This document shows, piece after piece, positions 1 to 64,000 of a stretch of 64,000 nucleotides of DNA. The stretch is from an uncultured Clostridia bacterium (lineage in GTDB: Bacteria; Bacillota; Clostridia; Oscillospirales; Acutalibacteraceae), in contig CANRNI010000011.1 in the NCBI GenBank assembly GCA_947631945.1, positions 1-64,000 of the forward strand, written 5' to 3'. Under the pieces are notes generated by a model that saw only the letters and a program-made list of their open reading frames with translations, had not been told where the DNA came from and ran no database searches. Position numbers and translations under genes: made by a program. Positions within the stretch are counted from its first letter, which is position 1, and the number at the start of each line of letters is the position of its first letter.

Positions 1-66
1 TTATTCTCCTTACTTGTCTATTTTTTTTTGCTTTTTTTATTATATCACACTTGTCCACTTTTTTAG
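1..66 (-). promoter_or_regulatory. Promoter/leader of a gene lying off the left edge
   Basis: Read on the minus strand this AT-rich stretch carries TATAAT, two copies of GACAAGT (one just upstream of the TATAAT, one just upstream of the ribosome site) and ends in TAAGGAGAATAA at the window edge, a good Shine-Dalgarno site. A minus-strand gene therefore probably starts just outside the window. The paired GACAAGT words could be an operator; no regulator is visible to bind it. Confidence 0.4.
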
Positions 67-156
67 TATACATCCATCGCGGTCTGCCCCAGGTGCGGCG
101 AGGTGTCCGTTTATGTGGAAGAGCCGGACAAGCTGATGGGAAAGGAAACAAAATGA
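67..156 (+). pseudogene. C-terminal remnant of a zinc-ribbon-like protein
   Basis: An open frame of 29 residues with no start codon runs from just after an in-frame TAG (64-66) to a TGA at 154-156. It contains CPRCGEVSVYVEEPDKLMG, a CxxC knuckle followed by a charged tail, which reads like the end of a longer protein. Its base composition belongs to the GC-rich block that follows, whereas the DNA before it is AT-rich non-coding sequence. I infer that the block was joined here by recombination or assembly and that this gene lost its 5' part. The family is not recognised with certainty. Confidence 0.35.
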
Positions 157-207
157 AGCCCATTCAAAGAGCCATTGTTATCGGCTCCCCTCCCCGGGGC
201 GGGAAAT

Positions 208-840
208 ATGCGTGTGATCGGGATCAACGGAAGCCCAAGGAAAAACAAAAATTCAGCGACCCTGCTGGAAAATGCCCTTTGCGGTGCGGAGGAGAACGGC
301 GCCGAAACAAAGCTGTATCATTTGATCGATCATACCTTTTTCGGATGCCGAAGCTGCTTTGCTTGCAAACGGCTGGGCGGAGCAAGCTTTGGAAAATGCG
401 CGGTGCGGGACGACCTTGCGCCGATTCTCGACGACATTCTGAATGCGGACGGATTGATTATATCCATGCCGGTTTATTTTGGAGACGTGCCGGGCATGGT
501 GCGGAATCTGATGGAGCGCCTTTGGTTCCCCGGCCTGCTTTACCGCAAAGACGGCAAGCTGGCGTATGATAAGAATATCAAGGTCGGCCTGATCTACACG
601 ATGAACGCGCCGGACGAGCATTATTACGACACACTGATCGCATCTCACAAGGGAACCTTTGAGCGCTTCTTTGGGGAAACGAGCGTCCTCTGCGCAACGG
701 ACACCCTGCAATATGACGATTACAGCCTGTATACCAGCGATATGTTCGACCCGGTACATAAAATGGAACGGCATCAGACGGTTTTCCCGCAGGACTGCGA
801 AAAGGCTCATGCCATGGGAGCTTCGCTGTTGCTGAAATAA
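208..840 (+). CDS. NAD(P)H-dependent FMN reductase-like flavoprotein (flavodoxin fold)
   Basis: A 210-residue protein with the N-terminal phosphate-binding loop GINGSPRKNKNSATLL typical of NADPH-dependent FMN reductases and iron-sulfur flavoproteins. It also has a cysteine-containing segment (CRSCFACKR, about residue 50) and the PVYFGDVPGMVRN motif that shapes the FMN site. The usual role is two-electron reduction of FMN, quinones or similar acceptors in the cytoplasm; the substrate here is unknown. The ATG at 208 is chosen over an in-frame ATG at 175 because the fold starts there with MRVIGING and a G-rich stretch precedes it. It is the first intact gene of the GC-rich block. Confidence 0.8.
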   Translation: MRVIGINGSPRKNKNSATLLENALCGAEENGAETKLYHLIDHTFFGCRSCFACKRLGGASFGKCAVRDDLAPILDDILNADGLIISMPVYFGDVPGMVRNLMERLWFPGLLYRKDGKLAYDKNIKVGLIYTMNAPDEHYYDTLIASHKGTFERFFGETSVLCATDTLQYDDYSLYTSDMFDPVHKMERHQTVFPQDCEKAHAMGASLLLK

Positions 841-870
841 ATTTGAAGCCGATGAAAGGAGTGCGCCGCT

Positions 871-1323
871 ATGGGAGATAACCCGAAATACGCAAAAGAA
901 TATGATCTTCCGTATCCGGAGGGCGTGGAGTATCCGTACAAACGGATGCCGATGCTCGACCGGGCGGCGCAGTTTGCCTCCTTCAAGGCGCTGTCCGGTT
1001 ATGAGGACGCGGTGGACGAGGCCGCCCGCCTGACCGACGCCAAAATCGAGCTTGACGAGGCTACCATCGACCTGCTCAACGCCAAAATTCAGATTTTGCA
1101 GGACCATATCGCCGAGGAGCCGGAGATCACCGTGACCTATTTTCTGCCGGACAAAAAGAAAGCCGGAGGCAAGTACGTCACGACCTCAGGCAATGCGAAA
1201 CGAATTGACGATTATGAACGAAGGATTCAGTTTACGGACAGAAAGTCTATCCCCATGGATGATATCCTCGCGCTGGACGGAGAGGTATTCGGTATCCTGA
1301 AACAAGACGCAGAAGACATATAA
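871..1323 (+). CDS. YolD-like family protein
   Basis: A 150-residue protein with the family signature: a MLDRAAQFASFKALSGYEDA start, then LTDAKIELDE, then EEPEITVTYFLPDKKKAGG and an IPMDDILALDGE end. YolD-like proteins in Firmicutes are usually encoded next to a Y-family DNA polymerase (UvrX/YqjW, ImpB/UmuC type) and are thought to act with it in damage tolerance. No such polymerase is present here; the neighbours are a flavoprotein and an MBL hydrolase. A clear AAAGGAG site lies ahead of the ATG. The gene shares the high GC of the block and is probably carried over with it. Confidence 0.75.
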   Translation: MGDNPKYAKEYDLPYPEGVEYPYKRMPMLDRAAQFASFKALSGYEDAVDEAARLTDAKIELDEATIDLLNAKIQILQDHIAEEPEITVTYFLPDKKKAGGKYVTTSGNAKRIDDYERRIQFTDRKSIPMDDILALDGEVFGILKQDAEDI

Positions 1324-1335
1324 AGGAGAAACGAA

Positions 1336-2043
1336 ATGGTACGCACAGTAGAAATCGACAAGCAAACATGGCGCTTTGAGGAGGACGGCGTTCGGTTTTT
1401 CCTGCTGATGGGGACCGAGCGTGCGCTGCTCGTCGACAGCGGAATGCAGACCCGTAACGCAAAGGAACTGGCAGAGGCTCTCACCGATCTGCCGCTGTCC
1501 CTTTTAAACACCCACGCCGACCCCGACCATATCGGCAGCAACGGCGAATTTGACGAATTTTACATGAATCCCGCCGAGTGCGTGAATTTCTATGGCAAGC
1601 AACAGCGTAATGGAAAGATTTTGCCGGTTTGGGACAGGGATGTGATCGACCTCGGCGACCGTCCGCTTCGCGTGATCGCGCTCCCCGGGCACACGCCGGG
1701 CAGCATTGCGGTGCTTGACGAAACAAATCGGCGGCTCTTTTCCGGCGACCCGGTGCAGGACGGCAGAATCTTCATGTTCGGCGCGTGCCGGGAGATGCAC
1801 GCTTACATACACAGTCTGCATCGGCTGGAAAGCATGGCGGGGCTGTTTGACGAAATCTATCCCTCCCACGGGAGTTGTCCGGTATCGCCCTCGCTGATCC
1901 CGCAGCTTGTCACGGCGGAGGAGGAAATCCTTGCGGGCAAGGCTGAGGGGACGCCGGAGAACGTTTTCGGGCAGCCCATCACCGCCTATGACATGGGAGT
2001 TGCGACGTTTTTGTGCGATCGAAAGGGAGGGGAGAACGCATGA
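1336..2043 (+). CDS. MBL-fold metallo-hydrolase
   Basis: A 235-residue metallo-beta-lactamase-fold protein. Metal ligands are visible as NTHADPDHIG (HxDxDH-type motif, about residue 60), LPGHTPGS (third-site histidine, about 118), the aspartate in FSGDPV (about 138) and the terminal YPSHGS histidine (about 178). Members hydrolyse thioesters, lactones and related substrates, so the substrate cannot be assigned. It follows the YolD-like gene by 12 nt with AAAGGAG before the ATG, and its TGA overlaps the ATG of the next frame by four bases, so the two were translationally coupled. Confidence 0.8.
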   Translation: MVRTVEIDKQTWRFEEDGVRFFLLMGTERALLVDSGMQTRNAKELAEALTDLPLSLLNTHADPDHIGSNGEFDEFYMNPAECVNFYGKQQRNGKILPVWDRDVIDLGDRPLRVIALPGHTPGSIAVLDETNRRLFSGDPVQDGRIFMFGACREMHAYIHSLHRLESMAGLFDEIYPSHGSCPVSPSLIPQLVTAEEEILAGKAEGTPENVFGQPITAYDMGVATFLCDRKGGENA

Positions 2044-2480
2044 GCTTTGAAGGAAAAGTCGCCGTGATTACGGGCGGCGCACAGGGCATCGGGAAGTGCA
2101 TCTGCGAGGAATTTGAAAAGCAGGGCGCGAGGGTCTGCGTGATTGACAAGCGGGACAATCCGTACTTTGTGGGCGACCTTGCCGACAAAGCGACGCTGGA
2201 ACGCTTTACGGAACAGGTGGTTGCCGATTTCGGGCAGGTGGACTACCTTATCAACAACGCCGCCCCCTTGATGAAGGGAATTACCGAGTGTAGCTATGAG
2301 GAATTTGAGTATGCCCAGCGGGTTGGCGTGACGGCGGCGTTCTATCTTTCCAAACTGAAATATAAACAGCAAGGCGCATTGCGCCGTCATTCAACGTTTC
2401 GGTGGGAGAAGAGTATTCCCACCGAAAAACAGAAATTGACCCCCCCCCGCCTACTTAAGGCAGGGACATCTTTCGTTTAG
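2040..2480 (+). pseudogene. Truncated short-chain dehydrogenase/reductase
   Basis: The first 106 or so residues are a standard SDR N-terminus: VAVITGGAQGIGK for NAD(P) binding, DLADKATLERF and the NNAAPLM motif. At about 2357, after GVTAAFYLSKL, similarity stops and the frame runs through low-GC unrelated sequence to a TAG at 2478-2480. The Ser-Tyr-xxx-Lys catalytic half, about 140 residues in a normal 250-residue SDR, is missing, so the product cannot be an active dehydrogenase. The break coincides with the end of the GC-rich block and marks its right junction. Confidence 0.8.
2373..2448. repeat. Two hairpins and a poly-C run at the block junction
   Basis: Just past the break in the SDR frame there is a short palindrome (GGCGC ATT GCGCC, 2373-2385), a perfect 11-bp stem with a 9-nt loop (TTTCGGTGGGA at 2397-2407 pairing with 2417-2427) and nine Cs in a row (2440-2448). 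Such paired hairpins can mark the ends of small transposons, but no transposase or terminal repeat is recognised, so the nature of this sequence is open. Confidence 0.4.
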
Positions 2481-2546
2481 TTATATGACGTTGTTTTTAT
2501 CGCTAATTTTCGCTATGTATATTCTTGTGTTTCCCTTTTCGATGAA

Positions 2547-2583
2547 ATAAGGAGCGGTCAAAAAGTTCTCAACCGCTCCTTAT
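2547..2583 (-). terminator. Intrinsic terminator of the Ig-like protein gene
   Basis: A perfect 12-bp stem, ATAAGGAGCGGT pairing with ACCGCTCCTTAT, around a 13-nt loop, followed on the minus strand by TT. It sits 32 nt beyond the stop codon at 2615. Confidence 0.7.
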
Positions 2584-2614
2584 TTAACTTTTTGCGGAGT
2601 GCGCTGTCTGTAAT

Positions 2615-3025
2615 TTACGCTTCAATAACACTGAAGATAACCGAACAAGTGTTGGCTCCTGTGTAATTTTTTGTGAGTTTGTATTCACCGACATCAAGTG
2701 TTTTTCCGAACGCTTTAACGATATTTATTGTTATTTCAGCGGAACGGATATTTTTGATAACTCTTGTTATGTCATTGACAGTTCCTGATTGCTCCAGTTT
2801 AACCCATTCGTCATTCTGTTTAACTTCAAGTGTAAAGTATTCGTCCATTTCTATATCCTGACCGGTGTAGTTAAAGACTTCAACAACAATGCTTTCGCTC
2901 TGAGTTGTAACAGCACCTTTTAGCTCAAAAGTGATATTACTCATATCACCGCCGTTAAACATAGCTATAATACCGAGAATAATAGCAATAATTCGGGAAA
3001 GAACAGCACTTTTTACTATTGACAT
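2615..3025 (-). CDS. Small exported protein with bacterial Ig-like fold
   Basis: A 136-residue protein. Residues 1-25 form a hydrophobic export or anchor segment (VKSAVLSRIIAIILGIIAMF). The rest is beta-rich, with ITFELKGAV, VVEVFNYTGQDI, YFTLEVKQNDEWVKLE and GEYKLTKNY, a pattern seen in clostridial Ig-like domains (a W-containing strand followed by a G-Y-x-L strand). It is probably extracytoplasmic; no enzymatic motif is present. The start is preceded by TTAGGAGGGC. It stands alone between the GC-rich block and the sigma-factor locus, with its own terminator. Family assignment is by pattern only. Confidence 0.55.
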   Translation of the reverse strand: MSIVKSAVLSRIIAIILGIIAMFNGGDMSNITFELKGAVTTQSESIVVEVFNYTGQDIEMDEYFTLEVKQNDEWVKLEQSGTVNDITRVIKNIRSAEITINIVKAFGKTLDVGEYKLTKNYTGANTCSVIFSVIEA

Positions 3026-3518
3026 TATAAGCCCTCCTAACTCATATTCGTATTTAAGAAAACGTTTTTAATTGATTTTGATATTATTAAAAAAACTCCT
3101 TCTAATATATTCTGGACTTCTTTATTTTTCAATTCCGATTATGCCGGAAATACGGATAAACCGCCGATATGCCGAAGTCCCAAACGTATGGCGGTATTTA
3201 TTATGAATTTTAAAATATAAAAGCCTCCCTTCGTAAAAACTTTTTATAAAACAGCCGCGAAACAATAGTTTGACGGCTTTTATATAAAGCGTATATAAAA
3301 GACATTCTATTATATAAGTTGCAGTTCGCGACAAAAAGTAACATAAATTTTTAAAAAAATTATAAATTTTTTTTATACATATCCGCACGAACCTGTGCGG
3401 ACACGCCCTAAGAACCGCGAATTATCCGATGAATAAAAAAGGCCCGCGGCATTATCGCCGCAGACCTTACGGTAAGCAAAAAAAGGGTCGAAATAAATTG
3501 TCAATTGACAATTGTAAA
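3026..3518. other. Gene-poor stretch with an inverted repeat and an 18-bp palindrome
   Basis: No convincing gene is present. A minus-strand frame at 3122-3388 lacks any recognisable domain and has biased basic/aromatic content. An imperfect hairpin lies at 3439-3468 (AAGGCCCGCGGC with two mismatches). A perfect 18-bp palindrome, AATTGTCAATTGACAATT, occupies 3496-3513, just past the stop codon of the anti-sigma-like gene. Confidence 0.5.
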
Positions 3519-4337
3519 TTATTTAAGCGTTTGAGCGATTTTTACCGCCGTATCAATATCACAGCCGCTTAGTGTAATATGATAATCCGTATTATTATCC
3601 AAATAATCTATGATGATATCGGTGCTATCATTTCTGCCGAATATAAGAACGTCAAGACCGTTTATATTGAGCTGTTTGGCATTTTTATATTCCGAAGCGA
3701 TGATACAGTTACCCATCGCAAAGGACGCAATTTCATCGTATCGTGCTATGTGTATAGCGCCGTGGATTCCCGATTCGGGAGCTTCTGTTTTCGCTGTCGC
3801 AGAGAATATATGCTCGGTTTTCTGAATAACGATATCCTCCGAATAGTCAAATTTCAGCAAATCCGACGGCAAAATTATATTATCAAAACCGAGCTTACGC
3901 AAATCGCGTATCAAATCATCGTTTTCGTCCGAATAATGCTCGGCATCCGTATCGCCGTTGCGCAGGTTTACATGGAAACAATCGTTATAAAAGCGTACTA
4001 TTTTTTCGGACGCTTCGTTATGTATAACTACTGCGCCGACGGGAACGGCTATTACGATAAGCAGCAAAATTATAGCCGCTATAAGCAATACCTTTGTAAA
4101 TTTTTTCATTTTGGGCTTCTTTTCGGTTTTTTCCCGCTTTTGTCCGCTGTCCCGTCCGCTCTCATTTTCCTGCTCCGCGTATCCCTGCTCAAGTATATCA
4201 ACGCACATATCGACAAGGTCGGTGTCCATTTCGTCGGGGTCCTTGCTTAACTCCTCGTCCATAATGCTCTCTATTTCCTCAAGCGTGAACGGCAGGGATT
4301 TTAATTCCAGAATTTTTTTAATTGTATCAATATTCAT
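3519..4337 (-). CDS. Putative anti-sigma factor, single-pass membrane protein
   Basis: A 272-residue protein encoded 42 nt downstream of an ECF sigma factor. Residues 1-60 are acidic and helical and could bind the sigma factor. A Lys-rich stretch (about 68-82) precedes one transmembrane helix (FTKVLLIAAIILLLIVIAVP, about 80-100). The external part of about 165 residues contains HIFSATAKTEAP, DEIASFAMGNCI and LNINGLDVLIFG, reminiscent of DUF4367-type sensor domains. There is no zinc-binding HxxxCxxC motif, so it is not a classical ZAS anti-sigma. The role is inferred from context: membrane retention of the partner sigma until an envelope signal arrives. Confidence 0.6.
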   Translation of the reverse strand: MNIDTIKKILELKSLPFTLEEIESIMDEELSKDPDEMDTDLVDMCVDILEQGYAEQENESGRDSGQKREKTEKKPKMKKFTKVLLIAAIILLLIVIAVPVGAVVIHNEASEKIVRFYNDCFHVNLRNGDTDAEHYSDENDDLIRDLRKLGFDNIILPSDLLKFDYSEDIVIQKTEHIFSATAKTEAPESGIHGAIHIARYDEIASFAMGNCIIASEYKNAKQLNINGLDVLIFGRNDSTDIIIDYLDNNTDYHITLSGCDIDTAVKIAQTLK

Positions 4338-4379
4338 AAAATCAACCTCTGTAAATTTCTTGGCCTCTGCTGCGGTAAA

Positions 4380-4904
4380 TCACTTGAACAGCGCGTCCGA
4401 CGTTTCCTGTATAAGTTTGCACAGCCTGTAGTGCGCCATTTTTATGGCGGATTCACTCGTTTGGAAAATTTCGGCGATTTCTCTCATTTTCAGTTTATCC
4501 TCATATATGTATTTTATAAGCTTTTTATCTCTATCCGATAGTTTTTCATTAAGCGTGGCTTTTAATTTCTCTAAAAGGATATTATCCTCGATTTCCTCAA
4601 AATAATCACGGTTAAACGGCAAATAATACTCTTTACACGTCAGACTGACCGTCTTTCTACTTTTTTTGCCAAGCTCCCTGTATTTAAGATTGATAAGATT
4701 ATTGACCGTCTTGTACAGCCATGCTCTCGGTTTTTTGGGCATACCGCTTTCGCTGACCTTTTTGCATAAAGCAAGAAATGCCTCCGAAATAACGTCTTCC
4801 ACTTCATCGGGCGCGCTTTGCAGCTTTATACTGCATAACTTCCTGAATTGCGGCTCATATTCATTCCATAGCTCGGCACATTGTCGATTTTCGGATTCAT
4901 TCAC
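4380..4904 (-). CDS. ECF-type RNA polymerase sigma factor
   Basis: A 174-residue sigma-70 family protein. Region 2 is seen in VEDVISEAFLALCKKV and AWLYKTVNNLINLKYRE (about residues 35-80). Region 4 follows with LSDRDKKLIKYIYEDKLKMREIAEIFQTSESAIKMAHYRLCKLI (about 120-165), which holds the helix-turn-helix that reads the -35 box. The frame opens with GTG at 4904; the nearby ATG at 4900 is out of frame. It is upstream of the putative anti-sigma gene in one operon, so autoregulation is likely. The regulon cannot be told from the window. Confidence 0.85.
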   Translation of the reverse strand: MNESENRQCAELWNEYEPQFRKLCSIKLQSAPDEVEDVISEAFLALCKKVSESGMPKKPRAWLYKTVNNLINLKYRELGKKSRKTVSLTCKEYYLPFNRDYFEEIEDNILLEKLKATLNEKLSDRDKKLIKYIYEDKLKMREIAEIFQTSESAIKMAHYRLCKLIQETSDALFK

Positions 4905-5423
4905 GGTTTAATTCACTTCCAATCGCGTCCTCGACGCGTTTTTTTGCATTAACGGGCCGCCCCTGTTATGCGTTTTTTTAAGGCAATACCGCATAGTTAT
5001 TGTCGTGCAGATGTGCCGAAAAATTTTTCGTCAGATTGACAAAAGTGACGCAGGAATACTGGCGTATTGGGGGAGCTTTTGGCAAAAATGACGGAAAATC
5101 TCGGTGCAGATGCGCGGCAAAGGCGTTAGCCGCTAATTGTGCGGTATTGCCTTAATTATTTACTTTTCAGTCTACTACTGTTTTAATCAAATGTAAAGAC
5201 TGAAATTTTGTAAATCCAAAAAAATTTTTGACGGCTATTTAACTTTTCACGCACATTTTTTAATTTTGTAAATCTATTAAATGCTCTGATTTAAAAATAA
5301 AATTTCCGAATTTCAATTGTAATTATCTACATTATTTTCCGATTCCGACGCACTGTATATTATGCCTGTTTTTGCAAACACTACCCATGCAAACGAAAAT
5401 AAGTTATTTATGGAGTGAAAAAT
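4905..5423. other. Divergent intergenic region carrying repeat copy A
   Basis: This gap between the sigma gene (minus) and spoVT (plus) holds a full MITE-like copy at 4979-5154. The remainder (5155-5411) is AT-rich and should contain the spoVT promoter; no single -35/-10 pair stands out. Confidence 0.5.
4979..5154. mobile_element. MITE-like palindromic repeat, type 1, full copy A
   Basis: A 176-bp element bounded by TA on both sides. Its terminal inverted repeats are about 20 bp: AGGCAATACCGCATAGTTA on the left and TAATTGTGCGGTATTGCCT on the right. Inside, a second nested inverted repeat is formed by TTTTCGTCA and TGACGGAAAA. Near-identical copies occur at 16619-16794 and 21353-21530. No coding capacity. 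TA flanks are what IS630/Tc1-mariner-type transposases leave, so these are probably non-autonomous relatives of such an element; no transposase is in the window. Confidence 0.85.
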
Positions 5424-5963
5424 ATGAAAGCAACAGGAATTGTCAGGAGGATAGACGACCTCGGCAGGGTAGTTATTCCTAAGGAAATCCGCAGAACCAT
5501 GCGTATCCGCGAGGGCGACCCTCTTGAAATATATACAGACGCGGACGGAGAAGTTATTTTTAAGAAATATTCGCCTATGGGCGAAATGTCGGAATTTACC
5601 GCGCAGTATGCCGAGGTTCTTTACAGAGCTACAAATATGCCCGTAATTATTACCGACAGAGACCATGTCATCTCCTGCAACGGTCTTTCCAAAAAGGAAA
5701 CCATTGACCGCCACATCACGAAAGATTTGGAAAATATCATGGAGAACCGTTCCAGTTTTATAGCGGGAGCAGATAAGCAAATCCTTTATCCCGTCGAGGG
5801 ACTTGACCGCAACGCGGCCGTGGCTTACCCAATCGTAGGCGGCGGAGACGTATCGGGTGCGGTTATTCTCCTGTTTAATGAAAGCGGCACCGCTCCCACT
5901 CAGGCGGAGGCAAAATTGGCGCAGGTGGCGGCTTCTTTCCTCGGAAAACAGACTGAGGAATAA
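5424..5963 (+). CDS. spoVT: Stage V sporulation protein T (AbrB-family regulator)
   Basis: A 179-residue protein, the same size as Bacillus SpoVT. Residues 1-50 are the AbrB-type swapped-hairpin DNA-binding domain (MKATGIVRRIDDLGRVVIPKE). From about residue 55 follows a GAF-like domain with NMPVIITDRDHVI and YPVEGLDRNAAVAYPIV. SpoVT acts in the forespore late in sporulation, tuning sigma-G dependent genes and spore coat or germination properties. The ATG at 5424 is preferred over an in-frame GTG at 5415 because the ribosome site GGAGTG (5412-5417) is well spaced for it. Monocistronic, with a terminator at 6050-6094. Confidence 0.9.
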   Translation: MKATGIVRRIDDLGRVVIPKEIRRTMRIREGDPLEIYTDADGEVIFKKYSPMGEMSEFTAQYAEVLYRATNMPVIITDRDHVISCNGLSKKETIDRHITKDLENIMENRSSFIAGADKQILYPVEGLDRNAAVAYPIVGGGDVSGAVILLFNESGTAPTQAEAKLAQVAASFLGKQTEE

Positions 5964-6360
5964 AGACAGCGCCGAACAATCAGCGTTTAACGCCGTTTCA
6001 TTAAATAGCACAAACGTATCAATGCTTTTAAATACCGCATTTTTAACGCAAAAAATCAGCAATACGGCTAACTATCCGTAATCGCTGATTTTTTTGCTTT
6101 ATTTGAAATTTTATCATGTAAAGTTTTTGGACTTAACAAGCTTGCGTCGAGTTTACAAACGGTGTAAAGTAATATAACTTTATATCGTATATGCATAAAA
6201 ACGCTGTAAAGTTATATACCTTTAATATGTTTAAAACTCTGTTCAAAATGTTCATATCTTTTGCGAAAATGTTTATAAAAGCGCAAAAATGTTCAAAAAT
6301 TGTAATGCTTTAGACCTTTACTGTTCAAAAGTTTATTGTGTTCTTATCTGAAAATATTCA
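5964..6360. other. Intergenic stretch after spoVT
   Basis: Apart from the spoVT terminator (6050-6094) no gene or RNA is recognised. The region is AT-rich and contains loosely repeated words (GTAAAGT with TATAACTT near 6166-6220, and GTTCAAAA several times near 6240-6330) with no clear order. Confidence 0.4.
6050..6094 (+). terminator. Intrinsic terminator of spoVT
   Basis: AAAAAATCAGC (6050-6060) pairs with GCTGATTTTTT (6084-6094). The T-run directly follows the stem. Confidence 0.7.
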
Positions 6361-7008
6361 TTATTTATATTCATTGTCAACTTTTTGAAGTTTATTGTCA
6401 ACACGCTCTTTTAACTTTTCAATGTACTCAATAAGTTTAAATCTTACTTCGTAATTATCTGAATTAGTTACTATTTCGGCGTTGTTTTCGGAAAATACCG
6501 AAAAAACAGCATTGCTGTCCGTACTTTCCGCCGCCGGTAGGCATAGAGCCGGAAACATTACGCACCACCAATTTTTTCCTTTTCCCTCGCCAATCGTAAT
6601 TTTCAGAGCAAGATATTTGCCCGCAGGCAGAGTTACTTTTTCATCATAAATTCTTGTATCGAAATATTCCGTAATGAGTTCGGCTTTAACTCCATAGTTA
6701 TATCCGTTTTCGGCTATTGTTTTTTCGGCGGTCTTTCTTAAATTATCCAATTCGGGAATAATTTTTTCCTTCGCGTTTTTCGGCGTGACAGTACCGTCAA
6801 ATATATTTTTTCCGCTTTCAAGCACGGAATCTCTTACAGCAAGTTTTAAACTTTGATCTTCCTGTGAATCGGAATTTGCTATGACGTGAAGTCTGATAAC
6901 GTCGGAGCGGATTTCCTTGCAGTTAAACGCGAATGCCGTAATATTGTAAAATATGACAAATATAAGGCTTACCGATACGGCTATGGTAATATTTTTGTAA
7001 TTCCTCAT
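6361..7008 (-). CDS. spoIIR: Stage II sporulation protein R
   Basis: A 215-residue protein with an N-terminal membrane or signal segment (ITIAVSVSLIFVIFYNITAFAF, about 6-27). The SpoIIR hallmark IRLHVIANSDSQEDQSLKL follows, then VRDSVLES and a Trp/Cys segment (GKNWWCVMFPALCL) also typical of the family. SpoIIR is made in the forespore under sigma-F, secreted into the intermembrane space, and triggers the SpoIIGA protease to mature pro-sigma-E in the mother cell. The ATG at 7008 is chosen because AAGGAAG lies at the right distance; a longer frame to 7044 has no such site. Confidence 0.92.
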   Translation of the reverse strand: MRNYKNITIAVSVSLIFVIFYNITAFAFNCKEIRSDVIRLHVIANSDSQEDQSLKLAVRDSVLESGKNIFDGTVTPKNAKEKIIPELDNLRKTAEKTIAENGYNYGVKAELITEYFDTRIYDEKVTLPAGKYLALKITIGEGKGKNWWCVMFPALCLPAAESTDSNAVFSVFSENNAEIVTNSDNYEVRFKLIEYIEKLKERVDNKLQKVDNEYK

Positions 7009-7029
7009 TTTATTGCTTCCTTTCAGAAT

Positions 7030-7064
7030 AAAACCGTCTGTCAAATGAATGATAGACGGTTTTT
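7030..7064 (-). terminator. Terminator between ispE and spoIIR
   Basis: AAAACCGTCT pairs with AGACGGTTTT around a 14-nt loop. It lies about 70 nt past the ispE stop and ahead of the spoIIR start on the minus strand, so it should separate the two transcripts; T-runs exist on both sides. Confidence 0.6.
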
Positions 7065-7133
7065 AGCTGAAATATTCCGAAAAAATATATTTTTCTGAAA
7101 ATCGGAAAAAATATCGCTTGAATATATAATGTG

Positions 7134-8003
7134 TTATTCAATTATAAGAGATTTTTCCACCGGCTTTGCTGTAAACACATTTTCAAATCTGTCTTTTAAT
7201 TCACCGAAGCATTTAAGACTGTCGCTTTTATTGCCGAAAATTCCGAATACGGAAGCTCCGCTTCCGCTCATCATGGCGAGCATCGCGTTATTATTGCGCA
7301 TAACGGCTTTTATTTTTACTCTGTCGCGAACCTCAACCACCTGCTCAAAAACATTGGCGGCTTTTGTACACATGGTTTTTAAATCGCTTTTTGCGGCCGC
7401 CGATATAAAGCCCTCATTATCCGGGTGGCGTATTTTCTCGGCGTTATCAAAATTTTTATATGCCTCTTTTGTCGAGATTCCCTGCCCGGGCTTTACAACT
7501 ATTATTTCACAATCGGGAAGATCAGGCAATTCGGCCATTATTTCGCCTTTATTTAAACACAGCTTTGTTCCGCCGCAAAGACAGAACGGTACGTCTGCGC
7601 CGACTTTATTTGCTATTTTGCGCAATTCGGAATCATGCAGTTTGGTTCCGTATAATATGTTAAGAGCCGCTATAACCGCCGCCGCGTCGGAGCTTCCTCC
7701 CGCAAGCCCCGCTTCGGAGGGTATTACTTTATCAATATGAATCCGAACGCCGAAATCATCGGTTTTTATGTAATCAAAAAAACTTTCGGCGGCTTTCCAC
7801 GCCGTATTTCTCTCATCTGCCGGTATATAGGATTCAGAGCAGGAAAGGGAAATCTTCTTGGTGTTGTTTCTTTTTACTGTTACAGTATCGTAAATGCCAA
7901 CCGACTGCATAACTGTAAAAATACTGTGATACCCGTTTTCAAGTTTTGCGGTAAGGTCAAGCAAAAGGTTGATTTTAGCCGCGGCTTTAACAGTTATTTC
8001 CAT
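7134..8003 (-). CDS. ispE: 4-diphosphocytidyl-2-C-methyl-D-erythritol kinase
   Basis: A 289-residue GHMP kinase. The N-terminus AAAKINLLLDL with NGYHSIFTVMQSVGIYD is diagnostic of IspE. The ATP-binding motif PSEAGLAGGSSDAAA is at about residues 88-103, DVPFCLCGG follows, and the C-terminal GSGASVFGIF loop is near 245-255. It phosphorylates the 2-hydroxyl of CDP-methylerythritol in the MEP isoprenoid pathway; ispH, the last enzyme, is at 17065-19131. In many Firmicutes it is near purR or spoVG; here it is next to spoIIR. Confidence 0.93.
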   Translation of the reverse strand: MEITVKAAAKINLLLDLTAKLENGYHSIFTVMQSVGIYDTVTVKRNNTKKISLSCSESYIPADERNTAWKAAESFFDYIKTDDFGVRIHIDKVIPSEAGLAGGSSDAAAVIAALNILYGTKLHDSELRKIANKVGADVPFCLCGGTKLCLNKGEIMAELPDLPDCEIIVVKPGQGISTKEAYKNFDNAEKIRHPDNEGFISAAAKSDLKTMCTKAANVFEQVVEVRDRVKIKAVMRNNNAMLAMMSGSGASVFGIFGNKSDSLKCFGELKDRFENVFTAKPVEKSLIIE

Positions 8004-8091
8004 ATAAGCACCATCCTTAACTTATATTCTAACTGCTTTCTACAGATTTTTCAAGAATTTTTTGATAAAATATTGTAAAATCGGCCTTTTT

Positions 8092-8135
8092 GTGGTAACA
8101 TAAATTAAGTAAAGTGGTAACATAAATTAAGTAAA
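8092..8135. repeat. Perfect 22-bp tandem direct repeat upstream of the PHP gene
   Basis: GTGGTAACATAAATTAAGTAAA (22 bp; its first 20 bases are GTGGTAACATAAATTAAGTA) occurs twice without a gap at 8092-8113 and 8114-8135, ending about 20 nt before the PHP gene. Two helical turns per unit would place two bound proteins on the same DNA face, so it could be an operator; slippage duplication is the simpler alternative. Confidence 0.6.
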
Positions 8136-8155
8136 AATATTGAAATCGGTTGATA

Positions 8156-8977
8156 ATGATGACAAATTACAGCGCATTGATTGATATGCATACGCATACC
8201 GATAATTCCTTTGACGGGAACCACTCGCCTGTTTATATGTGCGACGCCGCCTGCAATAAAGGACTTAGGGCGATAGCATTTACCGACCACTGCGAGGTCG
8301 ACGCATATTACAGGGATAACGGTGAAAGGAATGTACGTCAGGCCTTTTTTGAAATATCAAAGGCAAGAAGCGCATTTATGGGAAAAATTCTCGTGCTTAA
8401 CGGTATAGAACTCGGTCAGCCCGCGTATGATATCGCTACGGCTGAAAAAATCATTGCCTCGCAAAAATTCGACGTGATTATAGGCTCTGTTCATAATTTG
8501 CGTAATAAGCAGGATTTTTATTATATAGAGGATTTTTCAAAAATTGATACGGAAAGCGCTATGAAAGAATATTTTGATGAAATTCTGACTATGCTTCAAT
8601 GGGGGAATTTTGATATTCTGGCTCATCTTACTTATCCTTTCAGATATATGTTTGCGAAAAACAATATTACCGAGGATATAAACAAGTATAAAAGCCAAGT
8701 GGACGAAATTTTAAAGCTCGCCGCTGAAAAGGATATAGCCTTGGAAATCAATACCGCAGGATTAAGGCAGCCGATAAACAGGCTGTCACCCGAAAAAGAA
8801 ACTGTTATGCGATTTAAAGAGCTCGGCGGCAAGCTAATATCCGTCGGTTCCGACGCTCATTATGCCCAGCATATCGCGGTGGGCATAAAAGACGCTGTAA
8901 AAACCGCTGCGGAAGCCGGCTTCGGCGCGGTAACGCTTTTTCAAAAACGCAGTCCGATAGAAATTCCGATAGTGTAG
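8156..8977 (+). CDS. PHP-domain phosphatase, HisJ/HisK histidinol-phosphatase type
   Basis: A 273-residue single-domain PHP protein. Metal ligands are seen in DMHTHTDNS (about residue 11), FTDHCE (about 43), GIELGQ (about 85), GSVHN (about 114), LAHLTYP (about 157) and GSDAHY (about 237). This set matches histidinol-phosphate phosphatases of the HisJ type, but no other histidine gene is nearby and many such proteins hydrolyse other small phosphates. The start is uncertain (ATG 8156 or 8159, or TTG 8150), as the ribosome site is weak. The stop codon TAG at 8975-8977 is formed by the left boundary of a MITE-like element. Confidence 0.78.
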   Translation: MMTNYSALIDMHTHTDNSFDGNHSPVYMCDAACNKGLRAIAFTDHCEVDAYYRDNGERNVRQAFFEISKARSAFMGKILVLNGIELGQPAYDIATAEKIIASQKFDVIIGSVHNLRNKQDFYYIEDFSKIDTESAMKEYFDEILTMLQWGNFDILAHLTYPFRYMFAKNNITEDINKYKSQVDEILKLAAEKDIALEINTAGLRQPINRLSPEKETVMRFKELGGKLISVGSDAHYAQHIAVGIKDAVKTAAEAGFGAVTLFQKRSPIEIPIV

Positions 8978-9151
8978 GGAACCACTGAATAAATCACGCC
9001 TGACGGCTGAACGCACATCTTGCGCCGCGATTTCCCGTCATTTTTGCCAAAAGCTCCTTGAAATACGTCAGTATTCCTGCGTCACTTTTGTCAATCTGAC
9101 GAAAAATCTCATGACGCAATATGCACGTTCGATTTAATCAGTGCTTCCCTA
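8975..9151. mobile_element. MITE-like palindromic repeat, type 2, full copy G
   Basis: A 177-bp element with TA at both ends and a different terminal inverted repeat, GGGAACCACTGAATAAATC on the left against GATTTAATCAGTGCTTCCC on the right. Its central part of about 85 bp, read in reverse, is almost identical to the core of the type 1 copies (TTTTTCGTCAGATTGACAAA through AGCTTTTGGCAAAAATGACG). It lies between the PHP gene and murC and supplies the PHP stop codon. Confidence 0.8.
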
Positions 9152-9205
9152 ATAAAAGCAGCGTAACAAATTATGAACCAAATAACCTTTCGGAGATGAA
9201 TTTTA

Positions 9206-10576
9206 TTGTTTGAAGCTGACAGATATCTTGATAAAGTTAAAAGAATACATTTTATAGGTATCGGCGGTTCGGGAATGTGCCCTCTTGCCGAAATTCTTCA
9301 CGCGAAGGGATATGAGCTTACAGGCTCCGATAACAACGAAACAGACACTCTCAAGCGTATAAGAAAACTCGGTATTCCCGTAAAAACAGGACAGAGCGCC
9401 GAAAATATCGAGGGCGCTCAGATGATAGTTTATACCGCCGCGATTCAGGCGGATAATCCCGAGCTTATCGCCGCTAAAAACAGCGGGATACCGACTTTTG
9501 AGCGTTCAAAGCTTTTGGGAGCGGTTTCAAGAAAATTTAAAAGGTGCATCGGCATAAGCGGTACGCACGGCAAAACAACGACGACTTCAATGCTCACGCA
9601 GATTCTTATAAAAGCGGGGTTTGACCCGTCCGCCGTTATAGGCGGAAAGCTTCCGATGACAGGTACAAACGGAATTACGGGAAATTCCGATTTGTTCGTA
9701 TGCGAAGCCTGTGAATTTTCAAATACGTTTCTTGAACTATCGCCGTCATGCGGAGTAATTCTTAATGTTGACGCTGACCATCTTGAATTTTTCAAAACAA
9801 TGGAAAATCTTGAGCGTTCTTTTACGCTTTTTGCCGATATGGCCGAAACCGTAATTTATAACGGCGACGACGCAAACACATTAAAGGTCGTATCCTCCGT
9901 AAAAAATAAGGAATTTATAACATTCGGCATTGAAAAATCAAACGACTGGTACGCTGATAATATCGCGGCGTATAACGGAGCGTATTACGCATTTGACGTA
10001 TGTTATAAGGGTGAAAAGCGGGGGAGAGCTGAGCTTTCTGTCCCCGGCAGACACAATATTTATAACGCGCTCGCCGCTATAGCTTCCTCGGTGTATTCTG
10101 GCGTCGATTCGTCCGAAGCCATTAAGCTCGTTTCCGATTTTCACGGCGCGGGCAGACGTTTTGAAAATCTCGGTGAATATAGGGGAGTTACCGTAATCGA
10201 CGATTACGCGCATCATCCTGCGGAGCTGAAAGTTACTCTTGAAGCCGCAAAAAAGATGAATTATAAAAGAGTTATCGCAATTTTTCAGCCTTTCACATAT
10301 TCAAGAACCGCTATGCTGCTCGATGATTTCGCACAGGTGCTGAAAATTCCCGATAAGGTTATAATGACGGAAATAATGGGTTCGAGAGAGAAAAACACAT
10401 ACAATATCCACACAAAGGAGCTTGCCGATAAAATCCCGGGAAGCGAATGGTATCGAACCTTTGACGAAGTGGCAAAAAGAGCGGAAGAAATCGCCGAATC
10501 CGGCGATATGATAATAACGCTCGGCTGCGGCGACGTTTACAAAATAGCTAAAATTATAATCGACGACTTAAAATAA
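9206..10576 (+). CDS. murC: UDP-N-acetylmuramate--L-alanine ligase
   Basis: A 456-residue Mur ligase. The N-terminal Rossmann motif IHFIGIGGSGMCPLAEI is at residues 14-30. The ATP loop GISGTHGKTTTTSML is at about 114-128, the central HLEF/DADH motif (NVDADHLEFF) at about 190, and the C-terminal DDYAHHPAE and GCGDVYK complete the family set. It adds the first amino acid of the peptidoglycan stem peptide. The start is TTG at 9206 with CGGAGATG just ahead; the alternative ATG would cut into the Rossmann fold. It is monocistronic, unlike mur genes in dcw clusters. Confidence 0.95.
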   Translation: MFEADRYLDKVKRIHFIGIGGSGMCPLAEILHAKGYELTGSDNNETDTLKRIRKLGIPVKTGQSAENIEGAQMIVYTAAIQADNPELIAAKNSGIPTFERSKLLGAVSRKFKRCIGISGTHGKTTTTSMLTQILIKAGFDPSAVIGGKLPMTGTNGITGNSDLFVCEACEFSNTFLELSPSCGVILNVDADHLEFFKTMENLERSFTLFADMAETVIYNGDDANTLKVVSSVKNKEFITFGIEKSNDWYADNIAAYNGAYYAFDVCYKGEKRGRAELSVPGRHNIYNALAAIASSVYSGVDSSEAIKLVSDFHGAGRRFENLGEYRGVTVIDDYAHHPAELKVTLEAAKKMNYKRVIAIFQPFTYSRTAMLLDDFAQVLKIPDKVIMTEIMGSREKNTYNIHTKELADKIPGSEWYRTFDEVAKRAEEIAESGDMIITLGCGDVYKIAKIIIDDLK

Positions 10577-10613
10577 TTCTTTTCTTTAAGAAGCCTTCGA
10601 CTTTTTGAATTTT

Positions 10614-11492
10614 TTACGTTTTATTCCATAAAAGCATATTTTCGCTAAATTCGGCGGAGATTTTCCCTGAATCCTTAAGCCACGAAAGATAGGAGCGTAC
10701 TGTGCTTCCTACAAGCGCATACTGCTCGAAATTCATGGTAAGGTTATAAAAGTCAAAAAGATTTTGAAGAATTTTTTCAAAGCACGTCGGCTCTTTGCAG
10801 ATATCAATTATTTTTTCAGAAATCTCAAATACTTTATCAATGTTGTATTGCGCAAGCTCCGAAATATCTTCGGTTACGGCCGCATGAGCCGGAACAAATA
10901 CTTTCGCTTCCATTGTTTTTACCATTTCAAGCGTTTTTATATATTCTTCTACATCATATATAAAGCCGATTCGATATTTGTCAAGAGTTTCCCTGCTTGA
11001 CAAGCAGTCTGCGAGAAATACCGTGTCGTCGGGCGCTCTGAAACCTGTCATCTCAAAGAAATGTCCGGGCAAATCAATTATTTCAAAGCCCTCAGGCAAT
11101 GAAGTATGCGTAAGCTCCTGTGCGTCGCTTTCCTGAGCTAAAAGGAATTTATGACGTAAATCCTTACACGGAAAACCTCCGTATAAAAAGGACGGCTCCA
11201 GAACGGTATGGCGCGTAAAATCACATTCTATTCCTTTAGCGTAAATTTTACATCCCGTTTGATTTTGCAGGTACTTATTGCCTCCTATGTGGTCGGCATT
11301 TGAATGTGTATTGTAGATTGCCGTTAAATTCCAACCGTTTTCATCTAAAATTTTCCTTACCTTTCTTCCCGCGTCTTTATCGCTGCCGCTGTCTATCAGA
11401 CATACGTCATTTTCATTTAGTTTAACAAGTCCGATTTTAGCGGGACTTTCCACATAATAGCTTATATCCGAAAGTTGTTTTAACTCATACAT
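10614..11492 (-). CDS. MBL-fold metallo-hydrolase
   Basis: A 292-residue metallo-beta-lactamase-fold protein. The metal motif is NTHSNADHIGG (about residues 61-71), followed by DLPGHFFEMTG (about 143), the bridging aspartate in VFLADCLSS (about 160) and PAHA (about 203). The C-terminal 80 residues are helical and could form a small winged-helix-like tail, as in some MBL families that act on thioesters or cyclic substrates. The substrate is unknown. It converges with murC, leaving 37 bp between the two stop codons, and has GGAGGATATT before its ATG. Confidence 0.8.
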   Translation of the reverse strand: MYELKQLSDISYYVESPAKIGLVKLNENDVCLIDSGSDKDAGRKVRKILDENGWNLTAIYNTHSNADHIGGNKYLQNQTGCKIYAKGIECDFTRHTVLEPSFLYGGFPCKDLRHKFLLAQESDAQELTHTSLPEGFEIIDLPGHFFEMTGFRAPDDTVFLADCLSSRETLDKYRIGFIYDVEEYIKTLEMVKTMEAKVFVPAHAAVTEDISELAQYNIDKVFEISEKIIDICKEPTCFEKILQNLFDFYNLTMNFEQYALVGSTVRSYLSWLKDSGKISAEFSENMLLWNKT

Positions 11493-11592
11493 TTGTAAAA
11501 TATCCTCCGCTTTATGTTTTTATATGATTTTATTTTATCATATTTAAGCGGCGTTTTCAATACAAATAAGATATTATCAATGCGGTGATATT

Positions 11593-12450
11593 ATGTATAA
11601 TAAAAAGTCGGCCGCTGCCATACATGATATATCGGGTCTCGGCAAATGCTCTCTGACAGCCGCGATTCCCGTTTTATCGGCGGCGGGAATAGCTGTAGGC
11701 GTTTTGCCTACTGCGGTTCTCTCTACTCAAACGGGAGGACTTAATAATTATACATACCGCGATTTGACGTCCGATATGCGCCCGATTATGGCTCACTGGG
11801 AAAGTATAGGCATAAAGTTTGACGCTGTTTACAGCGGTTTTTTAGGTTCCTCCGAGCAAGCCGACATAGTATGCGAATTTGTTGACAGATTCAAAAAAAA
11901 TGATAAATCTGTATTTCTCTGCGACCCTGCAATGGCGGATAACGGAGAATTATACGATACCTTTGACAGCGGCTTTGTTTCATCAATAAAAAAGCTGTGT
12001 TTAAAATCGGATATAATAGTTCCGAATTTTACCGAAGCCGCTTTATTGCTCGGCGAACAGTATAAAGAACCTCCTTACGGTAAAGAATATATTAAAAAAA
12101 CAGCGGAGGCGCTTTCAAAAAAATTTTCCGTTAAAAATGTAGTGCTGACCGGAGCGGCTCTCGACTCAAAATCAATCGGCGCCGCCGCGTACAGCGCCGA
12201 TACGGACGAGGTAATGTACTCATTGCGTCCGCGTATAAACGGTATGTTTCATTCAACCGGCGATTTGTTTGCAAGCGCATTGCTCGGCGGAATTTTAAAT
12301 GGTTTTTCATTAAATGATTCCTGTGAAAAGGCCATTGATTTTACGGTTCACTCGATTATGCAAACGGTAGAGGAAGGCGGAGATTCCCGTTTCGGTCTTT
12401 CATTTGAAAAGTGTTTACCCGATTATATTAAAAGCTTGGAGCTGATATAA
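11593..12450 (+). CDS. Pyridoxal/pyridoxamine kinase, PfkB-like
   Basis: A 285-residue ribokinase-fold enzyme of the PdxK/PdxY group: HDISGLGKCSLTAAIPVLSAAG at the N-terminus, TAVLSTQTGG, VFLCDPAMADNG, IVPNFTEAALL and the catalytic anion-hole motif HSTGDLFASALLGG (about residues 217-230). It phosphorylates B6 vitamers to supply pyridoxal 5'-phosphate in the cytoplasm. Its TAA shares one base with the ATG of trmL, so the two are translationally coupled. Fellow PLP users in the window include serC. Confidence 0.85.
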   Translation: MYNKKSAAAIHDISGLGKCSLTAAIPVLSAAGIAVGVLPTAVLSTQTGGLNNYTYRDLTSDMRPIMAHWESIGIKFDAVYSGFLGSSEQADIVCEFVDRFKKNDKSVFLCDPAMADNGELYDTFDSGFVSSIKKLCLKSDIIVPNFTEAALLLGEQYKEPPYGKEYIKKTAEALSKKFSVKNVVLTGAALDSKSIGAAAYSADTDEVMYSLRPRINGMFHSTGDLFASALLGGILNGFSLNDSCEKAIDFTVHSIMQTVEEGGDSRFGLSFEKCLPDYIKSLELI

Positions 12451-12947
12451 TGGCAAGTCTTAATATTGTGCTTGTCGAACCCGAAATACCTCAGAATACA
12501 GGAAATATAGCGAGAACCTGCGCCGCTACGGGAGCGAAACTTCATCTTGTTGAACCCATGGGCTTTAAGGTCGATGACAAAAAGCTGAAACGCGCGGGAC
12601 TTGATTACTGGTATTTGCTGGATATTACATATTATAAAAACCTTGAAGACTTTTTTGAGCGTAATAAGAACGGACAGTTTTTTTATTTTTCCACAAAAGC
12701 AAGCAAAAACTATTCGGAAGTTGAATATCCCGATAACGCGTTTCTTGTTTTCGGAAAGGAAACAAAGGGGCTGCCCGAAAAGCTTTTGTATGATAATTAT
12801 GACAGAACCGTGCGTATACCGATGATAGACGAGGCGAGAAGTCTGAATCTTTCAAATTCTGTAGCGATAGGTGTTTATGAAGCATTAAGACAGTGGAATT
12901 TTCCGTATTTGCGGCAAAAAGGGCGTCTTCGTAATTATAACGTATAA
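12450..12947 (+). CDS. trmL: tRNA (cytidine(34)-2'-O)-methyltransferase
   Basis: A 165-residue SPOUT methyltransferase with all three family motifs: LVEPEIPQNTGNIARTCAATG (1-31), LVFGKETKGLPE with the knot glycine loop (about 101-112) and IPMIDEARSLNLSNSVAIGVYEALRQ (about 125-150). TrmL methylates the wobble ribose of tRNA-Leu isoacceptors. It is the second gene of an operon with a pyridoxal kinase and a DegV-like gene. Confidence 0.92.
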   Translation: MASLNIVLVEPEIPQNTGNIARTCAATGAKLHLVEPMGFKVDDKKLKRAGLDYWYLLDITYYKNLEDFFERNKNGQFFYFSTKASKNYSEVEYPDNAFLVFGKETKGLPEKLLYDNYDRTVRIPMIDEARSLNLSNSVAIGVYEALRQWNFPYLRQKGRLRNYNV

Positions 12948-12965
12948 TCAAACGGAGAAAGCTAT

Positions 12966-13796
12966 ATGAGTTTGGTTAGATTTTTAGTGTTTCAGGATGA
13001 CGATAACAAATTGGTTTTGACGTCTGAAAGGCTCCGAAAGTATGACATAACGCTTATTCCGTGTTCATATTATTATGGTAACAGATTATATGTTTCAGGA
13101 GTAAATTCAAACGTAAAGTATTATTCTTTTCTTTTGAAAAATAATTGTGACGTAAAGCCGGATATATCCGCAGACCTGATTCGATATCTGTATGAATCCT
13201 CAAAAAAATCGGGATATATGACAGTTTTCGTGTTGTGTCCTCATTCTAAATTTACCGATTGTTACAAGACCGCGATGCTTGCAAAAAAGAAATTTATGCG
13301 TAATGAAAAATCGGAGGACAGGCTTAACATAAAAGTTATAGACACGAAATCATTGGGCATAGATTTTTCTCTCGCGTCTTTACAAATGATTTGTTCATAC
13401 TATAATTATTCAAACTCCGTGTTTATGGCGGAGCAAGCTATTAAAGCGCGCAGAGAATCCGCAAAAACTTATATACTCTCTTACAGCGATATTCCGTTTT
13501 CGGGAAATAAATCGACGTTATCTGCTTATGTAATAACCGGTTCAAGAATTAAAAGTCTGAATATTACACAATCGGTTGAATCGGTTCAGTTTGACCGATT
13601 TGCCGATATAATTATTGCGGCTTTTAATAAAACGCGCAAATATGCCGTGTCATACGGTTCGGACTGTAATTTTGTCGGAAATATTTTAGGCAGAATTGAA
13701 GCAAAATTAAAATTCTGTCCAATAACAATAGCAATTTACGGCATATTAACAACAAATATACTCGGTCCCGCTTCGCTTTGTATTCATCTACTGTAA
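12966..13796 (+). CDS. DegV-like protein, divergent
   Basis: A 276-residue protein with the general layout of DegV fatty-acid-binding proteins: an early strand/helix with TLIPCSYYYGNRLYVSG, KPDISADLIRYLYESSKKSGYMTVFVLCPHSKFTDCYKTAMLAKK (the DegV central core with conserved short-loop S/C residues) and VIDTKSLGIDFSLASLQM. The canonical D-S/T lipid carboxylate contacts are not clearly kept, so lipid binding is unproven. It lies 18 nt downstream of trmL with CGGAGAAAGC before the ATG and is probably the last gene of that operon. Confidence 0.55.
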   Translation: MSLVRFLVFQDDDNKLVLTSERLRKYDITLIPCSYYYGNRLYVSGVNSNVKYYSFLLKNNCDVKPDISADLIRYLYESSKKSGYMTVFVLCPHSKFTDCYKTAMLAKKKFMRNEKSEDRLNIKVIDTKSLGIDFSLASLQMICSYYNYSNSVFMAEQAIKARRESAKTYILSYSDIPFSGNKSTLSAYVITGSRIKSLNITQSVESVQFDRFADIIIAAFNKTRKYAVSYGSDCNFVGNILGRIEAKLKFCPITIAIYGILTTNILGPASLCIHLL

Positions 13797-13851
13797 ATAT
13801 TGCTTAAATGTTACAAATATAAAAAAGTTATTTTAATTTGAAAAAAAACTC

Positions 13852-13880
13852 TTGCAAATTTTAACCTATCCTGTTATTAT
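13852..13880 (+). promoter_or_regulatory. Sigma-A-type promoter of the small amphipathic peptide gene
   Basis: TTGCAA, then exactly 17 bp, then TATTAT. It ends 55 nt before the peptide start codon. Confidence 0.6.
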
Positions 13881-13934
13881 ATTATCAGAGAGTACGTATC
13901 TCTTAAATTACATTATGAAACGGAGTGCGAATCA

Positions 13935-14033
13935 ATGGAATTTATACAGAAGCTTATTGATTTTATCACAAGCATTATTGACAGAATTAGATCTTTTGTT
14001 GCGGAAATCAGATCTAAAAACGACGAGAGATAA
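13935..14033 (+). CDS. 32-residue amphipathic helical peptide
   Basis: A short frame preceded by CGGAGTG, 10 nt ahead of the ATG. The first 20 residues are MEFIQKLIDFITSIIDRIRS; the product continues FVAEIRSKNDER. Hydrophobic residues recur every three to four positions, giving a strongly amphipathic helix over residues 2-25, followed by a charged tail. This resembles in pattern, not in sequence, phenol-soluble modulins and other small surface-active or membrane-associated peptides. It has a clean promoter (13852-13880) and a strong terminator 15 nt after the stop, so it is a self-contained transcription unit. The longer overlapping frame (13852-14049) lacks a ribosome site. Function unknown. 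Confidence 0.6.
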   Translation: MEFIQKLIDFITSIIDRIRSFVAEIRSKNDER

Positions 14034-14047
14034 TCTCAAAACGTTAT

Positions 14048-14075
14048 AAAGAACCGGCTTTAAGCCGGTTCTTTT
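14048..14075 (+). terminator. Terminator of the small peptide gene
   Basis: AAAGAACCGGCTT pairs with AAGCCGGTTCTTT around a two-base loop and is followed by TT. One of the strongest hairpins in the window. Confidence 0.85.
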
Positions 14076-14101
14076 ATTAGAGTGCCAACACACTCTAACT
14101 G

Positions 14102-14134
14102 AAAAAGGGCTCTAATCTTACGGAGGCCCTTTTT
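14102..14134 (-). terminator. Terminator of the glycosyltransferase operon
   Basis: AAAAAGGGC (14102-14110) pairs with GCCCTTTTT (14126-14134), directly past the glycosyltransferase stop at 14152. A separate 8-bp stem, TTAGAGTG with CACTCTAA, lies at 14077-14098 between this and the preceding terminator. Confidence 0.75.
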
Positions 14135-14151
14135 GCCTTTTATAATTTTAT

Positions 14152-15138
14152 TTACAGTTTACCGTTCTTATTTATTCTGTCGTATATCCAATCAAGCGTA
14201 TGCATACCGCCGTATGAGAGCAGACACGCCATACGAACCCTGTTTTGCGCTTTCGGATTACAAACTACGTATCTTCTGTATTTTTTAATGTTATCCTCTA
14301 TATGACGTTTTTCACGCGGGTATAGATTTGAACAGTTACGCAGCTTCATATAAACCCAAAAATTGTTTTCAATAAGTCTGTTTACAAGAGCGTAAAAATA
14401 ATCCTTATTGTCTATATGTGTATCGGACGATATTATATGGTCATAAAGCCGTACATAATCATAGAATTTATAATAATTGCTTTTGTTATTCGTAACGCTG
14501 CTATGGTGCTGTACATAGTAATATAAAGCTTTGTTGGTATGCGCAACAATATTTGCGTTTGAAAATGTGTGATATACAATAAAGGTGTCTTCACCCATTA
14601 CATAGTCGGGAAAACGCAGTTTTTTAAATAGTGATTTATTGTAAAGTTTACTGCCGCTTGACGCGGAACATACCTTCCCGTAAAAAAGATTGGTAAGCGA
14701 TTCAATACCGCTCATACAAAAAATTTTATTTGAATCATCGGAAAATATGATTTTTTCACTTCTGTCAAAATTAATTCTGACATGACCGCAGGTGGATATA
14801 TCGGCATTTTCTGTTTTTATTGCGTTATACAGACATTCAATGTAGTTTTCGGCTACATAATCATCGGAATCAACAAATGTTACGAAATCGCCGGACATAA
14901 TGTCAAGTCCGGCGTTTCTTGCCGAGGAAACACCCTCATTTTTTCGATGCAAAACGACGATACGCTCATCATTTTGCTTTAATTCATCACAAATTGCTCC
15001 CGAATTATCGGGAGAACCGTCGTCAACGAGTATAATTTCAATATTTTTATATGTTTGTCCGCATAAACTATCAACGCATTTTCTTATAAAGCTTTCGGCA
15101 TTGTAAACAGGAACTATTATTGAGATTAAGGGGTTCAT
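14152..15138 (-). CDS. Family 2 glycosyltransferase
   Basis: A 328-residue GT-A enzyme. The first 110 residues hold the classic order SIIVPVYNAESFIRKCVDSL, EIILVDDGSPDNSG, HRKNEGVSSARNAGLD and FVDSDDYV (the DxD metal site, about residue 91). GEDTFIVYHTF (about 183-193) is the likely acceptor/catalytic ED motif. It probably adds a sugar to a cell-surface polysaccharide or lipid carrier. Its ATG overlaps the stop of the upstream integral membrane glycosyltransferase (ATGA), so the two probably serve one glycan pathway. Confidence 0.9.
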   Translation of the reverse strand: MNPLISIIVPVYNAESFIRKCVDSLCGQTYKNIEIILVDDGSPDNSGAICDELKQNDERIVVLHRKNEGVSSARNAGLDIMSGDFVTFVDSDDYVAENYIECLYNAIKTENADISTCGHVRINFDRSEKIIFSDDSNKIFCMSGIESLTNLFYGKVCSASSGSKLYNKSLFKKLRFPDYVMGEDTFIVYHTFSNANIVAHTNKALYYYVQHHSSVTNNKSNYYKFYDYVRLYDHIISSDTHIDNKDYFYALVNRLIENNFWVYMKLRNCSNLYPREKRHIEDNIKKYRRYVVCNPKAQNRVRMACLLSYGGMHTLDWIYDRINKNGKL

Positions 15139-16589
15139 GAAATTATCTTCTCCTTAGCTATAGACATACCGCTTAACTTATCGTCGTCCTTCTTGCTTTT
15201 CTTCTTATTTTTTTTAAGTCTTTTTGCGCAGAAAAGTATATCAAAAACAGTAAGAACAAACAGAAATTGGAATACAACAGTCGCTATATCCTGATTTAAC
15301 AGCGAATTATAATATAGACCGAGCGTTTCGCTCAATTTTTTTATGGGTTCGGGATGGTAATACCAGAAAGTCGGCAGCGGAGTAAGAAGCAGAGCAAATG
15401 CCGCCGTTACTATTCTGTCTATTGCTCTGAATTTTTTGCTTCCGAATAAGAACACACAAAACGGTATGACCATAAAAGAAAGCGCGTATGAATTTGAAGC
15501 CGACGGAATATTAAGCATCAGATAAGTGAGCAAAAATACCTTTTGCCACTCTCTTTTTGTGTAAAATGCGGCTATAAAAGCTATAAATTCCGTTATTATA
15601 CACGCAATTTTGGCAGAGAACGAGCCCGCGCCTATCATAAAAAAGATATTCTGTATACTTACGCTGCTGAAATTAAGGGAGTTTTTCTTATAAAGAGCAA
15701 AATTTGAAAGATTGTTTAATATCTTCATTATTGCCGATGAATTTCCGTCAGCAGTCGTAATTGACGATATACTTAAAAGCTGAGACATATAAGTATTAAT
15801 CAATGCCGGAGACGATTTAAATTCGTCTAAAAAGAAAACTATGGGAAATACAACAATCGCGACGCCGTATGCCATCAATCTCAAAGCGTCTTTATATTTT
15901 CTTTCTATAACGAGTATAAGTCCGAAAACCGCAGGATAAAGCTTGATTCCGGCCGCAACGGCCAATAAAATATATGAAAGCTCTTTAACCGTCTTATTTT
16001 CCGAATTTCTGAAAAATATAAAAAACATAGAGCATATCATGCTTAAAATAAGTATATTGCCTCTTTCAAGACAAAACATAACGGGATAGCTGATTATAAC
16101 CAAAAAAGCCGTAACAGTCGCATATGTTTTGAACTTGCCGTCGTTTTTTATATTAATATATGACTCAACCATTCTGAACAGCGAAAGTATGCAGACAATA
16201 GCGAAAACTATATAAATCATCATGCAAAGCTGATCCGACTGAAGAGTAGTCCGTCTACTGAAATATGACGATACAAGCTCGGGGGAGATAAGCTTTGAAA
16301 AAAATCTGAAAATCAATATGCATAAAGGCGGATATATATTATTTCTTTGGGTATAAACATCAGGTGACCCGCCGTCGCGAATCGAATTAAAAAAATCCAT
16401 AAACAAATCGGTTGAAGAACCGTTGTGGAAGAGCATTGATTTCCACGAATCGCCGCCGCTGGCCGCCGCAAGTACAATGCCGACAAACAGATTGGCAAGA
16501 AAGAAGACAATAAAAAATGTAAACAATCCTTTAACCGTCGGGGCGCGACGTTTTTTATTAGTGGTCAAATCCGATTTTTTCTTATTCAT
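15135..16589 (-). CDS. Multi-pass membrane glycosyltransferase, GT87/DUF2029-like
   Basis: A 484-residue protein with 10 or more hydrophobic helices. The first external loop carries the acidic motif MDFFNSIRDGGSPDVYTQRNNIYPPLCILIF, in which a YPP motif follows an acidic residue, as in polyprenyl-phosphate-dependent mannosyltransferases of the GT-C fold. VAAGIKLYPAVFGLILVIERKYKDA is the second conserved family signature. The C-terminus is a Lys-rich cytoplasmic tail. The ATG at 16589 is chosen, with AAAGG upstream; a longer frame starts inside repeat B and has no ribosome site. Donor and acceptor are unknown. Confidence 0.8.
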   Translation of the reverse strand: MNKKKSDLTTNKKRRAPTVKGLFTFFIVFFLANLFVGIVLAAASGGDSWKSMLFHNGSSTDLFMDFFNSIRDGGSPDVYTQRNNIYPPLCILIFRFFSKLISPELVSSYFSRRTTLQSDQLCMMIYIVFAIVCILSLFRMVESYINIKNDGKFKTYATVTAFLVIISYPVMFCLERGNILILSMICSMFFIFFRNSENKTVKELSYILLAVAAGIKLYPAVFGLILVIERKYKDALRLMAYGVAIVVFPIVFFLDEFKSSPALINTYMSQLLSISSITTADGNSSAIMKILNNLSNFALYKKNSLNFSSVSIQNIFFMIGAGSFSAKIACIITEFIAFIAAFYTKREWQKVFLLTYLMLNIPSASNSYALSFMVIPFCVFLFGSKKFRAIDRIVTAAFALLLTPLPTFWYYHPEPIKKLSETLGLYYNSLLNQDIATVVFQFLFVLTVFDILFCAKRLKKNKKKSKKDDDKLSGMSIAKEKIIS

Positions 16590-16618
16590 AATATAACCTT
16601 TCAGATGTTTATTGTATT

Positions 16619-16794
16619 TAAGGCAATACCGCATAATTATTGTCGTGCAGATGTGCCATGAGATTTTTCGTCAGATTGACAAAAGTGACGCAGAAATACT
16701 GACGTATTGGGGGAGCTTTTGGCAAAAATGACGGAAAATATCGGTACAGATGCACGGCAAAGGCGGCAGCCGCTAATTGTGCGGTATTGCCTTA
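16619..16794. mobile_element. MITE-like palindromic repeat, type 1, full copy B
   Basis: 176 bp, the same length as copy A, in the same orientation and differing at few positions. TA is present at both ends and the termini are AGGCAATACCGCATAATTA and TAATTGTGCGGTATTGCCT. It sits just upstream of the membrane glycosyltransferase gene. Confidence 0.85.
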
Positions 16795-16908
16795 ATATAT
16801 ATTACCACGCCCGGCGCTTTTTTTCAATATAATTCGATATATATTTTGCAGAAATTGTGTAAAAATGAAACGGTATATTGATACAACGGGAATCGGGAAA
16901 ATGAAAAG

Positions 16909-16943
16909 CGCTCATAAACGGTTCGTTTGCCCGTTTATGAGCG
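16909..16943 (-). terminator. Terminator of the cmk-ispH/S1 operon
   Basis: CGCTCATAAACGG (16909-16921) pairs perfectly with CCGTTTATGAGCG (16931-16943). On the minus strand CTTTTCATTTT follows, about 120 nt past the S1 stop. Confidence 0.75.
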
Positions 16944-16948
16944 TTAAT

Positions 16949-17043
16949 AAATTACTGAATAAATCACGTCCTGCGGACTGAACGCGTATCCATTTTGCCA
17001 AAAAATATGACGGAAATATGCGCGTTCGATTTAATCGGTAATT
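16949..17043. mobile_element. Shortened type 2 repeat, copy H
   Basis: AATTACTGAATAAATCACG on the left mirrors CGATTTAATCGGTAATT on the right, matching the inner part of the type 2 termini. Only about 95 bp remain; the shared core is reduced to a CATTTTGCCAAAAAATATGACGG-like trace (about 16992-17015). A deletion derivative. Confidence 0.6.
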
Positions 17044-17064
17044 GCTTAATTCTATCGGTAAATT

Positions 17065-19131
17065 TTATTCTCCGACTGTGCCTTCGGCCTCGGCCTTTGC
17101 GAGAAGCTCCTCAATAGGAATAGCGGTGCCTTCGGGAACTTCATCTTCTTCCTCTTCGGGAGCCGTTTCTTCCTCGGCGGAGAGAAGCGCCCTGATTGAA
17201 AGGCTTACATGCTTTTTCTCAAAGTCGATGCCCGTAATCATAACCTTTACCGTATCGCCAATGTTAAGCTCGTCCTGCGGTTTTTCAACTCTGTGAGCGG
17301 CAATCTGCGAAATGTGGATAAGACCCTGAATATGAGGCATTATCTGCGCGAACGCGCCGAAAGTCGTGAGAGAGACAATCTGTACGTCGATAACCGAGCC
17401 CACGGGATAATCTCTTCTGAGAATCTCCCAAGGACTGTCCTCGATTTTTTTGTAGCCGAGAGAAATCTTTTTGTTTTCCGCGTCGATATTCTTTATAACG
17501 ACTTCAATTTTGTCGCCTACGTTTACTATCTCGGAGGGATGCTTTATTCTGTTCCATGAAAGCTCCGATTTATGGCAAAGACCCTGAACGCCGGGAGCAA
17601 GCTCTACAAAAGCTCCGAATTCCGTAAGCGAAACAACTGTACCCGTGTACTTCTGACCGATTTCGACCTGCGCCCAGAAAGCGTCTCTCGAAGCCTTGCG
17701 CGCTTCTCTGAGAACGGTGCTTATTGAACCGACAACTCTCCTTCTTCTGTTGTCAACGTCAATAACCTTGAAGCTTACTTTGCCGCCGAGAAGATCCTCA
17801 AGCTTGTCGCTTCTTGAAAGAGTAGCCTGCGAAGCGGGAATAAATACTCTTACGCCGTTTGAGATAACTATAACACCCTTGTTGAGTATTTCCGTTACGT
17901 TGCCCTCAAGAACGTCGCCGTTGTCTTTCGCGGCCGCGATGATTTCCCAGTTTGCCTGAGCGTCATAGCGCTTTTTGGACAGAGTGATAAATCCGTCCGC
18001 GTCGTTTGTTTTCATGATGATAAGATTGAGCTGATCGCCTACATTGACGGCGGTTGCCGGGTCAACCGTGGGATCGGCACTGAATTCTTCGTTCGGGATA
18101 ATACCCGTCTGCTTTCTGCCTATATCAACCTGAATCTCAGTAGGTGTGATACGCAGAACCGTACCGACTACCTTCTGATCGGAATTAAGACTTTTTAAAG
18201 ATTCTTCGAGTGCCTGCTCGAATGAGATGTCTGAATCCGCGACAGCTTGTTCCGCAGCTTCGGCAGATTCCGTCTGATTGTTAATACTTTCGGACATTGT
18301 TTTTATAACCTCCTTTATAATGCAGACAGGAGTTGACGCCCCTGCCGTAACGCCGACCGTGGAGCAGCCCGTGAAGTCAATATCCTTCAATTCTTCAGCG
18401 GACTCTATAAGATAAGTTTTCACGTTTTTTTCACAGACAGCTTTAAGCTTTTGTGTATTTGAACTCATCTTTCCACCTATTATAACCATTATATCACACT
18501 TGTGCGATAAATTGCAAGCATATTTTTGTCTTTTTGATGTTGCGTCACATATTGTATCAAATATTTTCACATTTGTACAGTACTTTTTTATTAATTTTGA
18601 ACATTTTTTATATTCCTCAACGCTAAAGGTCGTTTGCGCGACATAAATAGTTTCTTTGTCTCGGATTTCCGGGTGATTTTGAATAACCGAGAGCAAATCC
18701 TCCTCGTTATTGAATACGAACGATTCGCCGCGGCAATAACTTCTGAAGCCCTTTACCTCCGGGTGGTTTTCGTCTCCCGCAATGAGCGTTATATTATCAG
18801 CGTTCGATTCTTTGGCAATAATGTTTTGTATTTTTTTTACAAATGGGCAGGTAGCGTCAAAAAAACCGATATTCAGCTTTTTCATATCATTTACAGTTTC
18901 TTTTGCGACTCCGTGAGCGCGGATAACAAGCTCGTAACCGTCCGGCACTTCTTCGGGTGAGCTTACGATTATCGCGCCTCGTTCCTCTATGCTTTTAAGA
19001 TACTGAGGATTGTGTATAAGCGGACCGAGAGTCGCTACTTTTTCGCCCGATGCCAAAAGCTCCTCAACCTTATTTACGGCTCTGTTTACGCCGAAGCAGA
19101 AACCTGCCGAATCGGCAAGAATTATTTCCAT
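17065..19131 (-). CDS. ispH: Bifunctional IspH / ribosomal protein S1 fusion
   Basis: 688 residues. Residues 1-278 are 4-hydroxy-3-methylbut-2-enyl diphosphate reductase: GFCFGV (Cys12), FDATCPFV and FDTICDAT give the three cluster cysteines, with GVTAGAST near the end. Four S1 OB-fold repeats begin near residues 319, 405, 492 and 577 (GFGAFVEL-type motifs in the last two), and the tail is acidic. The fusion is known in Clostridia. IspH makes IPP and DMAPP; the S1 part binds mRNA at the ribosome. At the junction the codons for KEVIKT spell AAGGAGGTT ahead of an in-frame ATG at 18297, so free S1 (410 residues) may also be made. It follows cmk by 4 nt. Confidence 0.93.
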   Translation of the reverse strand: MEIILADSAGFCFGVNRAVNKVEELLASGEKVATLGPLIHNPQYLKSIEERGAIIVSSPEEVPDGYELVIRAHGVAKETVNDMKKLNIGFFDATCPFVKKIQNIIAKESNADNITLIAGDENHPEVKGFRSYCRGESFVFNNEEDLLSVIQNHPEIRDKETIYVAQTTFSVEEYKKCSKLIKKYCTNVKIFDTICDATSKRQKYACNLSHKCDIMVIIGGKMSSNTQKLKAVCEKNVKTYLIESAEELKDIDFTGCSTVGVTAGASTPVCIIKEVIKTMSESINNQTESAEAAEQAVADSDISFEQALEESLKSLNSDQKVVGTVLRITPTEIQVDIGRKQTGIIPNEEFSADPTVDPATAVNVGDQLNLIIMKTNDADGFITLSKKRYDAQANWEIIAAAKDNGDVLEGNVTEILNKGVIVISNGVRVFIPASQATLSRSDKLEDLLGGKVSFKVIDVDNRRRRVVGSISTVLREARKASRDAFWAQVEIGQKYTGTVVSLTEFGAFVELAPGVQGLCHKSELSWNRIKHPSEIVNVGDKIEVVIKNIDAENKKISLGYKKIEDSPWEILRRDYPVGSVIDVQIVSLTTFGAFAQIMPHIQGLIHISQIAAHRVEKPQDELNIGDTVKVMITGIDFEKKHVSLSIRALLSAEEETAPEEEEDEVPEGTAIPIEELLAKAEAEGTVGE
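18297..18314 (-). promoter_or_regulatory. Internal Shine-Dalgarno site at the IspH/S1 junction
   Basis: On the minus strand AAAGGAGGTTATAAAAACA runs directly into ATG at 18297 (Met279 of the fusion). This is as strong as any gene start in the window, though the spacing of 11 nt is on the long side. Confidence 0.6.
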
Positions 19132-19135
19132 ATTT

Positions 19136-19792
19136 TTACACCTTTATTTTGCCGATTATAGCGTCAATGGATTCTTCAAGCGTCATATCGCTCGAATCTA
19201 TAAGAATCGCGTCGTCCGCCTTTTTTAGCGGAGCCGTTTCTCTGTGCGAATCGTTATAGTCCCTTTTGATGATTTCATCGAGAAGCTGATTATAATCGAC
19301 CTCGATTCCTTTTTCTTTAAGCTCCTTAAAACGCCTTTCGGCTCTTACTTCCGCAGAGGCTGTCAGAAAAAATTTATACTGCGCGTCGGGAAGAATGACG
19401 GTCCCTATATCTCTGCCGTCCATTATAACGTTGTTATTTTTCGCTATATCTCTCTGTAAATCAAGAAGAAATTCACGCACTTCGGGAATGGCTGAAACAT
19501 TCGACGCCGCCATGGACGCTTCCGGCAGTCTTATTTCCTCGGAAATATCGTCGCCGCCGAGAAAAACGCGCTGTACCCCGTCGATATACTTTAATTCAAG
19601 CTTTGTTGACGGCAAAAGCGAAATTACGCCGTTTCTGTCATCGGGCGCGATACCGTTTCGCATCGCGTTCACTCCTATTGAGCGGTAAAGAGCGCCGGTA
19701 TCGACATAAATAAATCCCAGTTTTTCAGCGGCGGCTCTGGCTACGCTGCTTTTTCCCGCGCCTGCGGGACCGTCAATGGCAATGTTTATCAT
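19136..19792 (-). CDS. cmk: Cytidylate kinase
   Basis: A 218-residue P-loop nucleoside monophosphate kinase: IAIDGPAGAGKSSVARAAAEKLG (4-26), YVDTGALYRSIG (about 30-41), MDGRDIGTVILPDA (about 125-138) and FLTASAEVRAERR with the lid arginines. It phosphorylates CMP and dCMP. The order cmk-ispH/S1 is the common clostridial arrangement and the genes are 4 nt apart. A FAD flavoprotein gene lies 66 nt upstream in the same direction and may share the transcript. Confidence 0.95.
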   Translation of the reverse strand: MINIAIDGPAGAGKSSVARAAAEKLGFIYVDTGALYRSIGVNAMRNGIAPDDRNGVISLLPSTKLELKYIDGVQRVFLGGDDISEEIRLPEASMAASNVSAIPEVREFLLDLQRDIAKNNNVIMDGRDIGTVILPDAQYKFFLTASAEVRAERRFKELKEKGIEVDYNQLLDEIIKRDYNDSHRETAPLKKADDAILIDSSDMTLEESIDAIIGKIKV

Positions 19793-19858
19793 AAATATAC
19801 CTCGTCTGTTTTTTCATAATTTTTATACGGTATTATTTCTTGTGTGTGCAATTACGGC

Positions 19859-21097
19859 TCATACCGATTTTCCCGCCAAAACGCCTGTTGAAAACGCCGT
19901 TTGCAGATTAAAGCCGCCCGTATAAGCGTCAACGTCAATAATTTCTCCCGCAAAAAAAAGGTTATCGCAGATTAAGGACGACATATTTTTAGGGTTGATT
20001 TCCTTTACCGAAACTCCGCCCGAGGTAATTATCGCTTCCTCAATAGGGCGAAACCCCTTTATATTTATTGTAAAATGCTTCAAAAGATATACAAGCTCTC
20101 TGCGCATATCTTTTGTTATCTGATTTACCCGTAAATCTGTAGGTATTCCGCTTAAAGACGCAATAACGGGTATCAGCTTGTGCGGCAGAAGCTTTATTAG
20201 AGCGTTCGCGATTGATTTATTGGCATTTTCCGAGAAATCCCTTAAAATTCTCGCGTCAAGCTTTTCCTCGGATAACGCCGGCTTTAAATCTGTTTCTATA
20301 ATATATTTTCCGTCGTACATATTCTTCATATGGGAGCTTGCGCTCAAAATAACGGGACCGCTTACTCCGAAATGGGTAAACAGCATTTCACCGAAATCCT
20401 TGTAAACCTCACGGTACGTTTCTTTTTCAAACACCGTTATTGAAATATTTTTTAAGGAAAGTCCTTGCAAGGCTCCCGTCCATGAATCGGACGTTTCAAG
20501 CGGAACAAGAGAGGGCTTAAGCTCTGTTATCGTGTGTCCGCACTGCTTCGCGAGAGTATATCCGTCTCCCTCAGAACCTGTGAGAGGATATGATTTTCCT
20601 CCTGTAGCGATTATATATTTTTCGGCTTCGTATTCATTTCCGTTTTCATCTATCGCCGATATGATAAGCTTTTTATCATCGCTCAGATTTAATCCGACTA
20701 TTCTTGCTCTGACGCGCTTTACGTTTGTTTCCTTTAAAAAATTATTAAGAGCGTCAACTATATCGGACGCCCTATCCGATTCGGGAAAAACTCTGTTTCC
20801 TCTCTCGATTTTAAGAGGGACTCCGTGTTCTTCAAAAAAATCCATTGTGTCAAAAGGCATAAATCTTGAAAAAGCGCCGTACAGGAACCGTCCGTTGACG
20901 GGAACATTTTCTATAAGCTCGTTCAGAAGCGAGCAGGCGTTGGTGACGTTGCACCTGCCCTTGCCTGTAATCATAAGCTTTCTGCCGATTTTCCCGTTTC
21001 TTTCGGCAAGCAGGACATTTTTTCCGTTATCGGCCGCCGTGCCTGCCGCCATGCAGCCGGCCGCGCCGCCGCCTATTACAAGAACGTCATACTTCAT
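19859..21097 (-). CDS. HI0933/BaiN-family FAD flavoprotein
   Basis: 412 residues with the N-terminal FAD motif VLVIGGGAAGCMAAGTAA (5-22), the family signature RKLMITGKGRCNVTN (about 39-53), the internal IIATGGKSYPLTGSEGDGY (about 162-180) and the C-terminal GGVSVKEINPKNM and GEIIDVDAYTGGFNLQTAFSTG. These soluble flavoproteins include BaiN-type reductases; physiological substrates of most members are unknown. In Clostridia the gene is often directly upstream of cmk-ispH/S1, as here, which suggests a conserved but unexplained link. Confidence 0.88.
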   Translation of the reverse strand: MKYDVLVIGGGAAGCMAAGTAADNGKNVLLAERNGKIGRKLMITGKGRCNVTNACSLLNELIENVPVNGRFLYGAFSRFMPFDTMDFFEEHGVPLKIERGNRVFPESDRASDIVDALNNFLKETNVKRVRARIVGLNLSDDKKLIISAIDENGNEYEAEKYIIATGGKSYPLTGSEGDGYTLAKQCGHTITELKPSLVPLETSDSWTGALQGLSLKNISITVFEKETYREVYKDFGEMLFTHFGVSGPVILSASSHMKNMYDGKYIIETDLKPALSEEKLDARILRDFSENANKSIANALIKLLPHKLIPVIASLSGIPTDLRVNQITKDMRRELVYLLKHFTINIKGFRPIEEAIITSGGVSVKEINPKNMSSLICDNLFFAGEIIDVDAYTGGFNLQTAFSTGVLAGKSV

Positions 21098-21304
21098 TTG
21101 CCTGCCTCCGTGGATTTCTTAGTTTATTTTACTCTATCAAAAAAGTTTTTTCAATATTAATTTTATATTTTTTTATTCAAAAGCGGCAGCGCGTCCAAGA
21201 ACGGGGTGGGGATTTTTTGTCGTACAATGCGGTTTTTCGCGATTTCAAAAAAACGCGTGACGGGCTTGTGCAGACGCACCGTAATAAAAAAACTATTCTT
21301 TTTA

Positions 21305-21333
21305 TTGCAATATCCGCTTTTCTGTGTTATTAT
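21305..21333 (+). promoter_or_regulatory. Sigma-A-type promoter of the GH95 gene
   Basis: TTGCAA, 17 bp, TATTAT. It lies upstream of repeat C, so the repeat would be transcribed as part of the 5' leader. Confidence 0.55.
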
Positions 21334-21352
21334 AGCAAGGCTATTACAGTTA

Positions 21353-21530
21353 TAGGGCAATACCGCATAATTATTGTCGTGCATATGTGCCAAGAGATTT
21401 TTCGTCAGATTGACAAAAAATGACGCAGGAATACTGACGTATTTCAAGGAGTTTTTGGCAAAAATGACGGAAAATCTCGGTGCAGATGCGCGGCAAAGGC
21501 GGTAGCCGTTAATTGTGCGGTATTGCCATA
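21353..21530. mobile_element. MITE-like palindromic repeat, type 1, full copy C
   Basis: 178 bp, flanked by TA. Termini are GGGCAATACCGCATAATTA and TAATTGTGCGGTATTGCCA, so the outermost base of the usual AGGC/GCCT has changed on both sides. Its core has TATTTCAAGGAG like the type 2 copy G rather than TATTGGGGGAG as in A and B. Confidence 0.85.
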
Positions 21531-21545
21531 GACAGAGGTGTAAAA

Positions 21546-23837
21546 ATGGGCATAGATTCACACATATTGTTTTATAAAAGAGTCGCCGCCAAATGGACGT
21601 CCGCTCTTCCTCTCGGCAACGGCAAAATCGGTGCGATGGTTTTCGGCGGCGCTCAGCGCGAAAAAATATCGCTCAACTACGATGAATTGTGGACGGGATA
21701 TCCGAGGACATATCAGCTTATGTGTTCGCACGGGCATTTTGAAAAAGCGAGAGAAGCCGCTCTTCGCGGCAGTCTTCGCGAGGCTCAGGATATACTTGAA
21801 GAATATTTTGAGGGCTGCAACTCCGAAATGTATATGCCGTTCGGAGATATTATAATCGACTTCGGCAGAGGACGGGTCAAAAATTATTCGAGAACGCTCA
21901 ATCTTGAGAACGCGCTCCATACCGTGAAATATGAGAAAAACGGTACGGTATACACAAGAGAATCATTTATATCTTATCCCGATAACGCTTTTGTTTCAAG
22001 AATCTCGGCCGATAAAGGCGGACAGTTAAGCTTTAGGCTTTCGATAAAATCCAAGCTTAAAAACCGCGTTTTCAGCGAAAATGAAGCGCTTATTCTTGAC
22101 GGCATATGCCCGTCGTATTCCTCATTGAATAAGGAACTGCTCGGAAAAGAATATAAGATGTATGAAAGCGACGAGAGCAAAAAAGGAATGAGCTTCAGGG
22201 GCGCCGTTAAAATAAAAACCGACGGAGATATAATATATGATGACGGTGAAATAACAGTCAAAAACGCCGGTGAAGCGGTAATCTGCTTTTCATGCGAAAG
22301 CAGCTTCAACGGCTTTGATAAGCACCCGAATTTAGAGGGGAAGGAATATAAAAGAGCCTGTCTTGATAAACTGTACAACGTCTGCGGTAAGGATTACAAA
22401 GACGTGAAAGCGTCCCATATAAGCGATTATAAATCGTTTTATGACAGGGTCTGTCTTGACCTCGGTTCAGACGGCAGAGAGAATATTCCGACCGATAAGA
22501 GGCTTGCGGATTTTGCGGAAGGTCACAGCGATAAAGGCCTTTATGCGCTTCTGTTTAATTTCGGCAGATACCTTACGATTTCGGCTTCGCGCGAAGGCTC
22601 GCAGACGATGAATCTTCAGGGAATATGGAACGACAGCATAAATCCTCCGTGGTCCTCAAATTATACCGTAAACATCAATACGGAAATGAATTACTTCCCG
22701 ACTTTGATGATTGATTTGCCCGAAATGCATATGCCGCTCATTGATTTGGTTAGGGAACTCAGTGTTACGGGTGAAAAAACTGCGCGTGAGCTTTATAACG
22801 CGAGAGGTTTTACCGCTCATCACAATGTGGATATTTGGAGAATGTCAACTCCCGTTCAAGGCAATTCTCAGTGGTCGTTCTGGCCGATGTCGTCGGGCTG
22901 GCTTTGCCGGCATTTATACGAGCATTATGAATATACGCTTGACAGGGAATTTTTAAAGAATACCGCCTATCCCATTATGAAAAAGGCCGCTGTGTTTTAT
23001 CTCGATATGCTTACGGAGGATAAAGACGGCTATCTAATAATGGCCCCGTCCACATCGCCTGAAAACTCATTCAAATTCGGTTCCGGAAAATGTTCCGTTT
23101 CGGAGACATCTACTATGACAATGTCGATTATCAGGGAGCTGTTCATAAACTGCGAAAAGGCGGCAGATATTCTCGGAATAAACGATGAATTTATTTCTGA
23201 AATCAGCGAAAAGCTTCCGAGACTTCTGCCGTTTAAGGTAGGTTCAAAGGGTGATTTGCTCGAATGGTATAAGGAGGAGGAATGGACGGAGCCGCACCAC
23301 AGGCACGTTTCGCACCTTTACGCTCTGCACCCCGCAAGGCTTATAAATTACGAAGATACGCCGGAGCTTGTTCAGGCGGCTAAAAAAACGCTCGAGTACC
23401 GAGGCGATAACGGAACGGGCTGGAGCCTCGGCTGGAAAATAAACTTTTGGGCAAGGCTCCGTGACGGAAATCACGCCGTAAAGCTTATTGATATGCAGCT
23501 TCGTCCCGTAGAAAACAAGTTTGTTTTTAATTATACTGACGGCGGCGGAACGTATCCCAATATGTTCGACGCTCACCCTCCTTTTCAGATAGACGGTAAT
23601 TTCGGCGCCGTAAGCGGTATTGCCGAAATGCTTATGCAGTCTACGGAAAACGCTGTTTATCTTCTTCCCGCGCTCCCCGATAAGTGGGAGAACGGTTCTG
23701 TAAAGGGGCTTCTGGCAAAGGGTAATATTAAGGTCGATATCGAGTGGAAAGACGGTAAGCTTACGGATTATAAGCTTCGCGGAAATACAAAAAATAAGAA
23801 GATAATTTATAACGGAGAAGAATTACCGAATGAATGA
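21546..23837 (+). CDS. GH95-family alpha-L-fucosidase-like glycoside hydrolase
   Basis: A 763-residue protein, close to the usual GH95 size. The N-terminal domain opens with WTSALPLGNGKIGAMVFGG and ISLNYDELWTG. The (alpha/alpha)6 catalytic barrel shows NLQGIWNDSINPPWSSNYT, NINTEMNYFP, WSFWPMSSGWL, APSTSPEN, HRHVSHLYALHPA and PPFQIDGNFG, all family landmarks. GH95 enzymes release alpha-1,2-fucose or galactose from host and plant glycans by inversion. No signal peptide is seen, so it acts inside the cell on imported oligosaccharides. The ATG at 21546 follows AGAGGTG. The SAM methyltransferase gene overlaps its end by 8 bp. Confidence 0.9.
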   Translation: MGIDSHILFYKRVAAKWTSALPLGNGKIGAMVFGGAQREKISLNYDELWTGYPRTYQLMCSHGHFEKAREAALRGSLREAQDILEEYFEGCNSEMYMPFGDIIIDFGRGRVKNYSRTLNLENALHTVKYEKNGTVYTRESFISYPDNAFVSRISADKGGQLSFRLSIKSKLKNRVFSENEALILDGICPSYSSLNKELLGKEYKMYESDESKKGMSFRGAVKIKTDGDIIYDDGEITVKNAGEAVICFSCESSFNGFDKHPNLEGKEYKRACLDKLYNVCGKDYKDVKASHISDYKSFYDRVCLDLGSDGRENIPTDKRLADFAEGHSDKGLYALLFNFGRYLTISASREGSQTMNLQGIWNDSINPPWSSNYTVNINTEMNYFPTLMIDLPEMHMPLIDLVRELSVTGEKTARELYNARGFTAHHNVDIWRMSTPVQGNSQWSFWPMSSGWLCRHLYEHYEYTLDREFLKNTAYPIMKKAAVFYLDMLTEDKDGYLIMAPSTSPENSFKFGSGKCSVSETSTMTMSIIRELFINCEKAADILGINDEFISEISEKLPRLLPFKVGSKGDLLEWYKEEEWTEPHHRHVSHLYALHPARLINYEDTPELVQAAKKTLEYRGDNGTGWSLGWKINFWARLRDGNHAVKLIDMQLRPVENKFVFNYTDGGGTYPNMFDAHPPFQIDGNFGAVSGIAEMLMQSTENAVYLLPALPDKWENGSVKGLLAKGNIKVDIEWKDGKLTDYKLRGNTKNKKIIYNGEELPNE

Positions 23838-24483
23838 AATTGAAAAAATGAGCGATTTTTTCACGTCGCGCGTCGATACGTACGACGAGCATATGCTGAA
23901 CGACGTTGAAGGCTGTAAAGAAGCGTATATAAAAATGGCGGAGCTTGTACCGGAAAACACGGAAAATTTGCTTGACCTCGGGTGCGGAACGGGACTTGAG
24001 CTTGACGAAATATTTAAAATTTATCCCAATATCGAAGTGACGGGAATAGACCTTACGCGTGCGATGCTCGATAAGCTCGGAGAAAAACACCACGATAAAA
24101 AATTGAATTTAATTCACGGCAGCTATTTTGATGTCCCGCTCGGTGAAAGTATTTTTGACTGCGCCGTTTCGTTTCAGACCATGCATCATTTTTCACATGA
24201 AGCCAAAACGGAGCTTTACACAAAAATCCGTCAATCTCTTAAAGACGGCGGAGTTTATATAGAATGTGATTATATGGTTGAAAGTCAGAAAGAGGAGGAT
24301 TTTTGGTACGCGGAAAATGACAGAATCCGTAAAAAGCTCGGTATCGCCAGCGGCGAATTTTATCATTTTGACACTCCCTGCACAATTGATAACCAAACAG
24401 CCATGTTAAAAAAAGCGGGATTTGAAAGAGCCGAAAAGGTATTCCGAATAGAAAACACAACGATTATTGTCGCTTATAAATAA
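23830..24483 (+). CDS. Class I SAM-dependent methyltransferase
   Basis: A 217-residue enzyme with SAM motif I LLDLGCGTGLELDEI (about residues 46-60), acidic motif II VTGIDLTRAMLDKL, motif III SFDV-like ESIFDCAVSFQTMHHF (about 105-120) and post-motif LKDGGVYIECD. The substrate is unknown. It overlaps GH95 by 8 bp with GGAGAAGAATT as ribosome site, so it is co-translated with a glycan hydrolase, although no functional link is obvious. Confidence 0.85.
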   Translation: MNEIEKMSDFFTSRVDTYDEHMLNDVEGCKEAYIKMAELVPENTENLLDLGCGTGLELDEIFKIYPNIEVTGIDLTRAMLDKLGEKHHDKKLNLIHGSYFDVPLGESIFDCAVSFQTMHHFSHEAKTELYTKIRQSLKDGGVYIECDYMVESQKEEDFWYAENDRIRKKLGIASGEFYHFDTPCTIDNQTAMLKKAGFERAEKVFRIENTTIIVAYK

Positions 24484-24565
24484 AAAAGCATTAATCAAAA
24501 CAGCACAATGAGATAGGTTTGATATATTTTAAGCAAAAAATAAGCAAAAAAGGAGGGGAGCCGCC

Positions 24566-25429
24566 ATGCGTTCCGAAAAAGAAATGCTCAGCCTTATTAT
24601 AAATACAGCCGAAACGGACAGTAATATCAGAGCCGCGTACCTTGAGGGTTCAAGAGTTAATCCCGACGCCGAAAAAGATATTTTTCAGGATTACGACGTT
24701 GTTTACATAGTCCGAAACACCGCGCCTTATATTGCCGATAAAAGCTGGATAGACCGTTTCGGCGAAAGGCTTTATATCCAGTATCCCGAGGACAGCGTTT
24801 ATTTTGAGTCCGACAAAGAAAACAACTACGGCTGGCTTATGCAGTTTAAAGACGGAATAAGGCTCGACCTTCATGTCTGCGCTAAAGAATACGCGTTAAA
24901 ATCTCTCGATTTATATAAGGTTCTCATCGATAAGGACGGTATTTTTGAAAAAACGGAAATGCTGAATGATGAAGTCTTTCATATTAAAAGGCCGGAGCAG
25001 GCTCATTTTTCCTGTACCTGTAATGAGTTTTGGTGGTGTCTTAATAACGCCGCAAAAGGACTGTGGCGGAATGAACCCGAATATGCTCTTGAAATGATTG
25101 ATTTTTACATAAGACCAATGCTAAGGCGTATGCTTGAGTGGAAAATCGGAGCTGAGTATGATTTTTCTGTAAGCGCCGGCAAATCGGGAAAATATATGAA
25201 AAGATACCTTCCGGAGAAAATCAGGGGAAGATATCTCGCGACTTATTCACGCGCCGACATTAAAGAAATATGGGAATCGGTATTTACGATGTGCGGTCTG
25301 TTCCATGAAACGGCGGCGGAATTCGGTCAAAAATTAAATTTTGTATATGATTATAAAGAAGCCGAAAACAGCTTAAAATATCTTGAACACGTCAGGTATC
25401 TTCCGGCAGACGCAAAGGAGATTTATTAA
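24566..25429 (+). CDS. ANT(6)-family aminoglycoside adenylyltransferase-like protein
   Basis: A 287-residue nucleotidyltransferase of the ANT(6)/AadE type: MRSEKEMLSLII at the N-terminus, YLEGSRVNPDAEKDIFQDYDVVY (about 26-48) with the two catalytic aspartates, DGIRLDLHV (third aspartate, about 104), and FWWCLNNAAKGLWRNEPEYALEMIDFYIRPMLRRML in the helical domain. Known members adenylylate the 6-position of streptomycin. This copy has ordinary local base composition, lies between housekeeping genes with no mobile element gene alongside, and may be a chromosomal homolog with another role. AGGAGGGG precedes the ATG. Confidence 0.8.
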   Translation: MRSEKEMLSLIINTAETDSNIRAAYLEGSRVNPDAEKDIFQDYDVVYIVRNTAPYIADKSWIDRFGERLYIQYPEDSVYFESDKENNYGWLMQFKDGIRLDLHVCAKEYALKSLDLYKVLIDKDGIFEKTEMLNDEVFHIKRPEQAHFSCTCNEFWWCLNNAAKGLWRNEPEYALEMIDFYIRPMLRRMLEWKIGAEYDFSVSAGKSGKYMKRYLPEKIRGRYLATYSRADIKEIWESVFTMCGLFHETAAEFGQKLNFVYDYKEAENSLKYLEHVRYLPADAKEIY

Positions 25430-25503
25430 TGCGAACGGAAAAACTTAAATTGATTACATAAAAAATCGCTCGGAAAAAATTGCTTTTTAGGGCAGTTTTT
25501 ATA

Positions 25504-25532
25504 TTGCTATTTTTTTAACAAGCTGTTATACT
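25504..25532 (+). promoter_or_regulatory. Sigma-A-type promoter of serC-serA
   Basis: TTGCTA, 17 bp, TATACT, 43 nt before the serC ATG. Confidence 0.6.
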
Positions 25533-25575
25533 ATAAACTATCCAATTATATTTTTATATACGGAGGAGATTTTTT

Positions 25576-26658
25576 ATGGCAAGAGTATATAACTTTTCGG
25601 CAGGTCCGTCAATGCTTCCCGAGGAAGTCCTCAAAAAAGCGGCGGAGGAAATGCTGGACTATCAGGGCAGCGGACAGTCCGTAATGGAAATGTCGCACCG
25701 CTCAAAGGTTTTTGACGGTATAATTAAAGATACCGAAAAGCTTTTCAGGGAAATAATGAATATTCCCGATAATTACAAGGTTCTTTTTCTTCAGGGCGGA
25801 GCGTCCACTCAGTTCGCCGCTATTCCTCTTAACTTTATGAACGGCAGCGGTAAGGCCGATTACATTATAACAGGTCAGTGGGCCAAAAAGGCTTTTGCAG
25901 AAGCTTCAAGATACGGCGATGCGAGAGCTGTTGCGTCTTCCGCCGATAAGACTTTTACATATATTCCCAAGACAAAAAAAGAAGATTTCGATACGGAAGC
26001 CGATTATGTTTATATCTGCATGAACAATACTATTTACGGAACCGTTTATCATGAGCTTCCCGATACAGGCGATATACCGCTTATTGCGGACATTTCGTCG
26101 TGCTTCCTTTCGGAGCCTCTCGACGTTACCAAATTCGCTATGGTTTACGGCGGCGCGCAGAAAAATGTGGCTCCCGCGGGCGTTACAATCTGCATAATCC
26201 GCGAGGATATGCTCGGCAAGGCGAGAGATATAACTCCCACAATGCTTAATTACAGTATCCAGGCCGATAACAATTCTCTTTACAATACGCCTCCATGCTG
26301 GAATATCTATATTACAAAGCTCGTTCTTGAGTGGATAAAAGGTCTCGGCGGTCTTGAGGCCATGAAAGCGAGAAATGAGAAAAAGGCAAAAATCCTCTAT
26401 GATTTCCTTGATTCCTCAAAGATGTTCAGAGGCACCGTCATTCCCGAGGACCGCTCTCTCATGAACGTACCCTTTGTAACGGACAGCGACGGGCTTAACG
26501 CAAAATTTATTAAGGAAGCAACCGATAACGGCTTTGTAAACCTCAAAGGCCACCGTACAGTCGGCGGTATGAGAGCTTCCATTTACAACGCGATGCCTAT
26601 AGAGGGCGTTGAAAAGCTTGTAGCTTTCATGACGAAATTTGAACAGGAAAATTCTTGA
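25576..26658 (+). CDS. serC: Phosphoserine aminotransferase
   Basis: A 360-residue fold-type I PLP enzyme, the usual SerC length. Landmarks: YNFSAGPSMLPEEVL (5-19), FLQGGASTQFAAIP (about 71-84), CMNNTIYGT, ADISSCFLSEPLDV with MVYGGAQKNVAPAGVTI (the Schiff-base lysine, about 197) and the C-terminal VGGMRASIYNAMP. It converts 3-phosphohydroxypyruvate plus glutamate to phosphoserine. serA follows 119 nt downstream, giving two of the three serine pathway steps. Its TGA abuts a degenerate copy of the MITE-like repeat. Confidence 0.95.
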   Translation: MARVYNFSAGPSMLPEEVLKKAAEEMLDYQGSGQSVMEMSHRSKVFDGIIKDTEKLFREIMNIPDNYKVLFLQGGASTQFAAIPLNFMNGSGKADYIITGQWAKKAFAEASRYGDARAVASSADKTFTYIPKTKKEDFDTEADYVYICMNNTIYGTVYHELPDTGDIPLIADISSCFLSEPLDVTKFAMVYGGAQKNVAPAGVTICIIREDMLGKARDITPTMLNYSIQADNNSLYNTPPCWNIYITKLVLEWIKGLGGLEAMKARNEKKAKILYDFLDSSKMFRGTVIPEDRSLMNVPFVTDSDGLNAKFIKEATDNGFVNLKGHRTVGGMRASIYNAMPIEGVEKLVAFMTKFEQENS

Positions 26659-26715
26659 GGCAACGCCGCGCAATTGTCGGCTTACGCCTTTGCGACGCAT
26701 ATGCCCGGCAATAAT
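26658..26715. mobile_element. Degenerate partial type 1 repeat, copy I
   Basis: AGGCAACGCCGCGCAATTG and the following CGGCTTACGCCTTTGCGACGCATATGCCC match the right arm of the type 1 element in reverse orientation with several substitutions. The core and the other arm are absent. The first base is the last base of the serC stop codon. Confidence 0.6.
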
Positions 26716-26777
26716 TTTGCCGTTTAAGAACATTAAACAGAAAATCATTTTGATTTTCCCCGAAAGGAAGATTTATT

Positions 26778-27935
26778 ATGTATAATATTCTTACTCTTAA
26801 TAAAATATCACAGGTCGGTCTTAAAAATTTCGACGCTTCAAAATATGCCTGCGCCGATAATTTTGAAAATCCCGACGCTGTAATCGTCCGTTCGGCTTCA
26901 ATGCTCGATATGGACATTCCCGAGAGCGTAAAGGCTATAGCAAGAGCCGGAGCGGGCTACAACAATATCCCTGTCGATAAATGCACCGAAAAGGGAATTT
27001 GCGTTTTCAATACTCCCGGCGCAAACGCGAACGCCGTTAAGGAGCTTGTTATATGCGGACTTCTTATGGCCTCGAGAAGAATAGCTCCCGCTGTCGAATG
27101 GTGTAAAACATTAAAAGGCGAGGACGATATCGGCAAAAAAATCGAAAAAGGCAAATCCAATTTCGCAGGTCCCGAGATAATGGGAAAGACGCTGGGCGTT
27201 ATAGGTCTCGGCGCGATAGGCGTTAAGGTCGCGAACGCCGCTGTGGGACTCGGTATGAACGTCATAGGCTTTGACCCATATCTTTCCGATAAAGCCGCCG
27301 CGACGCTTGATAAATCAATAACCATCACTTCAAAGACAGACGATATTTTTGAGACAAGCGACTATATCACCGTTCATGCTCCTCTTACCGAAGCTACAAA
27401 GGGGATAGTAGGCGCCGACGCTTTCGCAAAAGCAAAGGACGGCGTAAGAGTTCTCAATTTCGCGAGAGGCGGTCTTGTAGATAACGACGCTGTAACAGAA
27501 GCGATTAAGAGTGGAAAATGCGCGGCTTACGCAACCGATTTCCCGACGGAAGCTATGCTCGGTCTTGACGGCGTTATAGCTCTTCCGCATCTCGGCGCTT
27601 CGACTCCCGAGTCGGAAGAAAACTGCGCTGTTATGGCCGTAAATCAGATTTCCGCATACATCGAAAAAGGAAACGTTGTAAACTCTGTAAATCTTCCCTG
27701 CATTGAAAAAGAGCTTGAGGACGGCAAAAAGAGATTAACGGCTATAACCTGTGGCGACGTGAGCGAAAATATTTACGCGGCGCTATTAAAAGCCGGCGTA
27801 TCATCCGACGATTCGGCGGCGGTTCTCAGAAAAGATACGGGCTACGTTATAGTTGACGCCGCAAATATAAGCGATGACGCGGCAAACGCCGTAAAAGCTG
27901 TAGATGGCGTTATTGCTGTAAGAGTTCTCGGCTGA
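26778..27935 (+). CDS. serA: D-3-phosphoglycerate dehydrogenase
   Basis: A 385-residue 2-hydroxyacid dehydrogenase. VRSASMLDMDIPESVKAIARAGAGYNNIPV opens the substrate domain, GKTLGVIGLGAIGVKVANAA is the NAD Rossmann motif (about 136-155), VLNFARGGLVDN carries the catalytic arginine, and ALPHLGASTPESEENC the catalytic histidine (about 276). A short C-terminal part of about 70 residues (from LTAITCGDVSENI) looks like an ACT-type regulatory domain, which would allow feedback by serine. It oxidises 3-phosphoglycerate, the first serine pathway step, and is co-directional with serC. Confidence 0.93.
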   Translation: MYNILTLNKISQVGLKNFDASKYACADNFENPDAVIVRSASMLDMDIPESVKAIARAGAGYNNIPVDKCTEKGICVFNTPGANANAVKELVICGLLMASRRIAPAVEWCKTLKGEDDIGKKIEKGKSNFAGPEIMGKTLGVIGLGAIGVKVANAAVGLGMNVIGFDPYLSDKAAATLDKSITITSKTDDIFETSDYITVHAPLTEATKGIVGADAFAKAKDGVRVLNFARGGLVDNDAVTEAIKSGKCAAYATDFPTEAMLGLDGVIALPHLGASTPESEENCAVMAVNQISAYIEKGNVVNSVNLPCIEKELEDGKKRLTAITCGDVSENIYAALLKAGVSSDDSAAVLRKDTGYVIVDAANISDDAANAVKAVDGVIAVRVLG

Positions 27936-27971
27936 AAAGTATAATAATACGGAAAACTCTGTTTTTATCGG

Positions 27972-28001
27972 AAAAAGACCGAATTGATTTTCGGTCTTTT
28001 T
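27972..28001 (+). terminator. Terminator of serC-serA
   Basis: AAAAAGACCGA pairs with TCGGTCTTTTT around an 8-nt loop, followed by further T. Confidence 0.85.
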
Positions 28002-28040
28002 TAGTGTTTGAACACACTCCAATTGAAATGAGGTCAGGTT

Positions 28041-29177
28041 ATGAACATAAATTCGTATATGCCGGTTAAAATTGTAAGCGGAAAAAACTGTTTTAACGAG
28101 AATTGCGAAATTCTTAAAAAATTCGGTGACAGATGTCTTATAGTTACGGGAGGAACGTCGGCAAAAAAATCCGGCGCGCTTGACGACGCCGAAAAGGCTC
28201 TGAAAAAGCTCGGAATACTTTATGATATTTTTGATGAAATAACGCAAAATCCGTATACCGCCGATTGTCACAGGGCAGGAGAGGCGGCGAGGAAAATTCG
28301 GGCTGACTTTATACTTGGAATCGGCGGTGGTTCTCCGCTTGACGCTTCAAAGGCTGCCGCTGTATACGCGGCAAATTCCAAGCTTTCGGCGTCGGACATA
28401 TATCTTAGAAAATACAATAACAATCCTTTGCCTGTAGTCCTTATAGGTACTACTGCGGGAACGGGCAGCGAGGTAACGGGTGTCGCTGTGCTTACAAACA
28501 GCGATAATAATATGAAAAAAAGTATATCGGGAGATGATTGCTACGCGGCTGTATCGTTCTGTGATTACAGCTACACATTGTCTGTTCCGTTTGACGTTAC
28601 GGTATCGACCGCGCTTGACGCGTTATCTCACGCTGTGGAATCGTATTTTTCTTCTAAAGCCAATGATATTTCCGATATTTACGCCGAAAAAGCCTTTAAA
28701 ATAATTTCGCGGCCGCTTAAAAGCTTAACTGAGAGCAATAAGCTTTCCAAAATTCTTCCGAATGAGGAAACGCGCGAAATGCTGTACGAAGCGTCGCTTT
28801 TTGCCGGTCTTGCCTTGAATATTACGGGGACGTGCTTTCCTCATACAGTAGGGTATGTTCTTACGGATGATTTCGGCGTCGCTCACGGCAGAGCCTGCGC
28901 ATCGTTTCTGCCCGAGTTTATAGAAGTTGCCGATACGCATATGCGCGAAAAAGCGTCTGTTATGTTCGGACTTCTCGGGACGGATAAAGCGGAGCTTTGC
29001 GCTTTAATAACGGAACTTGCCGACGTTAACATCTCAATTACCGAAGAACAGCTTGAAAAATATAAGAACCGCTGGACTTCGCCCGTAAAAAATTTTATTC
29101 GCACTCCCGGAAGCTTTACCTCCGACAACGCTGTGGAGATGCTCGGAAAATTTGTAAATCGGAAAATTTGTAAATAA
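28041..29177 (+). CDS. Iron-containing alcohol dehydrogenase
   Basis: A 378-residue group III alcohol dehydrogenase. The NAD motif GIGGGSPLDASKAAAVYA is at about 94-111, TTAGTGSEVTGVAVLT at about 136-151, and the metal histidines are in ALDALSHAVESY (about 196), CFPHTVGY (about 260) and DFGVAHGRACA (about 274). It interconverts an alcohol and an aldehyde with NAD(P); the substrate is unknown. The last codons are altered by a perfect 16-bp tandem duplication (CGGAAAATTTGTAAAT at 29144-29159 and 29160-29175), which creates the present end GKFVNRKICK. Confidence 0.88.
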   Translation: MNINSYMPVKIVSGKNCFNENCEILKKFGDRCLIVTGGTSAKKSGALDDAEKALKKLGILYDIFDEITQNPYTADCHRAGEAARKIRADFILGIGGGSPLDASKAAAVYAANSKLSASDIYLRKYNNNPLPVVLIGTTAGTGSEVTGVAVLTNSDNNMKKSISGDDCYAAVSFCDYSYTLSVPFDVTVSTALDALSHAVESYFSSKANDISDIYAEKAFKIISRPLKSLTESNKLSKILPNEETREMLYEASLFAGLALNITGTCFPHTVGYVLTDDFGVAHGRACASFLPEFIEVADTHMREKASVMFGLLGTDKAELCALITELADVNISITEEQLEKYKNRWTSPVKNFIRTPGSFTSDNAVEMLGKFVNRKICK

Positions 29178-29180
29178 AAA

Positions 29181-29220
29181 TTTTAGGGAAACTCTGATTT
29201 AATCAGTTGTTTCCCTAAAA
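29181..29220. terminator. Bidirectional terminator resembling a minimal type 2 repeat
   Basis: TTTTAGGGAAAC (29181-29192) pairs perfectly with GTTTCCCTAAAA (29209-29220), with an inner CTGATTTAATCAG palindrome. It lies between the convergent alcohol dehydrogenase and histidine kinase genes. TAGGGAA and CTGATTTAATCAG also match the termini of the type 2 repeat at 8975-9151, so it may be a core-less derivative serving as terminator. Confidence 0.75.
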
Positions 29221-29228
29221 TTTACGCT

Positions 29229-31895
29229 TTAATCGGGCGTGTTTCCGTCGTCCGATAAATCCGACGCGGATAAATAATTTATATTTTCAAAAACTCCTTC
29301 TGTATTTATAGCGTCTATAGCGTCGTTTATAACGTCCTGCATTGTCGGTATCACTTCCGAGCTGTTTGACGGAAGCTGTACTATCGCTTTGAACAGGTCT
29401 CCGTCTATAAATATTTTCAGCTCGCCGTTCTGGAGGGCGCATAAATCCTTAGCTATTGAAAGTCCCAAGCCGTTGCCCTCCTTAGTCCTTGATTTATCGC
29501 CTCTCACAAAGCGTTCCGTGAGGTCGTCCGGACTGATATTGAGAGGTTCGTTTGAAATATTTTTTATTTCAAAATAGCCGTATGACTCGTCGTTGTAAAC
29601 TGAGACATAAACTCTTGTGCCGGGCGCCGAATACTTTTTGGCGTTGCTTAAAAGATTCGATATTATTCGGTATGTTTTTGAACTGTCCGCGAATACCTTC
29701 GGCGGCGTTTCGGGTTCGCTGAATTTAATTTCATTGCGGTTTTTCTCCATATCGGGCGTAAATTCCACTATCGCCTGTATCGCGAGCTCCGAAAGATTCA
29801 GTATGGATTTGTTCAGCGTAACGTTGCCCGTCGAGACCTTTGAAGCCTCTATCAAATCCTCTATAAGCCTTTTAAGCTTTATCGACTGATTGTGAAGAAC
29901 GCCGATATATTTTTTCGCCGTTTCGTCGCTGATATCGCATTTTTCAAGCAAGTCGGAATATGTTATCAGCGACGTGAGCGGAGTTTTTAAGTCATGTGAA
30001 ACGTTGGTAATAAGCTCCGTTTTCATTTGTTCGTCGCGGACGGCTTTTTTAACCGCCTCTTTTATTACGTCGTTTGAGTTTTCAAGATTCTGCGCGAGAA
30101 TCTTTAGCGAATCAGGCAAATTGGATTTGTCGATAATTGCATCGGGTTCTCCCGACGACGCGGCTATAATTTTATCAAGGTCCGTTATATATTTTGCAAT
30201 CAATACGAGCCAGCCGATATTATACAGCGCTATAATAATTATCGGTATAGGGAAAAGTTTGCTGAAGCCGATTATCGCTATTGAATCAAATACTATATTT
30301 GATAAAATATACACAATAATAAGAATTACAGTATTGCGGGTGAATTTTCTCGGCTTGTACGCGAAAATTTTTTTAATCTTTAGAAAAAGATTCTTTATTG
30401 CGTAAAAGATTTTTGCCGCCAAAGTATTTTTTAACCATGATTGCCCCGCTTTTTTTATGCGTACGGTTGAGGACAGCCATTCGATGAAAGCGAGCCAAGC
30501 AAAAGTCAGGGCAATGTCAGAGATAAGAAGCGAAAAGTCGGAATAATAAAGCCATTCCAAAGTGATATCCGATAAAACGCTTTGGAAAAACGCATATATT
30601 AAAAACAGTATTGCAATTATAACCGCCGAGAAGATTATAAAATGAATATCAGTCGGCATTTTATCTATATATGCCGTCGAGACCGTATCGGCGCCTGCCT
30701 TATATCCGCATTTTATGAGAAAAAGAATAAGAAAAACAATAGAAAAAACCAAAAGCAACGCGCATTCAAATATAATTAAAGCAGCTTTCGGAGGGTTTTG
30801 TCTTACGTTATAAGCGTCGAGCAACGCGCTGAAAATATCCTCTTCGGCAAACGTTCCGTCGGGATTTATGTCTAAATACATCAGAAACGTGCCGTCGCCG
30901 CTTGTAATCATGGATTTAATATTTTCCTCGCTGTTTTTATTGCTGAAGCCGCCTGCGTCGGAAATCCTGCCGCCGTTTTCGTCAATTCCGCAATAAGCGT
31001 AAATCTTGCCTGATTTCTTAATCAAGTCTAAATCGGGGGCGTTATCAAGATTGGTTTCAACAGTACCGTCCGCCGATTCAATATAGTATTTTATATTCGG
31101 TCTGCGTTCAAGATTGATATAAGTATCATATAAATAATCTGTATATAACGGATTCTGATTGTCAATCTGCTCGTCGTACTGCTTTGAAAATGCGTTTTTA
31201 ACGGTAACCGTTTCGCTGGCAGTCATATCGGAGGAAAGAACGATGTCTATTTTGTATTCTTCACCAATCTCAATTTGTTCCGAGTGCGAAAAATCAACTT
31301 CAAAAGCCTCGCTGCGGACAAGCTGTTCATATGACAGAAATTCGTGTCCTTTGCAGTTTTCAAGAGCGTACATTGCCTCCTGAATATTTTTCGGAGCGTT
31401 TTCATAGTCGGAAAAGCCCGATACGGTTCTGTCTGTTGTTGACGTTACGCTTTCGGAACCATTCTGCGAATAGTAGTCGGTTGCATTAATGCCGTCGGCC
31501 GAGTCCTCGAAGTTGTAATATGATTCGTCGTAATTATTCACAGCGTATTCAAGCTCGGATTTTATTATATACGCCTTTCTGTCAAAATAGGCGTTTACGG
31601 CATTATTTATGATTTCTTCTTTTTTCGCTTTTGCGATTTCTTCAAAAGCACCGATATTATTTTGCTTTATAAATAACAAATCAAACATTGCTTTGTTAAT
31701 TTCATATACAAATCTTTGTGATTCGGTAAAAGAAGGAATATTGCCTTTAACATAATTTTTAAAACCTAATATATCTGCGGTGACAATAAAATTTGTTCCT
31801 AAATTGATAAAACCGAAAAATGACGCGACTGAAAGCACAATGCATAAAATTTTTATTAAAGCGGAATTTTTAGTATTTTTCGACCTTGTAGCCAA
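29229..31895 (-). CDS. Sensor histidine kinase with large extracytoplasmic domain
   Basis: 888 residues. A first transmembrane helix (about 12-35) and a second near 375-395 enclose an external domain of about 340 residues. Several more hydrophobic helices follow (about 410-430, 440-475, 515-560). The kinase core starts with the H-box NVSHDLKTPLTSLITYSDLL (His634), followed by the N box (ISNLLSNAKKYSAPG) and the GNGLGLSIAK G box. The tail of about 60 residues is acidic. The core resembles VanS-type kinases. Its start overlaps the response regulator gene by 26 bp. The signal is unknown; cell-envelope stress is a guess. Confidence 0.9.
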   Translation of the reverse strand: MATRSKNTKNSALIKILCIVLSVASFFGFINLGTNFIVTADILGFKNYVKGNIPSFTESQRFVYEINKAMFDLLFIKQNNIGAFEEIAKAKKEEIINNAVNAYFDRKAYIIKSELEYAVNNYDESYYNFEDSADGINATDYYSQNGSESVTSTTDRTVSGFSDYENAPKNIQEAMYALENCKGHEFLSYEQLVRSEAFEVDFSHSEQIEIGEEYKIDIVLSSDMTASETVTVKNAFSKQYDEQIDNQNPLYTDYLYDTYINLERRPNIKYYIESADGTVETNLDNAPDLDLIKKSGKIYAYCGIDENGGRISDAGGFSNKNSEENIKSMITSGDGTFLMYLDINPDGTFAEEDIFSALLDAYNVRQNPPKAALIIFECALLLVFSIVFLILFLIKCGYKAGADTVSTAYIDKMPTDIHFIIFSAVIIAILFLIYAFFQSVLSDITLEWLYYSDFSLLISDIALTFAWLAFIEWLSSTVRIKKAGQSWLKNTLAAKIFYAIKNLFLKIKKIFAYKPRKFTRNTVILIIVYILSNIVFDSIAIIGFSKLFPIPIIIIALYNIGWLVLIAKYITDLDKIIAASSGEPDAIIDKSNLPDSLKILAQNLENSNDVIKEAVKKAVRDEQMKTELITNVSHDLKTPLTSLITYSDLLEKCDISDETAKKYIGVLHNQSIKLKRLIEDLIEASKVSTGNVTLNKSILNLSELAIQAIVEFTPDMEKNRNEIKFSEPETPPKVFADSSKTYRIISNLLSNAKKYSAPGTRVYVSVYNDESYGYFEIKNISNEPLNISPDDLTERFVRGDKSRTKEGNGLGLSIAKDLCALQNGELKIFIDGDLFKAIVQLPSNSSEVIPTMQDVINDAIDAINTEGVFENINYLSASDLSDDGNTPD

Positions 31896-32559
31896 GCCCC
31901 CACACCACCTTTAAATATTTTGGCTCTTTAGGATTTATTTCAATTTTCTCTCTGATATTTCGGATATGAACGGTTACTGTTTTTTCGGTATGAAATGCCG
32001 GTTCGTTCCAGACCGCCTCATAAATCTGCGTTCCGGATAACACTCTGCCCATATTTTTCATAAGGAATTCAAGTATACTGTATTCACGCGCCGTAAGCTT
32101 TACACTCTCGCCGTCAACGCAGACCTCCTTACTCTCGGTATCAAGAGTAAGACCGCCCGTAATAAGCATTTTATCCGTTTTCACCATGCTCCCGAGCTTG
32201 CTGTAACGTCTTATCTGTGATTTTACTCTCGCCACAAGCTCAAGCGGATTGAACGGCTTTGTAACATAGTCATCCGCGCCGAAGCCGAGCCCCGTTATTT
32301 TGTCGGTGTCCTCGCTTTTCGCAGAAAGGAGTATTATAGGAAAATTATACTTCTCGCGCAGCTTGACCGTAGCTCTCAGACCGTCCATCATAGGCATCAT
32401 GATGTCGAGTATCATGCATTGTATATCGTTTGATTTAACTTTCTCGATAGCCTCGGCGCCGTTAGACGCTTTTATAACGTCGTAGCCCTCCGACCTGAGA
32501 TAAATCTCAATCGAGTCGAGGATAGCGTCGTCGTCATCGCATACAAGAACCTTATACAT
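31870..32559 (-). CDS. OmpR/PhoB-family response regulator
   Basis: A 229-residue regulator. The receiver domain (1-118) has the acidic pocket CDDDDAIL, the phospho-acceptor Asp52 in MILDIMMPMMDG, the S/T switch in LLSAKSED and the KPFNPLEL lysine. The winged-helix DNA-binding domain (about 135-229) has LTAREYSILEFLMKN, VWNEPAFHTEKTVTVHIRNIREKI and YLKVVWGLGYKVEK. It is upstream of and overlaps its cognate kinase. Likely targets are unknown; its closest general type is VanR. Confidence 0.93.
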   Translation of the reverse strand: MYKVLVCDDDDAILDSIEIYLRSEGYDVIKASNGAEAIEKVKSNDIQCMILDIMMPMMDGLRATVKLREKYNFPIILLSAKSEDTDKITGLGFGADDYVTKPFNPLELVARVKSQIRRYSKLGSMVKTDKMLITGGLTLDTESKEVCVDGESVKLTAREYSILEFLMKNMGRVLSGTQIYEAVWNEPAFHTEKTVTVHIRNIREKIEINPKEPKYLKVVWGLGYKVEKY

Positions 32560-32644
32560 ACCTTTTCATCTCCCTCAACTAATTATATTAAACCACAGTC
32601 AAACTAAAAATGAGTAATGGATTTATAAAGAAAAAATAAAGATT

Positions 32645-32673
32645 TAAGGCAATACCGCATAATTATTGTCGTG
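32645..32673. mobile_element. Terminal fragment of a type 1 repeat, copy D
   Basis: TA followed by AGGCAATACCGCATAATTA and TTGTCGTG, identical to the left end of copy B, after which similarity stops. It lies 14 bp beyond the mtaB stop codon. Confidence 0.75.
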
Positions 32674-32686
32674 GAGGATTCGACTT

Positions 32687-33985
32687 TTAAGATTTTTTAT
32701 GAGAAATACTGCCAATGCAGAAATCATCTTCACAAGCTGTTATCAATACGTCGCGTATTTCGCCGGTCAGAGGTTCTTCGCTTTTTATTCTTATCGGCGT
32801 ATAATTTTTTGTGTAGCCGCATTGCATACCGTTTTTTGGAGCCTCAAACAATACCGAAACTGTCCTGCCTATCATGCTTTCAAACGCTTCTTTTCTTATT
32901 TTTTCGCATATCTCTGAAAGCTCGTTCGCTCTTTTGCTTTTTATATCGTTCGAGAGCTGACTTTCCATTTTTGCGGCTTTAGTGCCTTCCCGTACCGAAT
33001 ACGGAAAAACGTGAACCTTTTCAAAACGCATTTTTTTTATGAAATCGACTGTTTCCGAAAACTCTTTTTCCGTTTCACCGGGAAACCCCGTTATAATATC
33101 GGTCGTAACCGACGTATCCTCAAAAGACCGGCGCAGTTTTTTCACAAGACGGGCGTATTCATCCGAAATATAGTGTCGGTTCATTCTTTTAAGAACCGTA
33201 TCGCTTCCGCTTTGCAGAGAAATATGGAACTGCGGACAAAACTTTTGGCTTTTTGCAAATGAAGAAATCATGGAATCCGTAATATGGTCAGGCTCGAGTG
33301 AGCCTAAACGTATTCTTTCAATTCCGTCTGTGTTATCGGCCGCGTTTACCGCGTCTGTGAGCGAAAGCCCGATATCCCGTCCGTATGCGGAAAGATTTAT
33401 ACCTACGAAAACTATCTCTTTGAAGCCTTTGCCGCTCAAAGCTTCAAGCTCGTTTTTTATATCCTCTATAGGCTTTGACCTTGACCTGCCTCTTGCGAAA
33501 GGTATCGCGCAGTATGAACAGAAACGGTCGCAGCCGTCCTGAATTTTTACAAAAGCCCGCGTATGTCCTGTAAACTCGGTTATTATAACTCCTTCGTATT
33601 TTTCATTTTTCTCATGTTCTGATATATCTATAATGCCGTTCCTTTCGGCAAACCAGTTTTTAAGCGACGAAATAAGCTTAAAATTATTTTTGTTTCCGAG
33701 AATAATATCGGCTTCTTTTACGGCGGCGGCTTCGCTCGGGAACGCCTGCGGAACGCATCCCGTAAGAACTACGGCCGAATCGGGGTGAAGCGTTTTAAAA
33801 TGCCTTACCGCCTGTCTTGTCTTTCTTGTGCTTTCCGCCGTAACCGTACAGGAATTAATTATATAAACGTCGGCGTTTTCCCTCGGATTTACCACAAGAT
33901 AGCCGTTTCTTGTTAAAAGCTCGGTCATTTCCTGCGATTCGTACTGATTGACCTTGCAGCCGAGCGTATAAATTGCAGCTTTCAT
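32687..33985 (-). CDS. mtaB: tRNA t6A37 methylthiotransferase
   Basis: A 432-residue protein with the three domains of the MiaB/MtaB/RimO group. The N-terminal UPF0004 part has Cys in YTLGCKVNQYES, IINSCTV and LTGCVPQ for one Fe-S cluster. The radical SAM motif is GCDRFCSYCAIPFARG (CxxxCxxC, about residues 149-164), and a C-terminal TRAM-like RNA-binding domain follows. GCKVNQYES rather than the MiaB form points to MtaB, which makes ms2t6A37 in tRNAs reading ANN codons. It stands alone, with no obvious terminator. Confidence 0.92.
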   Translation of the reverse strand: MKAAIYTLGCKVNQYESQEMTELLTRNGYLVVNPRENADVYIINSCTVTAESTRKTRQAVRHFKTLHPDSAVVLTGCVPQAFPSEAAAVKEADIILGNKNNFKLISSLKNWFAERNGIIDISEHEKNEKYEGVIITEFTGHTRAFVKIQDGCDRFCSYCAIPFARGRSRSKPIEDIKNELEALSGKGFKEIVFVGINLSAYGRDIGLSLTDAVNAADNTDGIERIRLGSLEPDHITDSMISSFAKSQKFCPQFHISLQSGSDTVLKRMNRHYISDEYARLVKKLRRSFEDTSVTTDIITGFPGETEKEFSETVDFIKKMRFEKVHVFPYSVREGTKAAKMESQLSNDIKSKRANELSEICEKIRKEAFESMIGRTVSVLFEAPKNGMQCGYTKNYTPIRIKSEEPLTGEIRDVLITACEDDFCIGSISHKKS

Positions 33986-34213
33986 AAAATCACGTCCAAA
34001 TATAGTTTTATAGTGCGCACGCTCTTGCCGAGTTCAAACACGCTATAATTAATCAAGGTACTTACGGTGCAAACTCCTTGCGCCGTAATCGAGCATTTAT
34101 TCAGTCGATATTAATTATATAATTCCGTTATTTAAAAAGCAAGTATATTATTGATTCCAAAATCATAAAATTCAATGAAGTCCGCGGGACAAAATGATAG
34201 AGGTGTGATATTA

Positions 34214-35437
34214 ATGAAAAAAATATCGGCGTTATTATTATCTGTTGTTTTAGCTTTCTCCGTATGCTTTTACGCGAACGGAATTGAAATGTCCGTTGAG
34301 GAAGAAAAAGCGCTTAGTACGGAAATCAATGAAAACAGCGGCACAATAGATATGACGGTGTCGGCCGAGGCACAGATTGACGTTAAAGCAAAAGCGGCGG
34401 TTCTTATCGAGCGCTCTACAGGCAAAGTGCTTTACAGCTTAAATGAAAATGAAAAGCTCTATCCCGCTTCCGTAACTAAAATTATGACTATATTGCTTGT
34501 TTGCGAATCAATAGACAGCGGTAAAATAAAGCTTACGGATACAGTAACATGTTCGGATAACGCCTCGTCAAAGGGCGGTTCGCAGATATGGCTCGAGCCG
34601 GGCGAAACAATGACTGTAGACGAACTGTTAAAGGCCACCTGCGTTTACAGCGCGAACGATGCGTGTACACTTTTGGGAGAATATGTCGCCGGCAGCGAAT
34701 CGGCGTTTAATGAAATGATGAACGCGAGAGCGGCAGAGCTTGGAATGGAAAACACACATTTTGACAATTGTACGGGGCTTGACGATACCACGACCAATCA
34801 TCTTACAACAGCCTATGACGTCGCTCTTATGTCGCGCGAGCTTCTCGGACACAGCTTTATCAAGGATTATACTACTATTTGGATGGATTCGCTTAGAAAC
34901 GGCGAAACACAACTTGTAAATACAAATAAGCTCGTAAGGTTTTATGACGGAGTTACGGGACTTAAAACGGGAACTACCGAAAAAGCGGGCTGTTGTGTGT
35001 CGGCTTCGGCTGAAAGGAACGGTATGGAGCTTATCGCCGTTGTAATGGGAAGCGATAACAGCAACGACAGATTCAACTCGGCGCGCAATATGCTCGACTG
35101 GGGCTTTGCCAATTATGAAATTTACACTCCCGAAGCGGACGCAGAAAGCATTTTTCCGGTAAAGGTTATTCACGGAAAAGAGGAAAGCGTTAACGTTGCT
35201 GTCCCGAAGCTTTCTCCCGTGCTTATAAATAAGGGACAGAGCGGAAGTATTTTCGTAAAATGCGAGCTTCGGAGCGAAGCGCAGGCACCTGTTGAAGAAA
35301 ATCAGACACTCGGAAAAATTCAGGTTTATTCGGGCGATACGCTTCTTAACGAATACGAGCTTAAAGCGGAGAAAAAAGTAGAAAAGCTTGATTTTTTCTC
35401 GGCTATGTATAAGCTGTTTACATCTTTTTCAAAATAA
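34214..35437 (+). CDS. D-alanyl-D-alanine carboxypeptidase (DacF-type, peptidase S11)
   Basis: A 407-residue exported penicillin-binding protein. The signal peptide is residues 1-23 (KKISALLLSVVLAFSVCFYANG). The active site motifs are in order: SxxK in PASVTKIM (Ser86, Lys89), SxN in VYSANDACTLLG (about 143) and KTG in GLKTGTTEKAG (about 246). A C-terminal PBP5-like beta domain and an amphipathic end (LDFFSAMYKLFTSF) suggest membrane attachment. It trims the terminal D-Ala of peptidoglycan; relatives are sporulation-specific DacF or vegetative DacA. The ATG at 34214 follows AGAGGTG. Confidence 0.92.
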   Translation: MKKISALLLSVVLAFSVCFYANGIEMSVEEEKALSTEINENSGTIDMTVSAEAQIDVKAKAAVLIERSTGKVLYSLNENEKLYPASVTKIMTILLVCESIDSGKIKLTDTVTCSDNASSKGGSQIWLEPGETMTVDELLKATCVYSANDACTLLGEYVAGSESAFNEMMNARAAELGMENTHFDNCTGLDDTTTNHLTTAYDVALMSRELLGHSFIKDYTTIWMDSLRNGETQLVNTNKLVRFYDGVTGLKTGTTEKAGCCVSASAERNGMELIAVVMGSDNSNDRFNSARNMLDWGFANYEIYTPEADAESIFPVKVIHGKEESVNVAVPKLSPVLINKGQSGSIFVKCELRSEAQAPVEENQTLGKIQVYSGDTLLNEYELKAEKKVEKLDFFSAMYKLFTSFSK

Positions 35438-35468
35438 TAAAAAATTCCAAATACCGAGTAAATATCTA

Positions 35469-35497
35469 TTGAAAATTTCGGCAAAACATAGTATAAT
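35469..35497 (+). promoter_or_regulatory. Sigma-A-type promoter of pgi
   Basis: TTGAAA, 17 bp, TATAAT, with the -10 box 33 nt before the pgi start. Confidence 0.7.
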
Positions 35498-35529
35498 GTA
35501 TTAAATATTTTTTGTCGGAGAGTAACAGA

Positions 35530-36873
35530 ATGTCAGTTAATCTTAATTTTAAATATCTGAAGCCGTTTGTCGATGAGAAAGAGTTGGCGGACGTTAAAAA
35601 CGAAGTCCGCGCCGCGTATGAGAAGCTCTATTCTCTTAAAGACGAAGCGGAAGGCAACGATTTTCAGGGATGGGTAAAGCTGCCCGAGGACTATGATAAA
35701 GAGGAATTTTCAAGAATAAAGGCAGCCGCCGAAAAAATTAAAAATAATTCCGACGTTCTTGTAGTCATAGGTATCGGGGGTTCATATCTCGGCGCGAGAG
35801 CCGTAATAGAATTTTGCAAATCAAAAAATTATAATATTGTCGTTAAAGACGCGCCGAAGATATTTTTTCTCGGCAATTCTTTAAGTCCTTCGGAGATTTC
35901 AGAGGTTCTCGCGATATGCGGAAGCTGTGATTTCTCCGTTAATGTCATTTCAAAATCGGGCACTACTACCGAGCCTGCGGTAGCTTTCAGGCTTTTTAAG
36001 TCCTTGCTTATTGAGAAATACGGCAAAGAAGGAGCCGCCGAAAGAATTTACGCCACAACCGACAGAGCTAAGGGAACGCTTAAAAAAATGTCCGATGAGG
36101 AGGGCTATGAAACCTTTGTGGTTCCCGACGATGTAGGCGGCAGATATTCGGTGCTTACCGCCGTAGGACTGCTTCCTATCGCTGCGGCGGGAATAGATAT
36201 CGACGCTCTTATGAGAGGAGCGCACGACGCTATGGTCAAGTACGATAATCCCAACGTTATGACTAACGATTGCTGCAAGTACGCCGCCATAAGAAATATA
36301 CTTTTGAGAAAAGGCAAAAATATTGAAATGATGGTAAGCTATGAGCCCGATTTCACAATGATGAACGAGTGGTTCAAGCAGCTTTTCGGTGAGAGCGAGG
36401 GCAAGGACGGAAAGGGTATATATCCCTCTTCCGCCATATATTCAACAGACCTCCATTCACTCGGTCAGTACGTTCAGGAGGGGCAGCGCCAACTGTTTGA
36501 AACTGTTGTTATTTTCGGTGAGCCTAAGCGCGATATCGCTATTGAAACGGACGAAGTTAACAGCGACGGACTCAATTTTATCGCGGGAAGAACAATGTCG
36601 TACGTAAACAGAAAAGCTTTTGAGGGTACGGTTTTAGCGCATACCGACGGCGGTGTGCCAAATATCATTCTTGAGGTTGACAAGCAGGACGAATACAACC
36701 TCGGGTATCTTATATATTTTCTTGAAAAATCATGCGCGGTTTCGGGGTATATGCTCGGAGTTAATCCGTTTAATCAGCCCGGGGTCGAGAGCTATAAGAG
36801 AAATATGTTTGCTCTCCTCGGAAAACCCGGCTATGAGGAGGACGCAAAGCGTCTCGCGGAGAGACTAAAATAA
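35530..36873 (+). CDS. pgi: Glucose-6-phosphate isomerase
   Basis: A 447-residue enzyme of the short bacterial PGI group. [18 protein letters not shown] (about 77-94), [15 protein letters not shown] (about 141-155), [19 protein letters not shown] (about 197-215), the catalytic glutamate in [13 protein letters not shown] and [12 protein letters not shown] are all present, with a C-terminal lysine in [12 protein letters not shown]. It interconverts glucose-6- and fructose-6-phosphate. ATG at 35530 with CGGAGAG ahead; the in-frame start at 35512 is too far upstream of any ribosome site. Confidence 0.95.
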
Positions 36874-36955
36874 CCGTGAAAATCGGCGCTTTCTTAACGG
36901 TTGACGTCAACGAATTAATATTTATTTATATAAAAAATCAAAGGAGAAGAAAAAC

Positions 36956-37372
36956 ATGATAACATTACTTACAGGCACAAAAGGCAGCGGCAAGACGAAA
37001 AAGCTTATTGACATGATAAACGAAGCGTACCGCAATTCGGACGGTCATGTCATTTGTGTCGAAAAAAAAGAATCCCTGAGATATGAAATAAAGCCCAGCG
37101 TAAGACTTGTTTCAACAGACGCGTACGGAATAAGCGGATTCGACGCTTTTTACGGACTTCTTGCCGGAATATGCGCGGGCGATCACGATATAACGGATAT
37201 CCTTGTTGACGCTACTCTGCGTATAGGCTCAAGAGATTACGGCGAGCTTGCCGACTTCCTTAAAAAGGTCAACGCGCTTTCAAAGGAAGCGGATACGAAA
37301 TTTACGTTTACCGTTTCAACGGAAACCGAGAATATCCCCGAAAGCGTACTTGAATTTTGCGAATTGATTTGA
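36956..37372 (+). CDS. Small P-loop protein of unknown function
   Basis: A 138-residue protein with a Walker A motif at its N-terminus (LLTGTKGSGKTKKLIDMI, residues 4-21) and a Walker-B-like DILVDATLRIG (about 80-90). It is too short to hold a complete AAA or RecA fold. Sequence after the P-loop is VICVEKKESLRYEIKPSVRLVSTDAYGISGFDAFYGLL. Similar stand-alone P-loop proteins occur in Clostridia, sometimes labelled PilT-like, without proven function. It lies between pgi and the yceD-rpmF promoter, with AAAGGAGAAG before the ATG. Confidence 0.7.
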   Translation: MITLLTGTKGSGKTKKLIDMINEAYRNSDGHVICVEKKESLRYEIKPSVRLVSTDAYGISGFDAFYGLLAGICAGDHDITDILVDATLRIGSRDYGELADFLKKVNALSKEADTKFTFTVSTETENIPESVLEFCELI

Positions 37373-37415
37373 TAAAAATATAGAGTCTGCGCATAATATA
37401 ATTATAAAAAAGATA

Positions 37416-37444
37416 TTGACAAATTTAGAAATTAAATATATAAT
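37416..37444 (+). promoter_or_regulatory. Consensus sigma-A promoter of yceD-rpmF
   Basis: TTGACA, exactly 17 bp, TATAAT, a perfect consensus match, 32 nt before the yceD ATG. Strong expression is expected for a ribosomal protein operon. Confidence 0.85.
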
Positions 37445-37476
37445 ATATTGCGTTCGTATTTTGGGGGACTTTGCGG

Positions 37477-37959
37477 ATGAATATTGAACTGCGGCGTTTT
37501 TTTGAAAGCGACGGTGCGCGTCAGGATTTTGAATATGAGTTTACCTCCGTGGACGGGATTTTTTCTCCGATATCGGTCAAGGGCTTTATTAAAAATTCGG
37601 CGGGCATAGTTTCTCTCTCAGCCGAGGCTCGGTTCACTGTTTCCGCGCAGTGCGCAAAGTGCGCTAAGAATATATCAAAAGAAATGTGTGTTCCCGTCAG
37701 ACATTTTCTTATAAATCATCTTAACAACGAGGATAACGATGAATATATTCTTGTTGAAGATATGGTTTTAAAGCTTGACGAATTGGTTATGGAAGATATT
37801 TATCTTTCTCTGCCCTCAAGATTTTTATGCAAAGACGATTGCAAAGGGCTTTGCCCCATATGCGGTAAGGATTTGAACGAGGGTGAATGCGGCTGTAAAA
37901 AGGAAATTGACCCGCGTCTTGCCGTATTACAGCATTTCTTTGATAATGATGATGAATAA
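37477..37959 (+). CDS. yceD: YceD/DUF177 family protein
   Basis: A 160-residue protein of the DUF177 family, which is nearly always encoded just before rpmF and is linked to 23S rRNA/50S biogenesis. Seen here: FTVSAQCAKCAKNISKEMCV (about 55-75), the acidic central part, DLYLSLPxxxLC-like DIYLSLPSRFLCKDD and the C-terminal zinc-binding set CKGLCPICGKDLNEGECGC. The ATG at 37477 has GGGGGACT ahead; rpmF follows 27 nt later. Confidence 0.88.
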   Translation: MNIELRRFFESDGARQDFEYEFTSVDGIFSPISVKGFIKNSAGIVSLSAEARFTVSAQCAKCAKNISKEMCVPVRHFLINHLNNEDNDEYILVEDMVLKLDELVMEDIYLSLPSRFLCKDDCKGLCPICGKDLNEGECGCKKEIDPRLAVLQHFFDNDDE

Positions 37960-37986
37960 TTTGTAAATTATTAGGAGGTTTTCGAT

Positions 37987-38169
37987 ATGGCAGTACCTGC
38001 AAGAAGAGTTTCTCACGCGAGAAGAGATAAGAGACGTTCAAGCGTCTGGAAATTGGACGCTCCCTCTATCCAGAAATGTCCTCAGTGCGGCGAATATAAA
38101 AGAGCGCACAGAGTTTGCGAAAGCTGCGGCTACTACAACGGCAGACAGGTTATCGCTGTAGAAGACTGA
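37987..38169 (+). CDS. rpmF: 50S ribosomal protein L32
   Basis: A 60-residue protein: MAVPARRVSHARRDKRRSS, the KCPQCGEYKRAHRVCESCGYYNGRQVI zinc ribbon with four cysteines (CxxC and CxxC) and a short acidic end. It is a structural protein of the large ribosomal subunit. It has a textbook AGGAGG ribosome site and is the second gene of the yceD-rpmF operon. In many Firmicutes plsX comes next; here a DUF512 radical SAM gene does, after a terminator. Confidence 0.97.
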   Translation: MAVPARRVSHARRDKRRSSVWKLDAPSIQKCPQCGEYKRAHRVCESCGYYNGRQVIAVED

Positions 38170-38191
38170 TTTTATCGGTTTCTGACATTAG

Positions 38192-38221
38192 AGGCGGAGA
38201 AGTTTTCTTTCCCGCCTTTTT
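38192..38221 (+). terminator. Terminator of yceD-rpmF
   Basis: AGGCGGAGAAG pairs with CTTTCCCGCCT (one bulge) around TTTT, followed by TTTTT. Confidence 0.7.
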
Positions 38222-38242
38222 AGTGTTGTTTGGAGGTAAGCG

Positions 38243-39589
38243 GTGGCTGTAAAGATTAAAAGTGTCAGACCCGATTCGCTCTGCGGTAAAAAGGGACTTA
38301 CCGCAGGCTGTGTTTTGCTGTCTGTAAACGGTCATGATATAAACGACGTTCTTGATTACCGTTTTTACGCAAACGCAAAACGTGTCCATATCGAGTGCCT
38401 TGATAATGAAAAAAACAGACTGGATTTTCATTTAAAAACGGGCGGCAATGTTGACGAACTCGGACTTGAGTTTGATACCTATCTTATGGACAAGCAACAT
38501 TCATGCAAAAATAAATGCATTTTCTGCTTTGTTGACCAGATGCCTCACGGAATGAGGAAAAGCCTGTATTTCAAAGACGACGATTCGAGGCTTTCTTTTC
38601 TTTTCGGAAATTATGTGACACTTACAAATATGACTGAGGCCGATATCGACCGTCTTACTCAAATGCATATTTCGCCCGTGAATATCTCCGTACACACGAT
38701 GAATCCCGAGCTTCGAGTAAAGATGATGAAAAATCCCAATGCCGGAAAAGTCCTGTCATATCTGAAAAAGCTTGCGGACGCGGGAATCCAAATAAATGCT
38801 CAGCTTGTTCTGTGTCCCGGATATAACGACGGAAAAGAGCTTTTATACTCCCTTAATGAGCTTTACAAGCTCGGGGAATCGGTCGCAAGCGTAGCGGCTG
38901 TTCCCGTGGGGCTTACAAAGCACAGAGTCGGCCTTTGCAAGCTTGATTGCTACACAAGAGAGACGGCGTCCGAGGTTATAGATATAATTGATAATTTCAA
39001 TATGGAGCATTATTATGAGTTGGGCAGGAATTTTGCTTACGCTGCGGACGAATTTTATTTAAAGGCTTTAAGAGAAATGCCGGAGCCCGAATACTATGAC
39101 GAATTTCGTCAGCTTGATAACGGCGTGGGAATGTGGAGCCTTACTAAATATGATTTTTATACGGCTCTTAAAGAAGAAACGGCGCGCGCGGCGAAATATA
39201 ATGAAAAATATAAAAAGAGAAAAATCGCCATTATAACCGGTGTAGCCGCGTCTCCTCTTATGAAAGAGCTTTCGGAGCTTGCCGAAAAAAGCTTTTCGGG
39301 ACTTGAAATCGACGTAAAAACAATTATAAATGATTTTTTCGGTCATGAGGTAACGGTCGCCGGACTTGTAACCGCCGGGGACATAATAAAGCAGGTCGGA
39401 GATTTATCCGATTACGATTTCGCAATGATTCCGTCTGTGATGCTCAGGGACGGCGGCGACAGAGTTTTTCTCGACGATATAACGCTTGATGAATTATCGG
39501 AAAGATTAAATGTTAAAATATTGCCTACGGGCGGCGGACGGGAATTACTGCTTACAATGATAGGGAAGGGGAGCGAAAAAGATGAGTAA
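38243..39589 (+). CDS. PDZ/radical-SAM-like protein of the DUF512 family
   Basis: 448 residues starting at GTG with GGAGGTAAGC upstream. A PDZ-like N-terminus (SVRPDSLCGKKGLTAGCVLLSVNGHDINDVLDYRFY) is followed by a cluster motif HSCKNKCIFCFVDQMPHG (CxxxCxxC, about residues 88-100). The DUF512 C-terminal half contains VGLTKHRVGL and IPTGGGRELLL-like ILPTGGGRELLLTM. Members are conserved in Clostridia and cyanobacteria and usually lie next to der, as here (8-bp overlap), but the reaction is not established. Confidence 0.85.
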   Translation: MAVKIKSVRPDSLCGKKGLTAGCVLLSVNGHDINDVLDYRFYANAKRVHIECLDNEKNRLDFHLKTGGNVDELGLEFDTYLMDKQHSCKNKCIFCFVDQMPHGMRKSLYFKDDDSRLSFLFGNYVTLTNMTEADIDRLTQMHISPVNISVHTMNPELRVKMMKNPNAGKVLSYLKKLADAGIQINAQLVLCPGYNDGKELLYSLNELYKLGESVASVAAVPVGLTKHRVGLCKLDCYTRETASEVIDIIDNFNMEHYYELGRNFAYAADEFYLKALREMPEPEYYDEFRQLDNGVGMWSLTKYDFYTALKEETARAAKYNEKYKKRKIAIITGVAASPLMKELSELAEKSFSGLEIDVKTIINDFFGHEVTVAGLVTAGDIIKQVGDLSDYDFAMIPSVMLRDGGDRVFLDDITLDELSERLNVKILPTGGGRELLLTMIGKGSEKDE

Positions 39590-40910
39590 GCCTATAGTTG
39601 CGATAGTGGGCAGACCTAACGTGGGAAAATCCACTCTTTTCAATAAGCTTTGCGGAAAAAGACTTGCAATAGTTGACGATACTCCGGGCGTTACAAGGGA
39701 CCGTATTTACGGTGACTGCGAGTGGCTCGGAAAGAGCTTTCTGCTTGTTGATACGGGCGGAATAGAACCTTATTCGGATAATGTAATTCTTTCGCAAATG
39801 CGCAGACAGGCGCAGGTCGCTATAGACAGCGCCGACGTTATAATTTTTGTAACCGATATAAAGACGGGAGTCGTCGCGACGGACGCTGATGTTGCCGCAA
39901 TGCTTCTTAAAAGCGGAAAACCTATTATCCTTTGCGTCAATAAATGCGATTCGGTAGGTGAACAGCCCGTTGAGATATATGAATTTTATAATCTCGGTCT
40001 CGGCGACCCGATAGGAGTATCGGCGGCACACGGTCACGGTACGGGCGATTTGCTCGACGAGGTGTATAAATATATCGGAGCTTCCGCCGAAAACGAGGAA
40101 GATGACGATATGATAAAGGTCGCGGTAATCGGCAAGCCAAACGTAGGCAAATCCTCTTTGATTAACGCAATATGCGGCGAGGAACGCGTTATTGTTTCAA
40201 ATATCGCGGGAACGACGCGTGACGCTACCGATACTGCCGTGGAAAACGAACATGGAAAGTTCCTTTTTATTGATACAGCCGGACTTCGCAGAAAATCAAA
40301 GATTGACGATTCCATTGAAAAATACAGCGTTATGAGAGCTGTTATGGCTGTTCAGAGAGCAGATGTGTGTGTAATCATGATAGACGGTACCGAGGGATTT
40401 ACGGAGCAGGATTCCAAAGTCGCGGGAATTGCTCATGAGGAGGGAAAGGGCTGTATAATAGTCGTCAACAAATGGGATATTGTTGAAAAAGACGGAAAAA
40501 CAATGGATTCTTACAGAAAAAAGCTGATGAATGACTTTGCTTTTATGTCTTACGCTCCTATAATCTTTATTTCCGCAAAAACCGGGCTTCGTCTGAACCG
40601 TCTTTTTGACCTTATTAAATTCGTCGATACTCAGAACGCAATGCGAATCAGAACAGGCAGGCTTAACGAGGTTTTGGCAGACGCTCAGACGCGCGTCCAG
40701 CCTCCGACCGACAAGGGCAAGCGGCTTAAAATATATTATATGACCCAACCTTCGACAAGACCGCCGACATTCGTATGCTTTGTCAATAACAAGGATTTGT
40801 TCCATTACAGCTACCAAAGGTATATAGATAATCGTATAAGAGAAGTTTTCGGCCTTGAGGGAACGCCTACAAGGTACATCATAAGAGAGCGCGGGGAAGG
40901 CTCAAAATAG
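39582..40910 (+). CDS. der: Ribosome biogenesis GTPase Der (EngA)
   Basis: A 442-residue protein with two tandem GTPase domains. The first has GRPNVGKSTLFNKL (G1, residues 9-22), DTPGVTRDR, DTGG and NKCD. The second has GKPNVGKSSLINAI (about 183-196), GTTRDA, DTAGLRRKS and NKWD. A C-terminal KH-like domain ends in GTPTRYIIRERG. It acts in 50S subunit assembly and is essential in most bacteria. It overlaps the DUF512 gene by 8 bp and is co-translated with it. Confidence 0.97.
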   Translation: MSKPIVAIVGRPNVGKSTLFNKLCGKRLAIVDDTPGVTRDRIYGDCEWLGKSFLLVDTGGIEPYSDNVILSQMRRQAQVAIDSADVIIFVTDIKTGVVATDADVAAMLLKSGKPIILCVNKCDSVGEQPVEIYEFYNLGLGDPIGVSAAHGHGTGDLLDEVYKYIGASAENEEDDDMIKVAVIGKPNVGKSSLINAICGEERVIVSNIAGTTRDATDTAVENEHGKFLFIDTAGLRRKSKIDDSIEKYSVMRAVMAVQRADVCVIMIDGTEGFTEQDSKVAGIAHEEGKGCIIVVNKWDIVEKDGKTMDSYRKKLMNDFAFMSYAPIIFISAKTGLRLNRLFDLIKFVDTQNAMRIRTGRLNEVLADAQTRVQPPTDKGKRLKIYYMTQPSTRPPTFVCFVNNKDLFHYSYQRYIDNRIREVFGLEGTPTRYIIRERGEGSK

Positions 40911-40993
40911 GCATAAATTTTCAAAAAAGCTGTGAATAATATCTTATTTTTGCAGATACTATAAATGACTTCAAACAAAAGGAGATAAATGAA

Positions 40994-41185
40994 ATGCAAA
41001 ACATTACTTCAAAAGAGCTTTCCGCAATTGAAGACCAGCTCAATTATGAACAGCTTCTCATCAAAAAGTACAAGAGCTATGCCGGAATGTGCCAGGACGC
41101 ACAGTTGAAAACTTCCTGCGAACAGCTCGCCGCGCAGCACAAAACGCATTATGACACAATTATGAACTATCTCAGTATGTCTTAA
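40994..41185 (+). CDS. Small CotF-like spore coat protein
   Basis: A 63-residue helical protein: ELSAIEDQLNYEQLLIKKYKSYAGMCQDAQLKTSCEQLAAQHKTHYDTIMNYL. The pattern of a long amphipathic helix pair with Y/C-rich turns and a terminal H-x-x-H-Y matches short CotF-type/ferritin-like coat proteins. It is directly upstream of a second, longer homolog (13 nt apart) and preceded by AAAGGAGA. It is probably made in the mother cell and assembled in the spore coat. Confidence 0.7.
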   Translation: MQNITSKELSAIEDQLNYEQLLIKKYKSYAGMCQDAQLKTSCEQLAAQHKTHYDTIMNYLSMS

Positions 41186-41198
41186 AGGAGGAACGCAA

Positions 41199-41471
41199 AT
41201 GAATCAGCAGCAATTAACGGATAAGGAAATTATGGACGATATTCTTTCCTCTCAGAAATTTATAACAGATTCCTACAACACTTATTCCTGTGAATGTGTG
41301 AACCAGCAGCTCAGAACTGATTTTCTTAATATTCTGCGTGAAGAGCACAATATGCAGCAGGCTGTTTTTGACCAGATGAAAACAAGAGGCTGGTATTGTC
41401 CTCCGGCGGCCGAACAGCAAAAGGTCTCGGCTGCATACACTAAGTTCAGCAATATTCAGCAGTCGCTTTAA
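41199..41471 (+). CDS. CotF-family spore coat protein
   Basis: A 90-residue protein: LTDKEIMDDILSSQKFITDSYNTYSCECVNQQLRTDFLNILREEHNMQQAVFDQMKTRGWYCPP is the standard CotF domain with the EEH motif and the typical GWY end. Forms an operon with the shorter coat gene upstream, with AAAGGAGGAACGC as ribosome site. Such proteins are produced late in sporulation. A terminator follows at 41486-41520. Confidence 0.88.
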   Translation: MNQQQLTDKEIMDDILSSQKFITDSYNTYSCECVNQQLRTDFLNILREEHNMQQAVFDQMKTRGWYCPPAAEQQKVSAAYTKFSNIQQSL

Positions 41472-41485
41472 AGCTTTACTAATAC

Positions 41486-41520
41486 AAAACACGTCCGATA
41501 AATTCACTATCGGGCGCGTT
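41486..41520 (+). terminator. Terminator of the coat-protein operon
   Basis: ACACGTCCGATA pairs with TATCGGGCGCGT (two wobble or mismatch positions) around AATTCAC, then TTTTTT. Confidence 0.65.
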
Positions 41521-41623
41521 TTTTGTTTATTTTGCAGATAGTGTTGATTTCTAAGAGAATTGAAAATATAAAGCTAAAATATACAATAAAAAATCAAGCT
41601 GCTTATTTTTTTTGTGTAATATG

Positions 41624-41652
41624 TTGACATTACCAAATTTTTTTGCTATATT
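41624..41652 (+). promoter_or_regulatory. Sigma-A-type promoter of the dockerin-like gene
   Basis: TTGACA, 17 bp, TATATT, 29 nt upstream of the inferred start. Confidence 0.7.
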
Positions 41653-41681
41653 TAAAATAGATTAAGAAGGAGTGTATGATT

Positions 41682-42656
41682 ATGTTAAAAAGAACAATTC
41701 GGCGCATTGCCGCTGTTTTTGCCGTGATTGCTGCGGTACTGATGTTGACTTACCTTATAATTGTCATTTCAGATTATATTAAGTCCGGCAATAATTCTTC
41801 GGATTCGTCGCAAAGCTTAGTTGACGAATTGCAGGGGTATTCGATTCAAGTGTTTGACCCATCTGTTACTTTATCGCCGTATTCAACCGGGGAACAGCTT
41901 TCCTATTCAGAGGGCTTTCCCGTTGTACTTTCCGCCCGCTATAAAATTGACGGCTTGGAGCTTTTTTACATAAAACACGGCGTAATTGTCATGTTCAATA
42001 AAAACACGGCGGAAAAATTTCTTCTTGCCGTCGAAAATTCCGACGTAACCCTGTACGATAAGGACGGAAATCCTTTAACGGACGATGATTTTATAACAAC
42101 CGGCTGCTATGTTGAGTACAAAGGAGAGGAGCGCTTTTATATTGTATCGTTGGGAGATTTGAACGGCGACGGACAAATAAACGATGCCGATATAAAAGGT
42201 ATGGAAGCTTTTATAGGCAACAGCCCCGAAAATGCGGAATCGGATTTTGCGTTTCTTGCTTCAGACATAGACGATTCCGGTAACGTAACGCAGTACGATA
42301 TTGACGCAGTTTTATTTGCAAAAGAGCCGACTCATTCCGACTATGATATGCTTGCGAACAACGGACCTATCGAGAAAAAAAACGCCAACGAGGGCAAGGG
42401 CAACACGCTTGACGTCTTTATAAAAAAAGAGGACTATAAAAGAAAAATGAAATCACCGAAATATTACGGCGCGGAAATAAAATATGTCGATGAATACTCC
42501 GAAGTTCCATCAGCAATAAAGGATATAAGCGGAGATGACGTACTCCATTTCTGTTTGAATCTCGATAAGGTATATGAGGCCGAAGACCGAAGGAATTTTA
42601 TTTCGAGAATAGAACTCCTTGACGGCGTTTATGAGGTGAAAACATTACCACATTGA
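41682..42656 (+). CDS. Membrane-anchored protein with dockerin-like calcium repeats
   Basis: 324 residues. A transmembrane or signal segment (IAAVFAVIAAVLMLTYLIIVISDYI, about 7-31) is followed by an external part of about 290 residues. Near residues 156-212 it has two EF-hand-like loops, GDLNGDGQINDADIKGM and SDIDDSGNVTQYDIDAVL, spaced as in type I dockerins. The rest is unrecognised. Dockerins bind cohesins in cellulosomes, but a dockerin on a membrane-anchored, non-enzymatic protein is unusual; the loops may be only calcium-binding structure. ATG at 41682 fits AAGGAG better than the ATG at 41676. A repeat remnant follows the stop. Confidence 0.65.
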   Translation: MLKRTIRRIAAVFAVIAAVLMLTYLIIVISDYIKSGNNSSDSSQSLVDELQGYSIQVFDPSVTLSPYSTGEQLSYSEGFPVVLSARYKIDGLELFYIKHGVIVMFNKNTAEKFLLAVENSDVTLYDKDGNPLTDDDFITTGCYVEYKGEERFYIVSLGDLNGDGQINDADIKGMEAFIGNSPENAESDFAFLASDIDDSGNVTQYDIDAVLFAKEPTHSDYDMLANNGPIEKKNANEGKGNTLDVFIKKEDYKRKMKSPKYYGAEIKYVDEYSEVPSAIKDISGDDVLHFCLNLDKVYEAEDRRNFISRIELLDGVYEVKTLPH

Positions 42657-42664
42657 TAGCCATG

Positions 42665-42715
42665 CGATACAGATGCCGTACAAAATGAAATAAAAATTCG
42701 CCCGGTATTGCCTTA
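42665..42715. mobile_element. Remnant of a type 1 repeat, copy L
   Basis: GATACAGATGCCGTACAA recalls the right arm of copy B (GGTACAGATGCACGGCAA), and CGGTATTGCCTTA (42703-42715) is the exact terminus with TA. The core and left end are missing. Confidence 0.5.
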
Positions 42716-42729
42716 GATTTTTCAATAAA

Positions 42730-42769
42730 AATCTCCGATATGGTAGGTGTTTTTACCATATCGGAGATT
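42730..42769 (-). terminator. Terminator of the rubrerythrin gene
   Basis: A perfect 16-bp stem, AATCTCCGATATGGTA with TACCATATCGGAGATT, followed on the minus strand by TTTT. Confidence 0.85.
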
Positions 42770-42799
42770 CATGTTTATCAAAATTGTTAAAGCCGCGAC

Positions 42800-43339
42800 T
42801 CAATAGTTTTCGGCTTTAATTTCAAAATAAGCCTGCGGATGAGCGCATACGGGACATACTTCGGGAGCGGCTTTTCCGACTACTATATGACCGCAGTTTG
42901 AACACTGCCAAATTTTATCGCCGTCTCTTGAAAATACAAGACCGCCCTCAATATTTGCTATGAGCTTTCTGTATCTGTCCTCATGCTCTTTTTCTATTTT
43001 GCCGACTTCCTCAAAAAGAAAAGCTATTTGTTCAAAGCCCTCGGCGCGTGCGTCGGCCGCGAAATGAGCGTACATATCCGTCCATTCGTAGTTTTCTCCG
43101 TTTGCCGCGTCGTTAAGATTTGTAAGAGTATCGGGTACGCCGTTGTTGTGAAGCAGTTTGAACCAGATTTTTGCGTGCTCCGCTTCATTGTGCGAGGTCT
43201 CTTCAAAAATCTTGCTTATCTGTACAAAACCGTCTTTTTTCGCCTTTGACGCGTAATATTCATATTTTGTGTGCGCCTGCGATTCGCCTGCAAATGCGGC
43301 CATGAGATTTTTTTCTGTTTTTGAGCCTTTAAGTTCCAT
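42800..43339 (-). CDS. Rubrerythrin
   Basis: A 179-residue protein. The N-terminal ferritin-like diiron domain has [29 protein letters not shown] and [18 protein letters not shown], each supplying ExxH-type ligands. The C-terminal rubredoxin domain has CSNCGH and CPVCAHP. It reduces hydrogen peroxide to water with electrons from rubredoxin or NADH systems and protects anaerobes from oxygen stress. Monocistronic, with a consensus promoter and a strong terminator. Confidence 0.95.
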
Positions 43340-43421
43340 CGTTATTCCCCATTTCTTAAAAAATTATCTTGTGATATTATTTTCCTTTTTTCCTATTTTA
43401 TACTAAAATAAATTAATATTA

Positions 43422-43450
43422 ATTATAAACTATTATTTTTTGATTGTCAA
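43422..43450 (-). promoter_or_regulatory. Consensus promoter of the rubrerythrin gene
   Basis: On the minus strand TTGACA (43450-43445), exactly 17 bp, TATAAT (43427-43422), about 83 nt before the ATG. The leader is AT-rich; no operator is evident. Confidence 0.8.
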
Positions 43451-43473
43451 TATAAAAAATCGGTTTAAAACAA

Positions 43474-43526
43474 AAAATCCCCGAATAGCGGAGTTATATC
43501 ACATAACGTCTCTATTCGGGATTTAT
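43474..43526 (-). terminator. Terminator of the glutamate synthase operon
   Basis: AATCCCCGAATAG pairs with CTATTCGGGATT (one bulged C) around a longer arm. On the minus strand it is followed by TTTTTT, about 50 nt past the last operon stop. Confidence 0.7.
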
Positions 43527-43573
43527 TATACAGCCAATACCGCCGACCAACGCTTTCGCGCACAATTTTATTG

Positions 43574-44296
43574 CTAATTGTTTGTGTAAAGTCTCTTGTA
43601 CGGATTACCCGTATTCGGAGTGAGAATATAAAATTTACTGTCGTAAATGTTTACCGAATTTACTCCGAATTTATCGCAGTACGCGTCGATATATGGTACA
43701 AACTCGTCAAGCTCGCTTTTGGAAGCTTCGGCGACACAGACCTGAGCCGGTAAATCTGCGGGAGGAGCGCTGCATCTTAACAGAATTTTTCCTCCGTGCA
43801 TACCTGTGCCGCAGAAGTAACCGACGGGAGGTGCGCCGTCATTTCCTATCCCCAGTACGATAATTTTACCGCCTGCCTGATATTCACCCAGAAATGAGCC
43901 TGCGCACCCGCCGATTACTATAACGGGAGATTTGTCTTTATAACTTTTCATATGGATACCCGCGCGATATCCGGCGTTTTTCTTTACGAAAATACAGCCG
44001 CCGCGCATCGCGTATCCCGTGGCGTCGCCCGACGAGCCGTTAACGACGATTTCACCCTCGTTCATGGTATCGCCGATAGCATCCTGAGCGTTGCCGTTTA
44101 CATTTATTGTCGCTCCGTCCAGATACGCGCCCAAGGCGTTTCCGGGCGTTCCGTTTATCGTGATGTTTTTGCCCGAAAGTCCGCTGCCGATATAGCGCTG
44201 ACCGTAGCATTTATCTATAATTATCTCATGGTCACGGCTTTCCCTTATCATTTCATTCAAGGCTTTGAAGTGTATTGTCTCTGCCGTAATAATCAT
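43574..44296 (-). CDS. Glutamate synthase, GXGXG (gltB3-like) subunit
   Basis: A 240-residue beta-helix protein. It has the repeating G-x-x-G-x-x-x-G turns of the C-terminal domain of glutamate synthase large subunit (YIGSGLSGKNITINGTPGNALGAYLDGA, NGNAQDAIGDTMNEGEIVVNGSSGDATGYAMRGG). In ordinary GltB this domain is fused behind the synthase domain; here it is a separate gene, the last of a five-gene operon, as in archaeal-type split enzymes. It is structural and helps form the channel through which ammonia passes. The start is 17 nt after the oxidoreductase gene. Confidence 0.88.
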   Translation of the reverse strand: MIITAETIHFKALNEMIRESRDHEIIIDKCYGQRYIGSGLSGKNITINGTPGNALGAYLDGATINVNGNAQDAIGDTMNEGEIVVNGSSGDATGYAMRGGCIFVKKNAGYRAGIHMKSYKDKSPVIVIGGCAGSFLGEYQAGGKIIVLGIGNDGAPPVGYFCGTGMHGGKILLRCSAPPADLPAQVCVAEASKSELDEFVPYIDAYCDKFGVNSVNIYDSKFYILTPNTGNPYKRLYTNN

Positions 44297-44312
44297 TATT
44301 CTTACCTCGCTT

Positions 44313-45548
44313 CTAAGACTGAGATATTCCGGATAGCTTTAACTTTCTGTAGCTTTCGTTCATGGCGGTCATGGACGGATTTTTTTTAAGGCTTTCAAAA
44401 TCGAGCGAATCAAGTTTCATTTGCTCTCTTATTAAGGAGGTGTATATGCCGGCTCTTATAACGTCTCCGACAAGTATATACCCTTTGAGAAGCCCGTCCT
44501 TTGTTATAAGCTTTTTGTAATTTTTGCCGTCGGATACTACGTATTCTTCGCCCTCATAGCTTCCGGCCGTTATTATATGAAGCCCGAAAAATCCTATTGA
44601 GTTCATCGGAACGGCGTTTGTAAAGCTTTTATTTCCGCCCGCCATATTGATTCCTGCCGTTTCGCCCTGCATATAGGCGTTTGGAAGCAGAGCGAGAATT
44701 TTATAGCTGTCTGTTGTGATGTCATGACTTTCCGTGCAGTCGCCCGCCGCATAAATATCATCAAGCGTCGTTTTACAGGTATCGTCAACAGCTATTCCGC
44801 GTCTTACCTCGCCGCCGCAGTCCGATATAAGCGAAGTGTTCGGTCTTACGCCTACAGCGACTACGACGATATCAAAATCGACCTTTTTGCCGCTTTTAAG
44901 AATTGCCGAACCGTCTTTAAATTCATCAACACTATCGGAAAGAATGAATTTTATTCCTTTTTCTTCAATATGCTTTTTAACTATTGCGGACGATTCACAG
45001 TCGAGCACGCTCGGCATGACTTTGTCGGCAAGGTCGACTACAGTTATGCTTTTACATCTGCCGTAGATACCCTCCGCGCATTTAAGACCTATAAGTCCGG
45101 CTCCAATTATCAGAACGTGCGAGTTTTTATTGAGAGCTTTTTCGAGCGATAAAGCGTCGTCGAGCGACATAAAAGTAAATTTATTTTTGACGCTTTCAAG
45201 ACCTCTCATGGTAGGAATAAACGGGTGTGAACCTGTCGCGACAAGCAGTTTATCATAGGGAATGGTTTCTCCGTCCGAAAGTGTTACTGTTTTTTCGTCT
45301 TTGTTTATTTTTACTACCGAAACACCGAAAAGGCATTTGCATTTATTCTTCTCATAGAAATCGGCCGCTCTGTATTTCATTTTTTCAATATCCGTTTTTC
45401 CGCACAGGAGGTAAGAAATCAACGGACGTGAATATGTATGGTATTTTTCCGAGGAAATAACCGTTATTTGACCAAATTCGTCTTTTTGCCTTATACCCTC
45501 GATACAGCCTACCGCCGCGGCTGAATTGCCGATTATTACATATTTCAT
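44313..45548 (-). CDS. NAD(P)/FAD-dependent oxidoreductase of the split glutamate synthase
   Basis: About 411 residues, with two nucleotide motifs: YVIIGNSAAAVGCIEGI at the N-terminus for FAD and VLIIGAGLIGLKCAEGIYG (about 145-163) for NAD(P)H. ATGSHPFIP and IYAAGDCTE complete the nitrite-reductase/NADH-oxidase-like fold. In this operon it should take electrons from NAD(P)H and pass them via the ferredoxin-like subunit to the FMN subunit. The start is either ATG 45557, which overlaps the ferredoxin stop, or ATG 45548; GAGGAG is better spaced for 45548. Confidence 0.85.
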   Translation of the reverse strand: MKYVIIGNSAAAVGCIEGIRQKDEFGQITVISSEKYHTYSRPLISYLLCGKTDIEKMKYRAADFYEKNKCKCLFGVSVVKINKDEKTVTLSDGETIPYDKLLVATGSHPFIPTMRGLESVKNKFTFMSLDDALSLEKALNKNSHVLIIGAGLIGLKCAEGIYGRCKSITVVDLADKVMPSVLDCESSAIVKKHIEEKGIKFILSDSVDEFKDGSAILKSGKKVDFDIVVVAVGVRPNTSLISDCGGEVRRGIAVDDTCKTTLDDIYAAGDCTESHDITTDSYKILALLPNAYMQGETAGINMAGGNKSFTNAVPMNSIGFFGLHIITAGSYEGEEYVVSDGKNYKKLITKDGLLKGYILVGDVIRAGIYTSLIREQMKLDSLDFESLKKNPSMTAMNESYRKLKLSGISQS

Positions 45549-45553
45549 ATCCG

Positions 45554-45982
45554 TCATCTCTCCTCAAATACAATGGCGTTGTTCGGACAGCCCTTTACGC
45601 AAGCAGGTTCTCCGAAGGAATTTTTAGTACACAGCTCACATTTGCCGATTATTCCGTTTTCATCGGGCAGAACGCATCCGAACGGGCAAACAAGCACGCA
45701 GGTAAGACATCCTACGCATTTATTTTTATTTATTTCGACTACGCCCTCGGGCGACTTTGAAAGAGCTCCGGCGATACAGCTTTTGACGCAAATCGGGTCG
45801 TCACAATGACGGCAGTTTACGGCGAAACAGATTTTATCGTTTTCCTCAACCCGTATATTCGGAAGAATGGTTCTGCCCTTGAGCTTAGCCATGTCGTTAA
45901 GTCCCGAATTGGCAAAGGCGCAGTTGTACTCGCATAAATGGCATCCGAGACACCATTTTTCATTAACATAAACTTTTTTCAT
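45554..45982 (-). CDS. 4Fe-4S ferredoxin-type electron carrier subunit
   Basis: A 142-residue protein with several cysteine clusters: WCLGCHLCEYNC, CRHCDDPICVKSC, CVGCLTCVLVCPFGC and CELCTKNSFGEPACVKGCP, enough for four 4Fe-4S clusters in an HycB/DmsB-like arrangement. Context makes it the electron link between the FAD subunit and the FMN synthase subunit. The ATG at 45982 is chosen, with GAGAGGTGA eight bases upstream; the in-frame GTG at 45994 would overlap that site. Confidence 0.88.
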   Translation of the reverse strand: MKKVYVNEKWCLGCHLCEYNCAFANSGLNDMAKLKGRTILPNIRVEENDKICFAVNCRHCDDPICVKSCIAGALSKSPEGVVEINKNKCVGCLTCVLVCPFGCVLPDENGIIGKCELCTKNSFGEPACVKGCPNNAIVFEER

Positions 45983-45997
45983 TCTGCGTCTCACCTC

Positions 45998-47503
45998 TCA
46001 TTCGCCCGCGTGCATAATGCCGAGAATTTCAAGCTCTTTTTCGGTAAGGCCGATACCCCTGAGCATAAGCCTGTTGCCTCTTAAAGCTTCAATCGAGTTA
46101 ATGCCCATGCCGCCCATAATCTCTTTAATTTCGTGATCCCACGCTTTTATGAGATTTACAAGCCTCTGACTGCCTATATCGGGATTAAGGCGCTTTACAA
46201 GGTCTTCTCTTTGCGTGGCAATGCCCCAGTTGCATTTGCCTGTATGACACGTTCTGCATACATGACAGCCGAGAGCTATCAACGCTCCCGTTCCTATATA
46301 ACAGGCGTCCGCTCCGAGAGCAATGGCTTTTACCACGTCGGAAGCGCATCGTATCGAACCTGCGGCGAGAAGCGAAACATCGCCTCTTATTCCTTCCTCG
46401 CGAAGTCTTGTATCGACGCTCGCGAGAGCAAGTTCAATAGGAATACCTACATTGTCGCGTATTCTTGTCGGGGCCGCTCCCGTACCGCCTCTGAAGCCGT
46501 CTATCGCTATCATATCGGCTCCGCTTCTGGCAATGCCGCTCGCTATTGCCGCTATGTTGTGTACGGCGGCGATTTTTACTATTATCGGTTTTTTGTAATT
46601 CGTCGCTTCTTTTAATGAAAAAACGAGCTGACGTAAATCTTCGATAGAATAAATATCATGATGAGGTGCGGGGGAAATGGCGTCCGAGCCTTCGGGTATC
46701 ATTCGCGTCGCCGACACGTCGCCGACAATTTTTGTTCCGGGTAGATGTCCGCCGATTCCGGGCTTTGCGCCCTGACCCATTTTAATTTCAATCGCCGCCG
46801 CAGTTTCGAGGTACTCCTTATGCACTCCGAATCTGCCCGACGCGACCTGAACTATTGTATTCGGACCGTATTCATAAAAATCCCTGTGAAGTCCGCCCTC
46901 GCCTGTGTTGTAATAAATGCCGAGCTCTCTTGCGGCTCTCGCAAGGCTTTCATGCGCGTTATAGCTTATCGAGCCGTATGACATTGCCGAAAACATAATG
47001 GGAGTTGAAAGAGTAAGTCTCGGACTTCTGTTGTCGATTATTCTGCCTGCATTGTCGCGCTCTATTTTTTTAGGCTTCGCGCCGAGAGTTGTTTTTGTCT
47101 CCATAGGCTCGCGAAGCGGGTCTATGGGAGGATTTGTAACCTGAGAAGCGTTTATAAGCATTTTATCCCAGTATACGGGAATATTCTGCGGATTTCCCAT
47201 TGATGAGAGAAGCACTCCGCCCGTTCCCGCCTGACGGTAAATTTCCGTTATTTTATCACTCGTCCAGTTCGCGTTTTCACGGAAGGTATGACGCGATTTT
47301 TCTATGTGAAGCGCTCTTGTCGGACAGAGAGAAACGCATCTGTGGCAGTCCACGCATTTTGAATCATCGGCTGTCATCATACCAAGCTCCGCGTCAAAAC
47401 GATGTACTTCATTTGCGCATTGCCTTTCGCATACTCTGCACGCGATACATCTCGCAGTATCTCTGATAACTTCAAATTCGGGGTAAATATAATTGATTCC
47501 CAT
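45998..47503 (-). CDS. Glutamate synthase FMN/Fe-S catalytic subunit (GltB2-like)
   Basis: A 501-residue protein. The N-terminus (about 16-70) carries two ferredoxin clusters (CIACRVCERQC and CVDCHRCVSLCP). The FMN-binding barrel of glutamate synthase follows: MFSAMSYGSISYNAHESLARAA, NTGEGGLHRDF, GQGAKPGIGGHLPG, IVKIAAVHNIAAIASGIARSGADMIAIDGFRGGTGAAP and GADACYIGTGALIALGCHVCRTCHTGKCNWGIATQ (the 3Fe-4S-type cysteines). It reductively aminates 2-oxoglutarate to glutamate. Its ATG overlaps the amidotransferase stop by one base. Confidence 0.92.
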   Translation of the reverse strand: MGINYIYPEFEVIRDTARCIACRVCERQCANEVHRFDAELGMMTADDSKCVDCHRCVSLCPTRALHIEKSRHTFRENANWTSDKITEIYRQAGTGGVLLSSMGNPQNIPVYWDKMLINASQVTNPPIDPLREPMETKTTLGAKPKKIERDNAGRIIDNRSPRLTLSTPIMFSAMSYGSISYNAHESLARAARELGIYYNTGEGGLHRDFYEYGPNTIVQVASGRFGVHKEYLETAAAIEIKMGQGAKPGIGGHLPGTKIVGDVSATRMIPEGSDAISPAPHHDIYSIEDLRQLVFSLKEATNYKKPIIVKIAAVHNIAAIASGIARSGADMIAIDGFRGGTGAAPTRIRDNVGIPIELALASVDTRLREEGIRGDVSLLAAGSIRCASDVVKAIALGADACYIGTGALIALGCHVCRTCHTGKCNWGIATQREDLVKRLNPDIGSQRLVNLIKAWDHEIKEIMGGMGINSIEALRGNRLMLRGIGLTEKELEILGIMHAGE

Positions 47504-48594
47504 TATCTGTTACCTCCGTTCAGCCTTACGACAACGGCCTCTCCGCCTCTCGGAGACCAGATTTTGTCAAGTTCTGGTTCAATGACCCTTATCGCACATT
47601 CCTCACTGGCGATATAGACCATATCGTCCTTTTCTCCGACTACCATTGAGCGCAGTTTTAATCTGTCGTTAAGAGCCATAAGTCCTCCGTCAAAGCCTAC
47701 CAATATTGAGAAAGGTCCGGTTATAAGGAGACTCGCGAACGTATCTCTTAAATATTCGAGCCTCGCTCTTTCCTCGGGCGGCTTTGCCGCAATCGTCGAC
47801 CAGAAAGGCGCGGCGATTATCTGCGCCGTTTCTTCCATTGTCAGCTTTTCGCGCCGCGTAAGATAGTCTATGATATACGTTATTACTTCTGTATCTGTAA
47901 GAAGAGTGCATTTGTAGCCGAACATCTCAATATAGCGTCTGTTCGCGTCGTAAGATGATATTTCTCCGTTGTGAACTACCGACATATCGAGCATTGCGAA
48001 CGGGTGCGCACCGCCCCACCAACCGGGAGTGTTTGTTGGATATCTTCCATGAGCCGTCCAGCAGTAGCCCTCGTATTCGTCAAGACGATAAAATTCCCCG
48101 ACGTCCTCGGGATAGCCGACCGCTTTGAAAACGCCCATATTTTTTCCGCTTGAGAATATGTATGCGCCCTCAATTTTTGTGTTGATTTTGATTGAACACC
48201 TTACTACAAATTCCTTTTCTTCAAGCTGGCTTTCCGCAAGCTTTGTAGGCAGGGGAGAGACAAAATATCTCCATATAAGAGGTTCGTCCGTTATCGCGGG
48301 CGTCTTTTTAACGGGGATTTTTGAAAGATTGATTATATCAAAATGCTTTTCAAGATACTGCTCGCATTCTTCGCGCGCCTTTGTATTATCGTAAAAAATA
48401 TGAAAAGCGTAATAGTCTTTATATTGCGGATAAATCCCATACCCTGCGTAGCCGGCGCCCAGACCGTTCGAGCGGTCATGCATAACGCCCATTGATTTCA
48501 CGATTCTGTCGCCGCAGATGTTTTTTCCGTCCTTTGAAAAAATCGAAGAAATAGCACAGCCGGCAGGTATTCTTATCTGACCTTCTCTTAACAT
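47503..48594 (-). CDS. Class II glutamine amidotransferase subunit (GltB1-like)
   Basis: 363 residues with the N-terminal-nucleophile amidotransferase fold. The presumed nucleophile is Cys13 in PAGCAISSIFSKDG, so a 12-residue propeptide would be removed. AHGRYPTNTPGWWGGAHPF (about 183-201), VVHNGEISSYDANRRYI and LTDTEVITYIIDYL are GltB/PurF-type glutamine-site motifs. It hydrolyses glutamine and passes ammonia to the FMN subunit. First gene of the operon; ATG at 48594 with AGAGGTC ahead. A hairpin with a T-run lies between the promoter and this start. Confidence 0.9.
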   Translation of the reverse strand: MLREGQIRIPAGCAISSIFSKDGKNICGDRIVKSMGVMHDRSNGLGAGYAGYGIYPQYKDYYAFHIFYDNTKAREECEQYLEKHFDIINLSKIPVKKTPAITDEPLIWRYFVSPLPTKLAESQLEEKEFVVRCSIKINTKIEGAYIFSSGKNMGVFKAVGYPEDVGEFYRLDEYEGYCWTAHGRYPTNTPGWWGGAHPFAMLDMSVVHNGEISSYDANRRYIEMFGYKCTLLTDTEVITYIIDYLTRREKLTMEETAQIIAAPFWSTIAAKPPEERARLEYLRDTFASLLITGPFSILVGFDGGLMALNDRLKLRSMVVGEKDDMVYIASEECAIRVIEPELDKIWSPRGGEAVVVRLNGGNR

Positions 48595-48618
48595 ATCCAA
48601 GACCTCTGTTTCAAGGAT

Positions 48619-48675
48619 AAAAAAAGAACGCTGATATTTCCGCCTTGAATGCGGTAAATATCAACGAACGTCTTT
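48619..48675 (-). terminator. Leader hairpin with T-run ahead of the glutamate synthase operon
   Basis: On the minus strand GATATTTACCGC pairs with GCGGAAATATC (one bulge) around ATTCAAG. Outer bases AAAGA and TCTTT extend the stem, and seven Ts follow. It lies after the inferred promoter (48691-48719) and before the start codon at 48594, so it may be an attenuator. It could equally be the terminator of the upstream isomerase gene with read-through. Confidence 0.55.
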
Positions 48676-48690
48676 GTCCTATTTGCATAT

Positions 48691-48719
48691 AGTTTACATC
48701 AGTGAATATAAAAAGTCAA
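48691..48719 (-). promoter_or_regulatory. Promoter of the glutamate synthase operon
   Basis: On the minus strand TTGACT (48719-48714), 17 bp, TAAACT (48696-48691), just past the stop codon of the upstream isomerase frame. Confidence 0.55.
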
Positions 48720-48728
48720 TATTATATT

Positions 48729-49522
48729 TTAACAAATGTTTCGTGTTAAATCGGCAAGTTTTTTGTATGCTTCCACAATTTCATCTTTATTTTCGTAGCT
48801 CCAATTGTAAAGCTCTATAATATATTTGCCTTTATAGCCGTATTTTGACATTGATGTAAAAAAATTCAAAAAGTCGAAATTGCCTTTAAACGGAGTTACG
48901 CAGTCGGCTTTTTCATTAAAATCGCTTATGTGTACATGGACTATATCATCATGAAGCAAATCAATAAAATCATAGGGAGTGTAACCGGCTCTTAAAGCCT
49001 GTTTTGTATCTAAAACGATTTTGAAATCAGGACCTATGAGGTCTTTCATCATCTTCATATATTCGGGGCTTTCGCAGCGGTGGTGAACAACGTTTTCATG
49101 ACATACCCTTACGCCGTAATTCTTGCCCATCTCAATAAGATGCGTAAATCGCTTACAGTATTCCTCCAAGGTAAATTTTGTCACGGATTTTGAGCCGTGA
49201 ATAACGAAAATATCAGCTCCGAGCATTGACGTTACTTTAAAAAACGGTCGTAAAGAGGAAGAATATCATGAAAACGGCGCTCATAATCGCTGAACAGGAA
49301 AAACGATTCTGCAAATGAAAAGAACGGGTGGACGGAAACTATATTAGTTTCATATTTTTCCGTAATACGCTTTAATTCGTCTACAAAACTGTCCGAGAGT
49401 TCGGAGGGGGAGTTTATAAACAGCTCTATATTTTTAAAGCCGCATTTTCCCGCGATTTCAAGCGATTTTTCCGTTTCAAGCGGATAATAGCAGGCCGATG
49501 AAACTCCGAATTGCAGAGCCAT
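48729..49522 (-). pseudogene. Sugar phosphate isomerase/epimerase, split by a -1 frameshift
   Basis: Two adjacent frames make one TIM-barrel protein of the xylose isomerase-like/AP-endonuclease-2 family. The first (49522-49232) runs from ALQFGVSSACYYPLETE to DILPLYDRFLK. The second (about 49238-48729) continues KVTSMLGADIFVIHG and has GVRVCHENVVHH, DFKIVLDTKQALRAG, IVHVHISDF and YIIELYNW, the usual metal-binding order. The join is at CGT TTT TTA AAG TAA, where a one-base slip backward restores the second frame exactly. A lost T in a homopolymer, or genuine -1 frameshifting at T TTT TTA, would both explain it. GGAAGGAG precedes the start. Confidence 0.75.
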
Positions 49523-49597
49523 AATTTGATTCTCCTTCCATATTTTTTTAATTGAACGTCGGTAATAAAGCAAGTATAATCATTACGGGTGATAAAA

Positions 49598-49864
49598 ATG
49601 CGTGACGTTGTAAACGGTATAAAAACAGTATTTAAAGAGATGAACGCCGTATCAAAGTACGCTATGAAATACGGAACGGCTCTTATATTAACGATTGTTG
49701 CCATGATTATATATTTTTATATAAAATCGCTTTGCTGCGCCGACAGTATATCATATACAATGCTTTGCAGCGATTTGCTGTACAGTATCAAAGAATACAT
49801 CGGCAGCGTCTACATACTGCCGATGCTTGCTGAAATAATTATTATGGCAAGGAAGATAGGATGA
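49598..49864 (+). CDS. Small membrane protein of unknown function
   Basis: An 88-residue protein with one clear transmembrane helix (YGTALILTIVAMIIYFYIKSL, about 25-45) and a second weaker hydrophobic segment near the C-terminus (YILPMLAEIIIMARK). A Cys-Cys pair follows the first helix. The family is not recognised. It is divergent from the isomerase and convergent with the secreted PHP gene, with only 3 bp between stops, and is the only plus-strand gene in this part. The GGGTGAT site supports ATG 49598 over the GTG at 49589. Confidence 0.5.
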   Translation: MRDVVNGIKTVFKEMNAVSKYAMKYGTALILTIVAMIIYFYIKSLCCADSISYTMLCSDLLYSIKEYIGSVYILPMLAEIIIMARKIG

Positions 49865-49867
49865 TAA

Positions 49868-51361
49868 TTAAATCAAGCCTATAAGCTTAAGTATTTGCTC
49901 AAAAATAGGATTGAATACTGCGAGAGCCTTTATTATGGTGTCCGCAAGCACAGTCGTTATGCCGCCGAGATCCGCAACCGCTTTAACGTTCGCTTCGGGC
50001 ATACCGTCGTAAGAGAGAAGAAAAGCCTGTGTATACGTTACCGCGCCATCGCTTATTATTTCGGCTCTTACATAGCTTCCCACGTTCTCACATTCGTCAA
50101 GGTCTATTGAATTGCCCTCGGCTATGACTTTGCCGTCGGATATCCAGCGGACATACAGCATATCGCTGCCCGAAACGGTTATTTCCGCATCGCCGTTGTC
50201 TACCGAGATATCATCTATATAAGCACATTTAGCGTTTTCGTCAAACTTAAAATGCGTACTCTGCTCACCGTTGCCGACGATTTCATTGTTTATGCTTTCC
50301 GCCGCGGCTTTCATATCTTCTCCGATTTTAACGGCGGACGCGTTATCGGAACCGAGAAGAGCGGACGAGTATGCTTTTAGCTCGTCTAAGTTGCCTATAT
50401 AACGGCTCTGGGCGAAAAATTCTCCGGATAAAAGACAATTCTTTAAAGCCTCGGAGGTTTTTTCGGGCATAAGAGCTATAATATAACCCGAATTTACGAT
50501 GTCAAGATTATGAGCGTCACTCGACGCGAGCGCAAAAACATTTCTGCCTGCGGGTGCCATATCGGTAAGCATGATATCCCATAATTTTCTGTCAAAGCGC
50601 GTTCTTGAATCGCCCTTGGAATTGACGTCGATACCTATACACGACGGGTATTTCATAAGAAGATTTTCAAATTTTCTTATGTCGTAGCTGTAACGGTAAT
50701 TGCTCTTGTCGTAAGCGTCTTTTGTATAAACTTCGTGTCTTGCCGACGTGTACTCGCCGGGGTGGTTTATTACGGAAACTCCGCCGAGCGCGTCAATATT
50801 TCTTATCGGCGTTTCGTAATCGCTTGTGCCGCCGAGTATGCCGTTGCCGTAATCCGCAAAAAAGCTGTTTACATGGGCGTTATTGAAAGACGTTGGGTTA
50901 TTTTCAATGCCGTAAGGAACGCGGAGCATATCCTTGCCGCCCTCCTGTGCGTAATAATCATCGCCGTCCACAGTCGTGACGGTATAATTTTTGCCGTTTG
51001 CCGCTTTGCCGCTGTTATCGAGCGACTCGACTTTGGTCGCGCCTCTTTTGAACATCATCGCGAATTTTATCGCAGGTACGACGTTATCCTCGGTCCAGCT
51101 GTAGCTTGTCGTGCCGTGGTCGGTAGAAGCGAGAATATCGTATCCGAGCTCGTAATGCTTTTCAACCATTTCCTTTAATGTGTTTGTGCCGTCCGTTACG
51201 TTTGTATGCGAATGAAGATCCGCTTTGTAACGGTTATACGCGTCCCAGTCAACGTCCGCATAAGGATTTGTTATGGTGTATTTGCTGTCGGCGGCAAATA
51301 CCGGTATTGACAAAGAGAATAGAATCGCAGCCGAAAGTACAACCGAGATTAATTTTTTCAT
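49868..51361 (-). CDS. Secreted PHP-domain phosphoesterase
   Basis: A 497-residue protein with a signal peptide cleaved after PVFA (KKLISVVLSAAILFSLSIPVFAADS). PHP metal motifs are YKADLHSHTNVTDGT (about 43-57), ILASTDHGTTS (about 77), SVINHPGEYTS (about 197) and ALASSDAHNLD (about 277). An Ig-like region with DISVDNGDAEITVSGSDMLYVRWISDGKV (about 385-415) and a hydrophobic C-terminal segment follow. It is probably an exported phosphoesterase held at the surface; the substrate is unknown. It follows the GH30 gene by 22 nt, suggesting one operon of extracellular functions. Confidence 0.82.
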   Translation of the reverse strand: MKKLISVVLSAAILFSLSIPVFAADSKYTITNPYADVDWDAYNRYKADLHSHTNVTDGTNTLKEMVEKHYELGYDILASTDHGTTSYSWTEDNVVPAIKFAMMFKRGATKVESLDNSGKAANGKNYTVTTVDGDDYYAQEGGKDMLRVPYGIENNPTSFNNAHVNSFFADYGNGILGGTSDYETPIRNIDALGGVSVINHPGEYTSARHEVYTKDAYDKSNYRYSYDIRKFENLLMKYPSCIGIDVNSKGDSRTRFDRKLWDIMLTDMAPAGRNVFALASSDAHNLDIVNSGYIIALMPEKTSEALKNCLLSGEFFAQSRYIGNLDELKAYSSALLGSDNASAVKIGEDMKAAAESINNEIVGNGEQSTHFKFDENAKCAYIDDISVDNGDAEITVSGSDMLYVRWISDGKVIAEGNSIDLDECENVGSYVRAEIISDGAVTYTQAFLLSYDGMPEANVKAVADLGGITTVLADTIIKALAVFNPIFEQILKLIGLI

Positions 51362-51383
51362 TTACCGTATCATCCTTTTTAAA

Positions 51384-52859
51384 TTATTCGTAAACTATAG
51401 TCGTAATGCTCTTCGCAGGAATGTTGACTTTGGACTTCGCATGACCCGAATACGTTGTTTTAAACTGCGATTCCGCCGTCGATGTTATAACCTGCATATT
51501 GCCGTAAAGAATATCAAAATAGAAATTCCTGCCTACGTCCTGTTCGTTGACAATAACAACGACTCTTTTTCCCTCGGGAGTTATATACGCCGAAATATCT
51601 ATCGGCATAAGTCTTTCTTTGATAACGTCGAATTTAATAGCGATACGCTTGCTTCCGGGAGTGATGAATTTTGAGAAATGCTTGAGCGCGTAATATCTCA
51701 TTCCGGTGTAAAGCTCCGAAAATTCCTCGTTCGATACCAATAGACCGTCGGAAACTTTTTCACCGTTTTCGTTAACGGAATAGTTGTTTACTCCTACCCA
51801 TGACGTCCATGAGTTTGCGTTTGACATCGTTAAATCCTGTGATATAACTCTTGCCATAATAAGAGCGCCTTCAAAATCGTTAATGCTGTGGCTGCACGGA
51901 AGTTCGCACCATTCGGTCATATCAACATTAAAATCGGAATATTTTTCGTTAACAAATTCTCCGAAATCCTTTTTTATCCATGATTTATCGTCGCTCCAAT
52001 AGCTGTGATACGCGAGAGAACCGAGAACGTCTTTAATATCTTCGTCATTGTATATTCTGTCAAAATAATCCTTGGTAACGTCGCTTATCTCTCCGCTTTC
52101 GGGACCCATAAGCTTAACGTCAAGCTTTGCTTCCTTCATTTTTTTTGCGAATACTTTATAGAGCGCCAATACTTCGTCCGGCTCATAGTGACAGCCTTCC
52201 TGACCTACCCAGTCTCCGCCCCATGACCACTGAGGCTCGTTTATCGGGCTTATATATTTTACCGGAACGCCTTTTTCAAGAAAATATTTTGTAATCGTGA
52301 TAAAATAATCCGCGTAAGCTTCGTAATTTTCGGGAGGAAGATTTGAGAAGTATTGTTCTTGTCCGCCCGTAGCCTGACCTGTGCGCGTCATTGAATAATG
52401 AGGGGAGTTCGCGAAAAGAACAACGGTATCTATGCAGCCGTAGGAAAGGCATTTTTCAAGCATTTTCTGCGCCGCCGCATCGCGGGTAAAGTCGTATTCG
52501 TATTTACCTTTTTCCTCATTATAGTAATAGAAGCTTTCGGTCGCTCTCGAACCGCTTATACGGCTGTTGGGATTGTCCTTTGAGCCGCCGCCTATATTGT
52601 AGCGGTAAATGTTAAGAGCAAGGCCGTCCTTGCTGTAAAGAGCTTTGGCGGCTTCGTCAGCGTAAGGAGAATCGCCTGTGAGCTGAGCCCACCAGCACGC
52701 CGACGTACCGAATCCGTTTATGGTTTGATACTGCGAGTATTTATTCATGGTCACGGTAACGTCCGATTTTTTCATAATCTTTTCCGATCCTCCGGCCTGA
52801 ATAATAATAACGTCAATGAGAGATAAAAATAAGCACAAGAGCTTTCTGAGAATAATCAT
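51384..52859 (-). CDS. GH30-family glycoside hydrolase
   Basis: A 491-residue protein with a hydrophobic N-terminal export segment (LRKLLCLFLSLIDVIIIQAGG). It opens with QTINGFGTSACWWAQ. The (beta/alpha)8 barrel has YISPINEPQWSWGG with the acid/base Glu208 and MTEWCELPCS with the nucleophile Glu316. A beta-sandwich C-terminus follows (RIAIKFDV, RVVVIVNEQD, YSGHAKSKVNIPAKSITTIVY). GH30 members cut beta-1,6-galactan, beta-1,6-glucan or xylan, and WSWGG next to the acid/base is seen in galactanase-type subfamilies. Retaining mechanism. AAGGAGGTAATT precedes the ATG. Confidence 0.87.
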   Translation of the reverse strand: MIILRKLLCLFLSLIDVIIIQAGGSEKIMKKSDVTVTMNKYSQYQTINGFGTSACWWAQLTGDSPYADEAAKALYSKDGLALNIYRYNIGGGSKDNPNSRISGSRATESFYYYNEEKGKYEYDFTRDAAAQKMLEKCLSYGCIDTVVLFANSPHYSMTRTGQATGGQEQYFSNLPPENYEAYADYFITITKYFLEKGVPVKYISPINEPQWSWGGDWVGQEGCHYEPDEVLALYKVFAKKMKEAKLDVKLMGPESGEISDVTKDYFDRIYNDEDIKDVLGSLAYHSYWSDDKSWIKKDFGEFVNEKYSDFNVDMTEWCELPCSHSINDFEGALIMARVISQDLTMSNANSWTSWVGVNNYSVNENGEKVSDGLLVSNEEFSELYTGMRYYALKHFSKFITPGSKRIAIKFDVIKERLMPIDISAYITPEGKRVVVIVNEQDVGRNFYFDILYGNMQVITSTAESQFKTTYSGHAKSKVNIPAKSITTIVYE

Positions 52860-52955
52860 AAATTACCTCCTTATTCATTTTATTTTATAGTACAATAAAA
52901 ATAGCGTCTTTGCAAGGACTTTTTGTACATTTTTACAAATATTTTAATTTTTTGC

Positions 52956-55733
52956 TCAGTATGTGTATGTGATTTCCAATTCATGCATGTCTTTATCTTC
53001 AATTGAAAGCTCTATTTCAAGAGTACCCTTGAACCTTTCACGGTATTGTATCGGCTTACCGTCGAGATACGCTTTGTATTCAATATTTTTATCGCCGTTC
53101 ATCGCCGCAAGGACGGTGAATTTTTTGCTCTTTTCATAATTTTTTCCGAAATATGTGAGCTTTACGGACAGTTTTTTATTGTCGCAGGAGAAGCTTTGCC
53201 CGTCAATCCATGTGTCAAAGCCCGTGTTGAGCGTTCCCGGCTTGAAATACGCCGCCGCCCACATCGTTATGGGAGTTGAAAGTCCTCCGAAATTATGGAA
53301 CCAGCCGCCTCTGCCCGTTATAACGTTTACCATTTCAAAGGTGTAGTATGAATAATCGACCTCGCGCTTCCATATATTGAGAGCGCGCTCGGCTATTGTG
53401 TAAGCGAAATCCGTTTCTCCGAGGTCGAGCATGGTTTTCCATATGAACCACTGATGGGGAAACCATACGTTGCCGTTCCAGTAACCGTTTACCGCAAAAT
53501 ATCCCGCCGACATATCCACCGCGCTTATCCCGTAGGGCGAGAGCATCTCTTTTTCGTTTTTAAGGTGGGAAAGAATCGCATTTTCCTGTTCTTCATCACA
53601 TACTCCGGCGATAATCGGATATATTCCGTCAAGCCCTTTATTGATATTTTCTCCGCTGTCGGAGGTCATGAAACCAATCGGCTCATAATTTTCATCGTGC
53701 AGAACATAGCTGTAATATCCGCAGTCCTTATCCCATGAGTATTTGTTTAAAGCGTTTGTCAATCTTTCGATATCCGAGTCATACGTTTGTATATCGTCTG
53801 ATTTTCCGAGTTTAAAAGCCGTCATTTTCAGTATCTTGGCGCATCTTATCAGTTGGGACGAGGATATGACGGGAGCCGTCGTGTCTCTGATATTCCTGTC
53901 CATCATAGCGACCTGAGCAGGGTAATCGTCCATTCCGCTCGACGAGTAAAAATAATCGTATGTAGTGGTAAGACCGCTTTTCAGTTTTGCTGTCGTAGAA
54001 CCTCTTATCCTGCCCGCGAGGAACTCATAGTAAAGCTTGATTCGCGGATAAAGCGCAAAAAGCTTGGTTTTATCATTGCTACGCTTGAGCATTTCAAGGT
54101 AAAGATACATTTGAACGGGAACGGGCGAACCGTGATGCAGAAAAGCGTAATCGGGATTGCTTTCATCGCTCAGGTATGTTTCAAGACTGTACTCTGCAAA
54201 TTTCGGCGCGTAATCGTTAAGCCCCAGACCGATAAAGCCCGAATCCCATGTATAGAGACAGTCCCAGCGTTTGCCCGGCGTATGGTGGACTATATATTCG
54301 CCGTGTTTGTATATGGGATAAACGGCGTTTGTGAGAACGGTCGCTTTATGGATTTCGCATGAAAGTTCGTACTTTTCTCCGTCCGCGTTAAATACGAACG
54401 GCTCCGTTTCTTTAAGTCTTTCGGCGTAAAGCCTTTCATACTCCCTTAAAGAAAGATACTTTGTTTCGTCCTTTGAAATTACGGCGTATTCGACGTGAGA
54501 CGTATTCGGCTCTATAAAAATAGTATGTATTATCGCGTTGTGGAAAAAACCGTCGTCGCTGTGCTTTCGTGAGAAAGATTCGGTAAAGCTTTCGGTCACG
54601 TCGTCGTAAGAAGCGTCTGAATTTGAAAGCCTCGCGGTCATGCAGTCCTCGAGAGCGCCAGTTTCGATTCTCCTGTATCGCGTATTGTCGTTAAACGTTC
54701 TTAAAATAAACGTTCCGTCGGCGTTTTTATATCGGCATGATGATATATATCCCTTTTCACATTTCCGATGCGTGATTTCGGGGACAAAGTCATACGGAAT
54801 CATTTCGGCCTTTATTTTATCCGCGTCCGATTTTTCGGTTACGCAGAAGAAGTCAAATTCCGCAGCTCCCGCGCCGTCGGAAACAAGCGAAATCTTTAGT
54901 TTTCCCTTTTGTATTCCGCCTAAGTCAATAAGCTTTATTTTCAGGTCTTCCGTAGGAGCAAGTACGATTTTTTTATTACCGTTCATTGTAAAAACGGCGT
55001 CTGTTTCGCTCTCTGTGAGCGTAACTCCGACCATTGCCTTTTTGTATATTATATCGCTCGTTCTGTATCTTACGGCGAGAACGGCGTTTTCATAATCATT
55101 TTTGCAGTCGATTGTCAGCGATAGTTTGTCTCCCGCGATTTTTCCGAACGGCGGAAGATATTTGTGAGGCATATGCCATTTCCCGGCTCTGTCACCCAAA
55201 CCGAAGCCGCCTGTGAAACGGTTATCGGCAAATTCGCCTTTTTTGTAGCCGTCGGCGTTCTGACCGTCCCAAGGGCGCCGAACAGCGTAATCATATGTAT
55301 CGTAATCAAGAGCTTTTTTAAATTCGCATTTATCGGGAAGCGAAAGCTTGCAGTATGATGGCGACGGGTATTCTATTGAGCTGAAATAATTTATAAGACA
55401 GTTCTGAATAAGAGGTGAGTTGTTTACAAATTCCGTCCTAACAAGTATGCTTTCGTCGTCAATGCGGACGTAAGAAACCTCCGCATAAACCCTGTCTTTC
55501 CATTCGAGGTCGTGCCTGTAAGTAAAAACGGAATAATCCTTGCTGCATCTCCAAGGGTGACAGGCTGACGGAACTGTAGTATTAGGCACTTTTATATCGC
55601 CGCCGAAAATCGCGGGAACTGTGGTAAAATCAAAGCGGACGCCTTTTGCAAAATCGTGTTCGAGAATTCTCGAAAGCCCCATATATTTTTTTCCGTAGGG
55701 CCCCCATGCGGGAAAAACTTGGGAATATATCAT
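52956..55733 (-). CDS. Large (alpha/alpha)6-barrel glycoside hydrolase, MGH1/GH63-like
   Basis: A 925-residue protein. The N-terminal 330 residues are beta-rich. From about residue 480 an alpha/alpha toroid follows, with GKRWDCLYTWDSGFIGLGL, YAFLHHGSPVPVQMYL, GYWNGNVWFPHQWFIWKTM and GGWFHNFGGLSTPITMWAAAY, the pattern of glucoamylase/trehalase/GH63-like catalytic domains with acidic residues at barrel loops. There is no signal peptide, so it is probably cytoplasmic and acts on oligosaccharides. The exact family and substrate cannot be settled by eye. It lies next to GH30 and the secreted PHP gene, giving a small glycan-degradation locus. Confidence 0.7.
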   Translation of the reverse strand: MIYSQVFPAWGPYGKKYMGLSRILEHDFAKGVRFDFTTVPAIFGGDIKVPNTTVPSACHPWRCSKDYSVFTYRHDLEWKDRVYAEVSYVRIDDESILVRTEFVNNSPLIQNCLINYFSSIEYPSPSYCKLSLPDKCEFKKALDYDTYDYAVRRPWDGQNADGYKKGEFADNRFTGGFGLGDRAGKWHMPHKYLPPFGKIAGDKLSLTIDCKNDYENAVLAVRYRTSDIIYKKAMVGVTLTESETDAVFTMNGNKKIVLAPTEDLKIKLIDLGGIQKGKLKISLVSDGAGAAEFDFFCVTEKSDADKIKAEMIPYDFVPEITHRKCEKGYISSCRYKNADGTFILRTFNDNTRYRRIETGALEDCMTARLSNSDASYDDVTESFTESFSRKHSDDGFFHNAIIHTIFIEPNTSHVEYAVISKDETKYLSLREYERLYAERLKETEPFVFNADGEKYELSCEIHKATVLTNAVYPIYKHGEYIVHHTPGKRWDCLYTWDSGFIGLGLNDYAPKFAEYSLETYLSDESNPDYAFLHHGSPVPVQMYLYLEMLKRSNDKTKLFALYPRIKLYYEFLAGRIRGSTTAKLKSGLTTTYDYFYSSSGMDDYPAQVAMMDRNIRDTTAPVISSSQLIRCAKILKMTAFKLGKSDDIQTYDSDIERLTNALNKYSWDKDCGYYSYVLHDENYEPIGFMTSDSGENINKGLDGIYPIIAGVCDEEQENAILSHLKNEKEMLSPYGISAVDMSAGYFAVNGYWNGNVWFPHQWFIWKTMLDLGETDFAYTIAERALNIWKREVDYSYYTFEMVNVITGRGGWFHNFGGLSTPITMWAAAYFKPGTLNTGFDTWIDGQSFSCDNKKLSVKLTYFGKNYEKSKKFTVLAAMNGDKNIEYKAYLDGKPIQYRERFKGTLEIELSIEDKDMHELEITYTY

Positions 55734-55764
55734 TATTTTATTTCCTTTCGGCTTTATCTCTTTT

Positions 55765-55852
55765 TAAGGCAACACCGCACAATTAACGGCTGCCGCCTGA
55801 CGAAAAATCTTTCGGTACATCTGCACGACAATAATTATGCGGTATTGCCTTA
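55765..55852. mobile_element. Core-deleted type 1 repeat, copy E, inside the nadC reading frame
   Basis: An 88-bp element with TA at both ends and intact type 1 termini (AGGCAACACCGCACAATTA and TAATTATGCGGTATTGCCT). The shared core has been deleted between CGTCA and GGCGGCAGCC. Its minus strand is read as the last 21 or so codons of nadC, and the nadC TAA (55783-55785) lies within it. Confidence 0.8.
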
Positions 55853-56682
55853 ATTTTCATGGAAATGTCAAACGCTTTTACAGAGTGTGTTATGGCTCCC
55901 ATTGAAATTATATCAACGCCCGTTTCCGCGACAGACCTTATATTTTCAAGCGTGACATTGCCCGAAGCTTCTGTAAGCGCTCTTCCGTTTATGATTTTTA
56001 CGGCTTGAGTCATCTGTTCGCAGGTCATATTGTCGAGCATGATAATATCGGCTCCCGCATTTACGGCTTCATTTACTTCTTCGGTATTTCTTGTTTCAAC
56101 TTCTATTTTTACCGTATGACCAATTTTTTTGCGTAACACTTCTATGGTTTTCGTTATTCCTCCGCCGGCGTCGATATGATTATCTTTAAGCATAACGGCG
56201 TCGGAAAGATTATACCTGTGATTATGTCCTCCTCCGCAGGTTACGGCGTATTTCTGAATTGCTCTGAGCCCGGGTAGCGTTTTTCTTGTATCGGCAATCG
56301 ACGCGCCCGTTCCCTCGACGGCCTTTACAGCCGCGTTTGTCATAGTGGCAATTCCCGACATATGCTGCAATAAATTGAGCGACGTTCTTTCTCCCTCAAG
56401 GAGCTTTAATGTTTTTCCGCTGAAATCCGCTATAACGTCGCCCTTTTTTAGCTCGTTGCCGTCGCGCTTGTAAAGCGTATATTCAAAAGTCGGGTCAAGC
56501 AGAGAAAATACTCTCAAAGCAACGTCCGTTCCGCACAGAATACCGTCGGCTTTTGATACGAAATATGCGTTTGTCCTGTCGTTTTCTCCGAAAATATACG
56601 CTGACGAAACGTCGATGTAATTTATATCCTCGGTTATCGCCCTTTTAATAAGCTCGTCAATATAAAAATCGGGAAGCGTCAT
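55783..56682 (-). CDS. nadC: Nicotinate-nucleotide pyrophosphorylase (carboxylating)
   Basis: A 299-residue quinolinate phosphoribosyltransferase. LLQHMSGIATMTNA, ADTRKTLPGLRAIQKYAVTCGGGHNHRYNLSDAVMLKDNHI (about 124-165), VKIEVETRNTEEV and DIIMLDNM are the substrate and PRPP site motifs; ISMGAITHSVKAFDISMKI is the normal end. After it come about 21 residues (AIPHNYCRADVPKDFSSGG and SR) encoded by a MITE-like repeat, a non-native tail. The ATG at 56682 overlaps the nadB stop (ATGA). It makes nicotinate mononucleotide from quinolinate in NAD synthesis. Confidence 0.95.
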   Translation of the reverse strand: MTLPDFYIDELIKRAITEDINYIDVSSAYIFGENDRTNAYFVSKADGILCGTDVALRVFSLLDPTFEYTLYKRDGNELKKGDVIADFSGKTLKLLEGERTSLNLLQHMSGIATMTNAAVKAVEGTGASIADTRKTLPGLRAIQKYAVTCGGGHNHRYNLSDAVMLKDNHIDAGGGITKTIEVLRKKIGHTVKIEVETRNTEEVNEAVNAGADIIMLDNMTCEQMTQAVKIINGRALTEASGNVTLENIRSVAETGVDIISMGAITHSVKAFDISMKIKAIPHNYCRADVPKDFSSGGSR

Positions 56683-58157
56683 TTTTCGTCTACCTCGCTT
56701 AATATGATATGCGCCGCCGTCGCCATACTTAAAACCTCGCAAAACTCCGTTGTTACGGAAAATCCTCCGCTCTTGAGACGCTTTAAAATGTTGTCGATCT
56801 GATTAAGTCCGGAGCGTATGGCGCCATAGTCGGGAAGCACAAAGTATCCCCTTTGCATAATGCTCCTTATTTCCGTTTTTATACCTTTCGGAACGGGAGC
56901 TCCGCAGGGAACAGGCTCGACGGGGCTCGGATACTCGCAAACGCTCGGAAATCCCGCCGCCATACATCTTTTTATATCCTGAGCCGCGCGCCTTGAAAAA
57001 ACAAGAGCTTCAAGAAGGGAATTGCTCGCGAGACGGTTTTTGCCGTGTACGCCTGTATTCGCACATTCTCCTGCGGCGTAAAGGCGGGGAACAGTAGTTT
57101 TCGCGTCGATATCGGTTTCTATTCCTCCCATAAGGTAGTGCTGGCACGGAAAAATGGGAATGAAATCCTTAGTCATATCAACGCCGTATTTCATACAGCC
57201 TTCATAAATCCCCGGAAAACGCCGTTTGAGAAAATCGGGGTCCTCATGGGTGATATCAAGGTAAAAATTGTTGCTGCCGGTTCTTCTGCTTTCAAGAATT
57301 ATTGAGCGTGATACAACGTCTCTCGGAGCTAATTCGAGACGCTCGTCATATCTTTGCATAAAACGTTCTTTATTGCAGTTTTTAAGCACCGCGCCTTCGC
57401 CTCTTACCGATTCGCTTATAAGAAACTGCTCGCCGTCCTCGGAATTAAAGGCGGTCGGGTGAAACTGGATATAACTTAAATTCTTAATTTTTGCTCCAAG
57501 CTCGTAAGCGGCGCGTATGCCGTCGCCCGTCGCGGTTTTCGGATTGGTGGTATATTTATAAATTCTGCCGATGCCGCCCGTACAAAGTATACAGTAGCTG
57601 CAAAATACGCTGCCGAGCTTTCCGTCTTTGATTATATCCGCTCTGAAACCGCTTTTTACTCTTGAAAGCGAATAAAGGGTTGTATTCTCGCCGAGCTCGA
57701 TGTTTTTGTGTTTTTCCGTTTCGGCAAGAAGCTTCCGCACGAGCTCTGCTCCCGTCGAATCCTTATAATGCATTATTCTGCGCCTTGAATGACCGCCCTC
57801 GAGAGTTTTGTCAAGAGTACCGTCCTCTTTTCGGTCAAATTCAACGCCCATATTGTTCATTACGTTCAGAACGTCTCCCGGACCTTCATGCACAAGCACG
57901 TCGACGGCTTCCGTATCGTTCGCGTTGCCGCCGGCAATCATCGTGTCCTTTATATGAAGCTCATAGCTGTCGTCCTTAAGGTCGAGAACAGCCGCGACTC
58001 CGCCCTGAGCCAAGTTGCTGTTCGATACGTTTTTTTCGTATTTCGCGAGCATAAGCACGCTCGTTGATGAATCAAACTGCAAAGAGCCGTACATACCTGC
58101 GACTCCGCTTCCCACCACAAGCACATCGTATACGCTTTTATTCGTAAGCTTATCCAT
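56679..58157 (-). CDS. nadB: L-aspartate oxidase
   Basis: A 492-residue flavoprotein of the succinate dehydrogenase/fumarate reductase family. VLVVGSGVAGMYGSLQF is the FAD motif, ANLAQGGVAAVL-like SNLAQGGVAAVLDLKDD follows, then HSRRRIMHYKDSTGAE, ESVRGEGAVLKN and HYLMGGIETDIDAKTTVPRLYAAGECANTGVHGKNRLASNSLLE with the conserved histidine and arginine. It oxidises aspartate to iminoaspartate, the first de novo NAD step. Overlaps nadC by four bases. nadA, the usual partner, is not in this window. Confidence 0.95.
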   Translation of the reverse strand: MDKLTNKSVYDVLVVGSGVAGMYGSLQFDSSTSVLMLAKYEKNVSNSNLAQGGVAAVLDLKDDSYELHIKDTMIAGGNANDTEAVDVLVHEGPGDVLNVMNNMGVEFDRKEDGTLDKTLEGGHSRRRIMHYKDSTGAELVRKLLAETEKHKNIELGENTTLYSLSRVKSGFRADIIKDGKLGSVFCSYCILCTGGIGRIYKYTTNPKTATGDGIRAAYELGAKIKNLSYIQFHPTAFNSEDGEQFLISESVRGEGAVLKNCNKERFMQRYDERLELAPRDVVSRSIILESRRTGSNNFYLDITHEDPDFLKRRFPGIYEGCMKYGVDMTKDFIPIFPCQHYLMGGIETDIDAKTTVPRLYAAGECANTGVHGKNRLASNSLLEALVFSRRAAQDIKRCMAAGFPSVCEYPSPVEPVPCGAPVPKGIKTEIRSIMQRGYFVLPDYGAIRSGLNQIDNILKRLKSGGFSVTTEFCEVLSMATAAHIILSEVDEK

Positions 58158-58287
58158 TTTTTAATCCACTCTTTGATATAAAATCCGAAATAAGGAATTT
58201 TTTCTTATTATATCATATAATTTATGTCATGCAAATCTTTTTATTTTTTATTTTTACATAAATTTTACTTGCAAATAGGAATATAAT

Positions 58288-59592
58288 ATGTTAAACTTAA
58301 ATGACTTTGTTAGCTCGGTGATAAATTTGAGGGAATATTTTGAGAATATTGACGAGCCGGAAATATGTGTGCTCGTCGGCGTTGATACGGGTGAATTTGA
58401 CGCTTCTGTTTCCATAGATGAGCTTGAGGAGCTTGCCGCTACGGCAGGAGCGAACGTTTTCGCGAAGCTCATACAAAAGCGTGATAAGCCCGACAACGCG
58501 ACGTATGTAGGCGAGGGAAAGCTCGTTGAACTTAGAGATTTATGCTCGTCAAACGATATTGATTTGCTTATTTTTGACGGAGAGCTTACGCCGTCCCAGC
58601 AGCGTAATATTGAAGCTCTTACAAATGTAAGAGTTATTGACAGAACAATGCTTATACTCGATATTTTCGCTCTTAACGCAAGAACGGGAGAAGGCAAGTT
58701 GCAGGTAGAGCTTGCGCAGCTCAAATATTCTCTTCCGAGGCTCGGCGGTAAGGGAACCGAGATGTCAAGGCTCGGCGGAGGAATAGGCACGAGAGGGCCC
58801 GGCGAGTCAAAGCTTGAATCTGACAGACGGCATATTCACAGACGCATAAACGCGCTTGAACAGCAGCTTAAAACTCTTGAAAAAAGACGTAATCTTATGC
58901 GCGAAAGACGTAGGAAAAATTCCTTTACGACAGTTGCCTTAGTAGGATATACCAACGCGGGAAAATCAACGCTTTTAAACGCATTGACAGACGCGGGCGT
59001 ACTCGCCGAAAACAAGCTGTTTGCTACTCTTGACCCGACTTCAAGAGCTTTAAAGCTTCCGGACGGAAGAACGGTTCTGCTTGTCGATACCGTAGGATTT
59101 ATATCAAGACTTCCCCATGAGCTTGTCGAGGCGTTCAAATCTACTCTTGAAGAGGTAGTTTACGCCGATTTGATACTGAATATCTGCGATGCCTCCGATA
59201 TGGAATATGAGGAACACTTAAAAGTCGCAAAACAGGTTATAGCCGACCTCGGAGCAGGCGGCAAGCCCGTTCTTACCGTTTACAATAAATGCGATAAAGC
59301 TCCGAATCTAAGATTTTTCGGCGAATCGGGAAACGATGTGAGAATCTCGGCTTTAAAGAAAATAGGTCTTGACAATCTGCTTGAAAAAATATGTTCTGCG
59401 CTGGCGAATACAAGAAGAAAAGTAAAAATCCTTCTGCCGTATTCGGACGGAGCCAACGCTTCAAAAATAAGAAAAGAGGGCGCGGTGATTTCGGAAGAAT
59501 ACCGCGACGACGGCATTTATATGGAAGCCGTACTCGACGGCGCGTTTCTCAATAATATAAAAAATTATCTTCTTCCCGAAGAAGATTTGTAA
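58288..59592 (+). CDS. hflX: GTPase HflX
   Basis: A 434-residue protein. The N-terminal HflX domain has FAKLIQKRDKPDNATYVGEGKLVEL and LLIFDGELTPSQQRNIE, then the linker GGKGTEMSRLGGGIGTRGPGESKLESDRR and a long helix. The GTPase domain starts at about residue 212 with VALVGYTNAGKSTLLNAL (G1), then DTVGFISRLPHELVEAF (G3) and YNKCD (G4). HflX binds the 50S subunit and splits stalled or hibernating ribosomes under stress. It diverges from nadB; the gap holds the promoter region and no other gene. Confidence 0.95.
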   Translation: MLNLNDFVSSVINLREYFENIDEPEICVLVGVDTGEFDASVSIDELEELAATAGANVFAKLIQKRDKPDNATYVGEGKLVELRDLCSSNDIDLLIFDGELTPSQQRNIEALTNVRVIDRTMLILDIFALNARTGEGKLQVELAQLKYSLPRLGGKGTEMSRLGGGIGTRGPGESKLESDRRHIHRRINALEQQLKTLEKRRNLMRERRRKNSFTTVALVGYTNAGKSTLLNALTDAGVLAENKLFATLDPTSRALKLPDGRTVLLVDTVGFISRLPHELVEAFKSTLEEVVYADLILNICDASDMEYEEHLKVAKQVIADLGAGGKPVLTVYNKCDKAPNLRFFGESGNDVRISALKKIGLDNLLEKICSALANTRRKVKILLPYSDGANASKIRKEGAVISEEYRDDGIYMEAVLDGAFLNNIKNYLLPEEDL

Positions 59593-59615
59593 AAAATTGT
59601 AAAAAGGAGATTACA

Positions 59616-60509
59616 ATGGATAAGTATCTTATTATCAACGCCGATGACTTCGGTATGTGTCACGCTCAGAATCAGGCTGTTATGGAGCTGTTTAAATGTT
59701 CGGGTATAACGTCCTCCACAATAATGGCTCCATGTCCGTGGGCTTTGGAGGCGGTTAATTTCGCAAAGAAAAATCCCGAATTTGCCGTAGGCGTTCATCT
59801 TACCACAACAAGCGAATGGAAAGAATATCGCTGGGCTCCCGTAAACGCTGAAAAGACCGCTTCTTTAAGGGACAGCGAGGGCTATATGCATCATGAGAGC
59901 GATGAATTTGCCAAAGCTGCCGATTTGCAGGAAGTTTGCGGGGAAATGGTTGCGCAAATTGAAAAGCTTAAATCTCTGGGACTTTCTCCGTCGCATCTTG
60001 ATAATCACATGGGTTCGCTCTACGGTATAGATACAGGCAGATTTGAGCTTCTGGCGGCTACGGTGGAAATCGCCGGCAAATATAATCTTCCGTTCCGTTT
60101 CCCGACTAAATTTACAGACGCACAGTTCGGGAACGCGATGCTTGATATCAAGGTTCCGAGAGAGCTTATAGACGGCCTGTTTGAACAGTTTACGGAATTG
60201 GGCAAGCAGTATAAGGTCGCTATGCTTGATTATCTCATGCCCGGCGATTGGAACGGTCCGCAGAAGGATAGCTTTGAAAACTACAGAGAATATATCTATG
60301 AGCTTTACAGAACCTTTGAACCGGGAGTTACCGAAACATATATACACCCCGCGATTGAAACAGATGAGATTAAAGGTATAACGGGCGATTGGCAGAAGCG
60401 TGTATGGGAATACGAGCTTTTCAAAGACCCGAAAACCAAACAGCACATAGATTCTCTCGGCATTAAGCTTATAAATTACAGAGAACTCAAAGCGATGAGA
60501 GGATATTGA
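59616..60509 (+). CDS. ChbG/HpnK (YdjC) family carbohydrate deacetylase
   Basis: A 297-residue protein. YLIINADDFGMCHAQNQAVMELF (3-25) with the metal aspartates, SSTIMAPCPWALEAVNF, VGVHLTTTSEW with the metal histidine (about 69), SPSHLDNHMG (about 127-136) and ETYIHPAIETDEI (about 245-257) are the full YdjC set. The family deacetylates N-acetylated sugars such as chitobiose-type disaccharides. It follows hflX by 23 nt with AAAAGGAGAT and ends at a strong terminator, so it probably shares the hflX transcript. Confidence 0.88.
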   Translation: MDKYLIINADDFGMCHAQNQAVMELFKCSGITSSTIMAPCPWALEAVNFAKKNPEFAVGVHLTTTSEWKEYRWAPVNAEKTASLRDSEGYMHHESDEFAKAADLQEVCGEMVAQIEKLKSLGLSPSHLDNHMGSLYGIDTGRFELLAATVEIAGKYNLPFRFPTKFTDAQFGNAMLDIKVPRELIDGLFEQFTELGKQYKVAMLDYLMPGDWNGPQKDSFENYREYIYELYRTFEPGVTETYIHPAIETDEIKGITGDWQKRVWEYELFKDPKTKQHIDSLGIKLINYRELKAMRGY

Positions 60510-60513
60510 CTAT

Positions 60514-60556
60514 TATAATAACAGCCGCCCTTGTTCCGAGGGCGGTTGTTATTATA
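60514..60556. terminator. Terminator after the ChbG-like gene
   Basis: ATAATAACAGCCGCCCT pairs with AGGGCGGTTGTTATTAT (one mismatch) around a 7-nt loop. Confidence 0.8.
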
Positions 60557-60643
60557 AAAACACATTATTGATAAAGGAAACAATCACACGTTATTGTTAC
60601 AAATAAGGTTTTATCAACACTTTTTGAAAAAATCTTTCGGCAT

Positions 60644-61129
60644 TTATTCGGTAGACATTAAATACTTTGATTTTTTGCCGGACATATGCTCTATATCCAA
60701 TTCAATAATACAGAATTTTCCTTTGTATTGGTTAATTTTCGCGTCTGTCATATCTTTAAAATCGCAGCAGTATTTATCTGATAAAATTTTTATCGGATTT
60801 ATAATTTCGTTCTCATCTTCAATAATTTTTGCTTTGCCGAAAACAATGACGCTTTTGTAGTGCGTCGTAAATTCGGAGGGCTGTACTTCGTCCTGCGCGA
60901 TTACGCAGAAGGAGGCAAGAGGACAATTTTTTATCGCGTCTGTTTTATGCCCCGTTTTTGCGCTGTGAAAGTATATTTTTCCGTTGCTGTAGACGAAACT
61001 AATCGGTACCGCGTACGGATAACCCTCGTCTCCCGAGAGCGCAAGCGTTCCCGACGACGCATTTTCGAGTATTTTTATACATTCTTCGTTTGTCATTTTC
61101 TGTTTTGCCCTGCGCATTTCACGGAACAT
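60644..61129 (-). CDS. Pyridoxamine 5'-phosphate oxidase family protein (Nim-like)
   Basis: A 161-residue split-barrel flavin-binding protein: MRRAKQKMTNEECIKILENASSGTLALSGDEGYPYAVPISFVYSNGKIYFHSAKTGHK is the standard start of the 5-nitroimidazole-reductase/antibiotic-resistance NimA-like group. CVIAQDEVQPSEFTTHYKSVIVFGKAKII carries the FMN contacts. Such proteins bind FMN or heme; some reduce nitroimidazoles, but most are chromosomal with unknown duty. Convergent with the ChbG gene, divergent from nothing, and 50 nt downstream of the Eis-like gene in the same direction. Confidence 0.85.
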   Translation of the reverse strand: MFREMRRAKQKMTNEECIKILENASSGTLALSGDEGYPYAVPISFVYSNGKIYFHSAKTGHKTDAIKNCPLASFCVIAQDEVQPSEFTTHYKSVIVFGKAKIIEDENEIINPIKILSDKYCCDFKDMTDAKINQYKGKFCIIELDIEHMSGKKSKYLMSTE

Positions 61130-61178
61130 AAAATTTCACCTTTTTCTGTATTTTTTTAACCAAAGACCATTAATGCCT

Positions 61179-62342
61179 TTACACGTTATCCTGCGAATAG
61201 GTGTAAAACGGCAGAGGAAACCAAGCGGCACATTCGGGCTTTAATTCGTTTCGCCTTTCTGAATAAAGACTTCCGATAAGCCTCATAGCCTCATGGTGCG
61301 TAAGAGAAATATCGGGCTTCAGCGTCGTTTCCTCTACGCTTACGCTGTTGCTTTTTACTGTTATTTTTATCTGTTCTGGCAGCTTTTCGCCCTCTATAAG
61401 CATAACGCACTCGCCGTCGGGCAATTTACCGTATGTTGATTTAAGCTTCATAAAAGCTCTTATAACGTTTTCATAGCAGAAAACCGTGTAATAATCGGGG
61501 TGCGCTACCTCGTAATATTCGCAGTAAAGACCGAGATATTTTGACAAATCGGTATCAAAAGGAGGCACATCTATATTGATTGAATGTTTTTCGGACGTTT
61601 CGAGAGCGCATATAACAATATCCTCAATATCTTCGGGATTTTTATATCCTATTTCATATACCTTATCCATTTTGCTGCTGAACACGAACCAACCCTTAAA
61701 TTCATCGTTGAGAAATACAGCGTATGGCTTTCCGCGCCATGACAGAAGAATATCGTACATTTTTTCCAAAGGTCTTTCGGCCTTAAAGCTGCGGCTTTCA
61801 TAAATTTCGGAAATTTCTTTTAAAATTTCCGTATCGCTCTTTTTTATGACTTTTGCCTCAAACGCCGATTTTTTATCATAGCCGAATTTTCTTGCGACGT
61901 TGTCTTTGTTAAAATTAAATTTGTATCTTATGCCCGATGGCTCAAACGAAAAATGGGCGTATCTTTGTCTTGCTCCGCATAAAAACGCCAGGTCTGTCAT
62001 ATTCTGCTTCATTTCATCGAGACAGTAAGCCATGCAATATCTCATGTAGCCGTTTTTTCTGTAATCGGGATGAACCGCGACATTTCCTATTCCGCCTGTT
62101 TTCAGCTTTTCTCCGCAGACAGTGAGAGAGTTGTAATAAAGACCTACGGCCGCGCGCATTTCGCCGTCAACATCAAGAACGACGTTGTTAGACGCCGGAC
62201 AATATTCCTCGTTATAAAGCTTGGGGATAAGATTTTCAAAAATTTCATCTTCGTCCTTAAAGCCGAAAGATTTATTAAGAAGCTCCATTACTTCTTCTCT
62301 TCGTGAATCGTCTCCGTGGTTCATGTGAATATATTCTGACAT
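61179..62342 (-). CDS. Eis-like GNAT N-acetyltransferase
   Basis: 387 residues: an N-terminal GNAT domain with AAVGLYYNSLTVCGEKLKTGGIGNVAVHPDYRKNGYMRYCM (the acetyl-CoA loop, about 60-100) and AFLCGARQRYAHFSFEPSG, a central second GNAT-like part (LEKMYDILLSWRGKPYAVFL) and a C-terminal SCP2-like domain. This three-part layout is that of the Eis/enhanced intracellular survival family, which acetylates amines such as aminoglycosides or small peptides. The ATG at 62342 follows AAGGAGAAAAAT. The substrate is unknown. Confidence 0.82.
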   Translation of the reverse strand: MSEYIHMNHGDDSRREEVMELLNKSFGFKDEDEIFENLIPKLYNEEYCPASNNVVLDVDGEMRAAVGLYYNSLTVCGEKLKTGGIGNVAVHPDYRKNGYMRYCMAYCLDEMKQNMTDLAFLCGARQRYAHFSFEPSGIRYKFNFNKDNVARKFGYDKKSAFEAKVIKKSDTEILKEISEIYESRSFKAERPLEKMYDILLSWRGKPYAVFLNDEFKGWFVFSSKMDKVYEIGYKNPEDIEDIVICALETSEKHSINIDVPPFDTDLSKYLGLYCEYYEVAHPDYYTVFCYENVIRAFMKLKSTYGKLPDGECVMLIEGEKLPEQIKITVKSNSVSVEETTLKPDISLTHHEAMRLIGSLYSERRNELKPECAAWFPLPFYTYSQDNV

Positions 62343-62400
62343 ATTTTTCTCCTTAATTTTTTCTTTGAAAACAATAATAACATATGATATTATTAAATTC

Positions 62401-62427
62401 AAGGCAATACCGCATAATTATTGCCGT
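62401..62427. mobile_element. Terminal fragment of a type 1 repeat, copy F
   Basis: AAGGCAATACCGCATAATTA and TTGCCGT match the left end of the type 1 element, then similarity stops. The TA is replaced by CA at the boundary. It lies upstream of ruvC. Confidence 0.65.
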
Positions 62428-62535
62428 TCGGATACAGGATTACAATATTTTTTAAATAAATCTTAAATCTTTCTTGCCAATTGAGCCATGTTGTGGTATA
62501 CTAAATTGAAATACGGTGCTTTGGTGAGATGCGGA

Positions 62536-63033
62536 TTGATTATTTTAGGAATAGACCCCGGATATGCTATAGTAGGATACGGAATAATCGAATATATTAA
62601 TAATCATTTTAAAGTAATTGATTTCGGCGCTGTGACAACCCGGGCGCATACCGATTTTACCGACAGACTTCTTTATATACATACGGAACTGTCATTGCTT
62701 ATAGAAAAATACAAGCCCGACGCGATGGCGATTGAAAAACTGTTTTTCAATACAAACGCCAAAACCGCGATTGATGTGGCGCAGGCGAGGGGAGTTATCA
62801 TTCTTGCGGCGAAGCAGAGAAACGTAGGAATTTTTGAGTATACTCCTCTTCAGGTCAAGCAGAGCGTTGTCGGTTACGGCAGAGCGGAAAAAAAACAGGT
62901 GCAGGAAATGACGAAACTGATTCTTAATCTTGATAAGTCGCCAAAACCTGACGATACCGCGGACGCCCTCGCTATGGCTATATGCCACGCTCATTCGAGC
63001 GGCTCGGCGCTTGGAATGTTAAGATATAAATAA
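62536..63033 (+). CDS. ruvC: Holliday junction endonuclease RuvC
   Basis: A 165-residue RNase H-fold nuclease. Acidic residues are in LGIDPGYAIVGYGII (first Asp, about residue 6), AIEKLFFNTNAKTAI (Glu, about 67), and KPDDTADALAMAICHAH (final DxxD). It resolves Holliday junctions as part of RuvABC. The TTG at 62536 is taken as start, with GGTGAG eight bases ahead; this gives the normal RuvC length, while the open frame to 62488 would add 16 residues not found in the family. Confidence 0.93.
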   Translation: MIILGIDPGYAIVGYGIIEYINNHFKVIDFGAVTTRAHTDFTDRLLYIHTELSLLIEKYKPDAMAIEKLFFNTNAKTAIDVAQARGVIILAAKQRNVGIFEYTPLQVKQSVVGYGRAEKKQVQEMTKLILNLDKSPKPDDTADALAMAICHAHSSGSALGMLRYK

Positions 63034-63091
63034 TGCCGATATATTAATGTTGAACAAAAAGTCAAGGTGTATATGAAAGGGTAAAAATTCG

Positions 63092-63697
63092 ATGTTTTAT
63101 TCTGTTACGGGAAATATAATTATGACGGACGCTTCGTGCGTCGCGGTTGAATGCGGCGGCGTCGGCTTTAAATGCAGTACGTCTATGAACACTCTTAGAA
63201 AAATCGGTTCTACAGGCGGCAGGGTAACGCTGTATACACATCTTGCCGTTAGGGAGGATGCGCTCGAGCTGTTCGGCTTTTATGATTTAAACGAATTGGA
63301 GTGCTTTAAGCTGCTGATATCCGTTTCGGGCGTGGGACCTAAAGCTGCTCTTGCCGTTCTCTCCGAAATGACGCCGGAAAGATTGGCTCTCGCGGTATCA
63401 AACGGCGACGTGAAAGCGGTAACGAAGGCGCAGGGAGTAGGACCTAAAATTGCACAAAGAATGATTTTAGAGCTTAAAGGAAAGCTGTCTGTCAATACTT
63501 CCTCCGACGGCGGCGATATTTTTACGGAAGATCCTTTGTCGGATATTTCGTCCAACGCGTCGGAAGCCGTAAGCGCATTGCAATTTTTGGGATATAATCA
63601 ATATGAGGCTTCAAAGGCTGTAAGGTCGCTCGACGGGTCGCTTTCCGTCGAGGATATGATAAAGCGCGCGCTGGCGCTTCTATCAAAGAATTTATAG
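63092..63697 (+). CDS. ruvA: Holliday junction branch migration protein RuvA
   Basis: A 201-residue protein in three domains. The OB fold is MFYSVTGNIIMTDASCVAVECGGVGFKCSTS (1-60). The helix-hairpin-helix pair has LISVSGVGPKAALAVLSEM (about 73-91) and VTKAQGVGPKIAQRMILELKGKL (about 109-131). The C-terminal domain III (ALQFLGYNQYEASKAVRSL) contacts RuvB. RuvA holds the four-way junction open for RuvB to drive branch migration. It is between ruvC and ruvB in the common order. Confidence 0.95.
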   Translation: MFYSVTGNIIMTDASCVAVECGGVGFKCSTSMNTLRKIGSTGGRVTLYTHLAVREDALELFGFYDLNELECFKLLISVSGVGPKAALAVLSEMTPERLALAVSNGDVKAVTKAQGVGPKIAQRMILELKGKLSVNTSSDGGDIFTEDPLSDISSNASEAVSALQFLGYNQYEASKAVRSLDGSLSVEDMIKRALALLSKNL

Positions 63698-63713
63698 GAA
63701 AGGGCTGACATAT

Positions 63714-64000
63714 TGTGACTGAAGAAAATGAATACCGTATGATGTCGCCCGATTTTACGTCGGCGGATTCCGATGTGGAAATGTCTTTAAGACCTAAAAC
63801 TCTCGATGAATATATCGGACAGGAAAAGGTCAAGGAAAATCTGAAAATATATATGGACGCGGCAATATACAGAGGCGAAACGCTCGACCACGTTCTGCTT
63901 TACGGTCCTCCCGGACTTGGAAAAACAACTCTCGCCGGAATTATAGCGAATCAAATGGGAGTTCAGATTCGCATAACGTCAGGGCCTGCCATAGAAAAGC
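63714..64000 (+). CDS. ruvB: Holliday junction helicase RuvB, 5' part only
   Basis: The frame starts at GTG 63714, 16 nt past ruvA, with AGGAAAGGG ahead, and runs off the window end after about 95 residues of about 340. Visible parts are [27 protein letters not shown], then [24 protein letters not shown] (Walker A) and the start of ITSGPAIEK. This is the RuvB N-terminal AAA+ domain. It powers branch migration with RuvA. Confidence 0.95.

Follow-up and report, generated by a model that had tools for sequence, protein, structure and literature searches.

A ~171-bp non-autonomous transposon of an uncultured Clostridia bacterium, likely moved by an IS5-type transposase, carries an order-wide covarying hairpin core predicted as RNA

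Copies of the repeat in the window and the genome

The window (the whole 64,000-nucleotide stretch of DNA analysed) contains three near-identical full copies (A, B and C, 170-172 bp) of a MITE termed family 1, one complete copy of a sister family (family 2) and remnants of both, as follows:

4982-5151 (4978..5155 with TTAA each side), + strand: copy A, full 170-bp family-1 MITE, core 5022-5100
16622-16791 (16618..16795 with TTAA/TTAA), + strand: copy B, full 170-bp family-1 MITE, core 16662-16740
21356-21527 (21352..21531 with ATAG/ATAG), + strand: copy C, full 172-bp family-1 MITE, core 21396-21476 (81 bits)
8978..9148, - strand: full 171-bp family-2 MITE, ends GGAAGCACTGATTAAATC / GGAACCACTGAATAAATC, core 9029-9108, unlike flanks (GTAG/CTAA)
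55768-55849 (55764..55853 with TTAA/TTAA), - strand: 82-bp family-1 copy with internal deletion, core lost
32644..32673, + strand: lone left end of family 1, exact, from 32648, preceded by TTAA
62399..62427, + strand: lone left end of family 1, exact, from 62403
26659..26715, + strand: possible decayed family-1 end, at a weak level (4 mismatches in the 18-base terminus)
17015..17050, - strand: decayed family-2 end (4 mismatches in 18)

The family-1 element proper runs from GGCAATACCGCA to TGCGGTATTGCC and has terminal inverted repeats (GGCAATACCGCATAATTA and GGCAATACCGCACAATTA at the two ends), as a MITE does. The RNA folding energy of copy A is -87 kcal/mol (z -10.3 compared to 200 shuffles) and the whole unit is one long hairpin, which bears out the palindromic, MITE-like repeat described in the initial annotation. 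Its placing of A, B and C as near-identical copies also stands, except that A and B proper are 3 bp shorter at each end. Among the fragments it listed, those at 55768-55849, 32648 and 62403 were recovered and that at 26659 is weak, but 42665-42715 gave no terminus match at up to 4 mismatches, with a short GGTATTGCC-like end alone visible. The complete family-2 element at 8978-9148, which has the same core, had been overlooked.

A search of the bacterium's own 2.99-Mb genome (103 contigs) with the 20-base terminus gave 389 matches at up to 3 mismatches (199 forward, 190 reverse) compared to 1 forward and 0 reverse for the reversed control, so that the hundreds of copies per genome foreseen from the window hold good for termini. 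Several contigs start approximately 55 bases from a terminus (C1:56-75, C4:55-74, C16:53-72, C42:54-73, C57:54-73, C71:57-76); the assembly therefore seems to break at copies, and the true number may be higher. A sample of ~850 kb, made up of 40 stretches of this genome and the window, contained 203 matches to the 18-base family-1 terminus at up to 4 mismatches (reversed control 16). Ten genomes of the same genus searched with the element gave 0 matches and five gave 0 copies of the core pattern described below, which suggests that the burst of the element in its own lineage was recent.

A 499-aa frame on the minus strand (15135-16634 of the window) has its ATG, by a mechanical call, inside the end of copy B, and this copy may supply the start codon or the 5' leader of the gene. 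Short hybrids that combine one family-1 end with one family-2 end and have unmatched duplications were found at C4:13719-13790 and C3:99526-99595 of the own genome. In another genome, G800 (C1:415265-415626, L448), two family-1 left ends lie ~340 bp apart, each directly followed by a short palindrome ending GCGGTATCGCC, a minimal form of ~30 bp.

Target duplication and empty sites

Full-length family-1 copies were defined as end pairs 165-176 bp apart, giving 49 in the sample. Identical 4-mers flanked 43 of the 49 and unlike 4-mers the remaining 6, with flank identity at 2, 3, 5 and 6 bases in 1, 1, 0 and 1 copies, respectively. The 43 identical 4-mers were TTAA (27), TTTA (5), TTAG (3), TAAA (2) and one each of CTAA, ATAG, TTGA, TTAT, ATAA and TATA. 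When the copies with TTAA on both sides were set aside, 16 of the other 22 still had identical 4-mers, compared to a mean of 2.4 and a maximum of 9 in 10,000 shuffles. The IS5 family follows a YTAR target rule; TTAA, TTAG or CTAA made up 31 of the 43 identical pairs, and 12 departed from this motif.

Two family-1 insertions were found inside family-2 copies, a 127-bp derivative at C1:18235 and a full-length element (171 bp) at C4:3673. With one 4-mer and the element removed, the flanks of both align gap-free to intact family-2 copies. A copy in G800 (TTAA/TTAA) was absent from the orthologous gap in three other genomes (G989, G901 and G988), and the alignment of G989 and G901 crosses the joined site, although the region is diverged. 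Based on the 4-mer test, the nested insertions and these orthologous gaps, the target duplication of family 1 is 4 bp and not TA, and the combination of inverted ends, a duplication of fixed length and empty sites makes the repeat a MITE. Empty sites with a single TA had been anticipated; those found, two nested and the others orthologous and diverged, have a 4-bp target.

The initial annotation had read TA on both sides of the repeat as the target and proposed mobilisation of the IS630/Tc1-mariner type. TA does flank most copies, because the usual target is TTAA, and it also flanks core-bearing repeats of two other genomes (5/5 copies in G346 and 3/4 in G109). A TA duplication was nevertheless rejected for family 1 by the identical 4-mers, TTTA, TAAA and TTGA among them, and the sister family has the ends of IS5-type elements (below), so that an IS630/Tc1-mariner MITE with a TA target is an extremely improbable description of family 1. 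Copies of only 71 bp with intact duplications also exist; they are no proof that the ends alone suffice for movement, because the core could be lost after insertion by deletion between the GTGCAGATG repeats of the two arms.

A second family and a candidate transposase

The family-2 end GGAAGCACTGATTAAATC had 93 matches at up to 4 mismatches in the sample (reversed control 1). Identical 4-mers flanked 9 of 23 family-2 pairs, and family 2 looks older than family 1. The inner 80 bases are common to both families, and each also has a long form (~275 bp) whose core contains additional sequence.

In a relative, G791, a complete 1.25-kb element with family-2 ends was identified, flanked by TTAA/TTAA, its right end differing from the left by 3 mismatches in 18. 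The 332-aa transposase that it encodes matched the IS5 model NF033581 of NCBIfam with 308.9 bits (cut-off 140) as well as the Pfam domains DDE_Tnp_1 and DUF772. A second complete IS5-type element with family-2 ends, flanked by ATAA/ATAA, lies on a Subdoligranulum variabile plasmid (OY725846.1), and its protein has 57.6% identity, in two pieces, to the G791 transposase. Five further copies in G904 are cut by contig ends (left flanks CTAG, CTAA, TTAA, CTAA and CTAA); by eye, their proteins are similar to that of G791 over roughly the first twenty residues. Shared ends between a MITE and an IS5-type element are therefore seen for family 2, and no such partner was found for family 1: no insertion sequence with family-1 ends was found in the ~850-kb sample or in G800, nor by eye among the matches listed, and in G800, which is a single contig, none of 33 places had a transposase with these ends.

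Three neighbouring inward pairs of family-1 ends, 0.6-3 kb apart in the sample, were considered as possible larger elements and rejected, each having a 4-mismatch partner near the control level. The DDE_Tnp_1 matches in the own genome were likewise rejected, one being IS5-like with other ends (GTCTACACAAG) and two being pieces that look by eye like IS1182. On contig C49 of the own genome (L116, 640-1490) an IS5-like element with two overlapping frames and the ends GTCTACACAAG directly adjoins a family-2 end. In another genome (G013, L037, 868-1750) an IS5-type transposase frame truncated at its 5' end stops next to a family-2 MITE; this MITE has CTTG on both sides and is inserted near the family-2-like right end of the insertion sequence.

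Because the family-1 duplications are 4 bp long and centred on TTAA, we infer an IS5-type mover for this family as well, and an IS5-family transposase likely moves it in trans.

A hairpin core common to different ends

BLAST with the family-2 element revealed that a short segment close to the apex is found again in other genera, where the surrounding sequence is unrelated. The pattern GCAGGAATAC-NNNN-GTATTTCAAG (1 mismatch allowed) was present in 39 of the 398 genomes searched from the same taxonomic family, representing 27 of 135 genera, with 0 in the reversed control. The highest number of plain-pattern copies, 154, was in the own genome, and most genomes had few. Named records with the pattern, among the matches listed, were from Ruminococcus sp., Oscillospiraceae, Ruminococcaceae and other Clostridia, many of gut or rumen origin.

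Five genomes (G109, G140, G256, G346 and G193) carry the pattern within repeats for which the representative copies measure 271-277 bp and fold along their entire length, the ends being GGCTGACGGGAGTCGAAC, GCAAAAGGGAGTCGAAC, GGGAGTTGCGATTAGGGA, GGCAATGCAATCAGGG and TAGTCAATGCAATCAGGG, respectively; GGGAGTCGAAC is common to the ends of G109 and G140, and CAATGCAATCAGGG to those of G346 and G193. Families 1 and 2 counted, the ~80-nt hairpin core lies under at least five groups of ends. The G346 copies have TA on both sides with unlike 4-mers in all five cases with both ends in view, and three of four G109 copies are also flanked by TA; given the G346 flanks, movers other than that of family 1 are likely to act in G346. 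Another core-bearing repeat, with the apical helix CAGGC/GCCTG, is nested ~157 bp inside a G140-type element at two loci (L154 and L174, in G140 and G238).

A covariance model of the core (R1) at E ≤ 1e-4 matched 100 of 295 genomes of the order, in 54 of 149 genera and 17 families (our own count of rows), with rough E-values, strict filters and at most 15 candidates scored per genome. In a draw across the phylum 5 of 299 genomes matched, 3 of them the own genome or members of the same order. The genome G945 has 97 family-2 termini and no R1 match at 1e-4, its copies having a simpler apex and a best R1 score of 26 bits; the full core is therefore not needed for abundance.

Rfam gave 0 matches in the window, and for 20 core loci it gave 8 at E ≤ 5, all below the gathering score. 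Two exact patterns matched nothing in viral_contigs. A protein recurring next to the core was sought at 110 loci and the idea set aside: the large clusters seemed to be reading frames that belong to the elements, and one further cluster comprised seven loci. Five records labelled 'Bacteriophage sp.' from human feces (unverified; MT835480, MT835489, MT836531, MT835885 and MT835572; L372-L375 and L377) carry family-1 elements; they may be bacterial, because the insertion place in L375 matches by eye that of a G800 copy (L354). A search of open-licence papers found no description of these repeats.

Covariation and strand bias of the core

The apical helix of the core is mostly AATAC/GTATT, with AATCC/GGATT, AAGCC/GGCTT, CTTGC/GCAAG, CAGGC/GCCTG, AAGGC/GCCTT and AAACC/GGTTT as variants, all next to GCAGG and TCAAG. 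The helix scan demanded pairing plus one of eight flank pairs, and so reports the helices occurring at that place and not the invariance of the flanks; the CTTGC, AAACC and AATCC helices had been found by BLAST before the scan. The seeds of R1 came from the scan, and the apical pairing at the seed stage (14 of 17 pairs changed on both sides) is thus partly due to choice. Across 52 aligned R1 matches, 16 of 17 pairs had changes on both sides, including 5 of 6 and 4 of 4 pairs in the two outer helices, which were unselected. Paired cells in these 52 matches made up 93.2%, compared to 68.4% in shuffled alignments (0 of 500 reached the observed value) and 33-49.5% in slid ones, although the alignment was fitted to the R1 model, which favours pairing.

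Neither strand of a hairpin is favoured while the DNA is double-stranded, and G·T and A·C mismatches would then be expected in equal numbers. Both were counted after pairing the arms with all mismatches scored alike and leaving out the apical helix; the 186 core sequences were reduced to 178 distinct, 166 with enough flank and 111 at <75% identity. Embedded G·T outnumbered A·C by 164 to 40 in these 111 non-redundant cores, 76 of which were richer in G·T and 6 in A·C. The bias was present both in the 48 plain-pattern cores, for which no RNA model is needed (58:11; 33 sequences compared to 3), and in the other 63 (106:29; 43 compared to 3). The own copies gave 121:11 for family 1 (49 copies) and 34:1 for family 2 (17 copies), counts from copies that are not independent, and the outer arms of 13 representative full elements gave 22:5. 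The strand carrying the motif folded better than its complement in 49/49 family-1 copies, 17/17 family-2 copies and 109/111 non-redundant cores, with folding energies for family 1 of -86.9 and -56.4, respectively. Since G·T outnumbers A·C on the motif strand, one folded strand is under selection over its whole length. The simplest reading of this bias is that the folded strand would be RNA.

The repeat could instead be a plain IS5 MITE with the core as an accidental interior, its spread over genera being due to descent and horizontal transfer. Core and family-1 ends do travel together in G800, in the fecal records and on a Subdoligranulum plasmid, and elements with a simpler core thrive in G945. 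However, the ends in G800 and the fecal records are nearly identical to the own ends, yet the apical helix differs with compensation, and this, together with the strand bias and the two-sided changes found in each of the three helices, leaves an accidental interior very unlikely.

Proposed role of the core

Placement and orientation were examined in 79 copies, of which 78 were oriented and one had no neighbour. None of the 78 lay inside a called frame (0/78), by crude calling with a coding fraction of 0.86. Orientation relative to both flanking genes had no bias (family 1, 19 with and 20 against; family 2, 7 and 12). A cis role in transcripts would predict such a bias; the neutrality counts against it, and a cis role read from gene orientation was dropped.

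Neutral orientation is what would be predicted if the folded strand were single-stranded DNA, a transposition intermediate or recognition structure (e.g., at replication forks) whose core binds the transposase or a helper. Such a structure needs no transcription, and the strand bias demonstrates a folded strand and not RNA as such, because G·T pairs could produce it in single-stranded DNA as well. G·T is, however, less favoured in DNA than in RNA, and IS5-type enzymes act on double-stranded ends. The IS5 elements searched also lacked the core, R1 having no match in two complete elements (L450 and L451) or in three partial ones (L430, L434 and L437), so that binding of the transposase is not a likely role for it. 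Moreover, the ends that enclose the core do not all have the same duplication, which is 4 bp for family 1 and TA for G346. For these reasons we consider the single-stranded DNA explanation unlikely.

We therefore favour, as the probable account, a ~171-bp non-autonomous transposon with a 4-bp duplication, likely moved by an IS5-type enzyme, with an order-wide covarying hairpin core predicted as RNA. An element of this kind would be copied into the read-through transcripts of its intergenic landing places and, once transcribed, would fold into one long hairpin. Within the hairpin, a host RNA-binding protein or nuclease could bind the conserved internal loops (GCAGG facing UCAAG, and further out a flipped loop of similar kind), and might process or shield the transcript and so make insertions tolerable. 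This protein-bound processing of read-through transcripts is the least certain part of the account, and our confidence in it is low. More broadly, and tentatively, the covarying hairpin RNA may have spread across an entire order of gut bacteria as a passenger that switches vehicles (at least five end groups, two kinds of duplication), either as a selected host-facing module or as selfish cargo that outlives its carriers.

Comparison with known systems

In the usual view, a MITE consists of transposon ends that enclose junk. The interior of the present repeat is conserved in 54 of 149 sampled genera, shows the features expected of one folded strand and occurs under different ends. Provided that the RNA is real, Rfam lacks its class, of which a genome can contain up to ~150 plain-pattern copies although most contain few. 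The repeat offers a testable case of whether a bacterial repeat family is kept alive by its ends or by its RNA.

ERIC elements target TA, and to our knowledge no shared core under exchanged ends exists among them. The Correia elements of Neisseria differ from the present repeat in ends, hosts and fold. In the excerpted text of a review of prokaryotic MITEs, in which neither 'clostridi' nor 'TTAA' occurs, ERIC is an intergenic palindromic MITE of enterobacteria with up to hundreds of copies that affects transcripts, and Correia elements are MITEs whose transcripts are cut by RNase III (PMC10969869). In excerpts of other papers, bcr1-bcr3 of the Bacillus cereus group are MITE-like, high in copy number and often in UTRs or operon gaps (PMC3446304), their mobility is linked to a TTTAT motif (PMC6542083), and Bcr1 is listed in a table with conserved structure (PMC2267715). 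Compared by description, ERIC differs from the present repeat in sequence and hosts, and bcr1-bcr3 are limited to one species group, with no core common to elements with different ends described in those excerpts. Compared to IS5-family insertion sequences (YTAR target) and their MITEs, the present repeat has no transposase gene, carries an RNA-like core absent from the insertion sequences and has no insertion sequence found for its family-1 ends, but it shares with them 4-bp duplications centred on TTAA, and its family-2 ends match those of IS5-type elements.
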